64,000 nt of DNA from contig JAAHFU020000002.1 in NCBI GenBank assembly GCA_010672825.2, forward strand, positions 694,001-758,000. The letters are read 5' to 3'. This document shows, in pieces, positions 1 through 64,000 of this stretch (positions are counted from its first letter, which is position 1; every line of letters starts with the position of its first letter). Below the pieces are notes generated by a model. The model worked only from the letters and a program-made list of their open reading frames with translations, had not been told where the DNA came from and did no database searches. A program made the translations under genes and the position numbers. The DNA is from Leptolyngbya sp. SIO1E4 (GTDB lineage Bacteria > Cyanobacteriota > Cyanobacteriia > Phormidesmidales > Phormidesmidaceae).

Positions 1-258
1 AAAGTCTGCCAAGGTTTCAATAGTCAAATCGTCGGGGGTTGGCCCCAACCCACCCGTGAACAGGAGTAAGCGCGATCGCTCGCAGGCGATCGCCAGTGCC
101 CGTTGAATCCGTAAAGGATTATCTCCCACAACGGTCTGGTAGTAGTGGGGAATGCCCAACTGGGCCAATTCTTGTGCTAAAAACTGGGCATTCGTATTCA
201 GAATGTCGCCCAGCAATAGCTCTGTGCCAACGCAAATAACTTCTGCACTTCCCTGCAT
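1..258 (-). CDS. cinA: CinA family protein, N-terminal part (cut by window edge)
   Basis: The minus-strand reading frame opens with [19 protein letters not shown] and continues with [19 protein letters not shown] and a [13 protein letters not shown] segment. These are the hallmark of the MoaB/MogA-like molybdopterin-binding domain of CinA (competence/damage-inducible protein; the family includes nicotinamide-nucleotide amidases and ADP-ribose pyrophosphatases). Only the first 86 codons lie in the window, and the reading frame is open to base 1, so the C-terminal amidase domain cannot be judged. The ATG at 258 fits the usual CinA start. It is divergent from the membrane glycosyltransferase that follows. 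Confidence 0.88.
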
Positions 259-423
259 GGGTTTCTGCCGTTCCTATGAAGACAGCGTGTTCTTAATAGT
301 GTCATGATTAAGGGCACTGCAGCGGCACTCACCCGAGATCGCCCGAAATCTCTGGGCATGCCCCTGGCCTCTCAGGGGGCAATATTACGGTCGCTGTCTT
401 TACATATCATTCGTGCCTCCCCC

Positions 424-2055
424 ATGAAAATTGCCTGGCCTGCGATACCCAATAGCGTTTGGTGGTGGCTGGGGGGAGGGCTGACGTTCCGGACAGTTGT
501 CGCTTGGCAATTGCCTGCGGGCTTTGACGAGGTTTATTACTACCTTTACAGCCGCCATTTAAGCTGGAGCTATTTTGACCACCCTCCCATCGTCGCCCTC
601 ACGACCGGAATTGGTTGGTGGCTGACAGATACCATCGTTCCCCTCACAATTCGCCTAGGGGCCTTAGGGCTTTACCCCCTGAGTCTAGGGCTGCTGTATC
701 TGACTGCAGAGCATCTCTTTGATCGCCAAACCGGCGTTTTGGCGATCGCGCTTGCCTCTATTGCCCCCTTACTGTGGATTACCTTTGGCACTCTGACCGC
801 CCCTGATAATGGGCTGATCTTTTTTTGGACCCTGACGCTGCTGATTGCCGCTTACGAGTTTATCCCCGCTCAGGGGTCAGCGTTAACGCCAGCCAGAGCA
901 ATCGCCTATCAGCCCTCTTACCGCATTGTGCTGCTGGGGGCCACGTTAGGGTTGGCCGGTTTGAGCAAGTATCACGGCTTTGTGTTGGGGGTAGGGCTGG
1001 TGGGGTTTTGTCTTACCTGCGACCGCACTCGCAAAGCGCTCTGGTCACCGTGGACAGCGCTTTCACTGCTGGTCTTTTTGCTGACGCTGATGCCGCTCTG
1101 GGTCTGGAACAGCCAGCATGGGTGGATTTCTTTTCGGTTTCATCTGTTTATGCGGTTTGAGGGGGAAGATCCAAGTCCGTATCGCGTTTTACAAACTCTG
1201 GTTACCTGGCTTTTGGGCCTTGTTTATCTGTTTCCAACCATCGGCCTGCCGCTCTGGTGGTACACCGGGCGATCGCTGCTACAGCAAATCCGTGACTGGA
1301 TACAGCCCCCCTTCATAGCTCAGGAGGCAGTCATTCGCGATCGCACGGCCTTGATTTTATGGATTTCGCTTCCCATTGCCCTAGGCTTCACGCTACTCGG
1401 TGGTAAGCAAGCGATCTATCCGGCATGGCCTGCCCCTGGCTTTTGGGGACTGCTGCTGCTGCTAGCCCATGCCGCTAGTCACTGGCGACGGCAGACGGTT
1501 CGACGCTGGCTCGCGGGGACAGGGTTCGTGCTGGGCGGCCTGGCAATGGTTGCGCTGCTGCATCTGTCTCTGGGGCTGCTGCAAAAACCAGGAAATTACA
1601 GCCTCTTTGGCGGGTTTGTGGCCCCAGCCCAAGACGGCTCGACCACCTTGCTAGATGTGGTGCAGTTGCGATCGCGGGTCGCCAATGCCCCCGCATTCAC
1701 CCAAGCGCTACCAGACACAGATTTTATTTTTACCGATGAGTTTTATCTATCAGGCTATGTCGACATGGCCTTACATCCATTAACTTCTCTACCCATCACC
1801 TGCTTCAGTCAAGATCCTCGGGGGTTTGCCTTTTGGAGCAGCCCTACCGACTGGGTAGGGCAAGACGCCCTCTACGTGACTTTGGCCAGCCTCCACCCTG
1901 ATCAAAATGAATTAGTCGCAGAATTCCAGCCTTATTTTCAAACCGTAGAACCGCTGCAGGAGATTCCCCTCACCCGAGGAGGCGTTGTGACAGAAACAGT
2001 GTTGTTGTATCGGGCAACAGAGATGCAGCAGCCCTACGTTTACCCCTACCCCTAA
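424..2055 (+). CDS. Membrane glycosyltransferase, GT39/ArnT-like (dolichyl-phosphate-mannose-protein mannosyltransferase family)
   Basis: This is a multipass membrane protein of about 543 residues from the chosen ATG. The segment GFDEVYYYLYSRHLSWSYFDHPP, about 30 residues in, carries the acidic DE motif and the DHPP turn typical of GT39/PMT_2-type enzymes, which transfer a sugar from a polyprenyl-phosphate donor in the outer leaflet. About ten hydrophobic segments follow, then a hydrophilic C-terminal periplasmic-like domain. An in-frame ATG at 304 would add 40 residues with little family character; 424 is preferred because the first hydrophobic segment follows shortly after. The acceptor (lipid, cell-surface polysaccharide or protein) cannot be told from sequence. 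The gene stands alone, divergent from cinA. Family assignment is firm; substrate is unknown. Confidence 0.85.
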   Translation: MKIAWPAIPNSVWWWLGGGLTFRTVVAWQLPAGFDEVYYYLYSRHLSWSYFDHPPIVALTTGIGWWLTDTIVPLTIRLGALGLYPLSLGLLYLTAEHLFDRQTGVLAIALASIAPLLWITFGTLTAPDNGLIFFWTLTLLIAAYEFIPAQGSALTPARAIAYQPSYRIVLLGATLGLAGLSKYHGFVLGVGLVGFCLTCDRTRKALWSPWTALSLLVFLLTLMPLWVWNSQHGWISFRFHLFMRFEGEDPSPYRVLQTLVTWLLGLVYLFPTIGLPLWWYTGRSLLQQIRDWIQPPFIAQEAVIRDRTALILWISLPIALGFTLLGGKQAIYPAWPAPGFWGLLLLLAHAASHWRRQTVRRWLAGTGFVLGGLAMVALLHLSLGLLQKPGNYSLFGGFVAPAQDGSTTLLDVVQLRSRVANAPAFTQALPDTDFIFTDEFYLSGYVDMALHPLTSLPITCFSQDPRGFAFWSSPTDWVGQDALYVTLASLHPDQNELVAEFQPYFQTVEPLQEIPLTRGGVVTETVLLYRATEMQQPYVYPYP

Positions 2056-2061
2056 ATCATC

Positions 2062-3003
2062 CGTCTCTCTTCCCCTGACATCCCCCTTAGCTGCAAAACT
2101 CTGACGATACAGAAAGGCAAGGGCGAGCAGAAACAGCCCTAAGAATTCTTGAAGTCTGGTAACCAGTCAATTCATCAGTACATTCCCAGTAGTGGCGCAT
2201 CAGACGTAGCAAACAACACACATAACAACAACAAATCGAATCCACTAACCAGAAAGCGCTCCAGAAAACACCTTCCCTTTCACGGTCAACAGTAGAGACC
2301 GTTTCTAAGCATAGGCTAAACACAAGGAATACATTTTCAACCAGCAGATAAATACGGATCTGAGCGCAGATAGTTTACCGGGTGAAATGGTGTAAGACCG
2401 TCCAAGCATCCTCTAATAGAGGATATATAGCGGTGTGCATTTAATTCAAGTACACCCTAGACCCCAAACCCTAGACCCTGCCTTCACCAAAACGTACTGG
2501 ATTGCACTGAATAGGGCTATAGCTATCGTCAGTAACGTTGCCGCATTTAGACATCTGAAAGCCTTTCACAAAGGGTGTTCTATTGAGCTTTTCATCAGGA
2601 ACCATGCCGATTGTGTAGTGAAGCGATGAAGTTGCCTGGTAGCTATAGCTAAATTTGCACCGATGAGATTAACTCTAAAAATACCCTTTTCGGCTTTGGG
2701 GTGCGAACTATCAGCCCGGATAATTGGTATAACTTGTGACAAATCCAAAAGTGGATGAATAGTCAAACCCAGTTCAGGATTCAGAAATTAATTTGAGAAT
2801 ATAGGCATAGTGGCATGGGTACGAACCATTCTTTCTGGGAGGTTCTAGCCACAACTAGAGACTTCTCCCCCTGACTCTATATCGATCGAGCGAAGCAGAC
2901 GAGGCCTTTAAGTCAACCGGTCAATCAAAATCCTAAAGTGCCTCAAAAGCCGAACTCTGATTGCCTTCAGAATTCATTTAAACCTTCAACACGTGAGTTT
3001 GCC
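2062..3003. other. Long intergenic region with a repeat element and no convincing gene
   Basis: About 940 bases separate the glycosyltransferase from the next gene. Short open frames here have no recognisable product and lack ribosome binding sites. What can be seen is a perfect 17-base palindrome at 2408-2424 (arms ATCCTCTA / TAGAGGAT) lying directly before a full copy of the heptad-containing dispersed element at 2426-2521. The rest is AT-rich and featureless to the eye. Confidence 0.6.
2426..2521 (+). repeat. Dispersed 96-bp heptad element, copy A
   Basis: The element begins TATAGCGGTGTGCAT and ends CTGAATAGGGCTATA, so the outermost six bases are inverted (TATAGC / GCTATA). The interior holds CCCTAGA and CCCCAAA heptads, followed by a conserved block containing CACCAAAACGTACTGG. 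The copy at 50257-50352, read on the opposite strand, has the same length and differs at about six positions. It has no coding capacity. Such a compact, non-coding, inverted-ended unit looks like a MITE or a STRR-type cyanobacterial repeat. Confidence 0.85.
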
Positions 3004-3453
3004 ATGTTTTTCACTCAGCTTTCAGCCGCTTTAGCATTCATTCCTCTATTAGCCTTGGGAACTCCCACTCTAGAGATCGCTCAAAACTCAGATCCTTACG
3101 GAGACTGGCAATATCTTTACAACGATACTTTCCAGGACAGTGGGGGGGCAGAAATCAGCCAAGAGTGGCGACTTAACCCAGCGACCCAGCGAAACAACAA
3201 CATCCTTAAATTCACCCTGTTGGCTCGCCGCAATCCAGTTAGCAGCAACGGCACCGCCGCCGCTGTGTTCAATTACGTCGCTGACTGTGGCGCCATGAGG
3301 TATGCCCCAGAGCAGGTGACTTTTCTAGACAACAATAACGGGACGCTAGATGTCCAAACCTATAACCAGGTAATGGAGGATGCCGATCCAAACGCGAACG
3401 CTAACTTCTACAGCGTTTTGGACAGGCTGTGCAAGGGCGAGCTGCCTGGTTAG
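3004..3453 (+). CDS. Small secreted protein of unknown function
   Basis: 149 residues. The N-terminus MFFTQLSAALAFIPLLALG is a signal-peptide-like hydrophobic stretch, with likely cleavage near the TLEIAQNSD segment. The mature part has two cysteines (in ADCGAMRY and near the end in RLCKG) that could form a disulfide, and a DWQYLYND opening. The pattern (aromatic opening, central VxDCG, C-terminal DxLC) vaguely resembles surface-adhesin-E-like small secreted proteins, but that is only an impression. An upstream in-frame GTG at 2938 would add 22 polar residues before the signal peptide, so the ATG at 3004 was chosen. It lies 135 bases upstream of htpG on the same strand. Confidence 0.6.
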   Translation: MFFTQLSAALAFIPLLALGTPTLEIAQNSDPYGDWQYLYNDTFQDSGGAEISQEWRLNPATQRNNNILKFTLLARRNPVSSNGTAAAVFNYVADCGAMRYAPEQVTFLDNNNGTLDVQTYNQVMEDADPNANANFYSVLDRLCKGELPG

Positions 3454-3588
3454 GAGATTTGAATCATTGCCCCGGAAAGTGGGGTAACCCGTACTACCCC
3501 GGGGGCAATATTGCTATTGCTCAGATCCGCGATCGCCCAGGAAGATTAAGCCGTTTACAGCTGTCTTGCAAACGTTGGTCACCGGACT

Positions 3589-5577
3589 ATGGCAACAATT
3601 CTGGAAAAAGGCAACATCAGCATCCATACTGAGAACATTTTCCCGATTATTAAGAAATGGCTCTACTCTGAGCATGAGATTTTTGTTCGAGAGCTGGTTT
3701 CAAATGCAGTAGACGCAATTCAAAAGTTGTCATTGCTCACGCGATCGGGGCAATATTCTGGCGATGTTAGCAACCCAGAGATCAAAATTGAGCTCAACAA
3801 AGAAGCCAAAACCCTGAGCATCTCAGATACAGGGTTGGGCATGACGGCGGATGAGGTCAAGAAGTATATCAACCAGGTGGCCTTCTCTAGCGCAGAGGAG
3901 TTTATCAGTAAGTTCAAGGACAGCGGTGATACCAGCATCATTGGTCATTTCGGCTTGGGCTTCTACTCTTCCTTCATGGTTGCTAACCGTGTTGAGATCG
4001 ACACCCTCTCCTATCAGGAGGGTGCTGAAGCCATACATTGGAGCTGCGACGGCACCACAGAATTTGAGCTATCCCCCTCTGAACGAGCCATCGTTGGAAC
4101 AACAGTCACGCTTAACTTAATGGATGAAGAGGAGGAATATTTAGAGCCCTCTCGTATCCGTCAACTCGTTAAAACCTACTGTGACTTCATGCCAGTGCCC
4201 ATCAAGCTGGAAGATGAAGTCATTAATAAGCACGAGGCCCCTTGGAAACAGTCCCCTAACAGCCTCAGCGACGAAGACTATCTAGAGTTTTACCGGTATC
4301 TCTATCCTTTCCAGGAAGATCCACTGCTATGGGTACATCTCAATACCGATTACCCCTTTGTCGTAAACGGCATCCTTTATTTCCCTAAGCTGAAGCCTGA
4401 TATTGACGTGACCAAGAGCAGTATCAAGCTGTTCTGTAATCAGGTATTCGTCAGCGATAACTGTGAAGAGGTCATTCCACGCTTCCTGATGCCTTTACGA
4501 GGGGTTATCGACAGTACAGACATTCCCCTCAATGTATCCCGCAGCTTCTTGCAGAACGATCGCACCGTACGCAAAATTGCCGACTACATTGCCCGCAAGG
4601 TGGGTGATAGCCTCAAGGCACTTTATCGGGACGATCGCGCCAAGTACATTGCCTCCTGGCAAGACCTCGGCACGTTTATCAAGTTTGGCTCCTTAAATGA
4701 CGACAAATTCAAGAAACAGGTAGAAGATTTTGTTATCTTCCGCACGACGGCCAAACTTGGAGAAACCGCAGACAACGAGACCGCCAAGGTCGAAGTCCAA
4801 ACGGATGAGGGAGATGCCTGGGCTGAGGTAGACGCCAAGCCAGAAACCGCAACCGATGCCAACGGTTATTACTACACCACCCTGAAAGAATATCTAGAGC
4901 GCAACAAAGAGCGCCACGAAAATCGGGTATTCTATGCCACCGATGAGGCGTCCCAAGCAACCTACATTGCGCTGCACCAATCCCAGGGACTAGAGGTTCT
5001 GTTCCTTGATACCTTCATCGATAACCATTTTGTGACTTTCCTTGAGCAGCAATATTCCGATGTGAAATTCTCTCGGGTAGATGCTGATCTCGATGAAACG
5101 CTGCTCGACAAAGGCAAACAAAGTGAGATTGTCGACCCCAACACGAACAAAACCCGTGATGATGAAATCAAGGCCCTATTCGAAAAAGCCTTGAATAAGC
5201 CTAAGGTCAATGTCCGGACAGAGGCGCTGAAGGCGGATACTCCAGATACCCCTCCGGCTATGGTGCTGCTTCCCGAAGCGACCCGTCGGATGCAGGAAAT
5301 GATGGCCATGATGCAGCAAACCGCAGCAGAGTTTCCTGAGGAACATGTGCTGTTGGTTAATACCGCACACCCCATGATCCAAAACCTGGCAAACCTGGGC
5401 CAAAGCTCAATCGTGCAACCCGACGGCTCTAGCTCTCCAGCAGGAGAACTCGCCACCCTCATTTGCCAGCACGTTTATGATTTAGCCCTGATGGCACAAA
5501 AAGGGTTTGATGCAAACGGCATGAAGTCCTTTGTAGAGCGGTCTAGCAAGCTACTGACGCAGTTAACAGAACGCTAA
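3589..5577 (+). CDS. htpG: Molecular chaperone HtpG (Hsp90 family)
   Basis: 662 residues, normal for the family. The N-terminal GHKL ATPase domain shows ISIHTENIFPIIKKWLYSEHE, the Mg/ATP-binding ELVSNAVDAIQKL helix, DTGLGM and GHFGLGFYSSFMVA (lid and G-box). The middle domain contains the conserved DIPLNVSRSFLQ segment with the catalytic-loop arginine, and the C-terminal dimerisation region follows. HtpG is a cytosolic, ATP-dependent homodimeric chaperone; in cyanobacteria it is linked to heat and oxidative stress and to phycobilisome linker stability. The ATG at 3589 gives the usual cyanobacterial N-terminus. A strong 36-base inverted repeat 30 bases after the stop probably ends the transcript. 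Confidence 0.97.
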   Translation: MATILEKGNISIHTENIFPIIKKWLYSEHEIFVRELVSNAVDAIQKLSLLTRSGQYSGDVSNPEIKIELNKEAKTLSISDTGLGMTADEVKKYINQVAFSSAEEFISKFKDSGDTSIIGHFGLGFYSSFMVANRVEIDTLSYQEGAEAIHWSCDGTTEFELSPSERAIVGTTVTLNLMDEEEEYLEPSRIRQLVKTYCDFMPVPIKLEDEVINKHEAPWKQSPNSLSDEDYLEFYRYLYPFQEDPLLWVHLNTDYPFVVNGILYFPKLKPDIDVTKSSIKLFCNQVFVSDNCEEVIPRFLMPLRGVIDSTDIPLNVSRSFLQNDRTVRKIADYIARKVGDSLKALYRDDRAKYIASWQDLGTFIKFGSLNDDKFKKQVEDFVIFRTTAKLGETADNETAKVEVQTDEGDAWAEVDAKPETATDANGYYYTTLKEYLERNKERHENRVFYATDEASQATYIALHQSQGLEVLFLDTFIDNHFVTFLEQQYSDVKFSRVDADLDETLLDKGKQSEIVDPNTNKTRDDEIKALFEKALNKPKVNVRTEALKADTPDTPPAMVLLPEATRRMQEMMAMMQQTAAEFPEEHVLLVNTAHPMIQNLANLGQSSIVQPDGSSSPAGELATLICQHVYDLALMAQKGFDANGMKSFVERSSKLLTQLTER

Positions 5578-5606
5578 AATCCAAGCCTCCCATAGAGACA
5601 CGAGGG

Positions 5607-5642
5607 TATAGAGACGCGAGATCAAGATCTCGCGTCTCTATA
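5607..5642. repeat. Perfect 17-bp inverted repeat with 2-base loop
   Basis: TATAGAGACGCGAGATC is followed by AA and its exact reverse complement. A related half-site (CATAGAGACACGAG) sits immediately before it. Repeats with the core AGAGACGCGA are common in intergenic DNA of filamentous cyanobacteria. It lies 29 bases after htpG and just before heptad-element copy D, and it could act as a strong hairpin at the end of the htpG mRNA, though no long T-run follows. Confidence 0.85.
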
Positions 5643-5658
5643 GATATGGGGGGTTAGA

Positions 5659-5790
5659 TATAGGGATTTGCATTCGGCTAAGGCACACCCTAGACCCCAA
5701 ACCCTAGACCCTCCTGTCTTGACCCAAACGTCCCACACCCATACAGCACGCCCTAGACCCCGCCTAGACCCAAATGTCCCGCACCTACTG
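5659..5790 (+). repeat. Dispersed heptad element, degenerate copy D (two cores)
   Basis: It starts TATAGGGATTTGCATTCGG, similar to the left end of copy A, and contains CACACCCTAGACCCC and further CCCTAGA heptads followed by TTGACCCAAACGT. A second CGCCCTAGACCCC unit with CCCAAATGTCC follows within 40 bases, as if the core had been duplicated. The right inverted end is not recognisable. Confidence 0.6.
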
Positions 5791-5805
5791 AACAAAGCAG
5801 ATTTC

Positions 5806-6570
5806 TTACACCAACCCATATCGCTTAAGCTGAGCCTCAACCAGGGTCTTCAGTTGAGCCGACAGGTCTGTGGCAGTGTTGAACACGAGCTGCTGTTGGG
5901 AGGGAACTTCGAAGGGAAAGTGCCCCGGCAGGTCCTGTCGGTCTTGTCGAGCCAGAATGATCTGTTCTGGGCGCTTGCACTGCAGGGCATAGCCGAGTTC
6001 TACGCATACACTGGCGCTGGCAAGTAAGCTGGGCGGCGTCCCAGGGAGTTGGGCAACAGAGGTGCCATCAGCAATAAAAATGAGGGATTGGCGCAGCTTT
6101 CGCATGAGGGAGCTGTTGCGACGCAGGGCTCCTTGCCCAGACCGATTGGATTCTTCTAGGGTGAGGGGTAAGCGCGATCGCCGATTCACTTTTTCCAATA
6201 GCTTTTGTAACCCCTCCCGCAAGAGATCACTCGATTCAGAATAGTCCGTCTGATAACTGAAAAAGATAAACGGCTCTAGCTGCACTACAGAGTCTTGCTT
6301 GGTGAAATAAATCTCATGGCTGAGCAGGTCAATATTGGAAATGGCGTAGGTGCCACTACCCTCAATGTAAAACTCCACCCCCTCCCCAGTGAGGTAGCGC
6401 TGGAACCAGGCCGACTGGCGCACTTCTTCACTGTCGTCCAGAAAATCAGCTCTGAGGCCAGCTTTCAGGAGGCTGTTACGACTAAGGCGCAAATCTTGGG
6501 GACGCTTTTCCAGTTCCCGAGCGGGTTCATATTGTTCCAGATACCATGCTTTGAGGGCAATAATCGCCAT
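5806..6570 (-). CDS. Conserved cyanobacterial protein with a C-terminal TIR/nucleoside-deoxyribosyltransferase-like domain
   Basis: 254 residues from the chosen ATG at 6570 (MAIIALKAWYLEQYEP); an in-frame upstream start would add 11 residues. Residues ~1-110 form a basic-to-mixed domain with RLSRNSLLKAGLRADFLDD and a SAWFQRYLTGEGVEFYIEG segment. Residues ~160-250 contain SLIFIADGT, then SVCVELGYALQCKRPEQII and FPFEV, ending in a helix. The order beta strand, D, small residues and VELGYAL followed by a strand resembles Rossmann-like TIR and nucleoside-deoxyribosyltransferase folds, where the glutamate (here E191) is catalytic. The architecture is, as far as I recall, conserved among cyanobacteria, which suggests a housekeeping role. 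Downstream of the DUF3082 gene in the same orientation, 210 bases away. Function unknown; the fold is inferred. Confidence 0.7.
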   Translation of the reverse strand: MAIIALKAWYLEQYEPARELEKRPQDLRLSRNSLLKAGLRADFLDDSEEVRQSAWFQRYLTGEGVEFYIEGSGTYAISNIDLLSHEIYFTKQDSVVQLEPFIFFSYQTDYSESSDLLREGLQKLLEKVNRRSRLPLTLEESNRSGQGALRRNSSLMRKLRQSLIFIADGTSVAQLPGTPPSLLASASVCVELGYALQCKRPEQIILARQDRQDLPGHFPFEVPSQQQLVFNTATDLSAQLKTLVEAQLKRYGLV

Positions 6571-6666
6571 GGATGTCAACCTGTCTGAAAAAGGGGCAAG
6601 CAAGATTGGTTATCCGAATACTTTACGCAGCATCGTCTCAAAATCAAGCTTTTGAGTGAAAATTCA

Positions 6667-6717
6667 TGACAAGCTGTTCTCCTTGTCGAGCTTGTCAGAA
6701 AACCTTGAGGCAGTGCC
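6667..6717. terminator. Two adjacent hairpins between the DUF3082 gene and the TIR-like gene
   Basis: TGACAAGCT (6667-6675) pairs exactly with AGCTTGTCA (6689-6697). A second hairpin (CTTGAGG / CCTCAAG) begins at about 6702. Read in the direction of the flanking minus-strand genes, the second hairpin comes first and is followed by a short T-rich stretch, so it may terminate the DUF3082 transcript. The other hairpin could be in the leader of the next gene. Confidence 0.4.
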
Positions 6718-6780
6718 CACCGCCCTCAAGTGAGCACCATTCACCTCTACAGTTCCAAGTTCGGGCGATCGCGGAAATTT

Positions 6781-7143
6781 CTAAGACTCAGAAGAGTGGG
6801 TGGCCGTGGCTTCGGCCCCTGTCACCCGCTGCCAAATCATCTGGCAGCCTAAGAGCAATAACCCGATCGCAGCCATCGCAAACACCCCAGTTCCCAGCGC
6901 AATCATGCCCAACACCAGGGTGCGCACAGCTGCTGATAGATTCACTGCAGTCACATTGGTGGATGCGATGGGCTTATTGGCAAAGGTGGTGGCGATCGCG
7001 CTCAACATTTTGTAAAACAGCAGCGACATCGTGCCTGCAATCAATGACCCAGTAAATGCCCGCAAGATTCGCCTGGTTGAAAGGGGCGCTTCAGGCGTCG
7101 CGATTTTATCTTCTGTATCGGTGGTGGGCTGAGGAGTACTCAT
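6781..7143 (-). CDS. DUF3082 family membrane protein
   Basis: About 120 residues from the ATG at 7143 (MSTPQPTTD). After a polar N-terminus the sequence RAFTGSLIAGTMSLLFYKML gives the first membrane segment, followed by ANKPIASTNVTAVNLSAAVRTL and a second hydrophobic segment ALGTGVFAMAAIGLLLLG. This arrangement matches the cyanobacterial DUF3082 family of small two-helix membrane proteins, whose role is unknown. An in-frame GTG 8 codons upstream is possible. Confidence 0.8.
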   Translation of the reverse strand: MSTPQPTTDTEDKIATPEAPLSTRRILRAFTGSLIAGTMSLLFYKMLSAIATTFANKPIASTNVTAVNLSAAVRTLVLGMIALGTGVFAMAAIGLLLLGCQMIWQRVTGAEATATHSSES

Positions 7144-7433
7144 AAAGATGCTGATTGGAGATACCACTAACCATACTGATAAAGTGTTGCCGCTGCACAG
7201 CCGTAAATCAAGGGGGACTGAAAACCCTCACAAGCCAATGCCTCCTCATCGGCACAGGTTTAGCCAGACTCTAATCGTCATGTAGCCTTGTACTGACAAC
7301 ACTGACCAGCAGTATTAGTTGGCAAGAAATCTCCTGTAGCAGTACGCATTCTGTATCTATGTGTCAGGAGGGATTTTTCAGGACGATCCAGATACCTCAA
7401 CTGCTCCCTCATCAAGGGTTTGCCTTCATCCTT

Positions 7434-7946
7434 TTACCTTAATATTTCTGCTTTTTGCGATAAACCTCCCACCCAGGAATGCAGCTGGGCCTGTCGGGGA
7501 ATGTAGAGGGGGTGCCGGGGCTGCCCAGTACGATTAATCCCTAAGCAGTAGAGACGATCGCGATACGGCGTCAGCAACTCCAGCACCCTGAGATCGCGCT
7601 GATAGAGGCTGCCCCCATTGCCCCAGGCCAATAAAATCTGCGGGGCTTGCTGGCAAGCCTGAAGGATAGCGGCATCGTTCTCTGCGCCAACGGGGTCTCC
7701 AACTGTTTTCAAATCTTTTGGGAAGGGGGTGCAGTAAGCAAACAAATTAACGACGATAAGGCTACCGTACTGCCATTGCTGAGCCAGACCGATGCAGCGG
7801 CGCAGCGTAGGGTCATCGCGCTGGTGATCCGCACGGCTAGGGTTCAGCATAATGAGGGCGATCGCAGGCTGGGCCCCATTCCACCAGCGATCTAACCGAT
7901 ATCGATACTGCCCTGTCCTGTCAAACTGGGCAGAGCGATTGATCAT
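7434..7946 (-). CDS. DUF1643 domain protein
   Basis: 170 residues from the ATG at 7946; a GTG 7 codons upstream (7967) is also open. The family signature is clear: ALIMLNPSRADHQRDDPTLRRCIG, then VVNLFAYCTPFPKDL, and ILLAWGNGGSLYQRD. DUF1643 proteins are small soluble proteins found sporadically in bacteria and phages; their biochemical activity is not established. The gene follows the UvrD-like helicase gene on the same strand with only a heptad repeat array between them, so they may be co-transcribed. Confidence 0.85.
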   Translation of the reverse strand: MINRSAQFDRTGQYRYRLDRWWNGAQPAIALIMLNPSRADHQRDDPTLRRCIGLAQQWQYGSLIVVNLFAYCTPFPKDLKTVGDPVGAENDAAILQACQQAPQILLAWGNGGSLYQRDLRVLELLTPYRDRLYCLGINRTGQPRHPLYIPRQAQLHSWVGGLSQKAEILR

Positions 7947-7996
7947 TTCTGGCTGGTTCAACAACACAATAATCTACACGGTTTGCATTCAGATAA

Positions 7997-8038
7997 CCCA
8001 AACCCCAAACCCCAGACCCCAAACCCCAAACTCTCAAC
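7997..8038 (+). repeat. Six tandem heptads, CCCAAAC type (copy E of dispersed heptad family)
   Basis: Six consecutive seven-base units: CCCAAAC, CCCAAAC, CCCAGAC, CCCAAAC, CCCAAAC, TCTCAAC. The sequence just before it (GTTTGCATTCAGATAA) resembles the left flank of the dispersed element, so this may be a remnant whose heptad core expanded. It lies between the helicase stop and the DUF1643 start. Confidence 0.8.
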
Positions 8039-8053
8039 CCAGATGACTGAGAT

Positions 8054-10369
8054 TCAACTCAACGATGACCGGGGTTTTAATCTGGCCATCACCGCAGGTA
8101 GGCACGGACAGGGGGCCGACTCGGTCAGATTGTCAGGATTGCTCCAGCTGAAGGGAGCTTGCTGCGCTGCTGACATCCACAGTAGCCGTTTAGCCCGGGT
8201 CATGGCGACATAGAGCAGACGAAACTCCTCAGCAATTTTCAGCGCCTTTGCCTGCTGCCAAGCACCCAACAAGTCGGGAATCGGGGCCGGTTTCTGCTCA
8301 GCATGGGTTTCTGCCCGAATCTGAGCCCGAGCCACTTCAGGCAAGCTGAAATCCCCCAAGAAGGTCTGTTGTGGGGGCACCCACAAGCTGCCTGGAATCG
8401 TACGCTCATGGAGAAAGGGAAGAAATACTCCATCCCAGTCCAGCCCTTTGGCTTTATGCATGGTGAGGATTGTTAGTTGACCAGGACGCGTGTAGCGATC
8501 CTCTCGATCTTCTGTGTCAACGGCTTCAAAGCGCTCCGTGCCAACGATTTCCTGAAGGACTCGAATCATGGCCCGCAGGGTATTGTTTTCACGGGTCTGC
8601 TGGGCTAAGCGGGCAGCTAACTTATCGGCAGTGGCGAGTTCGCTTTGGTTATAGCCTAGGGTTAGCCCCACAAAGGGAATAAGAGGGTAAGGGGGCAGTT
8701 CTAAGCGGGCGCGCAACAGCCCCGTGCAGAGACGGCGGGCCTGTTGCGCGGCTTCCGTGGCCAGTGGGGCATCTAAAGGGCCCGGATAAAGAAACTGTTC
8801 CGGCAGTTTCGCCAATATATTGAGATCTTGCGAGGGGAGACGTTGACGATCAACCAAAACCCGCAGAGCTGCCTTGACTCGATCAGGGGAATGGGGTCGC
8901 TCGATAAACTGCAGCAAGGTCAACATTTCCGAGGGCACATGGGTTTGCCGGTCTTGTTCGCCGACATCGAAAATGCGCAGTCCGGTCGTTAGTAAATCAG
9001 TTCCTAAGGCATCTGGATCCCGAAGCAGTTGGCTAATAAATCGCCCTTGTCGATTCTCCCGCACCAAAATTGCCAACCGGATATCAGGCTCAGCCTCATA
9101 TAGGGCCAGCGATCGCGCCGCTAAGCGCTGGACTGTTTCAGTGACAGTTTCGGGGCGATGAAACTCGACCCCCTGGCCAATGGGCGCTGGATTCGCCTGG
9201 GGCTGAGGATCCCCAGGGGGAACAGGGCAAATCTTCTGGGCTCTAAAGGGGGGTAGGGTACCCGCCAGGCCCGATTGGTTCACCCACTGTAGGGTGGCAT
9301 TGGCCGCGGCCATAATAATGGGGCTACTGCGCCCGGCTTGATCCATCACAATCAGTCGTTCCTGGTGCTGTACGCGATCGCAAAACTGATTAAAAAAGAC
9401 CGGATCGGCTGGGGTAAAGGTAGAGTTAATAGCCTGGTTAGGATCCCCCACCCGCACCAGATTGAGCGGAGCTTGGGGATCGATCGGATCCGCCGCCAGG
9501 GTTTCGAGTAGGGCCGTTTGCAGGGGGGCAGAATCCTGGGCTTCATCTTCAAAGACTGCAAAGACGCGATCGCGCCAAAATCGCTTGGCTTCCTCAGACT
9601 CCAACACCCGCAACGCCGCCAGAATCATGTCGTCATAGTCAATAAAATTGCGTTGCTTCAGCAGACTTTGGTACTGGTCGTACAGTCCAGCCGCTACCGT
9701 GAGCACATCATAGTCCTCGATACCTTCTACCAAGGGGCGGGTAACAACCTGAGCCCACTGCCTCAAATCTGCTGGCAAGACTCCAGAGCTTTTGGCTTCA
9801 TGGATAACCGTAGTGGCTAGGTTCGGCAAAATCTCAGTGCGCAAGGTAGACTGCCGCCGCAGTCGTTCTGTTTCTTCACCATCAAATTGACGCCCCTCCA
9901 GGAGTCGCTGGTAGGGTTGTGGATTTTCGGCAATCCAGCGCTCAACACAGGTGCGGATGAGGCGATTCCCCTGGGTTGGCGTTAGCAGGGTTAGGGTGTC
10001 GAGGCTAATGCCCGATAGGTCAGGATTACGCGTGGCAATGGTGAGCGCTAAACCATGTAGCGTATACACCACAAAACTATTTAAAGGCAGTTGAAGCGCC
10101 CTTAAGTGCCGCTGCACTTTGACCTTGAGGTTGGCCGCCGCAGACCGGGTAAACGTAACCAAAACCAACTGGTGGCGGGCATTGAGACCGTGACGGGCAA
10201 TCGTGATCGCAGCTGCCGCTGCCATTCCGGTAGACTTACCTGCCCCCGGGACAGCTGAGACAGCGAGTGGGCCACCTGCCCAATCAGCCAAGGCGCGCTG
10301 CCTTTCTCGCAGCCCCTGTCGAATCTCTGCCAGCACAGTTGCTCGGTCAGGCGCGATCGCCTCGTGCAT
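8054..10369 (-). CDS. UvrD/Rep-like superfamily 1 DNA helicase
   Basis: About 771 residues from the ATG at 10369; a start five codons upstream is also open. SF1A motifs are visible in order: Q-motif region, Walker A SAVPGAGKSTGMA, motif Ia LVLVTFTRSAAANLK, motif II VFEDEAQDS, motif III LVRVGDPNQAI, motif V LTILTMHKAKGLDWDGV and motif VI EFRLLYVAMTRAKRLLW. These proteins unwind DNA 3' to 5' with ATP in repair or conflict resolution. It is distinct from PcrA/UvrD proper: the conserved GTIH and VIDY motifs are relaxed (YTLHGLAL, FIDYDDMI). Followed on the same strand by DUF1643. No nuclease domain was recognised. Confidence 0.88.
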   Translation of the reverse strand: MHEAIAPDRATVLAEIRQGLRERQRALADWAGGPLAVSAVPGAGKSTGMAAAAAITIARHGLNARHQLVLVTFTRSAAANLKVKVQRHLRALQLPLNSFVVYTLHGLALTIATRNPDLSGISLDTLTLLTPTQGNRLIRTCVERWIAENPQPYQRLLEGRQFDGEETERLRRQSTLRTEILPNLATTVIHEAKSSGVLPADLRQWAQVVTRPLVEGIEDYDVLTVAAGLYDQYQSLLKQRNFIDYDDMILAALRVLESEEAKRFWRDRVFAVFEDEAQDSAPLQTALLETLAADPIDPQAPLNLVRVGDPNQAINSTFTPADPVFFNQFCDRVQHQERLIVMDQAGRSSPIIMAAANATLQWVNQSGLAGTLPPFRAQKICPVPPGDPQPQANPAPIGQGVEFHRPETVTETVQRLAARSLALYEAEPDIRLAILVRENRQGRFISQLLRDPDALGTDLLTTGLRIFDVGEQDRQTHVPSEMLTLLQFIERPHSPDRVKAALRVLVDRQRLPSQDLNILAKLPEQFLYPGPLDAPLATEAAQQARRLCTGLLRARLELPPYPLIPFVGLTLGYNQSELATADKLAARLAQQTRENNTLRAMIRVLQEIVGTERFEAVDTEDREDRYTRPGQLTILTMHKAKGLDWDGVFLPFLHERTIPGSLWVPPQQTFLGDFSLPEVARAQIRAETHAEQKPAPIPDLLGAWQQAKALKIAEEFRLLYVAMTRAKRLLWMSAAQQAPFSWSNPDNLTESAPCPCLPAVMARLKPRSSLS

Positions 10370-10465
10370 GGTTATCGACCCCAATTTTCCACAGCATTAT
10401 GCCCTCAGCCAATCTCCAGACCTGTTCCAGGAGACGGGTAAGTTGAGCGCACTTGCCGTGTATTA

Positions 10466-11611
10466 TCACCCAGCGCTGGCTAGAATCGCCCGTTGCCAAA
10501 GCGCGTAACCACGGGCATTCAGGTGCAGGCCATCGGTTGTCAGATCCGCCCGCAGGTTACCTTGCTGATCTCGAAACTGCCCATGCAAATCTCGATATTC
10601 CACAGCGGGTTGAGTCGCCAGCGCAGCAATTTGGGTGTTGAGAGAGCGCACGCGATCGTTGCCAATAGCCGCCCAGCGAGTTGGCAGCACAGAATACACC
10701 ACAATCTGCGCCTGGGGATGCTGTCGTCGCAAACGCTGCACCATCAGATGCAGGTTATTAACAGTCTCGGCCTCAGGCACGCCATTTTTTAAGTCATTCG
10801 CCCCCGCCATCAGATGAATCGTCATCGGGCGGGCCCTCGAGAAATTGGATAAGCGCCGTAAAATACCAGCCGTGGTATCCCCAGAAATACTTTGGTTTAA
10901 CCACAGGCGATCGCGGGGCAGGGTATCTGGCGGGAGCCACAACCCAAAAGAATCGCCGAGCACAATTTCCAAACGGTTATTGCCCTGGCCTGCCGCTGCC
11001 GCCTCAGCTTCCCGGGCCAGTAACCTTAACCAATCTTGATAGGTTGGTTGCCGAGTTGCTTGACTCCACTGTGAAGAAAACTGACTCGGGGCTAACCGGG
11101 TATACAACCGTCCAGCCTGAAGTGCTAGCTGCCGTTGGCGATAGAGTTGAGCCCCCGAAGCAGGTCGCTGTCGAGCCGCCGTAGAACGAACGGGTTGCGT
11201 CTCTGGAAAACTGAATTGGGGTGCCCGCACTGTCGGCATCGGAACTGGTCGCTGGGATGACGGAATTTGCAGCGCCACAGGGGTAGCCGGATGCGAAACA
11301 GAGGAGGGGGAAGCATCTCGGACTAAACCCGGTAGCGATCTCGACGTTTCCTGGCGATCTCTCTGGGGAGTGGGCTCTAAACAAACGACTAATCGCTGCG
11401 CATTTTCTCCTTCGCAAAGATTCGACTGTCCAAATTGGGGCGCAACAGTTGACTTGACAGGGGCGATCGCGGCGGGAGCGTCGCGCACAGCCGTGAGATC
11501 GTCACCTTCTTGCTGTTCAATCGAGGCGATCGCCCCTGTCAAGTTGGGGGCAGTCGCTTCGCACTCTCCTGTTAGAGATTGCATTAAGAGCAAACATACA
11601 TCTGCAGCCAT
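10466..11611 (-). CDS. SGNH/GDSL-family hydrolase with a long low-complexity N-terminal region
   Basis: 381 residues from the ATG at 11611; a TTG three codons upstream is also open. The first ~190 residues are Pro/Ser/Gln/Arg-rich and probably unstructured, and no classical signal peptide is evident. The C-terminal ~190 residues carry the SGNH blocks: VLGDSFGLWLPP (catalytic Ser), NQSISGDTTAG (Gly block), HLMAGANDLKNG (Asn block) and TTDGLHLNARGY (Asp/His block). SGNH enzymes are esterases/lipases or carbohydrate O-acetylesterases. Substrate cannot be deduced. It is read in the same direction as the helicase and lies about 95 bases upstream of it. Confidence 0.85.
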   Translation of the reverse strand: MAADVCLLLMQSLTGECEATAPNLTGAIASIEQQEGDDLTAVRDAPAAIAPVKSTVAPQFGQSNLCEGENAQRLVVCLEPTPQRDRQETSRSLPGLVRDASPSSVSHPATPVALQIPSSQRPVPMPTVRAPQFSFPETQPVRSTAARQRPASGAQLYRQRQLALQAGRLYTRLAPSQFSSQWSQATRQPTYQDWLRLLAREAEAAAAGQGNNRLEIVLGDSFGLWLPPDTLPRDRLWLNQSISGDTTAGILRRLSNFSRARPMTIHLMAGANDLKNGVPEAETVNNLHLMVQRLRRQHPQAQIVVYSVLPTRWAAIGNDRVRSLNTQIAALATQPAVEYRDLHGQFRDQQGNLRADLTTDGLHLNARGYALWQRAILASAG

Positions 11612-11871
11612 GGCATACAACTTTTCAGCATGTTACCTATGACATCTACTCCCCCCCCTGTTCAGGAAGTTTCTGGGATAAAAATAGTCAAGCCCTGGGT
11701 GCAGCAATGCTTTGTAATCTAAACGGCGTGCTCACTAAAATGTCCTCGCCTATTCTTAGAAAATATTTGGGAAATCCTGATTTCACCCGTGTTGTATCCA
11801 TAATCAGATGCCGATAAGGCCCATTCTCAATCCCTCCCTTGCCTCTACCCCTACATTAAGGACAACGCCTC

Positions 11872-13350
11872 ATGGCTGAAATTAACGGTGTAATGATGCA
11901 GTACTTCCACTGGTATGTCCCCTCCGGTGGCACCCTTTGGAAAACCGTGCAGCAAAATGCACAAGCCCTCGCCCAGGCAGGTTTTACTGCTCTGTGGTTG
12001 CCCCCTGCCTATAAGGGCATGAGCGGCGCATATGACGTGGGTTATGGCGTGTACGACATGTTCGATCTGGGAGAATTTAACCAGCGAGACACAATTCCCA
12101 CTAAGTACGGCACCAAGCAAGCGTATCTCGATGCCATTCAAGCTCTACACACCGTAAACATTCAGGTTTATGCCGATGCTGTCTTAAACCATAGGATGGG
12201 GGGAGATAACCCAGAAACATTTAAGGCAACGCCCTTTCCCCAAGAAAATCGCTTGCAGCCTAAAGGCTCCCTTCAAGAAATTAAAAGCTACACCCACTTC
12301 CATTTTCCGAGCCGTCAGGGTAAGTACTCCACCTTTGAATGGCACTGGTATCACTTTGATGCCGTTGACTACAACGCTTACAATCCGGACGATCGCAGCA
12401 CAGTGTATCTCGTAGAAGATCACCAATTTGACGACTACGTCGCGCTGGAAAAGGGTAACTTTGCCTTCTTAATGGGCTGCGACCTAGATTTTCAAAATGA
12501 GTGGGTACGTGGAGAGGTTACCCACTGGGGAAAATGGTACCTCGACACAACCGGCGTAGACGGGTTCCGCATTGACGCCATTAAACATATTTCTTCCTGG
12601 TTTTTTCCAGAATGGCTCGACACCCTTGAGCAACACGCTGGGAAAGACTTGTACATGGTAGGCGAATATTGGGTGCCCAATTTAGAAAGCCTACTCTGGT
12701 ATATCGACGCAGTTGGTGGTCGCATGGCCGTCTTTGATGTCTGCCTGCACTACAACTTCCACTATGCAAGCAAAGCAGGTGGTCACTATGACATGCGCCG
12801 CATTCTGGACGGAACGGTGATGCAACACCGTCCGACCCATGCAGTCACCTTTGTTGAAAACCACGATTCACAACCGCTGCAGGCTTTAGAGTCACCCGTC
12901 GAGTCGTGGTTTAAGCCATTAGCCTATGCCTTAATTCTGTTGCGCAGTGAGGGGTATCCCTGTGTCTTCTATGCCGACTACTACGGAGCTGACTACGAAG
13001 ACTATGGCAAGGATGGCAACAAGTATCCGATTCATATGACTTCGCACCGTTGGCTCATTGATAAGTTTCTCCAGGCTCGTCGCGATTATGCCTATGGCCC
13101 CCAATATGATTATTTCGACCACTTCAACACCATTGGCTGGACACGGTTAGGCAATGACGCTCATCCCAAAGCCATGGCAGTCATTCTCAGTGATGGGCCA
13201 GCCGGAAACAAGTGGATGGAGGTCGGCAAACCCCACGCAACTTTCATCGATATCACAGAACACATTACGGAACCGGTTTACACCAATGAACATGGCTGGG
13301 CAGAGTTTCACTGTCGAGGGGGCTCCGTTTCAGTATGGGTACAACAGTAG
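11872..13350 (+). CDS. Cytoplasmic-type alpha-amylase, GH13 (subfamily 5-like)
   Basis: 492 residues with no signal peptide, matching the ~480-500 residue intracellular alpha-amylases (EC 3.2.1.1) that cleave alpha-1,4 glucans and maltodextrins. GH13 regions: YADAVLNHRMG (region I), GVDGFRIDAIKH with nucleophile D235, MVGEYW with acid/base E265, and FVENHDSQ with D332. The opening NGVMMQYFHWYVPSGG is typical of subfamily 5. In a cyanobacterium it would act on glycogen breakdown products. Start ATG at 11872 is preceded by AAGGAC about ten bases upstream. Transcribed toward rplU; 115 bases separate them. Confidence 0.95.
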   Translation: MAEINGVMMQYFHWYVPSGGTLWKTVQQNAQALAQAGFTALWLPPAYKGMSGAYDVGYGVYDMFDLGEFNQRDTIPTKYGTKQAYLDAIQALHTVNIQVYADAVLNHRMGGDNPETFKATPFPQENRLQPKGSLQEIKSYTHFHFPSRQGKYSTFEWHWYHFDAVDYNAYNPDDRSTVYLVEDHQFDDYVALEKGNFAFLMGCDLDFQNEWVRGEVTHWGKWYLDTTGVDGFRIDAIKHISSWFFPEWLDTLEQHAGKDLYMVGEYWVPNLESLLWYIDAVGGRMAVFDVCLHYNFHYASKAGGHYDMRRILDGTVMQHRPTHAVTFVENHDSQPLQALESPVESWFKPLAYALILLRSEGYPCVFYADYYGADYEDYGKDGNKYPIHMTSHRWLIDKFLQARRDYAYGPQYDYFDHFNTIGWTRLGNDAHPKAMAVILSDGPAGNKWMEVGKPHATFIDITEHITEPVYTNEHGWAEFHCRGGSVSVWVQQ

Positions 13351-13465
13351 GTTGACATCCCGATTCTTTTTGGCAAGAATGAGGGTTCGGCTGTAAATTC
13401 GCTCGGATCAGGTTCGACTAAAACAGTGCTGCTGTTGCCTGTACGGCGATCGCGAGGAATTCAGA

Positions 13466-13885
13466 ATGACATACGCAATTGTTGAAGCGAGCGGGACACA
13501 GATTCGGGTAGAACCAGGTCGGTTTTACGACGTTAATCGCCTGCCCGTTGAAGAGGATGGAACCGTCACCTTAGACAAAGTTCTGTACGTCTCCCATGAG
13601 GGTGACACCATGGTGGGGCAGCCTTTGGTAGAAGGGGCTGTGGTTTCAGCGACAGTGATGCGCCATCTGCGGGGGCGCAAACTCATTGTCTACAAAATGC
13701 AACCCAAGAAGAAAACTCGTAAGAAGCGGGGGCACCGCCAAGAACTTACTCGTTTGATGGTTGATACTATTAGCGTAAAGGGAAAGGTTTTAGCCGGTGA
13801 ATCCAGCACATCCTCCCCTAAGCAAAGTTCTGAAGCAGAAGCCCTGCCTGTTTCTGCTGAGACAGCCTCCTCTGAAGAAGAATAA
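13466..13885 (+). CDS. rplU: 50S ribosomal protein L21
   Basis: 139 residues. MTYAIVEASGTQIRVEPGRFYDVNRL opens the L21 barrel, and VYKMQPKKKTRKKRGHRQELT is the conserved basic rRNA-binding loop. About 35 extra C-terminal residues, rich in Ser/Glu/Ala, form an acidic tail longer than in E. coli L21. L21 binds 23S rRNA and L20. It is followed 32 bases later by rpmA, the universal rplU-rpmA pair. Confidence 0.97.
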   Translation: MTYAIVEASGTQIRVEPGRFYDVNRLPVEEDGTVTLDKVLYVSHEGDTMVGQPLVEGAVVSATVMRHLRGRKLIVYKMQPKKKTRKKRGHRQELTRLMVDTISVKGKVLAGESSTSSPKQSSEAEALPVSAETASSEEE

Positions 13886-13917
13886 AGCTTTTATCCACGC
13901 ATTGTTAGGAACAGGTC

Positions 13918-14184
13918 ATGGCTCATAAGAAAGGAACCGGCAGTACTCGAAACGGTCGCGACTCAAACGCCAAGCGTTTGGGAGTCAAGCGTTACGGTGG
14001 GCAAGTTGTCAGAGCAGGCAACATCCTCGTTCGTCAACGGGGCACCAAGTTACACCCCGGCAATAACGTCGGTCGTGGCAGTGACGATACGCTGTTTGCA
14101 CTGGTTGATGGTATCGTCACCTTCGAACGCAAAGGTAAGGGACGCAAGAAAGTAAGCGTTTACCCAGAGGGCGTGACCGCTTAG
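13918..14184 (+). CDS. rpmA: 50S ribosomal protein L27
   Basis: 88 residues starting [20 protein letters not shown], the conserved N-terminus that reaches the peptidyl-transferase centre. [19 protein letters not shown] and [14 protein letters not shown] follow. No extra N-terminal leader (as processed in Firmicutes) is present. It is the second gene of the rplU-rpmA operon, which ends at the strong terminator at 14223. Confidence 0.98.
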
Positions 14185-14222
14185 AGAAACGCTGCATTGC
14201 AACCAGAAAACTAAAAACTCGT

Positions 14223-14259
14223 AAAAAAAGGATGCCTGCTAAGCAAGCATCCTTTTTTT
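14223..14259 (+). terminator. Intrinsic terminator of the rplU-rpmA operon, probably bidirectional
   Basis: AAAAAAAGGATGC and GCATCCTTTTTTT are exact inverted arms around an 11-base loop that itself has a small TGCT/AGCA stem. The A-run and T-run flank both sides, so it can terminate rpmA and also the convergent gene at 14280-14717. Confidence 0.92.
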
Positions 14260-14279
14260 GAACCCTTTATGAAATCAGA

Positions 14280-14717
14280 CTAATCCAGATAGCCCATCAG
14301 AATCGAGGGCGGGGGATCTACAACATCATTCGGGGCAATAGGGCGATTGCCAGGCAAAAAGTCAAGTTCAGAAATCGGCAACGTGCTCACTGCAACAGGA
14401 CGATGCCCCGGCAGCAGGTCTGTCGTGAAGACTTCAACCGTATCCGCCATGATTGGGCGATCACCAGCCATATTAAGACTACCCACAACCGTAAAATCAC
14501 TCAGCGCAATGGGGCGATGATTTGGAAGGCTGTCAGTGGGTGCAATGCGCGTGTTGTCATCTAAGACAAACACCTCACCATTTCCAGGCTCTTGAGCCTT
14601 AACCAGGCTGCCTTTAGTCTGGCGACGACTTGTCGTGGTCTTACGAGTGGTTCCCTTAGTAGTGCTGGTGGACTTGGCTTCGGCTTGTCCATTAGCTCCT
14701 TCATTTTCGCTAGTCAT
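14280..14717 (-). CDS. Protein with basic low-complexity N-terminus and four RPI repeats
   Basis: 145 residues. Residues ~10-42 are Thr/Ser/Lys/Arg-rich and likely disordered. After that a short motif recurs four times: SLPNHRPIALSD (~63), NMAGDRPIMADT (~82), LLPGHRPVAVST (~101) and FLPGNRPIAPND (~120), with a spacing of roughly 19 residues. Between them are hydrophobic beta-like stretches (FTVVGSL, VEVFTTD). Similar RPI-repeat proteins are, to my knowledge, found in other cyanobacteria without a known function. The basic N-terminus could bind nucleic acid or an acidic partner (inference). Convergent with rpmA, sharing its terminator. Confidence 0.75.
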   Translation of the reverse strand: MTSENEGANGQAEAKSTSTTKGTTRKTTTSRRQTKGSLVKAQEPGNGEVFVLDDNTRIAPTDSLPNHRPIALSDFTVVGSLNMAGDRPIMADTVEVFTTDLLPGHRPVAVSTLPISELDFLPGNRPIAPNDVVDPPPSILMGYLD

Positions 14718-15067
14718 GCATCAACCCCTTACTGCTTAAGCATTTCAATAATTGCCTGCCAAAAACAAACGCATGAACAATGGACAGGCAACTCCGAGCG
14801 CCAACTCACCCTTAAGACAGGCAATGTTCTGACGAGATCTCAGAACGTTGGACATTTCTCAGCCGCATCTCCAGAGATGGCGGACAATCTTAAGTAAATA
14901 TTATAGGTAAAATTGGGGCCAATTGACTTTATGAAAGATTATGACTGCAATAACCTGACATGGAGCCCCCTCAGAACCTGACTGCATCAATTTTCTGATC
15001 GACAAGCTCGTTACTCACCTTAAAAGAGGGAAAACCTCACCTCTATCTGAAGGTTGATGCGCTACCC

Positions 15068-15075
15068 TATATATA
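15068..15075 (+). promoter_or_regulatory. Probable -10 element of the tmRNA promoter
   Basis: A TATATATA run lies 7 to 14 bases before the first base of the mature tmRNA, the right distance for a -10 box. No good -35 hexamer is visible at 17 bases, so only the -10 part is called. Confidence 0.45.
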
Positions 15076-15081
15076 CAGCAA

Positions 15082-15467
15082 GGGGCCGTAACGGTTTCGA
15101 CGCTTTGACGAAAGTCACTTTGTGATACAGGCCGAGAGTGAGTCTACTCTCGTTAATCAAGGCTCAAACAAACGTAACTGCGAACAACATCGTTCCATTT
15201 GCTCGTAAGGCAGCTCCTGTTGCCGCTTAATTAGAAACTAATTTAGCGAGCGTCCATAGCTTGACTCCGTTAAGGGCTATGGACATAACCCCAACGGATG
15301 CGTTTAATGATTTTCTCTGGTGAATCATTAAACTAAGCCTCCATCAGAGAATCCCACCATCAGGGACAAGTGATGGTTCCCGCCTAGAGGGTTAGATAGG
15401 CTATGCCTGTGAATGAATGGAGTGTTACTACTCGAAGCGGACACGGGTTCGACTCCCGTCGGCTCCA
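15082..15467 (+). ncRNA. ssrA: Transfer-messenger RNA (tmRNA), one-piece
   Basis: The 5' end GGGGCCGTAACGGTTTCGAC and the 3' end GGTTCGACTCCCGTCGGCTCCA (split as arm and acceptor) form the tRNA-Ala-like domain. The tag frame runs 15180-15230 and encodes ANNIVPFARKAAPVAA followed by TAA, a typical cyanobacterial degradation tag ending in an Ala-rich proteolysis signal. The intervening pseudoknots are plausible (e.g. inverted arms TCCATAGC / GCTATGGA). CCA is partly encoded. tmRNA with SmpB rescues stalled ribosomes. The one-piece form excludes the permuted two-piece type of some marine picocyanobacteria. Confidence 0.97.
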
Positions 15468-15640
15468 TTTTCGTAAACTTTATTGTTCTTTTATTGAATA
15501 TTTTTTTGCCTGGGGTTTGATAGCTAAACTCCAACTTTTGGGCAAGCTTATACTGAAAATAACAGGGCTCTGATGCAATCGGTCGATGCATCAGAAATTA
15601 CGTGTTTACCCTGGCCGTGAGATTGAGGTTTTTACTTACA

Positions 15641-15820
15641 ATGGCTCCTCGACATGACCCCTTAAAATTTCCCCTTTGGTCTTATTTACAGCAACCTGTT
15701 TTTAGTCGCACCTATAAGACAAGGCTTAACCCCTGGGCGTTTTGGCGCATGCACCAGCTTAGCTATCTAGAAAGATGCTGGCTGAAAGAATATAAGCCCG
15801 AAGAACATTACAATCCTTAA
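15641..15820 (+). CDS. Small conserved-looking protein, unknown function
   Basis: 59 residues from the ATG at 15641 (MAPRHDPLKFPLWSYLQQP); an upstream in-frame start at 15602 adds 13 residues. The protein is rich in aromatic and basic residues (FWRMHQLSYLERCWLKEYKPEE), soluble, with no membrane segment. It is followed 24 bases later by a good terminator, which supports real transcription. I recognise no family. Confidence 0.6.
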   Translation: MAPRHDPLKFPLWSYLQQPVFSRTYKTRLNPWAFWRMHQLSYLERCWLKEYKPEEHYNP

Positions 15821-15844
15821 TTCGCTCTCTTTGACTTTATAATT

Positions 15845-15868
15845 GCCAGCAGTATGCTGGCTTTTTTT
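15845..15868 (+). terminator. Intrinsic terminator
   Basis: GCCAGCA, a 3-base loop and TGCTGGC, directly followed by seven T. It ends the transcript of the small gene at 15641-15820 and perhaps read-through from tmRNA. Confidence 0.88.
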
Positions 15869-16150
15869 AGAAGCTCATACTTTTATAATTTCATTATATT
15901 GTCGCCCGTTTTTTCTTCAAGTTATTACTTTTCAGGTACTACTTAGTAATTTTTGATATTCCATAGTTCTAACTCCTCAATCGCCCCAAAGCTCGCGACG
16001 ATTGTGGAGTTAGATTGTGGAGTTATAAAGCTCGTAGCACAAGTACCCAGCCCCTTGAACATCCCGACGGCTTTCTGGCTTAGGCGATGAGTTCTATTTA
16101 TTAAACTAGAGCAGTCTTTTAGCAATTCGCATTTGAATACAGCACATGCT
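15869..16150. other. Intergenic region, nothing recognised
   Basis: AT-rich in its first part. A direct repeat of TGTGGAGTTA at about 16003-16025 is the only visible structure. No gene supported. Confidence 0.4.
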
Positions 16151-16990
16151 CTAGCTCCTGTCTTGCCCCAGGTTTGGAGCAGGAACGTATGGTAAGCGGC
16201 GATCGCCAAATTGCTTTTGATATGCCCAATACACAGCTTCCAAGAAGGGATCTGCTGGCATCTCCTCCTGAGGGAGTTTTTCTAGCTCAATGATTTCCCG
16301 GACTTGCTGTGCAAGCTCAACGCTCAAAGTTTGCCGAGCCCGCTTCGTGAGTATCGAGCGACGCTGCAAGTATTCACGCATCACTGCAAAATCGTCCGGT
16401 AACAAATTGCCAATAGAAGACTGTTCCATCAGCTGTGTTGCTAAAGCCTGGGATGACTCCGGCACTTTTAGGGCTGAGGTTCCAAGCGGGCGTTCGGATT
16501 GAACGACGAGGGTCCCAGCCAGCCAATCGCCAATCCGTTTTTCTTGCTGATTGAACACGATACAGAGAAACCCCACAAAGAGAATGTCATCGATGGGTCG
16601 CATGAGGGCGCGTAAGGCAGCTTGAAAGACCCCTTCAGGTTTGCCGTTATCTTTGATGACGCGAATCTGAGCAACCCGTTTCCCTGGGGTTTGCCCCTGC
16701 CACCAGGTCTCAAAACCAACAAAGTACCCTCCATAGAGAGCGGCTACCAGTAAGATCACAATGGCTAGCAACCACAGTTCAATGCCGCCGGTTCCCCCTC
16801 CCAACGCAATGGATAAATTGACAAGCTGTTCGCCTATCAACGAGAAAAATAAGATAATTAGTGCGAGCGATAGGAATAACAGCAGGTAGTCAATGATGAG
16901 CGCCAGGGCGCGGTTGCCGATGCCTGCTAGCGTAAACTCCAACTCGACACTCTCTGGGGTTCGAATTGTAATGGTTTTAAAGAAATTCAT
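16151..16990 (-). CDS. RDD family membrane protein
   Basis: 279 residues. The opening ITIRTPESVELEFTLAGIGNRALALIIDYLLL carries the R and D residues of the RDD domain, and three further membrane segments follow, including QTPGKRVAQIRVIKDNGKPE in the connecting loop. The last ~110 residues are a soluble tail (REYLQRRSILTKRARQTLSVELAQQVREI) with a helical, charged character seen in RDD proteins of these clusters. Overlaps the upstream gene by four bases (ATGA). RDD proteins are integral membrane proteins, sometimes linked to ion transport; exact role unknown. Together with the SpoIIM-like gene it forms a widespread bacterial module. Confidence 0.88.
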   Translation of the reverse strand: MNFFKTITIRTPESVELEFTLAGIGNRALALIIDYLLLFLSLALIILFFSLIGEQLVNLSIALGGGTGGIELWLLAIVILLVAALYGGYFVGFETWWQGQTPGKRVAQIRVIKDNGKPEGVFQAALRALMRPIDDILFVGFLCIVFNQQEKRIGDWLAGTLVVQSERPLGTSALKVPESSQALATQLMEQSSIGNLLPDDFAVMREYLQRRSILTKRARQTLSVELAQQVREIIELEKLPQEEMPADPFLEAVYWAYQKQFGDRRLPYVPAPNLGQDRS

Positions 16991-17847
16991 GACCGTTCAC
17001 GATCGCGAATGCGATGGGTGAGTTGAATATCAATTCCTTCGCGGCGGCTACGCAGATCGTAGTAGAGGACAGCCTTAATTGATTGCCAAAACGGAACGGT
17101 AATTACAGCACCCAGCATTAGCAAAACCGCAAAGACCAAGAACGCAAGCAGCAGTGCCAGCGCCAGCGCTGGATCAGGTGTATCTGCTGGAGTAGCGGCA
17201 AAGAAGGGAATTGTGAATAGAAAAGGGAGTAAGGCTAGTACAAACAGCGGGGCCATTACCACATAAGCCACAAGCAACACTAATAGCACTCGAAATGCTG
17301 ACCCTTGGGTCAACTCCCAACTTCGAGTGATCGCAGCCGTGGCATCAGTTTCAGTTTCGACTGCAATAATCACGTCATAGAGTAAAAAGCGCGCTTGAAT
17401 CCAGGTTTGGGCAGCAAACATAGCCAGCTGCACACCCACCACAAGAACACCAGATAGTATTGCTACGGCATCCCCACCTGCACCCACGGCAGTAAACGGC
17501 AAAATTAGAGCCGTCCCCACACCTGAGATAGCATAATTGGCTGCAACTTGGATAATAAACACCAAAATTGCGACGCCAAGAAAGCTCCACATCCGAAACT
17601 CAACTTTCTTTAGAGAAGCGTTAACAGTTTCTGGTTGGTGAATAATCTCTTGAAAGCCTAACCGACCAATTTGACCGAAAATCATTAAGGCTCTGGCCCA
17701 GCCATAAAAAGGGATGAGGTACCACAGGACAGCTTTTGCACTCAACCCTAAATAGGTCTTGAAATAAGTTCTGAGCAGACTGATGCCCGCACTGACAACA
17801 TTGCCCGTACTCAGAGGCCTTGTACGGTAAGAGGGGGAAGGTGCCAT
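16987..17847 (-). CDS. Multipass membrane protein (DUF975/glycerophosphodiester phosphodiesterase membrane-domain-like)
   Basis: 286 residues with about six hydrophobic segments: around 33-55, 108-128, 135-165, 195-230 and 240-265, separated by short loops. The segment ATAAITRSWELTQGSAFRVL between helices is the hallmark seen in this loosely defined family of membrane proteins that accompany RDD proteins. No catalytic residues seen. First gene of a two-gene operon with the RDD gene, and divergent from the SpoIIM-like gene, with 92 bases between them that should hold both promoters. Confidence 0.75.
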   Translation of the reverse strand: MAPSPSYRTRPLSTGNVVSAGISLLRTYFKTYLGLSAKAVLWYLIPFYGWARALMIFGQIGRLGFQEIIHQPETVNASLKKVEFRMWSFLGVAILVFIIQVAANYAISGVGTALILPFTAVGAGGDAVAILSGVLVVGVQLAMFAAQTWIQARFLLYDVIIAVETETDATAAITRSWELTQGSAFRVLLVLLVAYVVMAPLFVLALLPFLFTIPFFAATPADTPDPALALALLLAFLVFAVLLMLGAVITVPFWQSIKAVLYYDLRSRREGIDIQLTHRIRDRERS

Positions 17848-17939
17848 AAACCTTTAATTTTTACGATAAAAAAGAGGCAAATAGCCCCATTTAATGTGCC
17901 CCATCCTAGGCTAGTCATAGGCTAGCGACATCAAATTTT

Positions 17940-18938
17940 ATGAACATTCAACGTTGGGTTGCCAGACGTGAATCGAGTTGGCGACGTTTGGATGATTTAT
18001 TGAGGCGAGTGGAGAAAAAAGGCCTGGCTGCCCTCAGTACTGAGGAGATAAAAACCATGGCCAGCCTTTATCGCTCAGTATCTGCTGATTTAGCCCGGGC
18101 TCGAACGAACCAGGTTGGAGACACCCTGATTCAAGACTTACAACTGCTAACTTCACGCAGCTATAGCCAGATTTATCAGGGGTCACGACGTCAGGATTGG
18201 CGAGCTGTGCTGGAGTTTTATCGCGATGGGTTTCCCGCCATTGTGCAGCAGACTTGGAAGTATAGTGCGATCGCCACCCTTTTGTTCGTATTCAGTGGTC
18301 TTGTTGGCTGGTGGTACTCCTGGCAAGATCCTGCATTTATGTCCCTAATATTAGATCCTGGCTTCGTCGCTCATGTCCAAGAAACCGAAGAACTGTGGAC
18401 AGTGTCCATTTTGGGTGTCGAGCCTATTGCCTCTAGTGCCATCATGGTCAACAACATTGCCGTTTCCCTGAAAGCAATTTTTGGAGGAGTGGGCTACTTT
18501 ATGCCCCAAATACCACTCATAACCCCTCCAGGCGGGTTTACGGCCTTTTTAATGGTTTTTAATGGTCTCATGATTGGGAGCATCGCAACCCTAGTGGCTC
18601 AAACGAACTTGGCTTACCAACTTTGGGCCTTTGTCTTCCCCCACGGTTCTTTAGAGCTCCCAGCCATTTTCTTTGCCGGAGGAGCAGGCTTATTGCTGGC
18701 AAGGGCTATTCTGCTGCCTGGAAAATATCGGCGTATCGATGCATTACAAGTCTACGGTCGCCAAGCTGTGCAGTTGGTGTACGGCATCATACCGATGTTA
18801 GTTATTGCAGGCGTCATTGAAGGATTCTTCTCGCCCAGCCCAGTGATTCCAGCTCCGGTGAAGTATTTAACAGGCACGGTGCTTTTTGGGTTGCTGGTGC
18901 AGTATTGCTTGCGGCGTCCTGCAGAGATTAAAGACTAA
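17940..18938 (+). CDS. Stage II sporulation protein M (SpoIIM)-like membrane protein
   Basis: 332 residues. The N-terminal ~110 residues are soluble and helical (RRESSWRRLDDLLRRVEKKG, SLYRSVSADLARARTN), then five or so membrane segments follow, with the conserved SAIMVNNIAVSLKAIFGG and FPHGSLELPAIFFAGGAGLLLARA motifs of the SpoIIM superfamily. In non-sporulating bacteria these proteins occur beside RDD-family proteins, MoxR ATPases and DUF58 proteins; a role in envelope assembly or stress is suspected. Here it is divergent from the RDD gene pair. Confidence 0.88.
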   Translation: MNIQRWVARRESSWRRLDDLLRRVEKKGLAALSTEEIKTMASLYRSVSADLARARTNQVGDTLIQDLQLLTSRSYSQIYQGSRRQDWRAVLEFYRDGFPAIVQQTWKYSAIATLLFVFSGLVGWWYSWQDPAFMSLILDPGFVAHVQETEELWTVSILGVEPIASSAIMVNNIAVSLKAIFGGVGYFMPQIPLITPPGGFTAFLMVFNGLMIGSIATLVAQTNLAYQLWAFVFPHGSLELPAIFFAGGAGLLLARAILLPGKYRRIDALQVYGRQAVQLVYGIIPMLVIAGVIEGFFSPSPVIPAPVKYLTGTVLFGLLVQYCLRRPAEIKD

Positions 18939-19053
18939 TGCGGGACGAGTGATTAAGGATTAAGAGAGGAATGGGGGAACGAACAAGGACTAAGGATTAG
19001 CACCCAGTTGCGAGATGCTAAAAATCCCAATATCCATGGTCTCCCCCGCTTGC

Positions 19054-19596
19054 TTACTCTCCCTGGCTAGAGGGCACAAAGCGCTTTCTTAGCGAATCAG
19101 CCCGACGCTTTGCCGTCTTATTTTGAGGATCGAACTTCAAGGCTTCTTCATAGGTTTCCAGGGCTTGGCTGATCAACTGCTTGCGTTCATAGCTGTGCCC
19201 TAGATTATTGAATGCGGTGACATAGCTGGGTGCGATCTGGAGGGCTTCCTTGTACTGGCGAATCGCCAAGTCATACTGCTCTTGGGCGAAATAGGCAAAC
19301 CCAAGCGCGTTGTAGATAATGGCAGCGTTCTCAGACTCCTCTTCCCCAACCAGCTTCAACGCCTGCTTCAGATGGGAAGTTGCTTGAGAGTAAAGTTTCT
19401 TATCTACCATGAGGCTACCCAACTCATAATGCTCTTGGGCGGTCCCTTTTTCCTTGGTGAGTTTATTCTGTAGCCGGTTTAAAGTGCCTTCTATTCGTCG
19501 AGTTTTGTAGACCTGAAGAATCACTAGAACAGCGGCGATACCTAACAACACAAGTAGTGTCACTAGATAAACTAAAAGCAGATTAGTGTTTTCCAT
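19054..19596 (-). CDS. ycf37: TPR protein, Ycf37-like (photosystem I assembly/accumulation)
   Basis: 180 residues. One N-terminal membrane anchor (LLLVYLVTLLVLLGIAAVLVI), a short linker, then three to four tetratricopeptide repeats (e.g. AAIIYNALGFAYFAQEQYDLAIRQYKEAL and YVTAFNNLGHSYERKQLI). This layout and length match Ycf37, a thylakoid protein that supports photosystem I trimer stability in Synechocystis. A different small TPR anchor protein cannot be fully excluded. Confidence 0.78.
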   Translation of the reverse strand: MENTNLLLVYLVTLLVLLGIAAVLVILQVYKTRRIEGTLNRLQNKLTKEKGTAQEHYELGSLMVDKKLYSQATSHLKQALKLVGEEESENAAIIYNALGFAYFAQEQYDLAIRQYKEALQIAPSYVTAFNNLGHSYERKQLISQALETYEEALKFDPQNKTAKRRADSLRKRFVPSSQGE

Positions 19597-19656
19597 AAAA
19601 CCGTCTTGAAAAACTCAGCTCAATATTGATGTGTCACATCCACCATCTTGCCATGC

Positions 19657-20427
19657 TTAGGGAAGTCCCCAATAGGTTGCTTGTTCTTCCAGCCAACCCT
19701 CTTCATGCCATTGATTAATCGAGGCATTGATAAATCGCCGTAGGGTTATGTATTCATGACCTTTAGGCATGACAACCCCTAAGGGTTCAGCGGTAATGAC
19801 CTCTGGCAAAAGCCTGTAGGCAGGATATTCTTGAGCCCACCCGGTTAAGACTGTGACATCTCCGGCAACTGCGCTGATGCTACCGCTTTCGATAGTCTCC
19901 ATCGCAGCTTGATAGGAAGAGACCCCCACCAGACTGGCTGAAGGTAACGTGTAGTGAATACTCGGAACCGCGTCAGATCCTTCGAGTAGGCCGATCGCGG
20001 CTGTCTCTAAATCCTGCAAGCTTTGAATCTGTGGGTTATTCGTAATCAGCGCAGTGCCGTCCAGATAATATGGATAGCTGAAGTCAACGATTCTTTCCCG
20101 CATAGGGGTTATGGCCATACCCGCGATCGCCACATCAACTTCTCCTGCGAGCACTGCCGGGATGCGATCGCGATTAGAAACCGGATAGAACACCACCGAG
20201 GTGTCATCTCCAAACAGGGTTTCTGCCAGACGAGTAGCAATATCGATTTCAAACCCTACCAAATCGCCCTGCTCATCCGTAAAACCCAAGGGACGCCAGT
20301 TATCCTTAACGGCAACAATCAGATAGCCCCTTTCTTGAATTGTTTCCAGATCTGCAGAAATAACAAATGGGGGTACCGCCAAATGCACCCCCAATCCTAT
20401 GCCGAAGCCAAGAAGCTGATAGCGCAT
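19657..20427 (-). CDS. Periplasmic amino-acid-type solute-binding protein (SBP_bac_3)
   Basis: 256 residues, with the signal-peptide-like start MRYQLLGFGIGLGVHLAVPP. The mature part has the family-3 binding-protein opening LETIQERGYLIVAVKDNWRPLGF, then GDLVGFEIDIATRLAETLFG, VDVAIAGMAITPMRERIVDFSYPY, and ends with QWHEEGWLEEQATYWG. Such proteins capture polar amino acids for ABC importers. No permease or ATPase gene lies nearby, so it is an orphan subunit. It begins 30 bases after rplT on the same strand and may be transcribed by read-through from the ribosomal operon. Confidence 0.88.
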   Translation of the reverse strand: MRYQLLGFGIGLGVHLAVPPFVISADLETIQERGYLIVAVKDNWRPLGFTDEQGDLVGFEIDIATRLAETLFGDDTSVVFYPVSNRDRIPAVLAGEVDVAIAGMAITPMRERIVDFSYPYYLDGTALITNNPQIQSLQDLETAAIGLLEGSDAVPSIHYTLPSASLVGVSSYQAAMETIESGSISAVAGDVTVLTGWAQEYPAYRLLPEVITAEPLGVVMPKGHEYITLRRFINASINQWHEEGWLEEQATYWGLP

Positions 20428-20456
20428 GCCGTCTCGCCAACGCCTAAGAAGATAGA

Positions 20457-20807
20457 CTAAGCTTTGCTCGCAATTTCAACAACCTGGTTAAACCCTTCGG
20501 GATCTAGAACAGCCATTTGAGCCAGCATCTTGCGATTGATCTCAATGTTGGCTTTCTTGAGTTGACCAATTAAACGACTGTAGCTCATGCCCTGCGTGCG
20601 AGCCGCTGCATTGATGCGGGTAATCCACAGACGACGAAAGTCACGCTTGCGACAGCGGCGATCGCGATAGGCATATCGCAGCGCCTTCATGACCTGCTGG
20701 TTCGCAGTCCGAAAAAGCTTTGAGTGCGATCCCCGGAAACCTTTTGCGAGCTTTAAAATCTTCTTGCGGCGCTTTCGGGCAACATTCCCGCGCTTAACCC
20801 GTGCCAT
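20457..20807 (-). CDS. rplT: 50S ribosomal protein L20
   Basis: 116 residues, [24 protein letters not shown] at the N-terminus, followed by [19 protein letters not shown] and [15 protein letters not shown], all diagnostic. L20 binds 23S rRNA early in assembly and, in some bacteria, represses its own operon. Second gene after rpmI (92 bases apart). infC is not directly upstream, unlike in many bacteria. Confidence 0.98.
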
Positions 20808-20899
20808 TACTTTCTAACCCCTATGCTTACAACGATGATCGGTATGTGTCTGAAGTGAACGCGTAGACGTCAGAGACACCTGGCGTTTGAGTGAGCGTG

Positions 20900-21097
20900 T
20901 TAAAAGTAAGGCAACATCAGCTCAACGTTGGGGGTATCTGCTTCAACCACGGCTGTCTTCTTAGCGAGACGAACCTTACGAGCAGTTTTCTTCTTCTGCA
21001 GCAGGTGGTTCCGAAAAGCTTTGCGGCGCATAAACTTGCCACTACCGCTACGCTTGAAACGCTTGGCAGCCGCTCGGCGTGTTTTGAGCTTCGGCAT
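20900..21097 (-). CDS. rpmI: 50S ribosomal protein L35
   Basis: 65 residues: [28 protein letters not shown], then [16 protein letters not shown], a standard L35. It has a C-terminal extension ending VELMLPYF typical of cyanobacterial forms. Leads the rpmI-rplT operon; divergent from the class II aldolase gene. Confidence 0.97.
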
Positions 21098-21257
21098 GAC
21101 GACGTGTTCCTAGTTTTCGACACAGTCTTAAATCATACACTGAGTTTTCTAATCCAGACAAGCCCTGCCTCCAGTCTCTCGGACAAGCATCCAAGCAACT
21201 GGAAGCAAGCCTCTCGAGCAGTATCTGAATCGCGTGGACGTTTTAGGAGAAGCTAGC

Positions 21258-21854
21258 ATGCATGATGATGGTGTCATCAAGTATCGGTGTGACTGGGATC
21301 CAGGCCCTCCACTGATATTTGAGCAGCTAACATCTTTAATAGCCTGGCGTGATCGTCTGTACAAAGCTGGACTGATCGGTGTTTATCCTGACGGTATTGG
21401 GTTTGGCAACATTAGCCAACGGTTGACAGGCACCAGCTTTCTAATTTCTGGCACCCAAACCGGGCATTACCCAGCCACGACCTCTGCCCATTACACCCTG
21501 GTAGACCAGTGGGACATTGCCCAAAACACGTTGCACTGCGTTGGCCCTTTGAAAGCTTCATCAGAGTCTCTCACCCATGGCGCTTTGTACGAATACTCTC
21601 CAGATATTCAAGCGATCGTGCATATTCACCACCGAGAGTTGTGGCAAGCCTATCAGCATGTTTTGCCGACAACGCGGGCAGACGTTGCCTATGGCACCCC
21701 TGCGATGGCTGATGAGATGTGGCGCTTATTCCGAGAGAGCGATCTGCATACCCAGAAGGTGTTGGTCATGGCGGGTCATGAAGACGGCTTGATTGCCTTT
21801 GGTCAAACATTGCAGGTTGCTGCATCGAACCTGTTGTCTTTACTCAAATCATGA
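21258..21854 (+). CDS. Class II aldolase/adducin family protein
   Basis: 198 residues from the ATG at 21258, which has AGGAGA seven bases upstream; an upstream in-frame GTG at 21234 lacks such a site. Signatures: GIGFGNISQRL (phosphate-binding region), FLISGTQTGHYP, IQAIVHIHHRELW with the paired metal-binding histidines, and VLVMAGHEDGLIAFG with the third histidine. The family includes fuculose-phosphate and ribulose-phosphate aldolases/epimerases and methylthioribulose-1-phosphate dehydratase (MtnB). No salvage-pathway neighbours allow a choice. Confidence 0.85.
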   Translation: MHDDGVIKYRCDWDPGPPLIFEQLTSLIAWRDRLYKAGLIGVYPDGIGFGNISQRLTGTSFLISGTQTGHYPATTSAHYTLVDQWDIAQNTLHCVGPLKASSESLTHGALYEYSPDIQAIVHIHHRELWQAYQHVLPTTRADVAYGTPAMADEMWRLFRESDLHTQKVLVMAGHEDGLIAFGQTLQVAASNLLSLLKS

Positions 21855-22183
21855 CCAAGCCAGGCTGCCCTTACGCACAACAAGTGCGATCCAGCCTGAT
21901 ATGACAAAGGGCAGAAGGCAGGAATCAAAACCTTATTGCATAGGGATTCCAGGAAATCCGATTGTTCTAATTAGCACTTTAGGTGCAATACCCATAACAG
22001 CGTGACATCGCTTAATTTGGCTATCGCCATAACCACATTCTTGTCATAAGATTTGCCGTCAGTCTGCGTCGGATGCCTTGCCATCCATTGCGGTAATTTC
22101 GGGTGCCTAAATATCGTATGCAGAATATCCAAATGAGCGCGTGGCATTCTGGCACAGCAGAAAGATCAGGGCAAAAGAAAAGA
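21855..22183. other. Intergenic region between convergent genes, nothing recognised
   Basis: 329 bases between the aldolase stop and the M28 peptidase stop. No gene, strong hairpin or known repeat is visible. Confidence 0.4.
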
Positions 22184-23080
22184 TCAAGATAGCGTGGTTA
22201 ACCCTGTCATCAGCCCCTGACAAACTTGAGTCATGAAGGGCAAATCTAATGTTTCTAGGCGATCGCTGGATTTGTGGTAATGCGGATTGCGCAGAAAAGC
22301 CGTATCGGTCACCATCACAGCCCGGTAGTCGCAGTCCCAAAATGGGGCATGGTCGCTCAAACGAGTTGCTGGAATCAGGTTTCCCCGTTGCGGAACCGGC
22401 AACCATTCACAAGCGGCCCCTGCTCGCCGAATATGACGCTGTAGCTGCACCAAATCTGGGAGGGTCGCTAAATTGCCAATGAGCCCGATAAAGTCACCCG
22501 TATTGGGATACAGCCATTGCAGGATAGGGGATGGATAGCGTTGACTATGGGGGCTGGGATCGCAGTAGCCTAGCATCTCTAGGGACACCATCAAGCGGAT
22601 TGACTGCCCTCTATTTTTTAGGGTTTCCGCATAGGCTCGACTCCCTAAAAGACCATATTCTTCCATATCAAAGGCAACGCACCAGAGGGGTCGAGCAGGC
22701 GGATTGTTAGCGGCGTAGCGGGCCAATTCTAAAAGAGCAGCAACGCCACTGGCGTTATCGTCAGCTCCCACGCTGCCAGGAACGGCATCATAATGGGCCC
22801 CGACTACAATCGGCGACTTGCTGCTAGCTACAGAATCTGGAGGATGGAATTTCAAAATCCAGTTTTTATGACATTTTCCCCGCACCTCAAAGCAGTGCTC
22901 TTCTACAGTGCCCCACTGCCCTAAAGTTGACTGAATATACTGTTGCACTAGGCGATGTCCGCCAGAGGCCAGGTAAGGATCGCGATCGCGAATCAACTGA
23001 TTTAAATGGTCGCGTAATCTACTTTCCAGACCGTCAAAAAGCAACGCTGATGTGGGATCAAACCTATGATCTTTAGACAT
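22184..23080 (-). CDS. M28 family zinc peptidase (aminopeptidase-like)
   Basis: 298 residues. Metal-ligand motifs: VGAHYDAVPGS (His, Asp), GADDNASGVAALLE (bridging Asp), FDMEEYGLLGS (catalytic Glu pair), and later SDHAPFWD and NPHYHKSSDRLETL with the last histidine. No signal peptide or transmembrane segment, so it may be cytosolic. M28 enzymes are exopeptidases or, in plants, glutaminyl cyclases. Isolated gene, divergent from the RlpA-like gene. Confidence 0.88.
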   Translation of the reverse strand: MSKDHRFDPTSALLFDGLESRLRDHLNQLIRDRDPYLASGGHRLVQQYIQSTLGQWGTVEEHCFEVRGKCHKNWILKFHPPDSVASSKSPIVVGAHYDAVPGSVGADDNASGVAALLELARYAANNPPARPLWCVAFDMEEYGLLGSRAYAETLKNRGQSIRLMVSLEMLGYCDPSPHSQRYPSPILQWLYPNTGDFIGLIGNLATLPDLVQLQRHIRRAGAACEWLPVPQRGNLIPATRLSDHAPFWDCDYRAVMVTDTAFLRNPHYHKSSDRLETLDLPFMTQVCQGLMTGLTTLS

Positions 23081-23278
23081 CTTTCACAGGATTTTACTAA
23101 TTCTTAATATTTCTCTGGAAGCTTTGGCAAGATGGGATCCTAGGGTACACCTCCGACTAACCCCTGATCCCCAATTGAAAAATAGACGCGTATACTAGGA
23201 AACCGTGCGATTTCATCTGTGCTACTAGATACAAAAAACCGCTGAAAACATCTGGTTCTAAGTTCTTGCCTAAATGCT

Positions 23279-24523
23279 ATGGAAATTTTGGGACTAGTCT
23301 GGGCTGCGTCTATCATCAACCATTCGCCTCCGATGACTCCATCACTGGAAGTTGGGGAGCATGGGTTTAAGCATCAGGAATCTCTTCCCATTGAGGAAAC
23401 GGTTTCCTGGTTCTCGTCATTAGCTCAAGCTTATGGTTGGGATCCTATCAATTTGGAACCGACGCCTGCTTACAGCAGCTACGCCTCTACGGCCAGTTGG
23501 TTGGTTCCAACCCTGACCAGCCTTGCATCAGCCTTTGAAAATACTGAATCGACAGCCATGGGCATGGAGTTTTCGCCCCTGTCTCCGGTAATTGGTACGG
23601 GGCTATCAAGCATTGAACCGCCAGTTGAGGAGGGACTCCAGCCTCCTGGTTCTGAGTATCTGGCCAGTCTGAACCAATGGCATAGCTGGGATGCCATTGC
23701 AGCCGTTCGCATTACCGAGTCAGGTGCGCAGGTAACCCCAGAAGACTCATTTTCCAATCTAGATACCCACCAGTGCGCAGCGGATTCAGCTGCGGCGTAT
23801 CAGGCTAATACAGCCGCCACATCCCCCACACCCAAGCTGCAGGTTTGGGTGCACAATCATTTCATTGGTGAAGTGACTGGACGGGCAGCAGCCCGACAGC
23901 TAGCAGACAACTTGAGGCTGTTGATTAAGCAAGGCAAGCTGGATGCCGCCCATTTACAGCCCATATTTGGCGCTAACTTCGTGGGAGGCAGCCTTCACAG
24001 CGACATTCTGTTCATTGTGGATGAGTCCTTAAAATCGCATCCTGAAGTGCCTGCAGCGGCGATCGCCGTTCAGTGGATCAACAATCTCCGGATCGCGTTT
24101 GACGAATCCCCCCTTGATTTGGTCCAGGTACAAATGGCGATGAAAGGGCTTATCGAAACCTCTCAGGCGCTGTATGGCACCGCCTCTTGGTATGGCCCTG
24201 GATTTCATGGTCGCCAAACGGCCAATGGTGAACGGTTTGATGAAAATGCTCTGACGGCAGCCCACAAGACACTCCCGTTCAATACCCACCTGAAAGTGAC
24301 AAATCGCCTGAACGGAAAGTCTGTCGTAGTGCGGATCAATGACCGTGGCCCTTACATCGGTAACCGTACCCTCGATCTTTCTAGGGCTGCAGCCCGTTGC
24401 TTAGGCAGCGTTGGCAATGGGGTCGTCCCTTATGAAGCCGTGGTGCTAGAGTCTGTCCCTAAGCCCGAGCTGGAAGAGCTAACAACGGCACAGCTCACAG
24501 CTGATATTGACTTAGGAGATTAG
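23279..24523 (+). CDS. rlpA: RlpA-like protein with C-terminal double-psi beta-barrel domain
   Basis: 414 residues. The C-terminal ~95 residues are an RlpA/DPBB domain: GTASWYGPGFHGRQTANGERF, LTAAHKTLPFNTHLKVTN and VVVRINDRGPYIGNRTLDLS, containing the conserved catalytic-type Asp in NDRGP. In proteobacteria RlpA is a septal lytic transglycosylase on naked glycan. The first ~300 residues are low-complexity and poorly conserved, followed by a domain (LQVWVHNHFIGEVTGRAAARQLADNL) often found in cyanobacterial RlpA proteins. No clear signal peptide at the chosen ATG, which is unexpected for an envelope enzyme. Confidence 0.88.
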   Translation: MEILGLVWAASIINHSPPMTPSLEVGEHGFKHQESLPIEETVSWFSSLAQAYGWDPINLEPTPAYSSYASTASWLVPTLTSLASAFENTESTAMGMEFSPLSPVIGTGLSSIEPPVEEGLQPPGSEYLASLNQWHSWDAIAAVRITESGAQVTPEDSFSNLDTHQCAADSAAAYQANTAATSPTPKLQVWVHNHFIGEVTGRAAARQLADNLRLLIKQGKLDAAHLQPIFGANFVGGSLHSDILFIVDESLKSHPEVPAAAIAVQWINNLRIAFDESPLDLVQVQMAMKGLIETSQALYGTASWYGPGFHGRQTANGERFDENALTAAHKTLPFNTHLKVTNRLNGKSVVVRINDRGPYIGNRTLDLSRAAARCLGSVGNGVVPYEAVVLESVPKPELEELTTAQLTADIDLGD

Positions 24524-24554
24524 GGTAGGAGATTGGGGAATGTGGACATCAGAC

Positions 24555-24573
24555 ATGAATCAGCCTGATTCAT
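24555..24573. repeat. 19-base palindrome between convergent genes
   Basis: ATGAATCAG, one base, CTGATTCAT. It lies in the 55-base gap between the stops of the RlpA-like gene and trpE. It could form a hairpin in either transcript, but no T-run follows, so terminator function is uncertain. Confidence 0.5.
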
Positions 24574-24578
24574 CCCTT

Positions 24579-26129
24579 CTACCCACCTGCACCCTCTGAC
24601 TGCAGAGAGCGAATTGCCGCTAACATGCCCTGGGATTTGTTCAGGGTTTCTTGAAACTCTGATTCAGGGATAGAATCGGCGACTAGCCCAGCTCCGGCCT
24701 GAACACTTACACGAGAGCAGCCCTCTGCAGTTGGCCGCACAATCATGGTGCGAATGGTAATGGCCGTATTGAGCTGCCCTTCAAAGTCGTAGTAACCATA
24801 AATCCCGGAATAAGGGCCTCGGAGATCAGGCTCTAATTCGTTGATAATCTGCATAGCTCGTATTTTTGGGGCTCCGCTGACGGTACCTGCAGGAAAACAG
24901 GCTTTGATCAGATCCCAAGCAGTTTTGTGGGGCAAAAGCCGACCTACCACATTACTCACAATGTGCATCACATGGGAATAGCGCTCAATGACCATGAGTT
25001 CGTCTACACGCACACTGCCGCTTTCGCAGACCCGTCCCAAATCATTTCGCCCCAGATCGACTAGCATGACATGCTCAGCAATTTCTTTGGGATCAGCCAG
25101 GAGATCCGTCGCGAAAGCGGCATCTTCAGCGGGAGTTTTGCCGCGAGGACGAGTCCCTGCGATCGGACGCACGGTTGCAATCATCGGCTCATCTGGATTC
25201 TCTCCATGCTCTGCCTTCACCATGACCTCAGGGCTAGACCCAATCATCTGCCAGTCCTTGAAGTGAAAATAGGCCATGTAGGGTGAAGGGTTCACGAGGC
25301 GCAGAGAGCGGTATAAATCGAACGGATTGCCCCAATAGTCGGTAGACAGCCGTTGGGAAATCACGACCTGGAAAATATCCCCTGCGCGAATGTAGTCTTT
25401 TGCTCGCTGTACAGCCTCACAAAACTCGCTTTGAGTACGGTTGCTGGTGTAAGCCAACGGCACTGTGGTGGACTGTCCGGGCGGTTGCCATTGGGTGAGG
25501 GGACGCAAGCCTTGGAGAGGAGATGTCAGCTTTTGGACAAGAGAGTGAATGCGATCGCAAGCAGCAGTATAGGCTATCTGCAAATCACGCCCCGGCTCTC
25601 GCAGATCCGCATAGGCGACGACCCAGATCTTGCGTTTTACCTGGTCAAAAATCAGGAGGCTATCGACTTGCATCCATAGCCCATCAGGTAAATCGGACTC
25701 TGTGCGATCGTAGGTAGGAACCGTGGGTTCAATCCACTGAATTGGTTCGTAGCCCCAAAAACCAAACAACCCCCCAATGCCTGGCGGGAGTTCTGGTAGC
25801 TTAACGGGCTGGTAGGGGGCCAGGCATTGGGGAAGAACCGCGAAGGGATCGCCGGTATAGGTTTTTACGGTGCCATTCCGAAAGGTTTGCGTCGTCACAG
25901 CTCCCTGGGTTTCTAGCACCCAGAGGGGATCACATCCTAGCAAGCTGTAACGGCCTAGCGTTTCTCCCCCTTCTACCGACTCCAGCAAAAAGCTGTAAGG
26001 TGCATCAGCGCAGACTTTATGCCACGCAGACACGGGTGTATCTAGGTCAGCCGCCAATTCTTGATAGACCGGGACAAAGTTACCTTGGGTCGCTAGATGC
26101 TGGAAATGTGTCAGGGAGGGAGAAACCAT
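24579..26129 (-). CDS. trpE: Anthranilate synthase component I
   Basis: About 516 residues from the ATG at 26129 (MVSPSLTHFQHLATQGNF); in-frame starts upstream at 26183 and 26189 are also possible and would add up to 20 residues. The N-terminal domain carries the LLESVEGGETLGRYSLLG motif associated with tryptophan feedback binding. The chorismate-binding domain shows IRAGDIFQVVISQRL, VRPIAGTRPRGKT, LVDLGRNDLGRV, CFPAGTVSGAPKIRAM and SRVSVQAGAGLVADS. It converts chorismate plus glutamine-derived ammonia to anthranilate together with TrpG, which is not in this window. Upstream is psaD, same strand, 186 bases away. Confidence 0.93.
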   Translation of the reverse strand: MVSPSLTHFQHLATQGNFVPVYQELAADLDTPVSAWHKVCADAPYSFLLESVEGGETLGRYSLLGCDPLWVLETQGAVTTQTFRNGTVKTYTGDPFAVLPQCLAPYQPVKLPELPPGIGGLFGFWGYEPIQWIEPTVPTYDRTESDLPDGLWMQVDSLLIFDQVKRKIWVVAYADLREPGRDLQIAYTAACDRIHSLVQKLTSPLQGLRPLTQWQPPGQSTTVPLAYTSNRTQSEFCEAVQRAKDYIRAGDIFQVVISQRLSTDYWGNPFDLYRSLRLVNPSPYMAYFHFKDWQMIGSSPEVMVKAEHGENPDEPMIATVRPIAGTRPRGKTPAEDAAFATDLLADPKEIAEHVMLVDLGRNDLGRVCESGSVRVDELMVIERYSHVMHIVSNVVGRLLPHKTAWDLIKACFPAGTVSGAPKIRAMQIINELEPDLRGPYSGIYGYYDFEGQLNTAITIRTMIVRPTAEGCSRVSVQAGAGLVADSIPESEFQETLNKSQGMLAAIRSLQSEGAGG

Positions 26130-26248
26130 CAGTTTGTCAATGAATGAGGGAGAATGCAGTCGTGGAAATGTAATGTGTCGCATTTCCACAACCCAATTGG
26201 GAGTGCGGCGGCCAGTTACCGCCTCTATTTCAGGTGCCTACAACAACA

Positions 26249-26273
26249 GGGGCATAGCCTCGCTATACCCCTG
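26249..26273 (-). terminator. Hairpin after psaD
   Basis: Arms AGGGGTATAGC / GCTATGCCCCT around a GAG loop, with one G-U pair, 42 bases after the psaD stop. No long T-run follows, so it may act as a 3' stabilising hairpin or weak terminator. Confidence 0.6.
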
Positions 26274-26314
26274 CTGATAAGACGTGAATTTATAAAAACG
26301 ATTAGTGCTGCAGA

Positions 26315-26743
26315 CTAAACCTCAAAGGGTTCTTTACCGCTGAACTTAATCGTGGCAGGATCTGGGTTTTTGCCAATATTGCGATCGATCTTGCCAATGG
26401 TCTCACGACCTTCGTTAACCTTCTCAGGAAAGACCCCATCGGCAGGGTGCAGATATTGCACTTCACCGTTGGGATAAATCCGATAGATTTTGTAATCTTG
26501 AATTTTGGGCTTAAACTTGGTGCGGAGTTGCGTTCCCAATGCCAAGCACTGCTCTTTGCGCGCTAGATACAGCAGGTTCTCGCCTTCGTTCATGATGGCT
26601 GCCCCGCCCGTTGGCATTTCGAATACCTGCTCTTTAGAGCTGGTCCAAGTAATCGCGTATTTTTCCTCAACGTCTGCCTTGGTGAGCAGACCGCCGGTGC
26701 TACCGCCGAACTTAGGAGTTTGTCCAGTTAGAGTTTCTGCCAT
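26315..26743 (-). CDS. psaD: Photosystem I reaction centre subunit II (PsaD)
   Basis: 142 residues, standard length for cyanobacteria. [23 protein letters not shown], then [21 protein letters not shown] and [29 protein letters not shown] are diagnostic. PsaD is the stromal (cytoplasmic) subunit that docks ferredoxin to photosystem I. The single gene is monocistronic, as in other cyanobacteria. A long 5' leader or promoter region (100 bases to the kinase stop) precedes it. Confidence 0.98.
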
Positions 26744-26843
26744 GAATAATGCTATCTCTCAACCGTTTTGACGGCATCCTATCACCGGGCATGGCAGAGT
26801 ATATCGACTTATTGAGGAAGTGTAACAGTTCTTCAGACGGGCA

Positions 26844-28892
26844 TTAATCAAGGATGTAAGGGTTATTGCGTTCCAGCACACTGAGGGAGTTGGGGTCTTC
26901 CTCTGTTAACATTTCTTCAGTATTGTGGCGAACATGCAGAATGGCTCGTCCTTCAGCGATCGGGAGCGTAAAGTGCAGCTGGCTGCCCTGGTCTTTGCCT
27001 TCAGAAGTCGCCCAAATGCGCCCCCCTAAACCTTCAATGATTTGACGACACATGGCCAGCCCTAGACCCGTGCCACCAGTTGTCCGCCTGAGGGCACCCT
27101 CTTCTTGGTAAAAGCGATCAAACACGGCTTCTAATCGATAGGGTTCAATGCCTCGGCCAGTATCGGCTATGGTGACCTGGATTAAATCTGTATCAACCGG
27201 CTTAGCGGAGATAGAAATCACATCACCCGGTTCGGTGAACTTACAGGCATTATCGAGCAGCTTCACAATGACTTCTACCAGCCATTCCCCATCAGCCCGT
27301 ACGATGGGGAGCCCGGGAGGGAGATTGACTTGGATATCTGCGCAAGGGGCATGATCTCCCTGGCGGGCCTGGACGCTACTGAGGGCTAAATCAACGCATT
27401 CTGCGATCGCCAGGGCTTCAAAATTCCACTCAATGCGTCCACTTTCTAATCGAGACAGGGTGAGAAAATCTTGCACCAGCTTTCGCATGCGTTCTGCATC
27501 ATCTAGAGCGGAGTTAAGCATTACCGCGCGCAGATTTTCTGGCATGTCGGGCTCAGTTGCCAAGCTTTCTAATGCCACCTGAATGGTCGATAATGGCGTT
27601 CTGAGTTCATGCCCTGTGATCGCGATTAAATTGCTGCGGGTACGCTCAAGGGCTTCAAGCTGTTGGTTCAGGTCTTGGAGATGGGCATAGGCGTCAGCCT
27701 GAATAATGGCCACGCTGAGTTGAGCCGCTACCGCCTCGACTAACGCTAAATCGCCTTCGCTCCAAACTTGTGAGGTTTCCTGGCAGTGGTGCAACTCAAT
27801 CATGCCTAGGAAGCGCTGTTGATAGACCAAAGGCACCAATGCCCAAGAACGAATACACCATTCTTCCACGAGATAATTCAAGGCATCGAGTGCCATTTGC
27901 ACAGACGTATCAGGACTGCGCGTATCAGAAATCACGATCGATTCATGATGTTGATGCATGTGCTCAATCAGCGGGTTTTCTGCGATAGGCCACCGGGTCT
28001 CTAGCAGTGAACTGACCTCTCGGCCGCGATGTTCATGGCGAATGACAATCTCAGCACATTGGCTGGGGCAGCGATAAATAATGCAGCGACATATTTTGAG
28101 CGCCTGCCCTAGCTCATCCACCGTGATCTGAAAAAGCTCTTCTGGATTGAGCGATCGCCGAATAGCTGACGTAATAGAGTTGACCAAGCGCTCTCGTTGC
28201 TCTTTAACCGAAATCGCCTTGTAAGCTTTGAGTAATTTATATTGCCCAGCCTGCAAATAGGTGACGAGTCGCTGCGTAAACGGATCAACGCCAGCTCCCT
28301 CCTGCACTTGCTCGGTGTCCGCGGGCACGGTTAGATATCGCGCTTTAGCAGCGGCCACTTTTGGTTCCAAGAGGGGACGATAGCCAACGATGCGATCGAG
28401 CAACATATTGGCAGCCTGATAGCAAATAAGGCTTTCCTGGGTCCACACCCCTTCGAATCGTCGCGTTTGTTCTAAGGGGAGGCCCCCCGGAATTGGCGTG
28501 ATAGGCGTTGCCGGGGCACGTTCGCGACAAATAAGGCAGGCGCTATATTCACTGCCAATCACAACTAAATGCCACTCTTGCGTGAGGGCATCATTTTCAT
28601 CAAAGGCGATCGTTTCGTACCATTCAGAGCTGTTATCAAAGCTCGTCCCTGCTGCCGACAGCACGTACACCTGATCACTAATATCCGCAATACGCTGATA
28701 GCGATGAGCTTCTTGGCGATAAAACCGTTCCTGTTGAAAACTGGCAATCACAAGTGGCTTCTCCATCCCAGCTAGCACCTGATCCTCCATGGCGTGGGAT
28801 AGGGCTGTCAGAGAAGTCTTAAAGAAGACTTGCGGTCTCATTTGAGGAATTGCTTGCAGCAGCGCCTCTACAACAGAATCCGAATTACTCAT
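26844..28892 (-). CDS. DICT-GAF sensor histidine kinase
   Basis: 682 residues, no membrane segment. Residues ~20-150 form a DICT domain (SFQQERFYRQEAHRYQRIAD, LVVIGSEYSACLICRER), a sensory module found with GGDEF, EAL and two-component proteins and thought to sense light or redox signals. A GAF domain spans ~235-400 (ELFQITVDELGQAL, SWALVPLVYQQRFLGMIEL). HisKA carries the phospho-acceptor His428 in TGHELRTP. HATPase motifs follow: LLDNACKFTEPGD (N box), IADTGRGIEP (G1) and GGTGLGLAMCRQI (G2). No adjacent response regulator, so it is an orphan kinase. An 18-base sequence is tandemly duplicated 17 bases upstream of the start. Confidence 0.92.
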   Translation of the reverse strand: MSNSDSVVEALLQAIPQMRPQVFFKTSLTALSHAMEDQVLAGMEKPLVIASFQQERFYRQEAHRYQRIADISDQVYVLSAAGTSFDNSSEWYETIAFDENDALTQEWHLVVIGSEYSACLICRERAPATPITPIPGGLPLEQTRRFEGVWTQESLICYQAANMLLDRIVGYRPLLEPKVAAAKARYLTVPADTEQVQEGAGVDPFTQRLVTYLQAGQYKLLKAYKAISVKEQRERLVNSITSAIRRSLNPEELFQITVDELGQALKICRCIIYRCPSQCAEIVIRHEHRGREVSSLLETRWPIAENPLIEHMHQHHESIVISDTRSPDTSVQMALDALNYLVEEWCIRSWALVPLVYQQRFLGMIELHHCQETSQVWSEGDLALVEAVAAQLSVAIIQADAYAHLQDLNQQLEALERTRSNLIAITGHELRTPLSTIQVALESLATEPDMPENLRAVMLNSALDDAERMRKLVQDFLTLSRLESGRIEWNFEALAIAECVDLALSSVQARQGDHAPCADIQVNLPPGLPIVRADGEWLVEVIVKLLDNACKFTEPGDVISISAKPVDTDLIQVTIADTGRGIEPYRLEAVFDRFYQEEGALRRTTGGTGLGLAMCRQIIEGLGGRIWATSEGKDQGSQLHFTLPIAEGRAILHVRHNTEEMLTEEDPNSLSVLERNNPYILD

Positions 28893-28908
28893 TGATGAAG
28901 TGAGCTAG

Positions 28909-28944
28909 TTTGAAAATTAGGCAAACTTTGAAAATTAGGCAAAC
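28909..28944. repeat. Two exact tandem copies of an 18-bp unit upstream of the kinase gene
   Basis: TTTGAAAATTAGGCAAAC occurs twice with no gap, ending 17 bases before the kinase start codon on the transcribed side. It sits in the leader or promoter region and could be a doubled regulator site or a recent slippage product. Confidence 0.85.
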
Positions 28945-29121
28945 TAGAGTTCTAAATAAAAGGAAACCGCAATAACCAACCCAGGTACACCCAGTAGAAG
29001 ACGACCCAGAATAAGTGATTGCGCCAATCATACGACCCTAAAAATCACCCTAGCAGGCGGACCCACTAGTAGTAAGGATTTGTTACTAATATCAATCCTG
29101 ACGGGGATCAGCATTGTCAAC

Positions 29122-29152
29122 AAAAAAGCACTGGAAAATTCTTCCAGTGCTT
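29122..29152 (-). terminator. Intrinsic terminator of amt
   Basis: On the minus strand AAGCACTGGAA pairs with TTCCAGTGCTT around a 5-base loop and is followed by a T-run. It lies about 60 bases after the amt stop. Confidence 0.9.
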
Positions 29153-29212
29153 CATAAATGTTTCAAGCGTAAAATCGCTCAGAGAACAAGATCCAAACAG
29201 GAATCTGTTGCG

Positions 29213-30676
29213 CTATGAAACACCGCCCATATCGCTCGTATCCTTCAGGAAACCACTGTAAGCTTCCATACCATGTTCACCGATGTCTAGCCCTTTCATC
29301 TCTTCCTCAGGCGATACCCGAATACCTAAGGTAGCCTTCAGAACACCCCAGAAAATACTAGTGGCAACCACAGTAAAGAGCCCAATGCTCAAGATACCGA
29401 GAATCTGAGACCCTAATTGACCAAAGCCACCGCCGAAGAATAGCCCCGTAGTGGTGTCAAAAAAGCCGACAGCCAGCGTTCCCCACGCACCACAAACTAG
29501 GTGTACAGAGATTGCACCGACTGGATCATCGATCTTGATGCTGTCGAAGAAGCCAACAGAAAAGACAACAATCACCCCAGCAATCAAACCGATGATGACA
29601 GCACCCAGGTAGTTCACGGAGGCACATCCAGCGGTGATGCCCACGAGACCAGCCAAGATACCGTTGATCGTCATCGACAAATCAGGCTTACCGCTCAGAG
29701 TCCAAGAGACGACGGTTGCAGCTACCGCCCCAGCAGCAGCTGAGAGGTTAGTTGTCACTGCGATAAATGGCACCGCAGGGCTTGCCGCCAACTCAGAACC
29801 GGGGTTAAACCCAAACCACCCTAGCCAAAGGATGAGACAGCCCAACATCGCAATGCTCATGTTGTGGCCAGGAATTGCATTAACTTGCCCGTCTTGATAC
29901 TTGCCAATACGAGGACCGAGGAAAGCAGCCCCCATCAGCGCGGCCCACCCTCCAACAGAGTGCACGACGGTAGAACCAGCAAAATCAGAGAAGCCCGCAG
30001 CTCCTAACCAACCATCCCCGCTCCAAACCCAGTGACCGGTGATAGGGTAAGCAATCCCTGTCAACAGCAGGCTAAAGATGATGAAGTCAACGTACTTGAC
30101 CCGCTCTGCTACTGCACCAGAGACGATGGTTGCAGCAGTAGCAGCAAAGGCAGCCTGGAATAAAAAGAAGGTATCAATTGTTAGACCCGTGCCTTCTTCT
30201 AGACCATAGACATCAGGGGTTCCCGTCAAGAACCAACCCCCACCGCCAATGAAACCAGTGCCGCCTCCAAACATGAAGGAGAAGCCAATGGCCCAAAATG
30301 CCAATGTCGCTAGCGCAAAAACGATCAGGTTTTTAGACAGGATATTAACGGCATTCTTTTGTCGACAGAAACCGGTTTCTAACATCCCGAAACCAGCATT
30401 CATGAAGATAACTAGAACCGCTGCGACCAGTACCCAAATGTTATCGAGCACAGTTTGAACATCAGCAGCGATTACTTCGTCTTGGGCATTAGCAGCCAAG
30501 CCCCAAGCGGCAACAATAACCAAAGCCAAAGGAATGCAGGCTAGCCAGTTCCAGCCGTTGCGCTTACCCATGTAAGCCTGGATGGCCTCAGAGATGGGAG
30601 GCACATTCGCGTCCCAGAAAGACGATGATCGCCGCTTCCGAGAACGAGCACTCTTACGTAACACTAATCTAGACAT
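29213..30676 (-). CDS. amt: Ammonium transporter (Amt family)
   Basis: 487 residues. After a basic cytoplasmic-type N-terminus ([13 protein letters not shown]) and a first hydrophobic segment ending AANAQ, eleven membrane helices follow. Amt landmarks: [53 protein letters not shown] with the pore-lining histidine, [14 protein letters not shown], and [16 protein letters not shown]-like second histidine region ([16 protein letters not shown]). The trimeric channel takes up ammonium and is normally repressed by nitrogen excess through NtcA and PII. The [13 protein letters not shown] form resembles the Amt2-type proteins rather than Amt1. A later start at MGKRNGW (35 residues in) is possible. It has a 460-base leader with several hairpins. 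Confidence 0.94.
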
Positions 30677-31139
30677 CTAAAAAAACGTCCCTTCAACACA
30701 ATTCAGACAGCAAACACAGCCTCATCGTTGTCACGGCTTTACCCATAAAAGGACAAGCCGCCTATGCGAGGAGTCCCTGAGAAATCTCCAGGGTACGAGC
30801 CGATGCACACTGAGGAAATCTGTCACCCAGTGACTCGCGTAGAGCAACCTGGAGGGTAGAAATGCCTCCCCATCAGCCATCCGTATATACGGATGACCGA
30901 ACTCTACGAGTAAACAGATTCCACCAAGTCTGAGAGCAGTGAGTTGTATCAGTCATTACATTTAACCAGAGTAAATTACCCTGACGGCGATTTATCGGCG
31001 CGAAAATACCATATCCAGATACCCCGGAATCATTCGCCTCTAACTCGAAGTGAGCTTAAAACAAGGGTTTGACGGTGTTTCAGAGGCTTTTGTTTCTTTT
31101 TCTCAACTTTTCTAAATCTTTCAATACACAGCGCCCTGT
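30677..31139 (-). promoter_or_regulatory. Long structured leader/promoter region of amt
   Basis: 463 bases without a gene. Read toward amt, several stable hairpins can be drawn: an 18-base perfect palindrome CATCCGTATATACGGATG at 30878-30895, GGAGG/CCTCC about 20 bases later, GTCAC-TGG-GTGAC, CCCTGGAGA/TCTCAGGG and GGCTT/AAGCC. The density of hairpins is unusual for this genome region. No canonical NtcA box (GTA-N8-TAC) was found by eye, and no known riboswitch consensus was recognised. Confidence 0.45.
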
Positions 31140-31670
31140 TCAGCTGCCAGACGCTCTTTCTTCCAGATACTGGCGATATCCCACAGTCTCTAAGTGACGT
31201 TGCTTCTCTAGGACTTGTGTTTCCAAGGTTTGGCGATAATGCTGCACTTTCTCCAGTAACGCAGGCTGAAAACTTCCAATCATCTGGATTGCCAGCAACC
31301 CAGCATTCTGGGCATTGCCGATCGCCACCGTCGCCACAGGAATCCCCCTGGGCATTTGCACAATGGAGTAGAGCGAATCCACGCCGTTGAGTGTACTGCT
31401 CTTGACGGGGACTCCAATCACCGGCAGGGGCGTCAGGGCTGCAACCATCCCCGGTAGGTGAGCGGCCCCCCCCGCTCCAGCAATAATGACCTTGAGCCCG
31501 CGCTTGTGGGCCTCTTTGGCGTAAGTGACCATGCGCTCTGGGGTGCGGTGGGCAGAGACGATCGCAACTTCGTGAGGAACCTCAAAGTCTTCACAGAGGG
31601 AGATCGCCGCCTGCATTGTTGGCAGATCAGAGTCGCTGCCCATAATGATGCCAATCAGAGGAGTCTTCAT
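31140..31670 (-). CDS. purE: N5-carboxyaminoimidazole ribonucleotide mutase (PurE)
   Basis: 176 residues from the ATG at 31670 ([19 protein letters not shown]); the open frame extends further upstream only through a heptad-like repeat, so that extension is rejected. Motifs [32 protein letters not shown] and the GVPV segment are diagnostic. It catalyses the CO2-transfer step of purine synthesis with PurK. Single gene, divergent from chlM. Confidence 0.96.
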
Positions 31671-31681
31671 AGTGGGGGTGG

Positions 31682-31712
31682 GGTATAGGGTCTGGGGTTG
31701 GGGGGGCTGGGA
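31682..31712 (-). repeat. Heptad-family remnant upstream of purE
   Basis: On the minus strand the sequence reads AACCCCAGACCCTATACCCC, the same CCCYARA heptad type as the dispersed element, 12 bases upstream of the purE start codon. No inverted ends are left. Confidence 0.45.
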
Positions 31713-31928
31713 ACTGGCGAACATGAGCCATGCATCGCACCTGTCTCAATCCCCCATTACCCTTACACCGATTTCGTCTTCCATGGCTACGAGTTCTAGC
31801 CTGTTTGCAAGTCTCTCCAGGTCATTGCAAAACGTTGTACTTCTTCAGAAAGGTTGCGAATCGTAATAGGATGTAGAGCCAGATAGCCTTTAATTAGCTC
31901 ACGCAAAAAAATCCTCAGCCTGACTGCC

Positions 31929-32618
31929 ATGACTAATGCTGTAGACGATAAGACAGTTGTCCGTGAATATTTCAACGCCACTGGGTTTGACCGGTGGCGA
32001 CGCATCTATGGTGACGATGAAGAAGTCAACAAAGTGCAGCTTGATATTCGCAAAGGTCACCAAAAGACCGTGGATACCGTAATGGGTTGGTTAGAGGCGG
32101 ATGGCACTCTATCTGGGTTATCGGTCTGTGATGCTGGCTGTGGAGTCGGGAGTTTAAGTATTCCATTGGCCCAAGCTGGGGCAATCGTCAGCGCCAGTGA
32201 TATTTCCGAGAAAATGGTGAGCGAAGCCCGTGAGCGGGCTGAGGCCGTATTAGCGCCAGAGCAAATGCCCAACTTTCAGGCCGCTGATCTAGAGAGTCTT
32301 TCTGGCAAGTTCCACACGGTTGTCTGCTTAGACGTGTTAATTCATTATCCCCAAGACAAGGCGGCGGATATGATTAAGCATCTGAGTTCACTCGCAGATT
32401 CTCGCATCTTGCTTAGCTTTGCTCCAAAGACCTGCTTCTACAGCTTTTTGAAGAAAGTGGGCAGCTTTTTCCCGGGCCCTAGCAAAGCTACACGGGCCTA
32501 TCTCCATGCGGAGAAAGATATTGTCGCTATTTTGGAATCTCTGGGGTGGAAAGTTGAGCGGGAGGCTATGAACAAAACCCAGTTCTACTTCTCTCGTCTG
32601 CTAGAAGCTGTCCGTTAG
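31929..32618 (+). CDS. chlM: Magnesium-protoporphyrin IX methyltransferase
   Basis: 229 residues. VVREYFNATGFDRWRRIYGDDEEVNKVQLDIRKGH (shown here as overlapping landmarks FNATGFDRW and VNKVQLDIRKGH) is the ChlM-specific N-terminus, followed by the SAM-binding CDAGCGVGSLSIPLA motif. It methylates the ring C propionate of Mg-protoporphyrin IX in chlorophyll synthesis, at the membrane with Mg-chelatase. Convergent with miaB, with stops only 20 bases apart. Confidence 0.95.
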   Translation: MTNAVDDKTVVREYFNATGFDRWRRIYGDDEEVNKVQLDIRKGHQKTVDTVMGWLEADGTLSGLSVCDAGCGVGSLSIPLAQAGAIVSASDISEKMVSEARERAEAVLAPEQMPNFQAADLESLSGKFHTVVCLDVLIHYPQDKAADMIKHLSSLADSRILLSFAPKTCFYSFLKKVGSFFPGPSKATRAYLHAEKDIVAILESLGWKVEREAMNKTQFYFSRLLEAVR

Positions 32619-32637
32619 AACCCTACCTCAGGGATGA

Positions 32638-33993
32638 TTAAGCAGGGGCTGAAACGAGAGAAACCCCGGTCAGACTAAAGGCTCTGACCTCTGTGATTTT
32701 CACCTCGACCTGTTGGCCTTTAAGGGTCGTGAGGTCACCCTCAAAAAAGGTCAGGCGATTGCCACGGGTACGCCCCATCACCTGTTTAGGGTTTTTGGGA
32801 TTTACAGCTTCTACCAGAACCTCTTCAATGCGTCCTGCATAGCGCTGCGATCGCTCGGCAGCCTTTTGAGCCACCAGGTGATTGAGGCGCTGTAGGCGAT
32901 CGGCCTTCACGGTTTCGCTAAGCTGACCTTCCCACAGTGCCGCTGGGGTATTGGGGCGAGGGGAATAAGCCGCCGTGTTGAGCTGGTCAAAACCAATATC
33001 TTCGACCAGCTTTAAAGTGTTTTGGAACTGCGCTTCGGTTTCTTCGGGGAAGCCCACAATCGCGTCTGCACTAATGGCGGCATCCGGTACATAGTCTCGA
33101 ATAGAGTCAATAATCCGGCGATATTTCTCATGGGTATAACCTCGGGCCATCGCCTTCAGCACATCGTTGTCACCAGACTGAAAGGGAATGTGGAAATGTT
33201 CACAGACCTTGGGCAATTCTGCACAGGCTTGAATCAACCGCTCTGTAAAATAACGGGGATGGCTGGTGGCAAACCGAATGCGCTCAATGCCGGGAACATC
33301 ATGAACGGAGTAGAGCAAATCAGTCAGGGTGTTTTGTCGCCGACCTTCCGGGGTAATGCCCGGTAAGTCACGCCCGTAGGCGTCAATGTTTTGCCCCAGC
33401 AAGGTCACTTCCTTGTAGCCCTGTTGACCCAAAACCTCCATTTCAGCACGGATAGCCTCGGGTGTACGGGACTGCTCAACGCCTCTCACGCCGGGCACAA
33501 CGCAGTAAGTGCAGCGTTCGTTGCAGCCGTAGATGACATTGACCCAAGCGGTCACTTCACTGTCTCGGCGGGGCTTAGTGATGTCCTCCATGATGTGAAC
33601 CGGGTCGGTTGCGACCACTTGGTTACCATCAAAAACCTGTTGCAGTAAGTCTTCCAGACGATTGGCATGCTGTGGCCCCATGACTAAATCTAGCTCGGGT
33701 ACCCGGCGCAGTAACTGCTGCCCTTCTTGCTGAGCCACACAGCCCGCCACCACCAGAGTTAACTCCGGGTTTTCATGTTTGCGCTTGGCTTGTCGCCCCA
33801 AGTAGGAATAAACCTTTTGCTCAGCATTATCGCGAATGGTGCAGGTGTTGTAGAGCACTACATCTGCCTGTAGGGGGTCTGCTTCCCATTCCATGCCCAT
33901 ATTTTCCAGAATGCCAGCCATCCGCTCAGAGTCGGCCTTGTTCATCTGGCAGCCGAACGTAGTGACGTGATAGCGACGGGGGGCAGTAGACAT
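32638..33993 (-). CDS. miaB: tRNA-2-methylthio-N6-dimethylallyladenosine synthase (MiaB)
   Basis: 451 residues. N-terminal MTTase domain with [18 protein letters not shown] and [13 protein letters not shown] (auxiliary cluster cysteines), the radical-SAM triad in [17 protein letters not shown], the TGFPEETE-like [12 protein letters not shown] segment and a C-terminal TRAM domain ([16 protein letters not shown]). It thiomethylates A37 of tRNAs reading U-starting codons. Convergent with chlM. Confidence 0.96.
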
Positions 33994-34162
33994 GACAACA
34001 GCAAAAGATTAAGGAATTGAGCAAAATATCAGCGATCTTAAATGGTACCGCAGAAATTCGCTAGGTAAATTGTCCAGGGTGGGCAGGGTCTGCCGAGGCC
34101 AGTGGGAGACCCCGTCTGAGTAACCCAATGCCCTGTGGCGTCAGTCATCGGCAATTAAAACC

Positions 34163-34220
34163 CACTTCGCCCCAAATCCTGGCCCCTGTCTTGACCGAGG
34201 TGTACTGCACTTAACTGAAA
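34163..34220 (+). repeat. Decayed copy F of the dispersed heptad element
   Basis: Contains CCCCAAATCCTGGCCCCTGTCTTGACC followed by GTGTACTGCACTTAACTG (described as landmarks TGTCTTGACC and GTACTGCACT), matching in order the heptad core and the GTACTGGATTGCACTG block of copy A. It sits in the 322-base gap between miaB and the LapA-like gene, which otherwise shows nothing. Confidence 0.5.
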
Positions 34221-34315
34221 ATATGGGCAGAGCCGAACCCCATCTCCCGGCTTGTAGGATCGCTTCTGTCTGTCAGGTTCTAGGATAGTTGGGTAGCGCC
34301 AGAGGGCTTTCTGCC

Positions 34316-35329
34316 ATGAGCACACCTCGGTTAGTGGTTGCTTTGCTCGTGATTTGCGGGCTTGTGACGATCGCCTTGCAGAACACTTCCCCGTCCCTTG
34401 CACTGGTTTTTCTAGGGTTCAGAAGCATAACCCTGCCGCTAGGGGTGTGGTTGAGTGGCGCGATCGCTCTGGGAGCCCTCACAACGCTAGCGCTAACGGA
34501 ATTTATCCCCTTTAGCGCAACAGCCCCTAAGCGTCCGCCGCGTCGCCGCTGGCAAGTACGCCCCGATGCCCCCTCAGATCGTTCAGGAGCAGCAGGTGCA
34601 CGCCCCTCTCCGCGCACGCCTCCGCGAGAGGCTCCCAAAAAAACTCCAAGAGACCGGCGCAGACCTGAACCAACCTCATCTTTTACAGGGCAAAACACCG
34701 CCAAAACAGCCCCGCGAGACGCAGCGGCGGCTGAAGACTGGCAAACCTGGGGACAACGAACCCCAGCCAGCCAGTGGGAAGACTGGTCTCAAGCAGGGAC
34801 TGCAGATCCGGCTGACCAACGATTCTCAAAACGGCAGCGCAAGGATCGCGAAAAAGCTGAAAATGCTATCAACGATATTTCTGACGGTTGGGCTGGCTCT
34901 GCCCAAGAAACGGTCTACGTTGCCTCTGGTGGTAGCGCCGTAGAGGATGCCCTGGACGAAATCTCTGAAGGGTGGGACGACTGGGAGTCCGAAGCTGCAG
35001 CGCCGTCTGAAACCGCTTATTCCTATCGATATCGTGGGGCTGAAGCGTCTCCCCGAGTAGATGCCGTATACGGGCCACCGGATGATGTGGGAGAAAACTA
35101 TCCAGACTTGGGGTCTGCCGCTGCAGACGATAGCGATGAGGATTGGGGGCTAGAGTCAGATGAGGCCGCTGCCGGAAAGTCCTGGCAAGAGTCCCCTCCG
35201 TCTAATGACTTAGATGCTAACAATGAGTCAGAGGCGAGCGACGGCGTCTACGATGCTGACTATCGGGTGATTATTCCCCCCCATCGCCCTTTGGAGGAAG
35301 ACGAGAACGATCGCGATCGCACCTCCTAA
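34316..35329 (+). CDS. LapA-like membrane protein with a long charged C-terminal domain
   Basis: 337 residues from the ATG at 34316; an upstream start at 34289 adds nine residues. Two N-terminal membrane segments (VVALLVICGLVTIALQN and LPLGVWLSGAIALGALTTLAL) with the QNTSPSLALVFLG and GVWLSGAI pattern match the LapA/DUF1049 domain. The rest is a long soluble tail: first basic and Pro/Arg-rich, then strongly acidic, with recurring short DDISDGWAG / DEISEGWDDWE-like motifs. The tail is likely disordered. It is upstream of aroK by 57 bases, same strand. Confidence 0.78.
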   Translation: MSTPRLVVALLVICGLVTIALQNTSPSLALVFLGFRSITLPLGVWLSGAIALGALTTLALTEFIPFSATAPKRPPRRRWQVRPDAPSDRSGAAGARPSPRTPPREAPKKTPRDRRRPEPTSSFTGQNTAKTAPRDAAAAEDWQTWGQRTPASQWEDWSQAGTADPADQRFSKRQRKDREKAENAINDISDGWAGSAQETVYVASGGSAVEDALDEISEGWDDWESEAAAPSETAYSYRYRGAEASPRVDAVYGPPDDVGENYPDLGSAAADDSDEDWGLESDEAAAGKSWQESPPSNDLDANNESEASDGVYDADYRVIIPPHRPLEEDENDRDRTS

Positions 35330-35386
35330 TCTTTGGTACGGTAAGCAAGCAGCCACGCCGATATCTGAGGGGCAATTGTCTTAACC

Positions 35387-35980
35387 GTGTCAGAGCCAAA
35401 CCATTTAGACCTCTTAAGGGGTGTTAATCTCTACCTGATTGGCATGATGGGCGTTGGGAAATCCACTTTGGGCCCTGTTATGGCAAGCAGATTAGGCTAT
35501 CGTTTTCTGGACACGGATAGTCTGATCGAACAAGCTGCGGCCCAACCCATTCCGGCCATTTTTCAATCCGCTGGCGAAGCGGAGTTTCGAACTTTAGAAA
35601 GCCAGGTTCTGGGGCAACTCTCGTCCTATACGCGGCTGGTTGTTGCCACGGGCGGCGGCATCGTCTTGCGTCCAGAAAATTGGGGATACCTGCAGCAGGG
35701 GGTGATTGTGTGGATCAACGTCCCCGTTGAAGAATTGCAGCGGCGTCTGCAAGGCGATAGCAATCGACCCTTGTTGCAGCGACAAGATTGGCCGCAGCAT
35801 CTGGCCAATCTATTAGAGTCACGCCGCCACCTCTACGCCGAAGCCGATATTCACCTGTCAGTTGCAGCGGGGGAGTCTACGGAGGTGATTTGCGATCGCC
35901 TCATCAGCCACCTAGAAGACCGAATTTTACCGCCGCCCTCTGTCTCCATAAATGCTGACTCTATAAATGCGGACGATTGA
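35387..35980 (+). CDS. aroK: Shikimate kinase
   Basis: 197 residues beginning with GTG at 35387. Walker A GMMGVGKSTLG, the shikimate-binding FLDTDSLIEQ (DxD), EAEFRTLESQVL and VVATGGGIVLRPENW, and the lid RPLLQ are all present. It phosphorylates shikimate with ATP in aromatic amino acid synthesis. The last ~20 residues (PPPSVSINADSINADD) carry a small internal repeat. argB follows 33 bases later and may be co-transcribed. Confidence 0.95.
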   Translation: MSEPNHLDLLRGVNLYLIGMMGVGKSTLGPVMASRLGYRFLDTDSLIEQAAAQPIPAIFQSAGEAEFRTLESQVLGQLSSYTRLVVATGGGIVLRPENWGYLQQGVIVWINVPVEELQRRLQGDSNRPLLQRQDWPQHLANLLESRRHLYAEADIHLSVAAGESTEVICDRLISHLEDRILPPPSVSINADSINADD

Positions 35981-36013
35981 TACACTACGGGAACTGTTCG
36001 CGGCTCGTTAAAG

Positions 36014-36916
36014 ATGATTGACCTGCCTGTTAACGCCCAGGGAATTCACGACACCGATGCAGATCGTGTCCGCATCTTGAGTGAGGCACTGCCCTATATC
36101 CAAAAGTTTCGGGGGCGCACCATGGTCGTCAAGTACGGCGGCGCTGCCATGAAAGACGCAACCCTCAAAGCTAGCGTCGTCAGAGATATTGTCTTCATGG
36201 CCTGTGTGGGCATTCGGCCCGTCGTGGTTCATGGGGGCGGCCCAGAAATCAACACCTGGCTGACCAAGCTTGGCATTGAACCCCAGTTCAAAAATGGGTT
36301 ACGGGTAACCGATGCCCTCACCATGGACGTGGTGGAAATGGTGTTGGTGGGCCGAGTGAATAAAGAACTCGTATCTCTGATTAACCAGGCTGGGGGAGCT
36401 GCCGCCGGGCTCTGCGGCAAAGATGGCAACCTTATTACCGCCCGCCCCCAAGGGAGTGAAGACGTCGGCTTTGTTGGCGATGTCACCCATGTTAAGCCGG
36501 GCATCGTCAAATCACTGGTGGAAGCCGGCTATATTCCAGTCATTTCTAGCGTCGCTTCCGATGAAACCGGACAAGCCTACAACATCAATGCCGATACCGT
36601 AGCAGGGGAGCTAGCAGCGGCCCTTAATGCCGAAAAGCTGATTCTTCTGACTGATACGCGGGGCATTCTGCATGATTACCACGATCTCAGCACGCTGATT
36701 CCCAAGCTGGATATTCAAACGGCTCGGCAGCTAATTGACAAAGAAATCGTCTCGGGCGGCATGATTCCCAAGGTGAAATGCTGCGTGCGATCGCTGGCTC
36801 AGGGGGTTGGCGCTGCTCACATCCTGGACGGTCGAATTAATCATGCCTTGTTGCTAGAAATTTTCACCGACAGAGGAATTGGCTCTATGTTGGTGGCTTC
36901 AGAATTTTCCCAATAG
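36014..36916 (+). CDS. argB: Acetylglutamate kinase
   Basis: 300 residues. [31 protein letters not shown], and [14 protein letters not shown] with [13 protein letters not shown] mark the amino-acid-kinase fold of the hexameric, arginine-sensitive type, which in cyanobacteria is relieved of feedback by PII binding. The N-terminal helix needed for hexamerisation ([19 protein letters not shown]) is present. Catalyses the second step of arginine synthesis. Confidence 0.97.
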
Positions 36917-37204
36917 CCTAGAGCCCCAGTAACCCAAATCCCAGGCTTCTCTTTTTATCTTCCGATGCTTAAGGCGTAATTCAAACATTGAGTCAGCCAT
37001 GTGAGCGTAACTTTCATCAGAAATGGGAGACGAAAAGGGTGTTTATTGTATTCATGTAACAGGTCTCATGGACAATCTCCACAGACTTTTCACTGGAGAT
37101 TCAATGGAGAAGAGATTCAAGCGAAATTGAACTTTCAGTAACTCACTAGATTGGGCTGAGGCCTGGATTGAGGATGTCGTTCAGCAGAAAAAGAGGTGCA
37201 ATCA

Positions 37205-38011
37205 ATGACTCAGCAATACGTGCACGGATATGACCTGAGAGAAAACATTCGGTTGCAGGATCAAGCTTCAACGCTCGTCGAATTATTGCACGGCGATACC
37301 GCTTATCCTGCAGGCAGCCATGTCCTTGAAGCAGGATGTGGCGTCGGCGCACAAACCATCACGTTGGCTCGCAACAGCCCAAAGGCCCACATCACTTCAA
37401 TTGATATCTCTGAGACATCCATCACAGAAGCGAGGAGAGCGATCGCGGCAGCTGGGTTCACCCATGTCAGCTTTCAGCAAGGGGATATTTTCAACCTGGC
37501 GTTTGAGCCAGAATCATTCGACCATATTTTCGTTTGTTTTGTTCTTGAACACTTAATGCAGCCCGTTAAGGCACTCAATTCCCTCAGGCGTCTTCTTAAG
37601 GTTGGGGGTACCATTACGGTCATCGAAGGAGACCACGGATCAACATTTTTCTACCCTGACAGCGCAGTCGCCCATCAAGCAATTCGATGCCAAGTTGACC
37701 TGCAAAAAAAAGCAGGGGGGAATGCCAATATCGGCAGAGAGCTATACCCCTTGTTAGAGGCAGGTGGCTTTAGCCCTATCCAGGTATCTCCGCGTATGGT
37801 CTATGTTGATTCCAGTAAACCTCAACTCGTCGAAGGGTTCACTAAAAAAACCTTCACGGCAATGATTGAAGGTATCCGTACCCCTGCGATTGAAGCTGGT
37901 CTGATTAACCAGACAACCTTTGATGACGGCATTAAGGGGCTGTACAGAACAACCGAAGCAGATGGGGTTTTTTGTTACACGTTTTTCAAAGCAATTGCGA
38001 CAAAGCAGTAA
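37205..38011 (+). CDS. Class I SAM-dependent methyltransferase
   Basis: 268 residues from the ATG at 37205, which has AAAAAGAGG a few bases upstream. Motif I HVLEAGCGVGAQTITLA, motif II with the acidic residue in HITSIDISE, FQQGDIFNL and LEHLMQPVKALNSLRRLLKVGG follow the standard order. The C-terminal half (NIGRELYPLLEAGGFSPIQV) is typical of small-molecule methyltransferases. The substrate is unknown; neighbours (argB, PSII S4 protein) do not suggest a pathway. An inverted repeat (AATCTCC / GGAGATT) lies in its upstream region at about 37073-37101. Confidence 0.82.
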   Translation: MTQQYVHGYDLRENIRLQDQASTLVELLHGDTAYPAGSHVLEAGCGVGAQTITLARNSPKAHITSIDISETSITEARRAIAAAGFTHVSFQQGDIFNLAFEPESFDHIFVCFVLEHLMQPVKALNSLRRLLKVGGTITVIEGDHGSTFFYPDSAVAHQAIRCQVDLQKKAGGNANIGRELYPLLEAGGFSPIQVSPRMVYVDSSKPQLVEGFTKKTFTAMIEGIRTPAIEAGLINQTTFDDGIKGLYRTTEADGVFCYTFFKAIATKQ

Positions 38012-38054
38012 CGGGGTACCCCACCATGGCGCCCCAATGTAGCGGCCCCAAACT

Positions 38055-38834
38055 CTAAACGTAGCGGGTCAGATTAACCCGATAGCGTTCCTTTTTGGTG
38101 ACCGCGATCTCGCCGATCTCTAAGCGCCCTTTTCCGCGAATTGCGACCAGATCCCCTGCTTGGAGGGTGTGACTGGGCTGGGTGATAGATTTCCAGTTAA
38201 CGCGCACGTCTCCAGTGTTGATGAGGGTGACCATCTTGCTGCGCGACATGCCAAAGCCAGCGGAGGCAACCGCATCGAGCCTTAGGGATGCTTCGACGGT
38301 GGTCATTTCCTTTTTCTTGGGTTCCCGTACCCGTAGCTCGCTCCAGTCAATCTGGCGAGTCTTGACCGGGACTGATCGCACCTGCGTCAAATTCATTTCC
38401 AGAAATTCAACCAGCTCTGGCACGACAATCACCTGGGCGCCCCGTTCACCCAACACAATCACATCGCCCACTTTTTCGCGCACGATACCGGTGCCCAACA
38501 GCGCTCCTAAAAAGTCCCGATGGGTCGCTGTATCAAACAAAAAGTTGCCAGCAACATCTAACAAGGTCAGGGAGATGTCGCTGGGTTCTAGGGGCAGGTC
38601 TGTGCGGGCGATCGCCCCCCGTTGCCGCTCTGCCTGAGGATAGCCCCCGCCAGCAACGAAGTGAACTTCTGTCAACCGTTGAAAGAGCCCCTGGGCCTCC
38701 ATCAGTTCAGGCGGTGAGAGAAAATCGGTGAAGATTACCTCCCAAGTACGAATCGCTTGTTCCGCCTGATCAAGCACGCGGGTTAAAGCCGCTCGATTTT
38801 CTACAGATTTGAGCAAATCGTCCTTAGGCAACAT
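38055..38834 (-). CDS. Photosystem II S4 domain protein
   Basis: 259 residues. The N-terminal ~170 residues resemble YlmH-type proteins (FTDFLSPPELMEAQGLFQRL, VHFVAGGGYPQAERQR), and the C-terminal ~75 residues are an S4 RNA-binding domain (RLDAVASAGFGMSRSKMVTLINTGDVRVNW). This architecture matches the cyanobacterial/plastid family called photosystem II S4 domain protein. It probably binds RNA; involvement in PSII comes from family naming and is not shown here. Divergent from psbQ 211 bases away. Confidence 0.9.
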   Translation of the reverse strand: MLPKDDLLKSVENRAALTRVLDQAEQAIRTWEVIFTDFLSPPELMEAQGLFQRLTEVHFVAGGGYPQAERQRGAIARTDLPLEPSDISLTLLDVAGNFLFDTATHRDFLGALLGTGIVREKVGDVIVLGERGAQVIVVPELVEFLEMNLTQVRSVPVKTRQIDWSELRVREPKKKEMTTVEASLRLDAVASAGFGMSRSKMVTLINTGDVRVNWKSITQPSHTLQAGDLVAIRGKGRLEIGEIAVTKKERYRVNLTRYV

Positions 38835-39045
38835 AGCAACGGCTCACAGATCACAATGTCAAGATCACAATGGAAGATAAAGATATTCTTCAATTCAACT
38901 ATTTTGCCGTCTACGCTCAATGTCATGCATCTTCTTTGAACGGGGTTGAAATTGAAGGACAACCTGAACGGTAAAATACATCACGGGCACTCACCGCTCC
39001 AAAGGGTTTCCTGATGAAGACGCAGAAATAAGGAGCATCCGCACA

Positions 39046-39495
39046 ATGACACGTTATCGTTCGTTTTTAGGCCTCATACTGGCGGTTATTACCGTGTTTG
39101 TGGTGGGCTGCGGGGGAGGCAACATCTCTCAACCCACGACGTATACCTCTGACCAGATAGCTGAAATTCAAGTCTATACCCCTCGCGTTACTGAATTGCG
39201 CGATCGCTTCCCTGAATTAGAAGCCTACATTCAAGATAAAGACTGGGTAAATATTCGTTCCTTCATTCATGGGCCCATGGGCGAACTGCGGGTTCGGTTG
39301 GGGCGAGTCGCAGTTCGCTTGTTGCCTCAAGCGGCTGACCAGGCTAAGGCGTTAGCAGACGAGTTGGCCGTTCATTTAGAGCGTTTAGATGCCGCCGCAG
39401 AAGCCTTTAACCAAATTGAGTCTGCAGAACAGTATCGATTAGCGCTAGACGACTTCGATGCGTTTCTATCACTGGTTCCTGACGAGAACTCATAG
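39046..39495 (+). CDS. psbQ: Photosystem II protein PsbQ (cyanobacterial lipoprotein form)
   Basis: 149 residues. The N-terminus TRYRSFLGLILAVITVFVVGC carries a lipobox with Cys22, so the mature protein is lipid-anchored on the lumenal side. A four-helix bundle follows, with YTPRVTELRDRFPELEAYI, WVNIRSFIHGPMGELR, and LERLDAAAEAF. It stabilises the oxygen-evolving complex of photosystem II. The FAD oxidoreductase starts five bases after its stop. Confidence 0.93.
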   Translation: MTRYRSFLGLILAVITVFVVGCGGGNISQPTTYTSDQIAEIQVYTPRVTELRDRFPELEAYIQDKDWVNIRSFIHGPMGELRVRLGRVAVRLLPQAADQAKALADELAVHLERLDAAAEAFNQIESAEQYRLALDDFDAFLSLVPDENS

Positions 39496-39500
39496 CGGCT

Positions 39501-40592
39501 ATGGCGCAGGTTGTGCTGGTTGGATGTGGGGTTGTCGGCGCTGCGATCGCCTATGAACTGAGCCAACAGGCCGATCTCACCATCACCGTTTTAGACAGGC
39601 AGCTTCCGGCCCAAGGGGCAACAGGGGCTGCCTTAGGTATTTTGATGGGCATCATCAGCCAAAAGGTTAAAGGCCGCAACTGGCGACTTCGGGAAGCCAG
39701 CATACGCCGTTATCAAACCCTCCTGCCTGAATTAGCCGCCATTGGGCAACCGGTTCCCCACAACCGCCACGGCATTTTGAGTCTCTGTTTTGAAGCCACA
39801 GAATTGCCCCGTTGGAAATCCCTTCAAGAGATTCGTCACCGCCAAGGCTGGCCGTTAGAACTTTGGTCCCCCCAACAAGTCGCAAACGCCTGTCCGCACT
39901 TAGCTATTGACCAAGTCGTCGCGGGTATTTACTCCCCCCAAGATCTACAAATCGCCCCCAAAGCCCTCACCCATGCCCTAGTGCAAGCCGCCCAGCAGCG
40001 CGGAGTGGACTTTCATTTTGAGGCCCCCGTAACGGGCTTTCAGCGCCGCGCAGATCAGGTTGTTGCCGTTCAAACAGAGCAGGCAAATTACCCAGCAGAC
40101 TGGACTATTTTGACCGCAGGGCTCGGCAGCAGCGCTCTCACCCATGAATTGGAGCAGTCTCTCCCCTTAATCCCCGTGTTGGGGCAAGGCTTGCGCGTCC
40201 GTGTTCCTCAAGAACTCGGAGTATCAGATTTTCAACCAGTCGTGAACGGGCAGGATATTCACCTTGTTCCCATGGGCGATCGCGAATATGCCGTCGCCGC
40301 TACCGTCGAGTTTCCTGAAACCGGAATCACTCAACCCTTACCCCAAGCAGCCGCGCTAGAAAGTCTGTGGCAAGGGGCGATCGCCTACTGCCCTGCCCTC
40401 GCCCAAGCCAAGATTCTCGAAACCTGGTATGGCCTACGCCCCCGCCCCCAAGGACAAGCAGCCCCCGTCATCAAACACCTAGAAGGGTACACCAACGTTA
40501 TTCTGGCAACCGGACACTACCGAAACGGAATATTACTAGCCCCCGCCACAGCCCAATTGGTGAAATCTTTTCTGACAGAAGCCAGAACTTAG
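39501..40592 (+). CDS. FAD-dependent oxidoreductase, glycine-oxidase/DAO family (ThiO-like)
   Basis: 363 residues. The FAD-binding Rossmann motif VVLVGCGVVGAAIAYELSQQ opens the protein, followed by the LDRQLPAQGATGAALGIL segment. C-terminal LRPRPQGQAAPVIKHL, then LATGHYRNGILLAPATA form the typical DAO signature that contacts the flavin. Glycine oxidases in thiamine synthesis, and related D-amino-acid or sarcosine oxidases, share these motifs. It directly follows psbQ on the same strand (5-base gap), but a functional link is not evident. Confidence 0.87.
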   Translation: MAQVVLVGCGVVGAAIAYELSQQADLTITVLDRQLPAQGATGAALGILMGIISQKVKGRNWRLREASIRRYQTLLPELAAIGQPVPHNRHGILSLCFEATELPRWKSLQEIRHRQGWPLELWSPQQVANACPHLAIDQVVAGIYSPQDLQIAPKALTHALVQAAQQRGVDFHFEAPVTGFQRRADQVVAVQTEQANYPADWTILTAGLGSSALTHELEQSLPLIPVLGQGLRVRVPQELGVSDFQPVVNGQDIHLVPMGDREYAVAATVEFPETGITQPLPQAAALESLWQGAIAYCPALAQAKILETWYGLRPRPQGQAAPVIKHLEGYTNVILATGHYRNGILLAPATAQLVKSFLTEART

Positions 40593-40620
40593 GAGAAAGG
40601 CAGAAGACAAAAAGCAGAAG

Positions 40621-40684
40621 CACTCCCCTAATCCCTCACTCCCCTAATCCCTCATCCCCCTAATCCCTCATCCCCCTACTCCCT
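40621..40684. repeat. Four tandem 16-bp units running into the phosphoribosyltransferase gene
   Basis: Units CACTCCCCTAATCCCT (twice, exact), CATCCCCCTAATCCCT and CATCCCCCTACTCCCT. The array overlaps the stop codon at 40668-40670 of the convergent gene, so the last residues of that protein are encoded by repeat units. Confidence 0.88.
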
Positions 40685-41342
40685 TATCCTCCCACTCCCC
40701 CTTCCACGCCCGCTCCAACAGCATAATCACTTCCTCATCAGCAACGGGCTCAAAATGGATGTACCACTGGCTAATTGCCCCCATGAGTTCTGGTATCAGG
40801 GGACAAATGGCGTGATCTACCTGAGCCTGAATTTGCCTCAAGCTGTTAGGAGCAGCTACGGGAATAGCGATGATGATCGTGGCAGGATGATAGTGCTTGA
40901 GGGAGGCGATCGCGGCCTGCATCGTGGCCCCGGTTGCTAAACCGTCATCCACCAAAATAACGGCTTTTCCTTCAATGTCGGGCAGGGCTCGCCCCTGGCG
41001 ATAGCACTGGTTGCGGCGGCTTAACTCGTGCTTTTCGGCCTGAAGAACAGCCTCTAATTGGGCTTCGGAGACATGAAGCTTCTGGATGAGGACAGTATTG
41101 AGCACCTGAGAGTGGGGAAATGCGATCGCCCCCATGGCGAGTTCAGGCTGATCGGGGACACCCAGTTTGCGCACCAACCAGATATCCAAAGGCCAATTAA
41201 GCGCACGGGCAATCTCATAGCCGATGGGCACTCCCCCACGCGGCAGTGCTAAGACAATTCCTGGCTCAGACGTCCCTATATGGGATAGCTGCTGAGCTAA
41301 AATTTGCCCGGCTCGGTGACGATCTAAAAACTTTGAGCCCAT
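40668..41342 (-). CDS. Phosphoribosyltransferase family protein
   Basis: 224 residues. ALPRGGVPIGYEIARALNWPLD and LVRKLGVPDQPELAMGAIAF followed by the PRPP-binding VILVDDGLATGATMQAA are the hallmark of a stand-alone PRTase family widely used in bacteria (sometimes fused to a hydrolase). The base substrate is unknown. The C-terminal residues GVGG come from a 16-bp tandem repeat, a sign that the end of the protein is evolving by slippage. Convergent with the FAD oxidoreductase. Confidence 0.87.
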   Translation of the reverse strand: MGSKFLDRHRAGQILAQQLSHIGTSEPGIVLALPRGGVPIGYEIARALNWPLDIWLVRKLGVPDQPELAMGAIAFPHSQVLNTVLIQKLHVSEAQLEAVLQAEKHELSRRNQCYRQGRALPDIEGKAVILVDDGLATGATMQAAIASLKHYHPATIIIAIPVAAPNSLRQIQAQVDHAICPLIPELMGAISQWYIHFEPVADEEVIMLLERAWKGEWEDKGVGG

Positions 41343-41441
41343 AAATTAGAACTCGGCAGGTGACATACCTCTAGGGTAGATGTCTGTAGCGATCGCCCCT
41401 CTAAGAACTGCCCAATAGGATGGAATAAGTAAACAATTAGA

Positions 41442-41819
41442 CTAAAAATCTCCCCCAATCCCAATGGAGGGATCCCCCATGGTACTGAAAACAGTCAGTC
41501 CCAAAGGTAAGTCCACGTCGCCATTTTCATCCACAAACTGATCCAATAATTCAGAGTCAATCACGTCTGAAATATCAGCCGAGTTACGTCCTTGCTGCTG
41601 GGTTGACGTATTGATTTCTTCAGCCGTCGACTCAAGCCGCCCGGCGTCAACCTCAACGGTCACATTACGAGCGTCTAAGGGCAGCAGATGAGTCGAACTG
41701 CCAGTAGGCTCAGCGTAGGCTGGAAAACTCAGCACTGACATTGAAACAGCCGAAATTGCCGTCAGAGCCGCAACTTGTTTAGCGTTATACATTGACAGAG
41801 ACCGATAGGTAGCGAACAT
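41442..41819 (-). CDS. Small secreted protein, unknown
   Basis: 125 residues from the ATG at 41819; an alternative ATG at 41792 gives 116 residues and starts at the signal peptide. YNAKQVAALTAISAVSMSVL ending SFPAYA is a clear Sec signal, with cleavage after AYA. The mature ~85 residues are acidic with an LLPLDARNVTVEVDAG segment and no cysteine. No family recognised. Confidence 0.6.
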   Translation of the reverse strand: MFATYRSLSMYNAKQVAALTAISAVSMSVLSFPAYAEPTGSSTHLLPLDARNVTVEVDAGRLESTAEEINTSTQQQGRNSADISDVIDSELLDQFVDENGDVDLPLGLTVFSTMGDPSIGIGGDF

Positions 41820-42359
41820 CGCCCCCTCACACACTGAATAATTCACCAAAATATGACAATCGCTCTAAACACATCTGAGCTGACAGCAGCTCTTATGTAC
41901 CGTTATAGTCGGCACCAAGATGAAATTTGCTAAAAGTTGTCAATTCTTCTCAGAAGCCTAGGGAAAGAGCCGGTAAATATCAGAACACCCTTTGTCAGAG
42001 CTTTCATTTAAAGTTCCTGATTTTTGCGCAGTTATCTGGGTAGTTACACGGAGTGACTGTCAGAATAATGTCGGTCGATTGCCAAAGTATCAACCTAGTC
42101 AGCAATCGGTGCAACATTGCATATCTTTTACCCTCAGCATCAGGGTATTTACATAGAAAAGAGTCTGTAAACTGTTAGATACTCGCTATCAACACCGCTG
42201 GTGTGAGCCCTTTGGAGAGTGTAAGACTCTGACAAAGCGATGCGGTAAAGGTTAGACTCGTGTTCCTTGTAATGCTAGAACTGCGGAACGACTAAGGCGC
42301 TTCTACCAATCTCTTAACTAGTGGGAAAACTATAAATCGTTGCGATCGCCGCTGCCATT
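41820..42359. other. Intergenic region, no gene or repeat recognised
   Basis: About 540 bases between the small secreted protein gene and the first SH3-like gene, which diverge. It must hold both promoters. Nothing else stands out except GCGATCGCCGCTGCCATTATG at the start of the next gene, which is shared with its paralogue. Confidence 0.4.
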
Positions 42360-43268
42360 ATGAAGAAAATTGCTCAATTGAGTACCGTTCTACGGGTTGG
42401 AGTCGTGTCATGTCTGAGCGCTCCTTTGCTGGCCTACCTGTTATTTCAACAGGGGTCGCTATTCAAAGTTGAGGCTAGCCAGGTTCAGCCCGACCCCCAT
42501 AGACTTGCCCAAAATCGCACCAGTCCACCCGTCCCTCCACTTCCTGAAGTGTTACCAGAGGAAATGCCCCCTGATGAAGCAGGGATTGTTGGGCTATCTC
42601 CAGAACCCCTAGAAGATATCGGGATTGGTCATCTACGCCCCAAAGATCTTTCCTTTCTAGCAGAACCTGATTGGACAAATAGCCCCTACTTGGGGGCTAA
42701 CTGGCTACAATTAGCCGCTGTCCCCATCTATGTAGAGCCCGAAGGGGCCCATTGGGGATGGTTGGTGAACGGCTGGTTAATTCCTAATGGGCAAGAGCCC
42801 ATTGCCATCGGGCGTGATGCCACCTTTTTAATGCTGCATACCTACCATGCACTCTTCTCATTTCCTGTGACTGAAATTCGCGAGGATGGCTGGTTTCAGC
42901 TGCAATATACGCCCGCTGGCACCGCTTGGGCACACATCGATCACCTTAATCTAGGCAGTACAGAACTGACTGTCGAACGTTGGGAAGACCGCTTCCTCGC
43001 GAAGGGGTGGATTGAGTTCCGTCGTCATGGATTATCTCAACCCCTACGACCAGAACCGACCGATGACGAAGCTATCCTTAGCTTAATTGGCCCAGACAGT
43101 TTTATTGAGCCGATCGCCTTTGACGGAGACTGGATGCAAGTGCGCGTGACACAGCCAACCAATGGCTGCGAGTTCCTCCCCGCTTCCAGAACCCAAGAGG
43201 GCTGGATGCGATGGCGTGGCTTAGAAAGCCAATCTCTGATCTGGTATCCCCCCCAAGGATGCGAGTAG
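42360..43268 (+). CDS. Secreted/anchored protein with SH3-like repeats, paralogue 1
   Basis: 302 residues. An N-terminal signal or anchor helix (VLRVGVVSCLSAPLLAYLLF) is followed by a Pro-rich linker (~50-80) and a conserved domain: IGIGHLRPKDLSFLAEPDW, WGWLVNGWLIPNGQEPIAIG, VTEIREDGWFQLQYTPAGTAW, and a C-terminal block GWMRWRGLESQSLIWYPPQG. The Gly-Trp-Phe/Tyr-Val alternation suggests two bacterial SH3 domains. The next gene encodes a paralogue with the same layout. Periplasmic or surface role assumed; function unknown. Confidence 0.65.
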   Translation: MKKIAQLSTVLRVGVVSCLSAPLLAYLLFQQGSLFKVEASQVQPDPHRLAQNRTSPPVPPLPEVLPEEMPPDEAGIVGLSPEPLEDIGIGHLRPKDLSFLAEPDWTNSPYLGANWLQLAAVPIYVEPEGAHWGWLVNGWLIPNGQEPIAIGRDATFLMLHTYHALFSFPVTEIREDGWFQLQYTPAGTAWAHIDHLNLGSTELTVERWEDRFLAKGWIEFRRHGLSQPLRPEPTDDEAILSLIGPDSFIEPIAFDGDWMQVRVTQPTNGCEFLPASRTQEGWMRWRGLESQSLIWYPPQGCE

Positions 43269-43441
43269 AAAGGGATGTAGAGTTTTGTCACTGACCGCAC
43301 CTTGGACAAAGGTACCTGCCTACACTGTAGGTAACTCAAGGAGTTCAGAGTTTTCAATAGAGGATAGTACAGCTACGACACTGTGTTTCGTCTGCTGTAT
43401 TGCATCCAAAGTTAGTACTGTTCATTGACTACGCATCCATT

Positions 43442-43680
43442 AGGCGTTGCTAAATCTTGGCGATGAATTCAAATGCGAGCAAGATGCTCGCATTCGCCTG
43501 AATGACCCAAGCAAAAAACGCGATTGCTGATTTAGGGGATGAACCGGTCTAGAACCGTTGCTATTCAACAGCCCTTCCTATCTAAAGCCATCCCGAGGAT
43601 CAGCGATGCCCAAAAAACTATGTGGGCACCTCGCTCACATAGTTTCTGCAGAAGAATCATCCCGCGATTGAGCAACGCCT
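43442..43680. mobile_element. MITE-like element between the two SH3-like paralogues
   Basis: The ends are inverted: AGGCGTTGCT at 43442 and AGCAACGCCT ending at 43680, exact over ten bases and imperfect (AATC, GATGA, TTC conserved) over about 28. Two perfect internal hairpins occur: AATGCGAGCA-AGA-TGCTCGCATT at 43472-43494 and AAACTATGTG / CACATAGTTT at 43615-43645. No open frame is present, so it needs a transposase in trans. No clean target duplication is visible, which lowers certainty. The flanking gap is 482 bases; the rest of it is featureless. Confidence 0.7.
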
Positions 43681-43750
43681 TTATTACAGTGCTTCTGAGG
43701 ATTTTTATCCCCTGCAACACGCGAAATCCTTAGCGATCGCGGCTGCCATC

Positions 43751-44731
43751 ATGGAGAGAATTACCAGATCGGGAATTGCCCTGTGCAGTGTGATTGTGGT
43801 GTGCCTGGGCGTTCCTTTACTTGCTTATTGGCTGACTCATCAGGGTCAGCGCTCCAACATAGAGGCAACACAACTTAAGCCCTTGGGCACTGCTTTCCCC
43901 ACCAACCTATTGTTCAATCAAGAGCATAAATTTAGCTTTGAAGCCAGTCAAACTGGGCGAGAAAGCCGTCGACTAGCCCACAACCGCACCAATCTCCTCC
44001 CAGTTCCCCCACTCCCCGCTAATCTGCCTGAAGCAACGCCCCCAGGTCCAGAGATTGTGGGTGCCTTACCCACCCCCTCTGAAGATATCGGGGTGGGTCA
44101 CCTTTACCCTAAAGACTTCTCGTTTCTAGGCGGACAAGATTGGATGAACAGCCCATACCTCACAGAGAGGTGGATACAGTTGATCGCCCTCCCACTTTAT
44201 ACAAACCCAGAAGGCAATCACTGGGGATGGATAGTCAATGGCTGGCTAATCCCCAACGGGCAAGCCGCGATCGCAATTGGCCACGATACCCCCTTCTTTA
44301 TGCGGTTTACCTTCTATGCCCTCTCCTCATTCCTCGTCACTGAAATTCGGGAAGACGGCTGGTTTCAACTGCAATACACCCCCACAAATACCGCTTGGGT
44401 GCATACCGACCACCTCAATCTTGGCAGCCTAGAACTTGGAGTTGAGCGGTGGCAAGACCGTTTCTTAGATGCCGGCATCATTGAGTTTCGCCACAATGAG
44501 CCACAACCCCTCCGCTCTGAACCAGCTGATGATGCAACAGCCATCCTCACGCTAAACAATGAATCCACTTGGATCGAGCCATTAGCTTTCAATGGAGACT
44601 GGATGCATGTTCGAGTCTGGCAAATCGGTGATCCTGCTTCTCACCCAGCTCCAAGCCCCCAAGTTGGATGGGTGCGATGGCGGACCGCTGACAATCAATC
44701 TTTAATCTGGTACCCCCCTAAAGGCGCCTAA
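43751..44731 (+). CDS. Secreted/anchored protein with SH3-like repeats, paralogue 2
   Basis: 326 residues. Same organisation as the gene at 42360: N-terminal anchor (SGIALCSVIVVCLGVPLLAYWL), Pro-rich linker, and matching blocks IGVGHLYPKDFSFLGGQDW, WGWIVNGWLIPNGQAAIAIG, VTEIREDGWFQLQYTPTNTAW, and GWVRWRTADNQSLIWYPPKG. It is longer by an insertion after the anchor helix. The bases GCGATCGC-GCTGCCAT before the start are also shared, so the duplicated unit includes upstream DNA. Function unknown. Confidence 0.65.
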   Translation: MERITRSGIALCSVIVVCLGVPLLAYWLTHQGQRSNIEATQLKPLGTAFPTNLLFNQEHKFSFEASQTGRESRRLAHNRTNLLPVPPLPANLPEATPPGPEIVGALPTPSEDIGVGHLYPKDFSFLGGQDWMNSPYLTERWIQLIALPLYTNPEGNHWGWIVNGWLIPNGQAAIAIGHDTPFFMRFTFYALSSFLVTEIREDGWFQLQYTPTNTAWVHTDHLNLGSLELGVERWQDRFLDAGIIEFRHNEPQPLRSEPADDATAILTLNNESTWIEPLAFNGDWMHVRVWQIGDPASHPAPSPQVGWVRWRTADNQSLIWYPPKGA

Positions 44732-44793
44732 TACTCAACCAAGCCAATCATGATAGGCAAGCGTCAGGGTATCTCGGGCATGGTGTCTATCCG

Positions 44794-45627
44794 CTATTTC
44801 TCAATCGGCACCTTGGCCAACCGACCCCACTCGTTCCACGAACCGTCATAATTACGAACATTGGGATACCCCAACAAATACTTCAAAACAAACCAGGTGT
44901 AGCCTGATCGCCCCCCAATCGCACAATAAGGAAACACCGTTTTCTCAGGCGTAATTCCCCGGCTACAGTAGAGTGCCTGCAATTCATCAAACGACTTGAA
45001 GGTGCCATCTTCATTGAGGGTGAGGGTATGTTCAACATGTATTGAGCCTGGGATATGCCCTGCCCGCTCCAAGCCCTCTGGCGGCTTCATCAGAAAGTGC
45101 TCGCCCCGATATTCTTGAATCGTGCGAACATCCACAACCGTCTGTTCAGGCCGATCCAAAGACGCCTGAACCTCTGCCTGCATGACCCGCAAACTGGCAT
45201 CAAGTGACTTCACTGCGTATGGGGTCGGTGCGAAGGTCGACAAGTCTGGTATAACAGGACGCCTCTCCGCCCGCCACTTTTGATATCCACCATTGAGCAC
45301 ACGGACATCTAGATGGCCAAAAAATTTCAATAGCCAAAAGATCCAGCCTCCGGTGCCAGGATAACTGCCATAAGCAATCACCGTTGTTTCGTGGGTAATG
45401 CCAGATCGTGACAGCAGTTTTTCCATAGCAACTGGGTCAAAGTTTATCCGCAGATCAGGCAAGAGCAGATCAGTGTAAATATTCCAAAAAACTGCACCCG
45501 GAATATGAGCATTCTCATAGAAATCGGAGCTGACATCCACTTCCACCACACGGATATTGGCATCGTTAAGATGATCAGCAAGCCACTGGGTATCCACTAA
45601 AACTTCAGGATGAGCATAATCAGCCAT
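44794..45627 (-). CDS. Sulfurtransferase, two-domain rhodanese (thiosulfate/3-mercaptopyruvate type)
   Basis: 277 residues with two rhodanese domains. The first (residues ~10-125) is inactive, with no cysteine in its YGSYPGTGG loop. The second carries Cys235 in FPYCAIGGRSGYTW as the persulfide-forming residue. The active-site loop CAIGGRS differs from the CRxGKT/CGSGVT of classical rhodaneses and mercaptopyruvate transferases, so the donor is open. Isolated minus-strand gene. Its upstream region contains the ATTCAAA heptads and a decayed copy of the dispersed element. Confidence 0.88.
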   Translation of the reverse strand: MADYAHPEVLVDTQWLADHLNDANIRVVEVDVSSDFYENAHIPGAVFWNIYTDLLLPDLRINFDPVAMEKLLSRSGITHETTVIAYGSYPGTGGWIFWLLKFFGHLDVRVLNGGYQKWRAERRPVIPDLSTFAPTPYAVKSLDASLRVMQAEVQASLDRPEQTVVDVRTIQEYRGEHFLMKPPEGLERAGHIPGSIHVEHTLTLNEDGTFKSFDELQALYCSRGITPEKTVFPYCAIGGRSGYTWFVLKYLLGYPNVRNYDGSWNEWGRLAKVPIEK

Positions 45628-45676
45628 GATCTTCTCCTAGAAGGTTATTGAGTCAACAGAGCAGTCAAGGGTTAGA

Positions 45677-45697
45677 ATTCAAAATTCAAAATCCAAA
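45677..45697 (+). repeat. Three tandem ATTCAAA heptads
   Basis: ATTCAAA, ATTCAAA and ATCCAAA follow each other directly. This is a short tandem heptad array of the STRR kind known from filamentous cyanobacteria. It sits in the leader or promoter of the rhodanese gene. Confidence 0.75.
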
Positions 45698-45800
45698 TAC
45701 TTTCGAAAAAGCCAGTTTTTTCATCTCTTTTCAGGGATGGAGAGTTTACCATCACCGCAAGTATTAAATGCCTTCAAGCAAGCAAAAATCGGAATTCGCA

Positions 45801-45891
45801 TACAGCATTTTCATACAGATAAAGGACACCTCAAATCCCAAGCCCTAACCCTGATCCAGATGCACTGCGATCAAATGAAAAAGGCCATATA
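45801..45891 (+). repeat. Decayed copy G of the dispersed heptad element
   Basis: Begins TACAGCATTTTCATACAG and ends AGGCCATATA, both recognisable variants of the ends of copy A. In between are GACACCTCAAATCCC, AGCCCTAACCC and GATGCACTGCGAT, in the same order as the heptad core and the GTACTGGATTGCACTG block. Length about 91 bases, close to the 96 of copies A and B. Confidence 0.55.
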
Positions 45892-45909
45892 TAGAACTCT
45901 CTAAAGGGG

Positions 45910-46368
45910 TTAGACGTTACTTTTATCACTACGGGGTGACAGAAGCCGCCATATGCGATGGACAAGCGTTGCAGAAACATAAAACAGCACAAATCCGATT
46001 AAGGGATGAAAAATTGCTAACGGAAACGGCAATGGAATTTGGAAATGAATCGTCAGAAACTGCAACCCCAACAAACAGGGCAAACTCACTGCCAGAATTC
46101 TTATTGGCTTAGGAAAGGAAACCCAATAAGCCCAGGCCAATAGGATAAGGGATAATCCGCTGTATCCCCTCACTAGCCAGACATGCATTGTCCACCAAAA
46201 TGGGTTATAAAAGTGAGCAAGCCCAACTGTAATTAACTGAGCAGTTAAGCAAAGGTTGAACAATACTGAAGCGATATAAAAGCCAACTGTTTTCGGCCTC
46301 AGGGGTAACTGATTTTTATCTGACTTTGGATTGGGTATGGCATCTACTTGATTTAACGAAGAGGACAT
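45910..46368 (-). CDS. Four-helix membrane protein of unknown function
   Basis: 152 residues. After ~30 polar residues four hydrophobic segments follow (approximately 30-52, 62-82, 90-108 and 118-138). The sequence FLTIHFQIPLPFPLAIFHPLIGFVLF and the histidines in GLAHFYN and ATLVHRIW recall small DUF6220-like membrane proteins, but this is tentative. Divergent from the GAF-LuxR regulator 132 bases away, so they may share regulation. Confidence 0.55.
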   Translation of the reverse strand: MSSSLNQVDAIPNPKSDKNQLPLRPKTVGFYIASVLFNLCLTAQLITVGLAHFYNPFWWTMHVWLVRGYSGLSLILLAWAYWVSFPKPIRILAVSLPCLLGLQFLTIHFQIPLPFPLAIFHPLIGFVLFYVSATLVHRIWRLLSPRSDKSNV

Positions 46369-46500
46369 GATTAGCCAAGAAGTGAGCGGGTCAGGTTAGC
46401 GAGGTGTTTTTAATAATGCTGAAGCTAGATTAAAGCTGATCACAGCCCTTGGCATAGACCTCGATCGGGTATATTTGCGTTATCAGGAGGAGATAAGTCA

Positions 46501-47235
46501 ATGAAAAACCCCACAAAAACTCCCCTACAGAAATTATTTCAAGCCATTGCCCAAGCACAGGATGAATCTGAACTCAAGCAATCGGTTTTGGCCAAGTCAG
46601 GCGAATATTTTGCGGCGACGCGCTGGGGAGTGTGGTTTTTAGACCAGCTTCCTGTCATCAATGAAAATACGCCAGATATCATTCAGCGAGCGATATCGCT
46701 AGATCACAACCCTGTCTTGCGCTACCTGGTACAGCGTCACGCGGCTATCCACGATGAAGTGATTTTGCCACCGGGGGTTTGGCAGACAATTTGCCCCCGG
46801 GCTGATCATGGGCATGTCATGGCAGGGCCGATTATTCGGCAGGGCCAACTTGTAGGCGGTATCGCCTTTACCCGTCATCGAGATTCCCCAGCCTTTAATG
46901 CCGATGATTTAGCAGATTTAAATGCACTGTGCCTACATTTTTCGGCACGGCTGGCGGCACTCCGTTCAACCGGAGAGGCTTCGAGGGTAGATGACGCTGC
47001 CCCCAAGCTATTGGCAAATCATCGGCTCACACCACGTGAAACACAGGTTGCTGAACTGGTTGCTCAAGGGCTTACCAACAAAGAGATTGGCGCTGCTTTG
47101 TGGATTACAGAAAATTCTGTAAAGCAGGCATTGAAACGGATGTTTCGCAAGCTTCAAGTCTCATCACGCACTGAGATGGTGGCCCAACTGTCGATGAATG
47201 CAGTGAACGTTCATACCAAAAGGACAGCCGTTTGA
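46501..47235 (+). CDS. GAF-like sensor domain fused to a LuxR-type DNA-binding domain
   Basis: 244 residues, preceded by an AGGAGGAGA ribosome binding site. Residues ~15-160 form a GAF-like fold (QSVLAKSGEYFAATRWGVWFLD, IIRQGQLVGGIAFTR). The C-terminal ~65 residues are a LuxR/NarL helix-turn-helix: LTPRETQVAELVAQGLTNKEIGAALWITENSVKQALKRMFRKL. No receiver domain, so activation is presumably through ligand or redox sensing by the GAF part. It lies 191 bases upstream of the CMD/ECF41 operon and may regulate it, or the divergent membrane protein. Confidence 0.85.
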   Translation: MKNPTKTPLQKLFQAIAQAQDESELKQSVLAKSGEYFAATRWGVWFLDQLPVINENTPDIIQRAISLDHNPVLRYLVQRHAAIHDEVILPPGVWQTICPRADHGHVMAGPIIRQGQLVGGIAFTRHRDSPAFNADDLADLNALCLHFSARLAALRSTGEASRVDDAAPKLLANHRLTPRETQVAELVAQGLTNKEIGAALWITENSVKQALKRMFRKLQVSSRTEMVAQLSMNAVNVHTKRTAV

Positions 47236-47364
47236 GCTGGAGTGAATGTCTTGAGTGAATGACAAATAAGCCGGTTCCACCGCGGCTATTGCAATCTACT
47301 TACTTTTTCTGAATAACAGAAATTGCCAGTTCCAAACAACGCCCAGTCAGGGTGACGTTACCCC

Positions 47365-47391
47365 TGTCACATCTGAATCCGCTATCTCGTC
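47365..47391 (+). promoter_or_regulatory. Candidate ECF41-type promoter
   Basis: TGTCACA at 47365-47371 and CGTC at 47388-47391 are separated by 16 bases, 35 bases before the start codon of the CMD gene. This matches the promoter described for ECF41 sigma factors upstream of their carboxymuconolactone-decarboxylase-like target genes. Since an ECF41 gene is in the same operon, autoregulation is likely. Confidence 0.65.
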
Positions 47392-47426
47392 TTCTTTAAT
47401 GAAGACCTTAGACAGGAAAGCGATTC

Positions 47427-47888
47427 ATGACCGTAAGACTTGATCTCGACAAGATCAATCCGACTGCTTATCAAGCCATGATGGGGTTAGAGCGTTATGT
47501 CCGTAAGAGTGGGCTTGACAAATCCCTCATTGAACTCATTAAAGTCCGCGCCTCCCAAATCAATGGCTGTGCGTTCTGCATCGACATGCACACCAAAGAT
47601 GCCAGGAACGCAGGCGAGACAGAACAGCGACTATATGCCCTAAATGCGTGGGAAGAGACTCCCTTTTTCACCCCCCCCGAACGTGCTGCCTTGGCGCTGA
47701 CGGAGGTCGTCACGCATATTGGGGAGCAGGGCGTATCTGATGAGATGTATGAGCACGTTAGTCGTTACTTTACACCTGTGCAAATCACGCAGCTGCTGAT
47801 GGCAATTGTCACAATCAATGCTTGGAATCGAATTGCCATTACAACTCGGCTGGTTCCTGGCAGCTATCAAGTTGAAGCAGCTGCTTAA
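47427..47888 (+). CDS. Carboxymuconolactone decarboxylase/AhpD-family protein
   Basis: 153 residues. NGCAFCIDMHTKDARNAGETEQRL contains the CxxC pair and downstream histidine of the AhpD-like peroxidase-disulfide reductase active site (SxxxCxxCxxxH; here INGCAFCIDMH). Such proteins reduce peroxides or act as redox relays. First gene of a three-gene operon: 12 bases to the membrane protein, then the ECF41 sigma gene. CMD-type oxidoreductases are the standard partners of ECF41 sigma factors. Confidence 0.9.
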   Translation: MTVRLDLDKINPTAYQAMMGLERYVRKSGLDKSLIELIKVRASQINGCAFCIDMHTKDARNAGETEQRLYALNAWEETPFFTPPERAALALTEVVTHIGEQGVSDEMYEHVSRYFTPVQITQLLMAIVTINAWNRIAITTRLVPGSYQVEAAA

Positions 47889-47900
47889 CAGGAGGGTTCA

Positions 47901-48314
47901 ATGATGACAAAGTTTGCCCAATATGGGGCATCTGTGGTGATCATCCATGCAAGTATGGTTGCTTTACATGGCCTTTCCCATGGAGTGCTACCCGTGTCCC
48001 TTTCTTTATTTCAAGGCCTATTTGTTGGAATTGTGATTGTCCTGGCTCCTCTGTTTGCGGCCATTCTGCTGTGGACTCGGTTCTCTCGTATGGGCGCTGC
48101 AATTTTGCTGGGCTCAATGATGGGAGCATTGGCGTTTGGTTTGTACAATCATTTCATCTTCATCGGCCCCGATCATGTGTCCCAGGTTCCGAGTACGGGA
48201 TGGGGGATCTTGTTTCAGACAACAGCTGTCCTTCTTGCAGTTACCGAAGGGCTAGGAGTGGGAGTTGGCATATGGGGACTCAGGAATACATCGCAACAAG
48301 CAATCATTCAGTAA
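47901..48314 (+). CDS. Small four-helix membrane protein in the ECF41 operon
   Basis: 137 residues with an AGGAGG site seven bases upstream of the start. Four hydrophobic segments cover most of the protein (SVVIIHASMVALHGLSHGV, GLFVGIVIVLAPLFAAILLW, AAILLGSMMGALAFGLY, and TTAVLLAVTEGLGVGVGIWGL). Histidines occur in HASMVALHGLSHG and YNHFIFIGPDH. No family recognised. Overlaps the sigma gene by 43 bases, so translation is probably coupled. Confidence 0.7.
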   Translation: MMTKFAQYGASVVIIHASMVALHGLSHGVLPVSLSLFQGLFVGIVIVLAPLFAAILLWTRFSRMGAAILLGSMMGALAFGLYNHFIFIGPDHVSQVPSTGWGILFQTTAVLLAVTEGLGVGVGIWGLRNTSQQAIIQ

Positions 48315-49243
48315 CCTGGCTTGAGGACTTTGATCACTATCGATCGCGCTTGTTTGCGATCGCCTATCGCATGCTCGGCAGCGTTATGGATGCTGAAGAC
48401 ATGGTGCAGGAGACCTTTCTCCGGTGGCAGCAAGTGTCTGAGCCATCTGTTAAATCCACCCAAGCCTATCTCACCACAATCATCACGCGCCTGTGCATTG
48501 ATCGTCTCCGCTCCGCTCAGGTTCGACGCGAACAGTATGTTGGCTCTTGGCTTCCCGAACCAATTGTCACGGAGTTGTCTGCCGATCCCACCACCCTGGT
48601 TGAATTGGCAGACTCCCTAAGCATGGCGTTCCTGGTCTTACTAGAACGATTATCACCGTTGGAACGGGCTATCTTTTTGCTGCGGGAAGCCTTTGGCTAT
48701 GATTACAGCGAAATTGGCCGAATTGTTGAGAAAAATACGGCCAATTGTCGTCAAATTGCTCGACGAGCGCGCCAGCACCTGGCGGATCAGCGACCACGTT
48801 TTCAGGCCTCGCTTCAGCAGCGAGAACAGCTCACCCGCAAATTTATGCAGGCCTGCCGTCAGGGTGATCTGCAAGAATTGCTCGACTTACTCGCTGAAGA
48901 TATCACCCTCTGGTCTGACGGGGGCGGTCAAGTTGTGGCATGCCTGAAGCCGCTACACGGGGCAGCCAAGATAGCGGGCTTCCTGCGAGCCATTTACCGC
49001 CATCAACACAAACTGGGTTTGGACTATGAACTTGAGCTAGCTCAGGTTAATGGCCAACCTGGCATCATATACACCCTCGGCGGCAACATTCAAAGTGTTG
49101 TGGCAATCGATATTGCCGATAACCGGATTCGGTCTCTCTATTTTGTTAGAAACCCGAATAAGCTAAAACGCAGCTTTTCAAAAGCTGTCGCTGAAATGGT
49201 CATTGCGGATATATCGAGCCATCCATCAGCAGACGCTCATTAG
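48272..49243 (+). CDS. ECF41-type RNA polymerase sigma factor with SnoaL-like C-terminal domain
   Basis: 323 residues from the ATG at 48272, which has GGAG-rich sequence upstream; a longer open frame upstream overlaps the membrane gene and lacks sigma features. Sigma region 2: FAIAYRMLGSVMDAEDMVQETFLRW. Region 4: ERAIFLLREAFGYDYSEIGRIVEKNTANCRQIARRARQHL. The linker WLPEP, the C-terminal motif DGGG and the NPNKL motif near the end are exactly the landmarks of the ECF41 group, where the fused SnoaL-like domain replaces an anti-sigma factor and controls activity. Third gene of an operon with a CMD protein. Confidence 0.92.
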   Translation: MGTQEYIATSNHSVTWLEDFDHYRSRLFAIAYRMLGSVMDAEDMVQETFLRWQQVSEPSVKSTQAYLTTIITRLCIDRLRSAQVRREQYVGSWLPEPIVTELSADPTTLVELADSLSMAFLVLLERLSPLERAIFLLREAFGYDYSEIGRIVEKNTANCRQIARRARQHLADQRPRFQASLQQREQLTRKFMQACRQGDLQELLDLLAEDITLWSDGGGQVVACLKPLHGAAKIAGFLRAIYRHQHKLGLDYELELAQVNGQPGIIYTLGGNIQSVVAIDIADNRIRSLYFVRNPNKLKRSFSKAVAEMVIADISSHPSADAH

Positions 49244-49527
49244 CAGATTCTTATAGAGTAGAAACACTCTGAAAGTCGAAAATAGTACCTGCAAAGACCT
49301 AACGGATTGTCCAGCAAAGCTGATAAAAATCAACGTCACAAAAGGCTTTTAAATACTAGGATGTAGTCAATCAATTTAACCATAATCTATCTTGTCTGAT
49401 TACTCGCTGAAAGCTAGAAAAAGCCTGAAAAAGTATACTCAATTGAGGTCTATGCGGACTCGATTCATCAAACCTAAGCTAGTAAATAGTTCATTGATCA
49501 GCCCTAAACCCCCTAGAGGATTGAGCC
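49244..49527. other. Intergenic region upstream of ndhK
   Basis: 284 bases, AT-rich, with no gene, repeat or hairpin that I can support. It should contain the ndhK promoter. Confidence 0.35.
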
Positions 49528-50229
49528 ATGAATTCCACCAACCAAGATCAGATCGCCAACCCCCTTGAACCGCCAAAAGTAACTCAAGAACTCTCTGAGA
49601 ACGTCATCCTGACAACCCTTGATGATCTTTACGACTGGTCAAGGTTATCCAGTATTTTTCCTTTGATGTTTGGGACAGCCTGCTGCTTTATGGAATTTAT
49701 GGGTGCTTATGCTCCTCGCTTCGATTTAGAGCGCTTTGGCATGGCTCCCCGAACCACCCCTCGACAGGCAGATTTGCTCATCACCGCAGGAACCATCACC
49801 ATGAAATATGCCCCTGCTTTGGTGCGACTTTATAAGCAAATGCCAGACCCCAAATATGTGATGGCCATGGGTGCCTGCACCATTACAGGTGGGATGTTCA
49901 GCGTTGATTCACCCACAGCGGTGCGAGGGGTCGATAAGTTGATTCCTGTAGATGTCTACATTCCCGGCTGCCCGCCACGACCGGAAGCCGTTATTGATGC
50001 CATCATCAAGTTACGGAAGAAAATGGCCAATGAAAGTCTGCAAGAGAAAAATCGCAGCTCACAAACGCATCGCTACTATTCAGTTCCCCACAAGATGAAG
50101 GTGATCAAGCCCCTCCTAACTGGGAAATACCTGCAGAGCAAAACGCGGCAGATACCCCCTTCAGCATTAACTGAAGTCGTTGCGAGCCCTCAATCATCTC
50201 AAGCTCATGAAGATATCCAAACGGGATAG
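49528..50229 (+). CDS. ndhK: NAD(P)H-quinone oxidoreductase subunit K, stand-alone and divergent copy
   Basis: 233 residues. The 4Fe-4S (N2) ligands are present: [10 protein letters not shown] (two adjacent cysteines), [13 protein letters not shown] and [31 protein letters not shown] and [16 protein letters not shown] confirm NdhK. The segment [20 protein letters not shown] differs from the usual [20 protein letters not shown]. ndhC and ndhJ, its partners in the normal ndhC-K-J operon, are not adjacent. It may be a second ndhK, as known for some cyanobacteria (inference). The C-terminal ~50 residues are variable. Confidence 0.9.
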
Positions 50230-50256
50230 AGCAGGTTCCCTTTGGGCCGGGCGATG

Positions 50257-50352
50257 TATAGCCCTATTCAGGTCAATCCAGTACGTTTTGGTGAAGGCAG
50301 GGTCTAGGGTTTGGGGTCTAGGGTGTGCTTGATCCAAATGCACACCGCTATA
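50257..50352 (-). repeat. Dispersed 96-bp heptad element, copy B
   Basis: Read on the minus strand it begins TATAGCGGTGTGCATTTGG and ends CTGAATAGGGCTATA. It is the same length as copy A at 2426-2521, with about six base differences and none in the heptad core. It begins 28 bases after the ndhK stop. Another short remnant (CCCTCAAACCCTAGCCCC on the same strand) lies at about 50425-50445. Confidence 0.85.
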
Positions 50353-50451
50353 ATTTTGACGCCAGCGCGAGCAATACATTGGTTTGAGAATTGACCGATG
50401 ACCTTAACACCCGAATCATCAGGCAGGGGCTAGGGTTTGAGGGCTATTATT

Positions 50452-51528
50452 TCAGCTTGCTCGATTTTCTTGGCACTCATTCCCTTTAGTAATCAACCAA
50501 AGCTCTAACTGTTGCTTGGGCACTAAGTTAGCTTGCGACCAATTAGACAGATCAATCAATCTAATTTGCGCAACAGAGGGTTGGAGATCTGCTGATGGAG
50601 CTTCAGCAACGGCTTCTCTGAGGGCTTGGGCGAGTTCTAAATCTTCTTGATGAAAAAAACGAATATCGCTGTTCACTGAACAGTTGAATTCATCAGGGCT
50701 GACTAGCTGAATATTATCGATAACAAACCAGTCTTGTTCTTCTAGGGTGGTTTTCAGCGTTTGCATACTTTCTCTGAGATCAGGATTGTCGTAATGCAAA
50801 TAGATAATTTGGTCACTATCTTCTTCTCCAGCGATCGCGGATACGGCTCCAGCTGCAGTGGCCAATTCCAGCGTTTGCTGTTCCTTTTGCTGAGGGGTTA
50901 GGGCAGCCTCATCTTCTATCGTGACCTCTGGAACCACGACGTCGTCTGCACTACTGCTTGCACTTTCATCAGAATTAATTTGGGCTTGGATTCTTCCAGT
51001 GGGGCTGCTCAAACTGCTGCGATATTGCTCCAATGCTTTCTTAGCGATTTGCTGATATTCTGGGCCTTCTGAATCTTGATTTGATTCATTCGCTAACCGC
51101 TCAAGAATTCTTCTGGCAGTGTTCGATTCTTCCTGAATTTGCCGACTCAGGGCTGCAACATCTTCCCCTTCTGCGACAGATGAGGGCTGATTGTTGAGCA
51201 AGCTGGCCGCAATTTCAGCAACCAACTTTTTATGGCGATTTCCCCTGGCCACGTCGGTCTCTTCTGGATCGCTGGTAAGGGCGTTATCGAGGGCAAGCAG
51301 CGCAATATCTTGTTTGACATCTTCAGACGTTAAGGAGCCAATTAAGTCACTGATTAGCGTTGAAGCCTCAATATTTTCATTCAGCTGATCGATCTCGTTA
51401 TTCAGCCTCATGGTTTGTAGGGCGATGATGATGCCAATCACAGCAGCAATGAGTGAAGCCCCATCATTTAGCCGCTGTAACCAGCCTTTTTTATCCTCAG
51501 AGTTATCACCAGAGTTATCACCAGCCAT
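50452..51528 (-). CDS. Membrane-anchored protein with a coiled region and C-terminal ~110-residue domain
   Basis: 358 residues from the ATG at 51528 (MAGDNSGDNSEDKKGW); an upstream start would add 20. One membrane helix at about 22-40 (ASLIAAVIGIIIALQ), then a polar helical region (to ~210) with the repeated acidic-serine stretch SDESASSSADD. Residues ~235-350 form a folded domain (QIIYLHYDNPDLRESMQTL, FVIDNIQLVSPDEFN, SDIRFFHQEDLELAQAL, QLELWLI). This strand/helix order is reminiscent of LytR-C-terminal-like domains that accompany other modules in cyanobacteria. Function unknown. Confidence 0.6.
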   Translation of the reverse strand: MAGDNSGDNSEDKKGWLQRLNDGASLIAAVIGIIIALQTMRLNNEIDQLNENIEASTLISDLIGSLTSEDVKQDIALLALDNALTSDPEETDVARGNRHKKLVAEIAASLLNNQPSSVAEGEDVAALSRQIQEESNTARRILERLANESNQDSEGPEYQQIAKKALEQYRSSLSSPTGRIQAQINSDESASSSADDVVVPEVTIEDEAALTPQQKEQQTLELATAAGAVSAIAGEEDSDQIIYLHYDNPDLRESMQTLKTTLEEQDWFVIDNIQLVSPDEFNCSVNSDIRFFHQEDLELAQALREAVAEAPSADLQPSVAQIRLIDLSNWSQANLVPKQQLELWLITKGNECQENRAS

Positions 51529-52007
51529 AGCCAAACCTCTATGTTCAAGGGAGTGAGCGCTACAGGCCTCTACAGGGAGTTGATGCAAAATTCCACACTA
51601 TCAGCGGCATTTTACACATTCACCGCCATCTTGGATATTGGCAACCGCGATCGCCCCCTCTCAACGGGGAACTCTAAGCCCAACAGATTTCCCATTTGCA
51701 TTTCTGACAGCGACACAGCCTCTCGTCTTGAACGGGGGGCTTTTTTTTGGCATAGGTTCTTATAGCGGTTTGCCTCAGGACACCCTAGACCCGGTCCTGA
51801 TCGAGATGTACTGGACTCAACTAAAGCGATAGCTTCCCCAAACCTGCAACCCAAGGGACTCCTGCCCCCCTGTAGGACGTCTCATCACACCCTTGAGGTG
51901 ATATGGGTCAACCGCTGAGGCGATGAAGAACACGATCTCTTTGCAGGGATTCTATTGGGAAAGGCTGTTTCTAGAGTCAACACAACAGACCTGGGAGCGT
52001 TGCCATC
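51529..52007. other. Intergenic region containing one repeat copy
   Basis: About 480 bases. It contains heptad-element copy C at 51761-51831. A run of T at about 51741-51748 preceded by GGGGGGC suggests a terminator-like site, but its stem is poor. No gene supported. Confidence 0.4.
51761..51831 (+). repeat. Dispersed heptad element, short copy C
   Basis: Begins TATAGCGGTTTGCCTCAGG and ends CTCAACTAAAGCGATA. The terminal sequences are inverted imperfectly (TATAGCGGTTT-CTCAG / CTCAACTAAAGCGATA). Inside it are CACCCTAGACCC and GATGTACTGGACTC, matching the heptad and GTACTGGATT parts of copies A and B. About 71 bases, missing one heptad pair. Confidence 0.7.
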
Positions 52008-52118
52008 ATGACCCCTGCACAAGTACAAGGCCTCTGGATTTGCTTCGTCATTTCGCTTTCCACCGCCTTGATCTGCCCTGCTGTGCTGTGGGTACTGCCC
52101 GATCGCACCGCCCCCTGA
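52008..52118 (+). CDS. 36-residue single-pass membrane peptide
   Basis: Begins ATG at 52008 with GGGAG about ten bases upstream, and reads MTPAQVQGLWICFVISLSTA continuing through a hydrophobic stretch to PDRTAP. One membrane helix covers residues ~8-30. Two cysteines are within it. No family recognised. It is followed 56 bases later by another small gene in the same orientation and could be translated with it. Small size makes this uncertain. Confidence 0.45.
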   Translation: MTPAQVQGLWICFVISLSTALICPAVLWVLPDRTAP

Positions 52119-52174
52119 TGAATCCCCCATAGCCGGTTAACCGGCAGCCCCCATTGTTACGAGGATTGTTAACC

Positions 52175-52333
52175 ATGCAATTGATGAACCGCGCTCCCTT
52201 CCCACGTCCTTATCCTCTAGTTGAGGCAACTGAGGTCGGGAGTGCGATACCAATTCGGCCCCAGCGCCCTACACTCGTGGCCCGCTGGAGCTTGACGGAT
52301 GGGCAACTCACCTGCAAATGGATTGTGGAATAA
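52175..52333 (+). CDS. 52-residue small protein with an LVARWxLxDGxLxCxW motif
   Basis: ATG at 52175 with GAGG about 11 bases upstream. The N-terminal half is Pro/Arg-rich (NRAPFPRPYPLVEATEVG) and the C-terminal half RPTLVARWSLTDGQLTCKW ends IVE. I recall similar short cyanobacterial proteins ending in this motif, but of unknown function. A terminator follows at 52434. A real but tiny gene is likely. Confidence 0.55.
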   Translation: MQLMNRAPFPRPYPLVEATEVGSAIPIRPQRPTLVARWSLTDGQLTCKWIVE

Positions 52334-52433
52334 CCTGCTTGGTCTTGAGCTGCTTGATCGCCAAGCCCCCTGACAGGCGATAAAGCCTCGGCCACTTCCC
52401 TGCCCTTTCTCCCAGAAAAACGACAACACCCTG

Positions 52434-52463
52434 AAGCCTCGACCATAAAGTCGAGGCTTTTTA
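52434..52463 (+). terminator. Intrinsic terminator after the two small genes
   Basis: AAGCCTCGAC and GTCGAGGCTT are perfect arms around a six-base loop, followed by a T-run. It supports transcription of the small genes at 52008-52333. Confidence 0.88.
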
Positions 52464-52557
52464 TTGTTTAGAGTTTTTTAAGATGCGATCGCCCCTTCTC
52501 TGCTTGGGCATACTAAAGCCAACATACCTCTCTAACTCCTATACTCAAATGCCAACG

Positions 52558-52586
52558 GCCCCTCGTTTCTTGCGAGGGGCATTTTT
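52558..52586 (+). terminator. Second intrinsic terminator upstream of ligA
   Basis: GCCCCTCG and CGAGGGGC around a seven-base loop, followed by ATTTTT. Located 95 bases after the previous terminator. A short transcript of its own between the two hairpins cannot be excluded, but no gene is seen there. Confidence 0.82.
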
Positions 52587-52766
52587 GTAGAGATTCATCC
52601 CTACCAGAGTAGTTGGGCGAAAGAATCAGCCCATAATAGGAACCCGATTGCGCTCAGTTCTAGTCGTTATCTAGTGAGGTTTTACAGAGCCCGAGTTCCT
52701 AGACACGTGATTGTTTGGAGCGCTCTAACACTCATTTTTGACCCACGATTCAGCTGCTTTCTTTAA

Positions 52767-54869
<2,103 letters not shown>

Positions 54870-55170
54870 TGCGATCGCGCAATGTTCCAAAAATCTTGGC
54901 TTGATCACACCCTTCATCACAGCCTTAACCAGGCCATGAAATCTTGACAATCCTGACAGTCTGCAAGAAGCCTAAATAAAAAACCCAGGCCATCAAATGC
55001 CCAGGTACCTAAAAAACCTCTGAAAAAGCGATGTTACGAGAACCGCTTCTGCCCATAGCAACTTTAAGCTCGAAGCGGTCTTAGGCAATTAACCCTCTTT
55101 AAGGGGTTAGCCCTTTAGGTCAGACGCATCCTGAATTGATTCAAGGCACGCATTCAAGCGCATCTCATTA
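54870..55170. other. Intergenic region between convergent genes, hairpins only
   Basis: About 300 bases. Eight-base arms ACCGCTTC / GAAGCGGT are separated by about 22 bases at 55043-55080. A weak TAACC/GGTTA hairpin lies nearby. No gene supported. Confidence 0.35.
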
Positions 55171-55482
55171 CTATCCCGCAGCTTGAGCAGGCTGTTGAGA
55201 CACTGAAGACGCCGCAGTCTTGGACTTTTGATCTTGAGGGTCTACCGCCACAAACTCAATGTGATTCACCAAGGTTGTGACAAAAGCAAACAACAAGAAC
55301 GGTAAAGATAGAACCAGCACAAGACCCACGGAAACTAGAGCATAGAGCGGCTGTCGGGCTCCCATCAGCCCCATTGCTGCAGCCAAGCTAATTAGCAATA
55401 CAACTAACCAAGCAATAATTTGCCCGTAGATATCCCCGAAAGTCAGTGTGCATGCGAAACGATAGCGTTGTAGCTTATCCAT
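55171..55482 (-). CDS. Small two-helix membrane protein
   Basis: 103 residues. Two hydrophobic segments: IIAWLVVLLISLAAAMGLMG and LYALVSVGLVLVLSLPFLLFAFV. The N-terminus MDKLQRYRFACTLTFGDIYG and the middle segment NHIEFVAV are consistent with a conserved cyanobacterial membrane protein, and the C-terminal Ser/Gln/Ala tail is likely disordered. Function unknown. Convergent with ligA. Confidence 0.65.
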   Translation of the reverse strand: MDKLQRYRFACTLTFGDIYGQIIAWLVVLLISLAAAMGLMGARQPLYALVSVGLVLVLSLPFLLFAFVTTLVNHIEFVAVDPQDQKSKTAASSVSQQPAQAAG

Positions 55483-55661
55483 AATCTTTTCTGGGGGTTT
55501 TCTGACAACGAAACACTAGTTATTCTCAGGATATAAGCCCGATTTCAGAAAGCAGCGTTTCTCAACATTTTTGAAGATATTGCATAAAACAGTTACATAG
55601 ATTGACGAAATAGCGCCGAATGAAGCGATTAATGAATAGAGTTGAATACAGCTAGGCGGCA

Positions 55662-56075
55662 ATGCAATCACTTTTTCATCTCGCATATCACGTCAATGAT
55701 CTGGCCGCTGCTCGACAGTTCTATGGTGATCTGCTGGGCTGTAGAGAGGGGCGCAGCACTGACACCTGGGTCGATTTTGAGTTCTTTGGCCATCAGCTTT
55801 CCCTTCACCTAGGCGAGCCCCTCAAAACAGAAAATACTGGCCGCGTTGGTAATCATCGGGTGCCGATGCCCCATCTCGGCGTAATTTTGGCGATGCCCGC
55901 ATGGCAAACCCTGGCCACCAAACTCACAGAGGCTGACATCTGCTTCGTCATTGCCCCCACCATACGCTTTGCCGGAGAACCCGGAGAGCAAGGCACGATG
56001 TTTTTCCGCGATCCCTCCGGTAATGCCATTGAGATTAAGGGCTTCACCGATTTTGCTGGAGTCTACGCCGCGTGA
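55662..56075 (+). CDS. VOC-family (glyoxalase/bleomycin-resistance-type) protein
   Basis: 137 residues. LFHLAYHVNDLAAARQFYGDLLGCREG with the first metal-ligand His, QLSLHLGE in the first half, and TMFFRDPSGNAIEIKGF in the second half are typical of vicinal-oxygen-chelate proteins. The substrate is unknown. Overlaps the following hydroxyacid dehydrogenase gene by four bases (GTGA), so the two are translationally coupled and probably act on related compounds. Confidence 0.88.
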   Translation: MQSLFHLAYHVNDLAAARQFYGDLLGCREGRSTDTWVDFEFFGHQLSLHLGEPLKTENTGRVGNHRVPMPHLGVILAMPAWQTLATKLTEADICFVIAPTIRFAGEPGEQGTMFFRDPSGNAIEIKGFTDFAGVYAA

Positions 56076-57016
56076 GAACAGCGATCCCATTTGTGGCGCA
56101 GATATCAGCTAAAGAAAAGAAAGTCTGGCTTGAGGCCCTGCATAGGGCCCTGCCTGAGCAAGCCATCTTGCCGTTAGAAGAGTTAACGGTTGCCCAGCGC
56201 GTGGCAGCAGAAATTGCCATTGTTGCGAACCCCGAACCCGCTCACCTGGCCACTCTACCCAACTTGCAATGGGTGCAAAGCCTTTGGGCTGGTGTCGAAA
56301 CGCTCTTGGCAGCAACCCAAGGCGCCAAATTTGCAATTGTGCGGATGACAGATCCGCAGCTTGCTGAAACCATGGCCGAAGCGGTGCTAGCTTGGACTCT
56401 TTACCTGCATCGCGACATGCCGCGCTATCGGGCACAGCAAACCGTTCGGACTTGGCAGCAGCATCCGTTGCAGCTACCGAGCCAAAGAACCGTTGGCCTA
56501 CTTGGATTAGGTAATCTGGGCAAAGCGGCAGCCCAGAAACTGGTTCAACATGGGTTTACGGTTTGGGGGTGGAGTCGCGGCCAGCGCTCCCTAGCAGGTG
56601 TCAACACAGTGAGCGGCGATGAGGGCTTCATCCAGATTCTTCAGCACAGCGACATTCTGGTTTGTCTCTTGCCGTTCACGCGCCAAACCCGCCAACTCTT
56701 AAACCAGAAAACCCTGCGTTTGCTACCAACAGGGGCATCGTTCATCAATTTCGCTCGCGGTGCCATTGTTGATACGGGTGCCCTCATGGATGCCCTTAAC
56801 AGCGGAGGGCTCTCCCATGCAGTTCTGGATGTTTTTGAAGAAGAGCCGTTGCCACCGAAAAGCCCCCTCTGGTCTCATCCGGGTATCACAGTTCTCCCAC
56901 ACATTTCAGCGCCCACGCACAAACCAACGGCAGCGCTGATTGCCGCTCAAAATATTCGTGAATTTTTACGCCATGGACACATACCACCAAGGGTTGATAG
57001 AACCCTTGGGTATTAA
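56072..57016 (+). CDS. D-2-hydroxyacid dehydrogenase family protein
   Basis: 314 residues starting with GTG. NAD(P)-binding VGLLGLGNLGKAAAQKL, catalytic FARGAIVDTGAL (Arg), DVFEEEPLPP (Glu) and VLPHISAPTH (His) match the GhrA-like group of glyoxylate/hydroxypyruvate reductases. N-terminal QSLWAGVETLLA is also typical of that group. Coupled to the VOC gene. Confidence 0.88.
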   Translation: MRTAIPFVAQISAKEKKVWLEALHRALPEQAILPLEELTVAQRVAAEIAIVANPEPAHLATLPNLQWVQSLWAGVETLLAATQGAKFAIVRMTDPQLAETMAEAVLAWTLYLHRDMPRYRAQQTVRTWQQHPLQLPSQRTVGLLGLGNLGKAAAQKLVQHGFTVWGWSRGQRSLAGVNTVSGDEGFIQILQHSDILVCLLPFTRQTRQLLNQKTLRLLPTGASFINFARGAIVDTGALMDALNSGGLSHAVLDVFEEEPLPPKSPLWSHPGITVLPHISAPTHKPTAALIAAQNIREFLRHGHIPPRVDRTLGY

Positions 57017-57139
57017 TGAGAACCATCAATTCTCAACGGTTATGAGGATGAGAATAATTGAATATCCTACGAATAAGGGGGGAAGTTGTTTGCTCAAGCC
57101 AACTTCCTCTGACGCTGAAACTATGCCTTGGAGATTTGG

Positions 57140-58180
57140 GTGAACACAGCATACGACAGCTTATTTGATACGATCGCGACCCTGGTGATGTGCCATTCTC
57201 CGAGCGGTGCAGAGCAGGAAATCAACGCCTATCTCTCCGATCTCCTGACAAACTTAGGGGTGAATTATTGGCAAGATGAGGCAGATAACATTATCGCCTG
57301 TATTCCTGGCAAGCAGGATGCGGGCGCGATCGCCATTACTGCCCATAAGGATGAAATTGGGGGCATCGTTAAGTCCCTAGAACCCGACGGTCGCATTTCA
57401 GTCCGGCGTCTAGGGGGTTCCTTTCCCTGGGTTTATGGGGAGGGTGTGGTCGACTTTCTAGGAGATCACCACACTATCAGCGGAATTTTGTCTTTTGGAT
57501 CGCGTCATGTTTCCCATGAGTCTGCCCAAAAAGATCAGCAAGTAGGAAACGCAGTCACGTGGGAAACCGCTTGGGTCGAGACCAAGCTTTCGCTAGAAGC
57601 CTTAACAGACGCCGGGATTCGGCCTGGAACGCGCATGGTTGTGGGCAAGCATCGTAAACGCCCCTGCCGTCTCAGCAATCACATTGCGAGCTACACCCTA
57701 GACAATAAAGCCTCAATTGCCATTCTCCTGACCCTGGCAGAGCGGCTGCATTCGCCGCCCAAAACGATCTATCTGGTCTTTTCCGCGAAAGAAGAGGTCG
57801 GGGCGGTCGGGGCATTGTATTTCAGTCATCGCCATCAATTAGAGGCCCTGATTGCCCTCGAAATTTGCCCCCTCTCTGAGGAATATCCCATTAGCGATGG
57901 GGTTGCGCCAGTGTTGCTCTCACAAGACAAATACGGCCTGTACGATGAGGACTTAAACCGACAGTTAGCCTGGGCCGCCAGTGAAAAACAAGTGCCCTTG
58001 CAGCGGGCGGTGCTTAGCAGCTTTGGCAGCGACGGCTCAATCGCGATGACCTTCGGCCATGTGCCCCGAGCCGCCTGCCTCAGTTTTCCGACCCAAAACA
58101 CCCACGGCTATGAAATTGCCCACCTGGGAGCGATCGCTCATTGCATCGATATTCTGGAACAGTACTGTAACGACCTATGA
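57140..58180 (+). CDS. M42-family aminopeptidase (glutamyl/deblocking aminopeptidase-like)
   Basis: 346 residues from GTG at 57140; a TTG four codons upstream is also open. Metal ligands and catalytic residues: AITAHKDEIGGIV (His/Asp), SYTLDNKASIAILL (bridging Asp), FSAKEEVGAVGALY (catalytic Glu pair), EICPLSEEYP and NTHGYEIAHLGAI (final His). M42 enzymes are large self-assembling tetrahedral peptidases. Its upstream gap (110 bases) holds the 3' end of the dehydrogenase transcript. Confidence 0.88.
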   Translation: MNTAYDSLFDTIATLVMCHSPSGAEQEINAYLSDLLTNLGVNYWQDEADNIIACIPGKQDAGAIAITAHKDEIGGIVKSLEPDGRISVRRLGGSFPWVYGEGVVDFLGDHHTISGILSFGSRHVSHESAQKDQQVGNAVTWETAWVETKLSLEALTDAGIRPGTRMVVGKHRKRPCRLSNHIASYTLDNKASIAILLTLAERLHSPPKTIYLVFSAKEEVGAVGALYFSHRHQLEALIALEICPLSEEYPISDGVAPVLLSQDKYGLYDEDLNRQLAWAASEKQVPLQRAVLSSFGSDGSIAMTFGHVPRAACLSFPTQNTHGYEIAHLGAIAHCIDILEQYCNDL

Positions 58181-58329
58181 CGCCCGTCTGATCAGGAGAA
58201 AGGCTGTTCCCTAGAATATAGGCAGGCTGGGGATCATCATTTACCATCCGCGCCCCACCTCACCCCCGGACTGAGCCCAACTTTCTGCCACCCGCGCAGA
58301 TATTTAACACGATTGAGGGAGACACCAAA

Positions 58330-58821
58330 ATGGCCAAAACGGTCGCCGATGTTATGACCCGTGACCTATTGACGGTTCACCCCGAAACACCACTCCAGGA
58401 GGCCATTCAGCTCCTCGCCAAAAACCGTATCAGCGGCTTACCGGTCATCACCCAAGCAGGGGTATTGTCAGGCATCCTCTCAGAAAACGATCTGATGTGG
58501 CAGGCAACTGGGGCACCTTTACCGGCCTATATCATGCTGCTCGACAGTGTTATCTACCTTAAAAATCCAGCACGCTACAACGAGGAAGTTCACAAGGCCC
58601 TGGGGCAGACCGTGGGCGAAGTCATGAGCCACGACAAACCTGCTACCATCAAACCCGAAGCCTCCCTGCGAGATGCCGCACAATTGATGCACACCAAGAA
58701 AGTCACCAGATTGCCTGTGGTTGATACCGCTGGCACGTTGGTTGGGATCTTGACACAAGGAGACATTGTCCGGGCAATGGCAGAAAGCTATCAAGATGAA
58801 ACTGCTGAACTTGCAGGATAA
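58330..58821 (+). CDS. Two-CBS-domain protein
   Basis: 163 residues. Two CBS domains: VADVMTRDLLTVHPETPLQEAIQLL with GLPVITQAGVLSGILSENDLM, and VGEVMSHDKPATIKPEASLRDAAQLM with RLPVVDTAGTLVGILTQGDIV. Such stand-alone pairs bind adenine nucleotides and regulate partners, and the best-known thioredoxin-regulating CBS proteins are of this size. Between the domains is a bulky-residue insertion with PAYIMLLDSVIYLKNP. nblB-like follows on the same strand. Confidence 0.88.
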   Translation: MAKTVADVMTRDLLTVHPETPLQEAIQLLAKNRISGLPVITQAGVLSGILSENDLMWQATGAPLPAYIMLLDSVIYLKNPARYNEEVHKALGQTVGEVMSHDKPATIKPEASLRDAAQLMHTKKVTRLPVVDTAGTLVGILTQGDIVRAMAESYQDETAELAG

Positions 58822-58898
58822 AGGGAGGCTTAGCCAGTCGGCATTCCTGAAGGCGTCGGAAGACTAGCGCTGTCTGTGTTTGTGAATGAGGATGTGCA

Positions 58899-59558
58899 AT
58901 GAGCCCCACCCCTGAAAGTGTTAAGCAGCTGCTGGCATCATCCAATCTGGGTGATCGGCTACGGGCTGTCAATCAGATACGGGAGTTAGACCCCGCGATC
59001 GCCTTTGAACTCATCCAACCAGCCTGTACAGATAGCAACCCTCGGGTACGATATGCCGCCATTAGCCAGATGGACACCCTCGGGCAGCAAGATCGAGCAA
59101 AATCCTTAGAAATTCTTCGGCATGCACTATTGGATGAAGAACCCGACGTTCAGTCGGCAGCAGCTGATGCCCTAGGCGGCCTCAAGATGACAGAAACCTT
59201 TGATGATTTGCAATCGCTTTACGAAGGCACAGAAGAATGGCTCGTGAAGTTCAGCATTGTGGCAGCCCTAGGAGAATTGGGCGAGCCCCGCTCATTTGAT
59301 CTGCTGGTTTCTGCCCTGGACTCTGACATTCACCTCGTTTCCACAGCCGCGATCGGCTCCTTGGGAGAATTAGGGGATGAACGCGCTATCCCGCTGCTAT
59401 TGCCCTATGCAAAGGCCGATGACTGGCAGGTGAGGCATCGGGTCACTCAAGCTCTCAGCCAGTTTGATTCTCCTGAAGTCAGAGCAGCCCTTGAGCAACT
59501 GAGTCAAGATCCCTCTGCGGCTGTGGCAGATGCGGCAAAGCATCATATGGCAAATTGA
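58899..59558 (+). CDS. nblB: HEAT-repeat protein, NblB-like
   Basis: 219 residues, the length expected for NblB. Five or more HEAT repeats are visible (e.g. NPRVRYAAISQMDTLG, EPDVQSAAADALGGL, EEWLVKFSIVAALGELG, IHLVSTAAIGSLGELG and DWQVRHRVTQALSQF). NblB binds phycobilisomes and helps their breakdown during nutrient starvation; the related CpcE/F lyases attach bilins. The N-terminal TPESVKQLLASSNLGDRLRAV fits NblB better than the lyases. Confidence 0.75.
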   Translation: MSPTPESVKQLLASSNLGDRLRAVNQIRELDPAIAFELIQPACTDSNPRVRYAAISQMDTLGQQDRAKSLEILRHALLDEEPDVQSAAADALGGLKMTETFDDLQSLYEGTEEWLVKFSIVAALGELGEPRSFDLLVSALDSDIHLVSTAAIGSLGELGDERAIPLLLPYAKADDWQVRHRVTQALSQFDSPEVRAALEQLSQDPSAAVADAAKHHMAN

Positions 59559-60242
59559 TGGCCGGGTCATTCACCGACATATTTTGATGGGTGCGATGCT
59601 ACAGCACCCCTAACTTATTTGGGTAATTTCTTTGGGGCGCATCTTTCATTTGAATAGGTTTCAGCCCCATACCTGGGTCACTCTATCGTTTCTGTAGACA
59701 GACAGGTACCCAAAACTTTGAAGTTTTTTTACTGGTTCGGGTGACAGACAGGGGCAGAACCAAGGGGGTTTACCGCGTGGATGAATTCAGCGAGCACTTC
59801 TTTTTTCAAGGTTCTAAGTCAACTGCTGGGTTCTCCTATTCACGACTAACAGATGTCTTGTCTATCGCCTGAAAGCCTTATATGGCAGGCAATGGTGGGG
59901 TTAATAGCTGTCTGCGAAGACTTTATTTTTGCATCAGGCAATAATCTACCTTGGGGCATCTTTAGCACTTTGCCACAGTGAAAAAGCGATCGCATCAGAG
60001 CGTTCTCTGCTCTCAATATTTTTCAAGTGAGAATCTCTTGATATAATGGAAGGCGGGATGAATAAGCAGCGTTAAGTACCCTGTTCATTAAGCCAAAAGC
60101 GTAAGTATATAGCTGCCTGAAAATTGCTTAAATATTTATCTTTCCCTTGATAGCAAGCTTTTTACCTAAGTGATGCATCTTCATTTCTTTTGCTGAATAC
60201 TTTTCAACTGCTAAGTGACGTTAATGCTCTGGAGGCTATCTG
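59559..60242. other. Long intergenic region with a candidate promoter
   Basis: 684 bases without a gene. A TATAAT at 60042-60047 preceded by a weak TTTCAA-type -35 is a candidate promoter for the anti-sigma gene, about 200 bases upstream of its start, so a long leader is possible. No repeat family was recognised. Confidence 0.4.
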
Positions 60243-60704
60243 GTGGTAGCTCTGTTTCAGCCTTCGATAACCCACAACTGGGGCAGTTTGAGTTTCGTTT
60301 CAACCTTATACTTATGCCCCATTCTTGACCGTTTACTGGTGCAAGTTCCTAGGCGTTGGCGGGCAGAGGTAAGGTTGGGCTTGCAAGAAGCCCTTGTTAA
60401 TGCCGTGAAACATGGCAACCATTTGGATCCGCACAAGGTTATTTCGGTTCGCTATAAAGCCTTAGGCAACCAATATTGGTGGGTCATTGAAGATCAGGGA
60501 GGGGGCTTCGATTTCAGTCATTGCTGTTGCGAGCTTGCCGCTGCTGAAAAAGCGGATGAAAAAGCGGATGCGGTGAATGATTGTGGGCGCGGACTTTACA
60601 TTCTGCACCAAATTTTTGATGAAGTGCACTGGGCTCGGGAAGGCCGTGAACTTCATTTGTGTAAGCGAGTTCACCGCTGGTTTGGTCTGCCCCTTGTGTG
60701 CTAG
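60243..60704 (+). CDS. Anti-sigma regulatory factor (RsbW/SpoIIAB-like ATP-binding protein)
   Basis: 153 residues, starting with GTG at 60243 with GGAGG about eight bases upstream. GLQEALVNAVKHGNHLDPHKVISV is the N box and flanking region, and WWVIEDQGGGFD the G1 box; later CGRGLYILHQIFDEV is the G2-like segment. Such GHKL proteins bind sigma factors or anti-anti-sigma proteins. No partner genes nearby. Its stop is directly adjacent to the stop of the convergent gene. Confidence 0.85.
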   Translation: MVALFQPSITHNWGSLSFVSTLYLCPILDRLLVQVPRRWRAEVRLGLQEALVNAVKHGNHLDPHKVISVRYKALGNQYWWVIEDQGGGFDFSHCCCELAAAEKADEKADAVNDCGRGLYILHQIFDEVHWAREGRELHLCKRVHRWFGLPLVC

Positions 60705-60977
60705 CTAGCGCTTTTCACCGTGGGTGGGGCAAGGGGGCGCTGACAAGCTGCGATCTAGCCAACCGACTGCCTGCTGTAGCCTCACAAGCGCTTCTTCGGG
60801 CTCATCTTTCAGGAGATAAACCAACGCGGCTGCGGCCTGTTCTTGGGCGCGAATTTTTCGGTTACGGTTGAGGCGGTGCCAATCATTCGGCTGAATGGCA
60901 AGCCTTGAGGCGATCGCTTGCGCCAGTTCTAAATCTGTCAGCGTGTTCGTCTCTGAAGTTGGAAGCGGGGTATTCAT
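60705..60977 (-). CDS. Small conserved cyanobacterial protein (DUF6439-like)
   Basis: 90 residues. LTDLELAQAIASRLAIQPNDWHRL, then AQEQAAAALVYLLKDEPEEALVRLQQAVGWLDRSLSAP (helical, as a repeat-like hairpin) and a C-terminal PPCPTHG. The pattern fits a small conserved family that I associate with DUF6439; the label is from memory. Divergent from the coiled-coil gene at 61029 with only 51 bases between them. Confidence 0.7.
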   Translation of the reverse strand: MNTPLPTSETNTLTDLELAQAIASRLAIQPNDWHRLNRNRKIRAQEQAAAALVYLLKDEPEEALVRLQQAVGWLDRSLSAPPCPTHGEKR

Positions 60978-61028
60978 GCGTTGATTGCCTAAATGTCGTT
61001 ATGATGGGCGCGACTGCTATTACCCATT

Positions 61029-61463
61029 GTGCATATGAATCGCCGACTTGGGCGTCCGCGCATTCATTCTAAAAAGAAAACCGGGGATCGTCCTAGAAAG
61101 CGAGCCGGGAATCGCTGGCTTAGCCGAGGGGCGATGACGCCATCCTCCCCTCGCCAAGACTGGCAGGCATTTGACCGCGATCTCAAACAGCTAGAAACGG
61201 CGGTTCAGGCGCTCCGGCAGCGCTGGGATCACATCCAGACGCTGCAGCAAGCGCAACAGCAGCTAGAACAGCAGTTACAAACCCCCGACCTGCCCCCTGA
61301 TGAATTGCAGCGTTTGCAGCGACAATTAGAGGAGCTTGAAGTGCAGTTAGAAAGCGCGATGTTTGACTGGCGATCGCTCCAGGAGCCCTTTTGGCAGGCC
61401 GTGCGGTTTGGTGGCGTGGGGATTGTTATAGGCTGGATCTTGAAGGGGATTGCCAACACTTAA
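61029..61463 (+). CDS. Basic/coiled-coil protein with C-terminal membrane segment
   Basis: 144 residues from the upstream start; an ATG at 61134 (MTPSSPRQDWQAF) would give about 109 residues and removes an unusually basic N-terminus (NRRLGRPRIHSKKKTGDRPRKR), so the true start is uncertain. Residues ~50-115 are a Gln/Leu/Glu-rich coiled coil, and the last ~20 (VGIVIGWILKGIANT) one membrane anchor. No family recognised. Confidence 0.6.
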   Translation: MHMNRRLGRPRIHSKKKTGDRPRKRAGNRWLSRGAMTPSSPRQDWQAFDRDLKQLETAVQALRQRWDHIQTLQQAQQQLEQQLQTPDLPPDELQRLQRQLEELEVQLESAMFDWRSLQEPFWQAVRFGGVGIVIGWILKGIANT

Positions 61464-61627
61464 TGCTGCATGATCCCGGCTTATGGCGTCATCTGCCTCA
61501 GCTGACAGTCACCCCTCAGATCTAGGCCCCTTAGATTAGGGAATAGCTAGAGTCTAGAAGCCAGCGCTATCGTAGCTGTATTCCTTCGATATCTTTATAT
61601 CCAGCACCGCTCTTAGATCCTGAAACC

Positions 61628-63016
61628 ATGGCTCCAATCCGCATCAAAGACCTGCTCAAGACAGGCAACCCCGGCGACTCGGTAACGGTTCAAGGCTGGG
61701 TTCGCACTAAGCGACAGCAAAAGGCCTTCAGCTTCATCAATGTCAATGACGGCTCTAATATGAATGGTCTTCAGGTCGTGGCGGATGAGGAGATGCCAGG
61801 CTATGCCACAGTCATTAAACAAATCAACACTGGCGCGTCTGTGGAGATATCTGGCAGCTTGGTAGACTCTCCGGCAAAAGGGCAGCGTATTGAACTCAAA
61901 GCCCAACAGATCACGGTCTACGGGGAGGCGGATGAAACCTATCCATTGCAAAAGAAGCGCCATAGCTTTGAGTTTTTAAGAACGATTGGGCACCTGCGAT
62001 CGCGCACCAATACGTTAGGGGCCGTTTTCCGTGTCCGCAACGCCTGTGCCCAGGCAGTGCATCAATTCTTTCAAGAACAGGGGTTTTTGTGGATTCACAG
62101 CCCAGTGCTGACTGCCAGTGATTGTGAAGGCGCAGGGGAACTGTTTACGGTCACCAGCTTAAATCTCAACAGGCTGCCGCTGGCTGAAGATAAAACCGTT
62201 GATTTCGGCCAAGACTTTTTTGGCAAGCCCACCTACTTAACCGTCAGTGGCCAGCTAGAAGCCGAAATCATGGCCACGGCTTTTACCAATGTCTATACCT
62301 TTGGGCCAACTTTCCGGGCTGAAAATTCCAACACCTCTCGTCACTTAGCTGAGTTTTGGATGATTGAGCCTGAGATGGCCTTCTGCAATCTCATCGGCAA
62401 TATGGATCTGGCAGAAGCGTTTCTCAAATACATCTTTCGCTTTGTCCTAGAGCAGTGCGAAGACGACATGGCCTTCTTTAATCAGCGCATTGATGACACG
62501 GTACTGGCCACTGCCAACAACATCATCGACAACGAGTTTGCTCGCATTACCTACACCGAAGCCATTGACCAGTTAAAGAAAACCGATAAAGCGTTTGACT
62601 TCCCGGTGGAGTGGGGCATTGATCTGCAGTCCGAACATGAGCGATATCTGGCTGAGGAGCTTTTCCAAAAGCCCGTCATCGTGACAGATTATCCAGCCGC
62701 GATCAAAGCGTTTTATATGCGGCTCAATGACGATCAGAAGACCGTTGCAGCCATGGATGTTTTAGCACCTAAGGTGGGTGAGATCATTGGCGGCTCCCAA
62801 CGGGAAGAGCGGCTAGATATTCTAGAAACTCGAATTGATGAAGCCGGATTACCCCGAGATGCCTATTGGTGGTACCTCGATCTACGCCGCTATGGCACCG
62901 TACCCCATGCCGGGTTTGGGCTTGGGTTTGAGCGCCTGATTCAATTCATGACGGGGATGGGCAATATTCGAGACGTGATCCCCTTCCCGCGCACCCCTGA
63001 GAATATTGACTTTTAG
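61628..63016 (+). CDS. asnS: Asparaginyl-tRNA synthetase
   Basis: 462 residues. N-terminal OB-fold anticodon-binding domain ([25 protein letters not shown]) and class II core: motif 1 region [19 protein letters not shown], motif 2 [34 protein letters not shown] (shown in parts: [22 protein letters not shown]), and motif 3 [15 protein letters not shown] with [15 protein letters not shown] at the C-terminus. Charges tRNA-Asn with asparagine, so the organism does not need the amidotransferase route for tRNA-Asn. Confidence 0.97.
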
Positions 63017-63272
63017 CAGTGTCCTTCCCTGAATGGGAAAAATCTGGAGGAGTGTGCAGGCGTCGATCCTTCACACCTTCACAAACAGTCGCCCTGTCAC
63101 CGATGATGGGAAAAGGGGAGCACAGTTTTTGCGGGTACTCCCTATAGCGTAGAGAGACACCCAAACTCCCGCGCAAATGCTAGATAGCCTACCGAGCTAA
63201 TTCGTAGCAAGCGGTAAAATCGCGGGCACGTATGCGTCCGCCACACTTGTTAATTTCCAGAGAGCGATCGCC

Positions 63273-64000
63273 GTGACCAACAGCTTCAACGCCAAGCAGA
63301 CCCTCAGTATTCGCGGAAAAGACTACACATATTACAGCCTACCCGAGGCCGCCAAGACCCTAGGCGACATTAGCCGCTTACCGTTTAGCCTCAAAGTCTT
63401 GTTAGAAAATCTGCTGCGTCATGAAGATGGGCGCACCGTGACCGCGACTGATGTGCAGGCGATCGCAGATTGGCTCCAGGCTCAAACTTCGAGTCGTGAA
63501 ATTGCCTATCGCCCTGCCCGAGTTCTCATGCAGGACTTTACCGGGGTGCCTGCGGTGGTGGATCTAGCTGCCATGCGGGATGCCATGGTTAACCTGAAAG
63601 GCGATCCCAATCGGATTAATCCTCTTTCCCCGGTTGATCTGGTGATCGACCACTCGGTCATGGTCGATAGTTTCGGCAGCGACACCGCCTTTGGCGAGAA
63701 TGTCCAAAAAGAATTTCAGCGCAATGCCGAGCGCTACGCCTTTCTGCGGTGGGGGCAGAGCGCCTTCGATAATTTCCGAGTGGTGCCCCCCGGTACAGGC
63801 ATTTGTCACCAGGTCAACCTAGAATATCTGGCCCAGGTCGTTTGGACGAAAACAGCAGACGGTGAAGAGATCGCCTACCCCGATACCCTTGTGGGCACCG
63901 ACAGCCACACCACCATGATCAACGGGTTAGCCGTGCTGGGGTGGGGCGTTGGGGGTATTGAAGCCGAAGCCGCGATGTTGGGGCAGCCCATTTCTATGCT
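63273..64000 (+). CDS. acnA: Aconitate hydratase, AcnA/IRP type (5' part, cut by window edge)
   Basis: Begins with GTG at 63273 ([23 protein letters not shown]). The open frame runs to the end of the window (242 codons). [51 protein letters not shown], and [11 protein letters not shown] followed by [20 protein letters not shown] are AcnA motifs. Most cyanobacteria whose aconitase is characterised carry AcnB, so an AcnA form is notable. The three 4Fe-4S cysteines lie beyond the window and cannot be checked. Confidence 0.93.

What the first reader, a model, noticed from the sequence alone, without database searches (positions are those of the whole stretch)
47365..49243. ECF41 sigma operon with an apparent self-recognised promoter
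The sigma factor at 48272-49243 shows the WLPEP, DGGG and NPNKL landmarks of the ECF41 group, whose fused SnoaL-like domain replaces an anti-sigma factor. The first gene of the operon is the classical CMD/AhpD-type partner, and a TGTCACA-16-CGTC element stands 35 bases upstream. The inserted four-helix membrane protein between them is an unusual third member and may be the missing signal input. A GAF-LuxR regulator immediately upstream adds a second possible control.
Basis: partly seen in the sequence, partly recalled or inferred. Interest (0 to 1): 0.6.

Follow-up and report, generated by a model that had tools for sequence, protein, structure and literature searches.

The report
Self-activated sigma operon with membrane partner
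This is a cyanobacterial version of a known bacterial switch, a sigma factor with a built-in control domain that appears to turn on its own operon; the less ordinary part is an unnamed four-helix membrane protein with five conserved histidines that follows the operon's enzyme more than the switch.

Summary
48272-49243 encodes an ECF41 (SigJ-type) sigma factor and 47427-47888 its usual CMD/AhpD-type partner. TGTCACA-N16-CGTC (47365-47391) ends 35 nt before the partner's ATG. At 38 of 43 ECF41 loci of the phylum this motif stands on the coding strand within 2.2 kb upstream of the sigma gene; the same 500 kb hold 3 other sites on either strand and 0 reversed-control sites. Genome-wide counts alone are at chance level. 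Autoregulation of one operon is well supported and is the published ECF41 scheme.

The four-helix membrane protein belongs to a family with no accepted Pfam or NCBIfam match and five conserved histidines. It sits between enzyme and sigma genes in 10 of 37 sigma-found loci. The closest sigma relatives lack it there, and 23 of 24 ECF41 genomes searched that lack it at the locus lack it everywhere. Another 27 copies have no sigma gene on the stretch held; 20 of these have an epimerase-type enzyme gene within 3.5 kb. This favours a co-regulated effector over the missing signal input. The GAF-LuxR neighbour has a full-length relative at one of 42 other loci.

The parts
47365..47371 (+). -35 element TGTCACA of the predicted ECF41 promoter
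   Evidence: Sequence; TGTCAC[AG] in all 39 sites found with that pattern, at 38 of 43 ECF41 loci; identical to the -35 mapped in two species in PMC3426412
47388..47391 (+). -10 element CGTC, 16-nt spacer
   Evidence: conserved T at motif positions 19, 23 and 28 around it
47392..47426 (+). 35 nt between -10 and start codon, holding the predicted start site and an AGGA ribosome site (47414-47417)
   Evidence: Sequence; start site not mapped
47427..47888 (+). CMD/AhpD-type enzyme (153 aa, CxxC), the usual ECF41 target
   Evidence: PF02627 84.1 bits; ahpD_dom 72.2 bits
47901..48314 (+). Four-helix membrane protein (137 aa), five conserved His (16, 23, 27, 84, 92); unnamed cyanobacterial family, here called MEM
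   Evidence: AlphaFold2 pLDDT 90.3; His in 42, 42, 42, 42 and 41 of 42 copies; no family over its cut-off
48260..48264 (+). Embedded ribosome site GGGAG for the sigma gene, inside the membrane-protein gene
   Evidence: Sequence; GGAG at the like place in 7 of the 9 relatives with a 37-43 nt overlap
48272..49243 (+). ECF41 (SigJ-type) sigma factor with C-terminal SnoaL-like domain; start overlaps the membrane gene by 43 nt
   Evidence: TIGR02957 386.8 bits; solved relative SigJ 5xe7, E 5.4e-61
46501..47235 (+). GAF-like/LuxR regulator, neighbour only; not part of the conserved unit
   Evidence: GerE 57.1 bits, GAF below cut-off; full-length relative at 1 of 42 other ECF41 loci

Best explanation
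An autoregulated ECF41 operon. Inferred mechanism: (1) a small molecule or redox signal acts on the SnoaL-like domain of the sigma factor and relieves its inhibition; no separate anti-sigma protein is needed. (2) RNA polymerase with this sigma recognises TGTCACA-N16-CGTC at 47365 and transcribes CMD, membrane protein and sigma as one message, so the response amplifies itself. (3) The sigma gene is translated from a ribosome site inside the membrane gene, which couples the two levels. (4) CMD acts as an AhpD-like CxxC thiol enzyme on peroxides or electrophiles. (5) The membrane protein is a second effector: its conserved histidines, most of which should lie toward the outer face, probably bind a metal, haem or quinone and link the enzyme's chemistry to the membrane. 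Shown here: gene identities, promoter conservation, gene order and its variation, histidine conservation. Inferred from the ECF41 literature: steps 1 and 2. Inferred from sequence and family knowledge only: steps 3 to 5.
For: Promoter at 38 of 43 ECF41 loci against 3 other sites and 0 control sites in 500,507 bp. In PMC3426412 the same signature was mapped and shown active in two species, COE genes were the only detected targets, and the fused C-terminal domain affected activity without an anti-sigma factor (abstract, passages, sections 20, 21, 27). Membrane gene dispensable for the sigma: absent at the locus in the closest relatives and genome-wide in 23 of 24 genomes. Membrane gene without sigma: 27 loci, 20 with an epimerase-type gene within 3.5 kb; 4 of 7 phylum-sample genomes with a strong copy have no ECF41. 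Conserved histidines, four-helix model, loop charges. Redox genes on the 27 sigma-free stretches: GMC oxidoreductase in 16, catalase-related protein in 9, nitroreductase in 9 (family names by Pfam on one member each).
Against: No transcription start, signal or ligand is known here. Whole-genome motif counts are at control level: N16 sites 28 against 27 in 13 genomes; the extended motif 16 against 7 in 13 genomes, and 1 against 1 in the window's genome. Sigma-free membrane genes form mostly one clade (26 of its 28 rows) and one (L050) keeps the motif, so a regulatory role lost later is not excluded. Step 5 rests on conservation alone; no fold match is significant. L127, apparently intact, lacks the motif and has the order sigma-membrane gene.
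Confidence: 0.72

Rival explanations
1. The membrane protein is the signal input: it senses an outside metal, oxidant or quinone state with its histidines and restrains or activates the sigma factor, replacing or adding to control by the SnoaL-like domain.
For: A 37-43 nt gene overlap is kept in 9 of 12 other membrane-sigma pairs examined; conserved His placed toward the outside by loop charges; sigma-linked copies occupy most branches of the membrane-protein tree outside one large, mainly sigma-free clade.
Against: Closest sigma relatives lack it at the locus, and 23 of 24 genomes lack it altogether; presence beside the sigma changes at least 5 times on well-supported branches of the sigma tree; 27 copies have no sigma gene on the stretch held; the model shows short loops and no cytoplasmic domain to hold a sigma.
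Confidence: 0.13
2. The GAF-LuxR regulator controls the operon together with the sigma factor.
For: It lies 129 nt upstream of the motif on the same strand; no terminator-like site on the + strand between it and CMD; L125 carries a 48% identical relative about 0.9 kb downstream of its ECF41 gene.
Against: No full-length relative on the stretches held for the other 41 ECF41 loci. The short inverted repeat GTGAC-N9-GTCAC over the -35 (47352-47370) is not kept in L107, L112, L114 or L133.
Confidence: 0.06
3. The membrane gene is a passenger that inserted between CMD and sigma without a role in the pathway.
For: Patchy presence beside the sigma (10 of 37 sigma-found loci); sister operons with CMD directly followed by sigma.
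Against: Recurs with both CMD-type and epimerase-type enzymes in the same slot, often with the same overlap; five His held in 41 or 42 of 42 copies; persists beside the epimerase-type gene without the sigma.
Confidence: 0.09

Closest known systems
ECF41 loci of Bacillus licheniformis (ydfG, ecf41Bli) and Rhodobacter sphaeroides (RSP_0606, RSP_0607), PMC3426412
   Same: CMD gene with an ECF41 gene; TGTCACA -35 before the CMD gene (-10 TGTT or CGTC); WLPEP linker; fused C-terminal domain; no anti-sigma gene
   Different: Here a membrane-protein gene lies between CMD and sigma and overlaps the sigma start; the promoter here is predicted, not mapped
SigJ of Mycobacterium tuberculosis (PDB 5xe7; organism of that entry recalled)
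   Same: Only solved chain found at E up to 1e-30 with the sigma alignment (E 5.4e-61); match runs over nearly the whole profile
   Different: Neighbouring genes not compared here; the query alignment held 6 sequences
DoxX-like (PF13564) and DUF6463 (PF20064) small membrane proteins at other cyanobacterial ECF41 loci (L031, L104, L108, L110)
   Same: Small multi-helix membrane proteins in or near the same slot of an ECF41 operon (the DoxX-like ones of L104 and L108 by similarity to L031 only)
   Different: No sequence relation to the window's membrane protein was detected

Membership tests
ECF41 sigma factors | Score over the curated cut-off of the matching NCBIfam models (TIGR02957, SigJ NF007214) | tested here: met
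   386.8 vs 323.25 and 352.2 vs 271 bits. That these models correspond to ECF41 is recalled
ECF41 sigma factors | WLPEP motif in the linker between regions 2 and 4 | tested here: met
   WLPEP present, invariant in 6 of 6; named in PMC3426412 section 21
ECF41 sigma factors | C-terminal extension of about 100 aa, SnoaL-like, with conserved motifs | tested here: met
   About 150 aa after region 4; SnoaL_2 25 bits, just under its cut-off of 27; DGGG and NP-x-KL in 6 of 6. That these two are among the group's three motifs is recalled; the text read does not spell them
[quoted passage not shown] no anti-sigma gene next to it | tested here: met
   CMD with CxxC upstream; no anti-sigma family among the hits of the neighbours scanned; the membrane protein's role is untested
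ECF41 sigma factors | TGTCACA-N16-CGTC promoter before the COE gene | tested here: met
   47365-47391; 38 of 43 loci
ECF41 sigma factors | Promoter activity depends on the sigma factor and is modulated by the C-terminal domain | not testable with these tools
   Needs a reporter or transcript experiment
AhpD-like CxxC enzymes (CMD family) | CMD family match with CxxC | tested here: met
   PF02627 84.1 bits, ahpD_dom 72.2 bits, CAFC in sequence; activity not testable here
DoxX family (for the membrane protein) | Match to DoxX or DoxX_2 profiles | tested here: not met
   No DoxX hit for any of 34 members at E up to 1, although HMMER filters drop most weak hits, so a remote relation is not excluded
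Membrane anti-sigma factors | Cytoplasmic sigma-binding domain next to a membrane helix | tested here: not met
   In the predicted model four helices span 2-136 of 137 residues, leaving no soluble domain; no such Pfam hit

The most novel reading that the evidence does not exclude
The membrane protein founds a new family of small integral-membrane metal-, haem- or quinone-binding proteins (His at 16, 23, 27 on one face of helix 1, with 84 and 92) that form a membrane-bound redox unit with whichever enzyme, CMD or epimerase/NmrA-type, shares its operon. ECF41 in cyanobacteria would then be a switch for a membrane-linked detoxification module, which would suggest what these ECF41 systems respond to.
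Probability: 0.3. Interest if true: 0.55.

Novelty: new variant of a known kind. Interest (0 to 1): 0.4.

Why it matters
The papers seen leave the signal of ECF41 sigma factors open (PMC3426412 section 21; PMC8999054 passages). A conserved, unnamed membrane protein that repeatedly shares the operon with the target enzyme, and persists with the epimerase-type one where the sigma is gone, gives a concrete place to look for the chemistry. The comparison also shows that this protein and the sigma factor are separable, and it sharpens the promoter definition for cyanobacterial ECF41 operons.

Tried and rejected
Membrane protein as signal input: weighed against the closest relatives, genome-wide absence and sigma-free copies, and lowered. 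GAF-LuxR as co-regulator: no conservation.

Wider regulon: the only other exact N16 site among the five N15-17 sites of the genome (G000:C2:1870058-1870084, L004) stands 55 nt before an ORF that looks caspase-like (recalled, not tested). It lacks T at positions 19 and 23 of the extended motif. In 13 other genomes there are 28 exact sites against 27 reversed-control sites: 13 lie at ECF41 operons (two of them in G460; none in G498) and 15 do not. Of these 15, 13 overlap an ORF (two of them within 30 nt of its start), one (L158) has a gene start 111 nt downstream and one (L134) has none. No second target is claimed.

Fold of the membrane protein: no Foldseek match under E 0.001 (best 0.17). VIA-align top Z is 12.1 to a GluA2-TARP gamma-2 chain, below the level of about 13 that the tool gives as possibly only a common arrangement for helical bundles. 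Profile searches of solved structures gave only hits of E 1.6 or worse. Weak Pfam hits (DUF5985, CopD, DUF6008 and others; the best E is 0.00049, for a DUF6008 match) are not used. A sigma remnant at L062: a 33-aa blastp match was not found again by tblastn at E 1e-5, so it is dropped.

Consensus scan of 46300-49560: one sigma-70-like site (4.3 expected in shuffles) and four terminator-like sites (3.1 expected); nothing used except the lack of a + strand terminator-like site before CMD.

Labels corrected: the reference I called 'DUF4331?' is a catalase-related protein (PF00199, 37.9 bits). My notes say 8 genomes with a strong membrane-protein copy (one search shows 7), 12 of 28 sites at ECF41 operons (13), and an overlap of 36-45 nt (37-43 nt).

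Rows dropped: L074 (no ORF match), and repeat records of loci already held (L041, L049, L054, L056, L059, L067, L070), before the count of 43 sigma loci and 27 sigma-free loci. Some of the 27 share a genome, and Phormidium tenue FACHB-886 has both kinds; L061 and L063 begin at a contig end, so an upstream enzyme gene may be cut off. L162 (plasmid) is not counted. Of the 43, six (L040, L046, L058, L066, L069, L073) came from the membrane-protein search and are biased for it, so its frequency is given on the 37 sigma-found loci. Five of these 37 (G498, G402, G515, G425, G531) are below the TIGR02957 cut-off, four of them only as partial matches. L073 has a broken membrane gene and only a sigma fragment. 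Misses of the motif: L109 (contig ends 411 nt upstream), L129 and L131 (truncated sigma), L132 (TGTCAT variant, broken genes), L127 (intact, true exception). The membrane tree carries a long-branch warning. The genome-contig search was seeded with cyanobacterial sequences, so absence of the family elsewhere is weakly tested.

Full report
What is there. Four genes lie on the + strand: a LuxR-type regulator with a sub-threshold GAF match (46501-47235), a CMD/AhpD-type enzyme (47427-47888), a 137-aa membrane protein (47901-48314) and an ECF41 sigma factor (48272-49243). The sigma factor passes the curated cut-offs of both matching NCBIfam models and carries WLPEP, DGGG and NPNKL. The one solved chain found at E up to 1e-30 is SigJ, 5xe7. 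The window's genome has one match over the TIGR02957 cut-off.

Promoter. TGTCACA-N16-CGTC at 47365-47391 ends 35 nt before the CMD start codon. Genome-wide the short pattern is no rarer than chance: 5 sites with N15-17 against 4 for the reversed control. I gathered 37 ECF41 loci from 36 genomes by sigma searches of 386, 388 and 63 genomes that partly overlap, and 6 more from the membrane-protein search. In these 43 loci (500,507 bp) the pattern TGTCAC[AG]-N16-[CT]GTC occurs 39 times on the sigma's strand within 2.2 kb upstream, at 38 loci, and 3 times anywhere else on either strand; the reversed control occurs 0 times. A start codon follows within about 50 nt at nearly all of these sites, as the printed flanks show, and the genes that follow are of unrelated kinds: CMD, an epimerase/NmrA-type enzyme, a flavodoxin-like enzyme, an amine oxidase. 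Of the five misses, four are cut, truncated or broken loci; L127 is the one true exception.

Sharper motif. On 29 sites under 65% alike over 112 nt, T at motif position 19 (25 of 29), T at 23 (27 of 29), T at 28 (27 of 29) and a following T-A-T trend are conserved beyond TGTCACA and CGTC. The pattern TGTCAC-N12-T-N3-T[CT]GTCT occurs once in the window's genome, at this promoter (reversed control: 1). In the 13 genomes searched it occurs 16 times against 7 control sites, and 9 of the 16 are at ECF41 operons. So the sites outside the operons are no more than chance would give. That fits a single target operon, as reported for B. licheniformis and R. sphaeroides (PMC3426412; abstract, passages and sections 20, 21 and 27 seen), but genome counts do not prove it.

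Membrane protein. The family (here MEM) has no Pfam or NCBIfam match over a cut-off (NCBIfam on the window's copy only) and no credible relative among solved structures by sequence. An AlphaFold2 model has mean pLDDT 90.3 and pTM 0.84, with helices at 2-29, 36-58, 62-86 and 101-136; no fold match stands out. Across 42 copies His16, His23, His27 and His84 are in all 42 and His92 in 41; the exception, L071, is a broken copy. Loop charges over 34 members (more K and R at the N-terminus, at 57-64 and at the C-terminus; acidic and His-rich at 84-101) suggest both ends inside and H27, H84 and H92, with H23 one turn below H27, near the outer face. His16, 23 and 27 lie on one side of an ideal helix.

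Who it travels with. Among the 37 sigma-found loci, 10 have COE-MEM-sigma and one (L127) has sigma-MEM. The window's closest sigma relatives (L107, L112, L114; grouped with the window at 95/87 support) and L133 have CMD directly followed by sigma. The label 'MEM beside sigma' needs 9 changes on the 40-row sigma tree, 5 of them forced by well-supported branches. Of the 36 genomes, 25 have no MEM at the locus; 24 of these were searched whole (G425, with a sigma fragment, was left out) and 23 have no MEM anywhere, while G489 has one elsewhere. Conversely, 27 MEM loci have no sigma match anywhere on the stretch held; 20 of them have the epimerase-type enzyme within 3.5 kb, and 1 has the motif. In the 386-genome phylum sample 7 genomes have a strong MEM copy, and 4 of these are not among the 6 with ECF41 (taking both as the same draw; three further genomes have only weak hits to longer frames). 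The 27 sigma-free stretches also hold a GMC oxidoreductase (16), a catalase-related protein (9), a nitroreductase (9), a short-chain dehydrogenase (8) and a universal stress protein (8) (names from Pfam on one member each). MEM therefore follows the enzyme more than the sigma, which argues for an effector.

Limits of that argument. On the 42-row MEM tree, 26 of the 28 rows of one clade are sigma-free, and sigma-linked copies occupy most other branches; the tree carries a long-branch warning. One sigma-free locus (L050) keeps the motif. The sigma-free state may be derived, so a former or conditional regulatory role is possible. In 9 of 12 other COE-MEM-sigma pairs examined the likely sigma start lies 37-43 nt inside the MEM gene, 7 of these with GGAG just before it, as in the window; this should couple their translation.

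GAF-LuxR. Of three matches at E 1e-5 in all loci, only the window and L125 (48% identity) span the protein; L050 matches over 65 aa. No terminator-like site lies on the + strand between it and CMD, so read-through is possible, but it is best taken as a neighbour.

Literature. The search for ECF41 with cyanobacteria lists 5 papers and with DoxX none. A 2024 survey of cyanobacterial sigma factors has no occurrence of SnoaL or carboxymuconolactone in its main text (PMC11119718, passages only). PMC3426412 counts 2 cyanobacterial ECF41 proteins and mentions hypothetical genes between COE and ECF41 in general. A review says that the ECF41 extension inhibits by contacting the linker and that such extensions likely bind small molecules (PMC8999054, passages). 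The 'SigJ' of Anabaena (PMC4390870, passages) is called a group 3 sigma factor there, so the name is not a guide. I found no description of this membrane family; that rests on the listings in an open-access library only.

Verdict. A well-supported ECF41 operon of known type, with a recurrent and unnamed third gene. New variant of a known kind; the membrane family is the part worth an experiment.

Noticed in passing
L004 (G000:C2:1870058-1870084, - strand): Second exact TGTCACA-N16-CGTC site of the genome, 55 nt before an ORF that looks caspase-like (recalled, not tested). It lacks two of the extra conserved T positions, so it is probably chance.
   Followed up: partly
L162 (Chroococcidiopsis sp. 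CCNUC1 plasmid pB): An IS701-family transposase gene sits between the membrane gene and sigJ in an otherwise standard CMD-membrane-sigJ cluster on a plasmid.
   Followed up: no
L031, L104, L108, L110: Other ECF41 loci carry DoxX-like or DUF6463 small membrane proteins in or next to the operon: small membrane proteins seem a recurring theme at these loci.
   Followed up: partly
window 47388-47402 and homologous sites: Conserved bases continue past the -10 (CGTCTTAT, A at motif position 38), although the genes downstream are of unrelated kinds.
   Followed up: partly
L109, about 1314 in the sigma's orientation: A full motif copy stands just downstream of the sigma gene and before the next gene on a 3.6-kb contig.
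   Followed up: no
window 45910-46368, - strand: DUF6220 membrane protein (PF19728, 54.3 bits) just upstream of the GAF-LuxR gene on the opposite strand.
   Followed up: no
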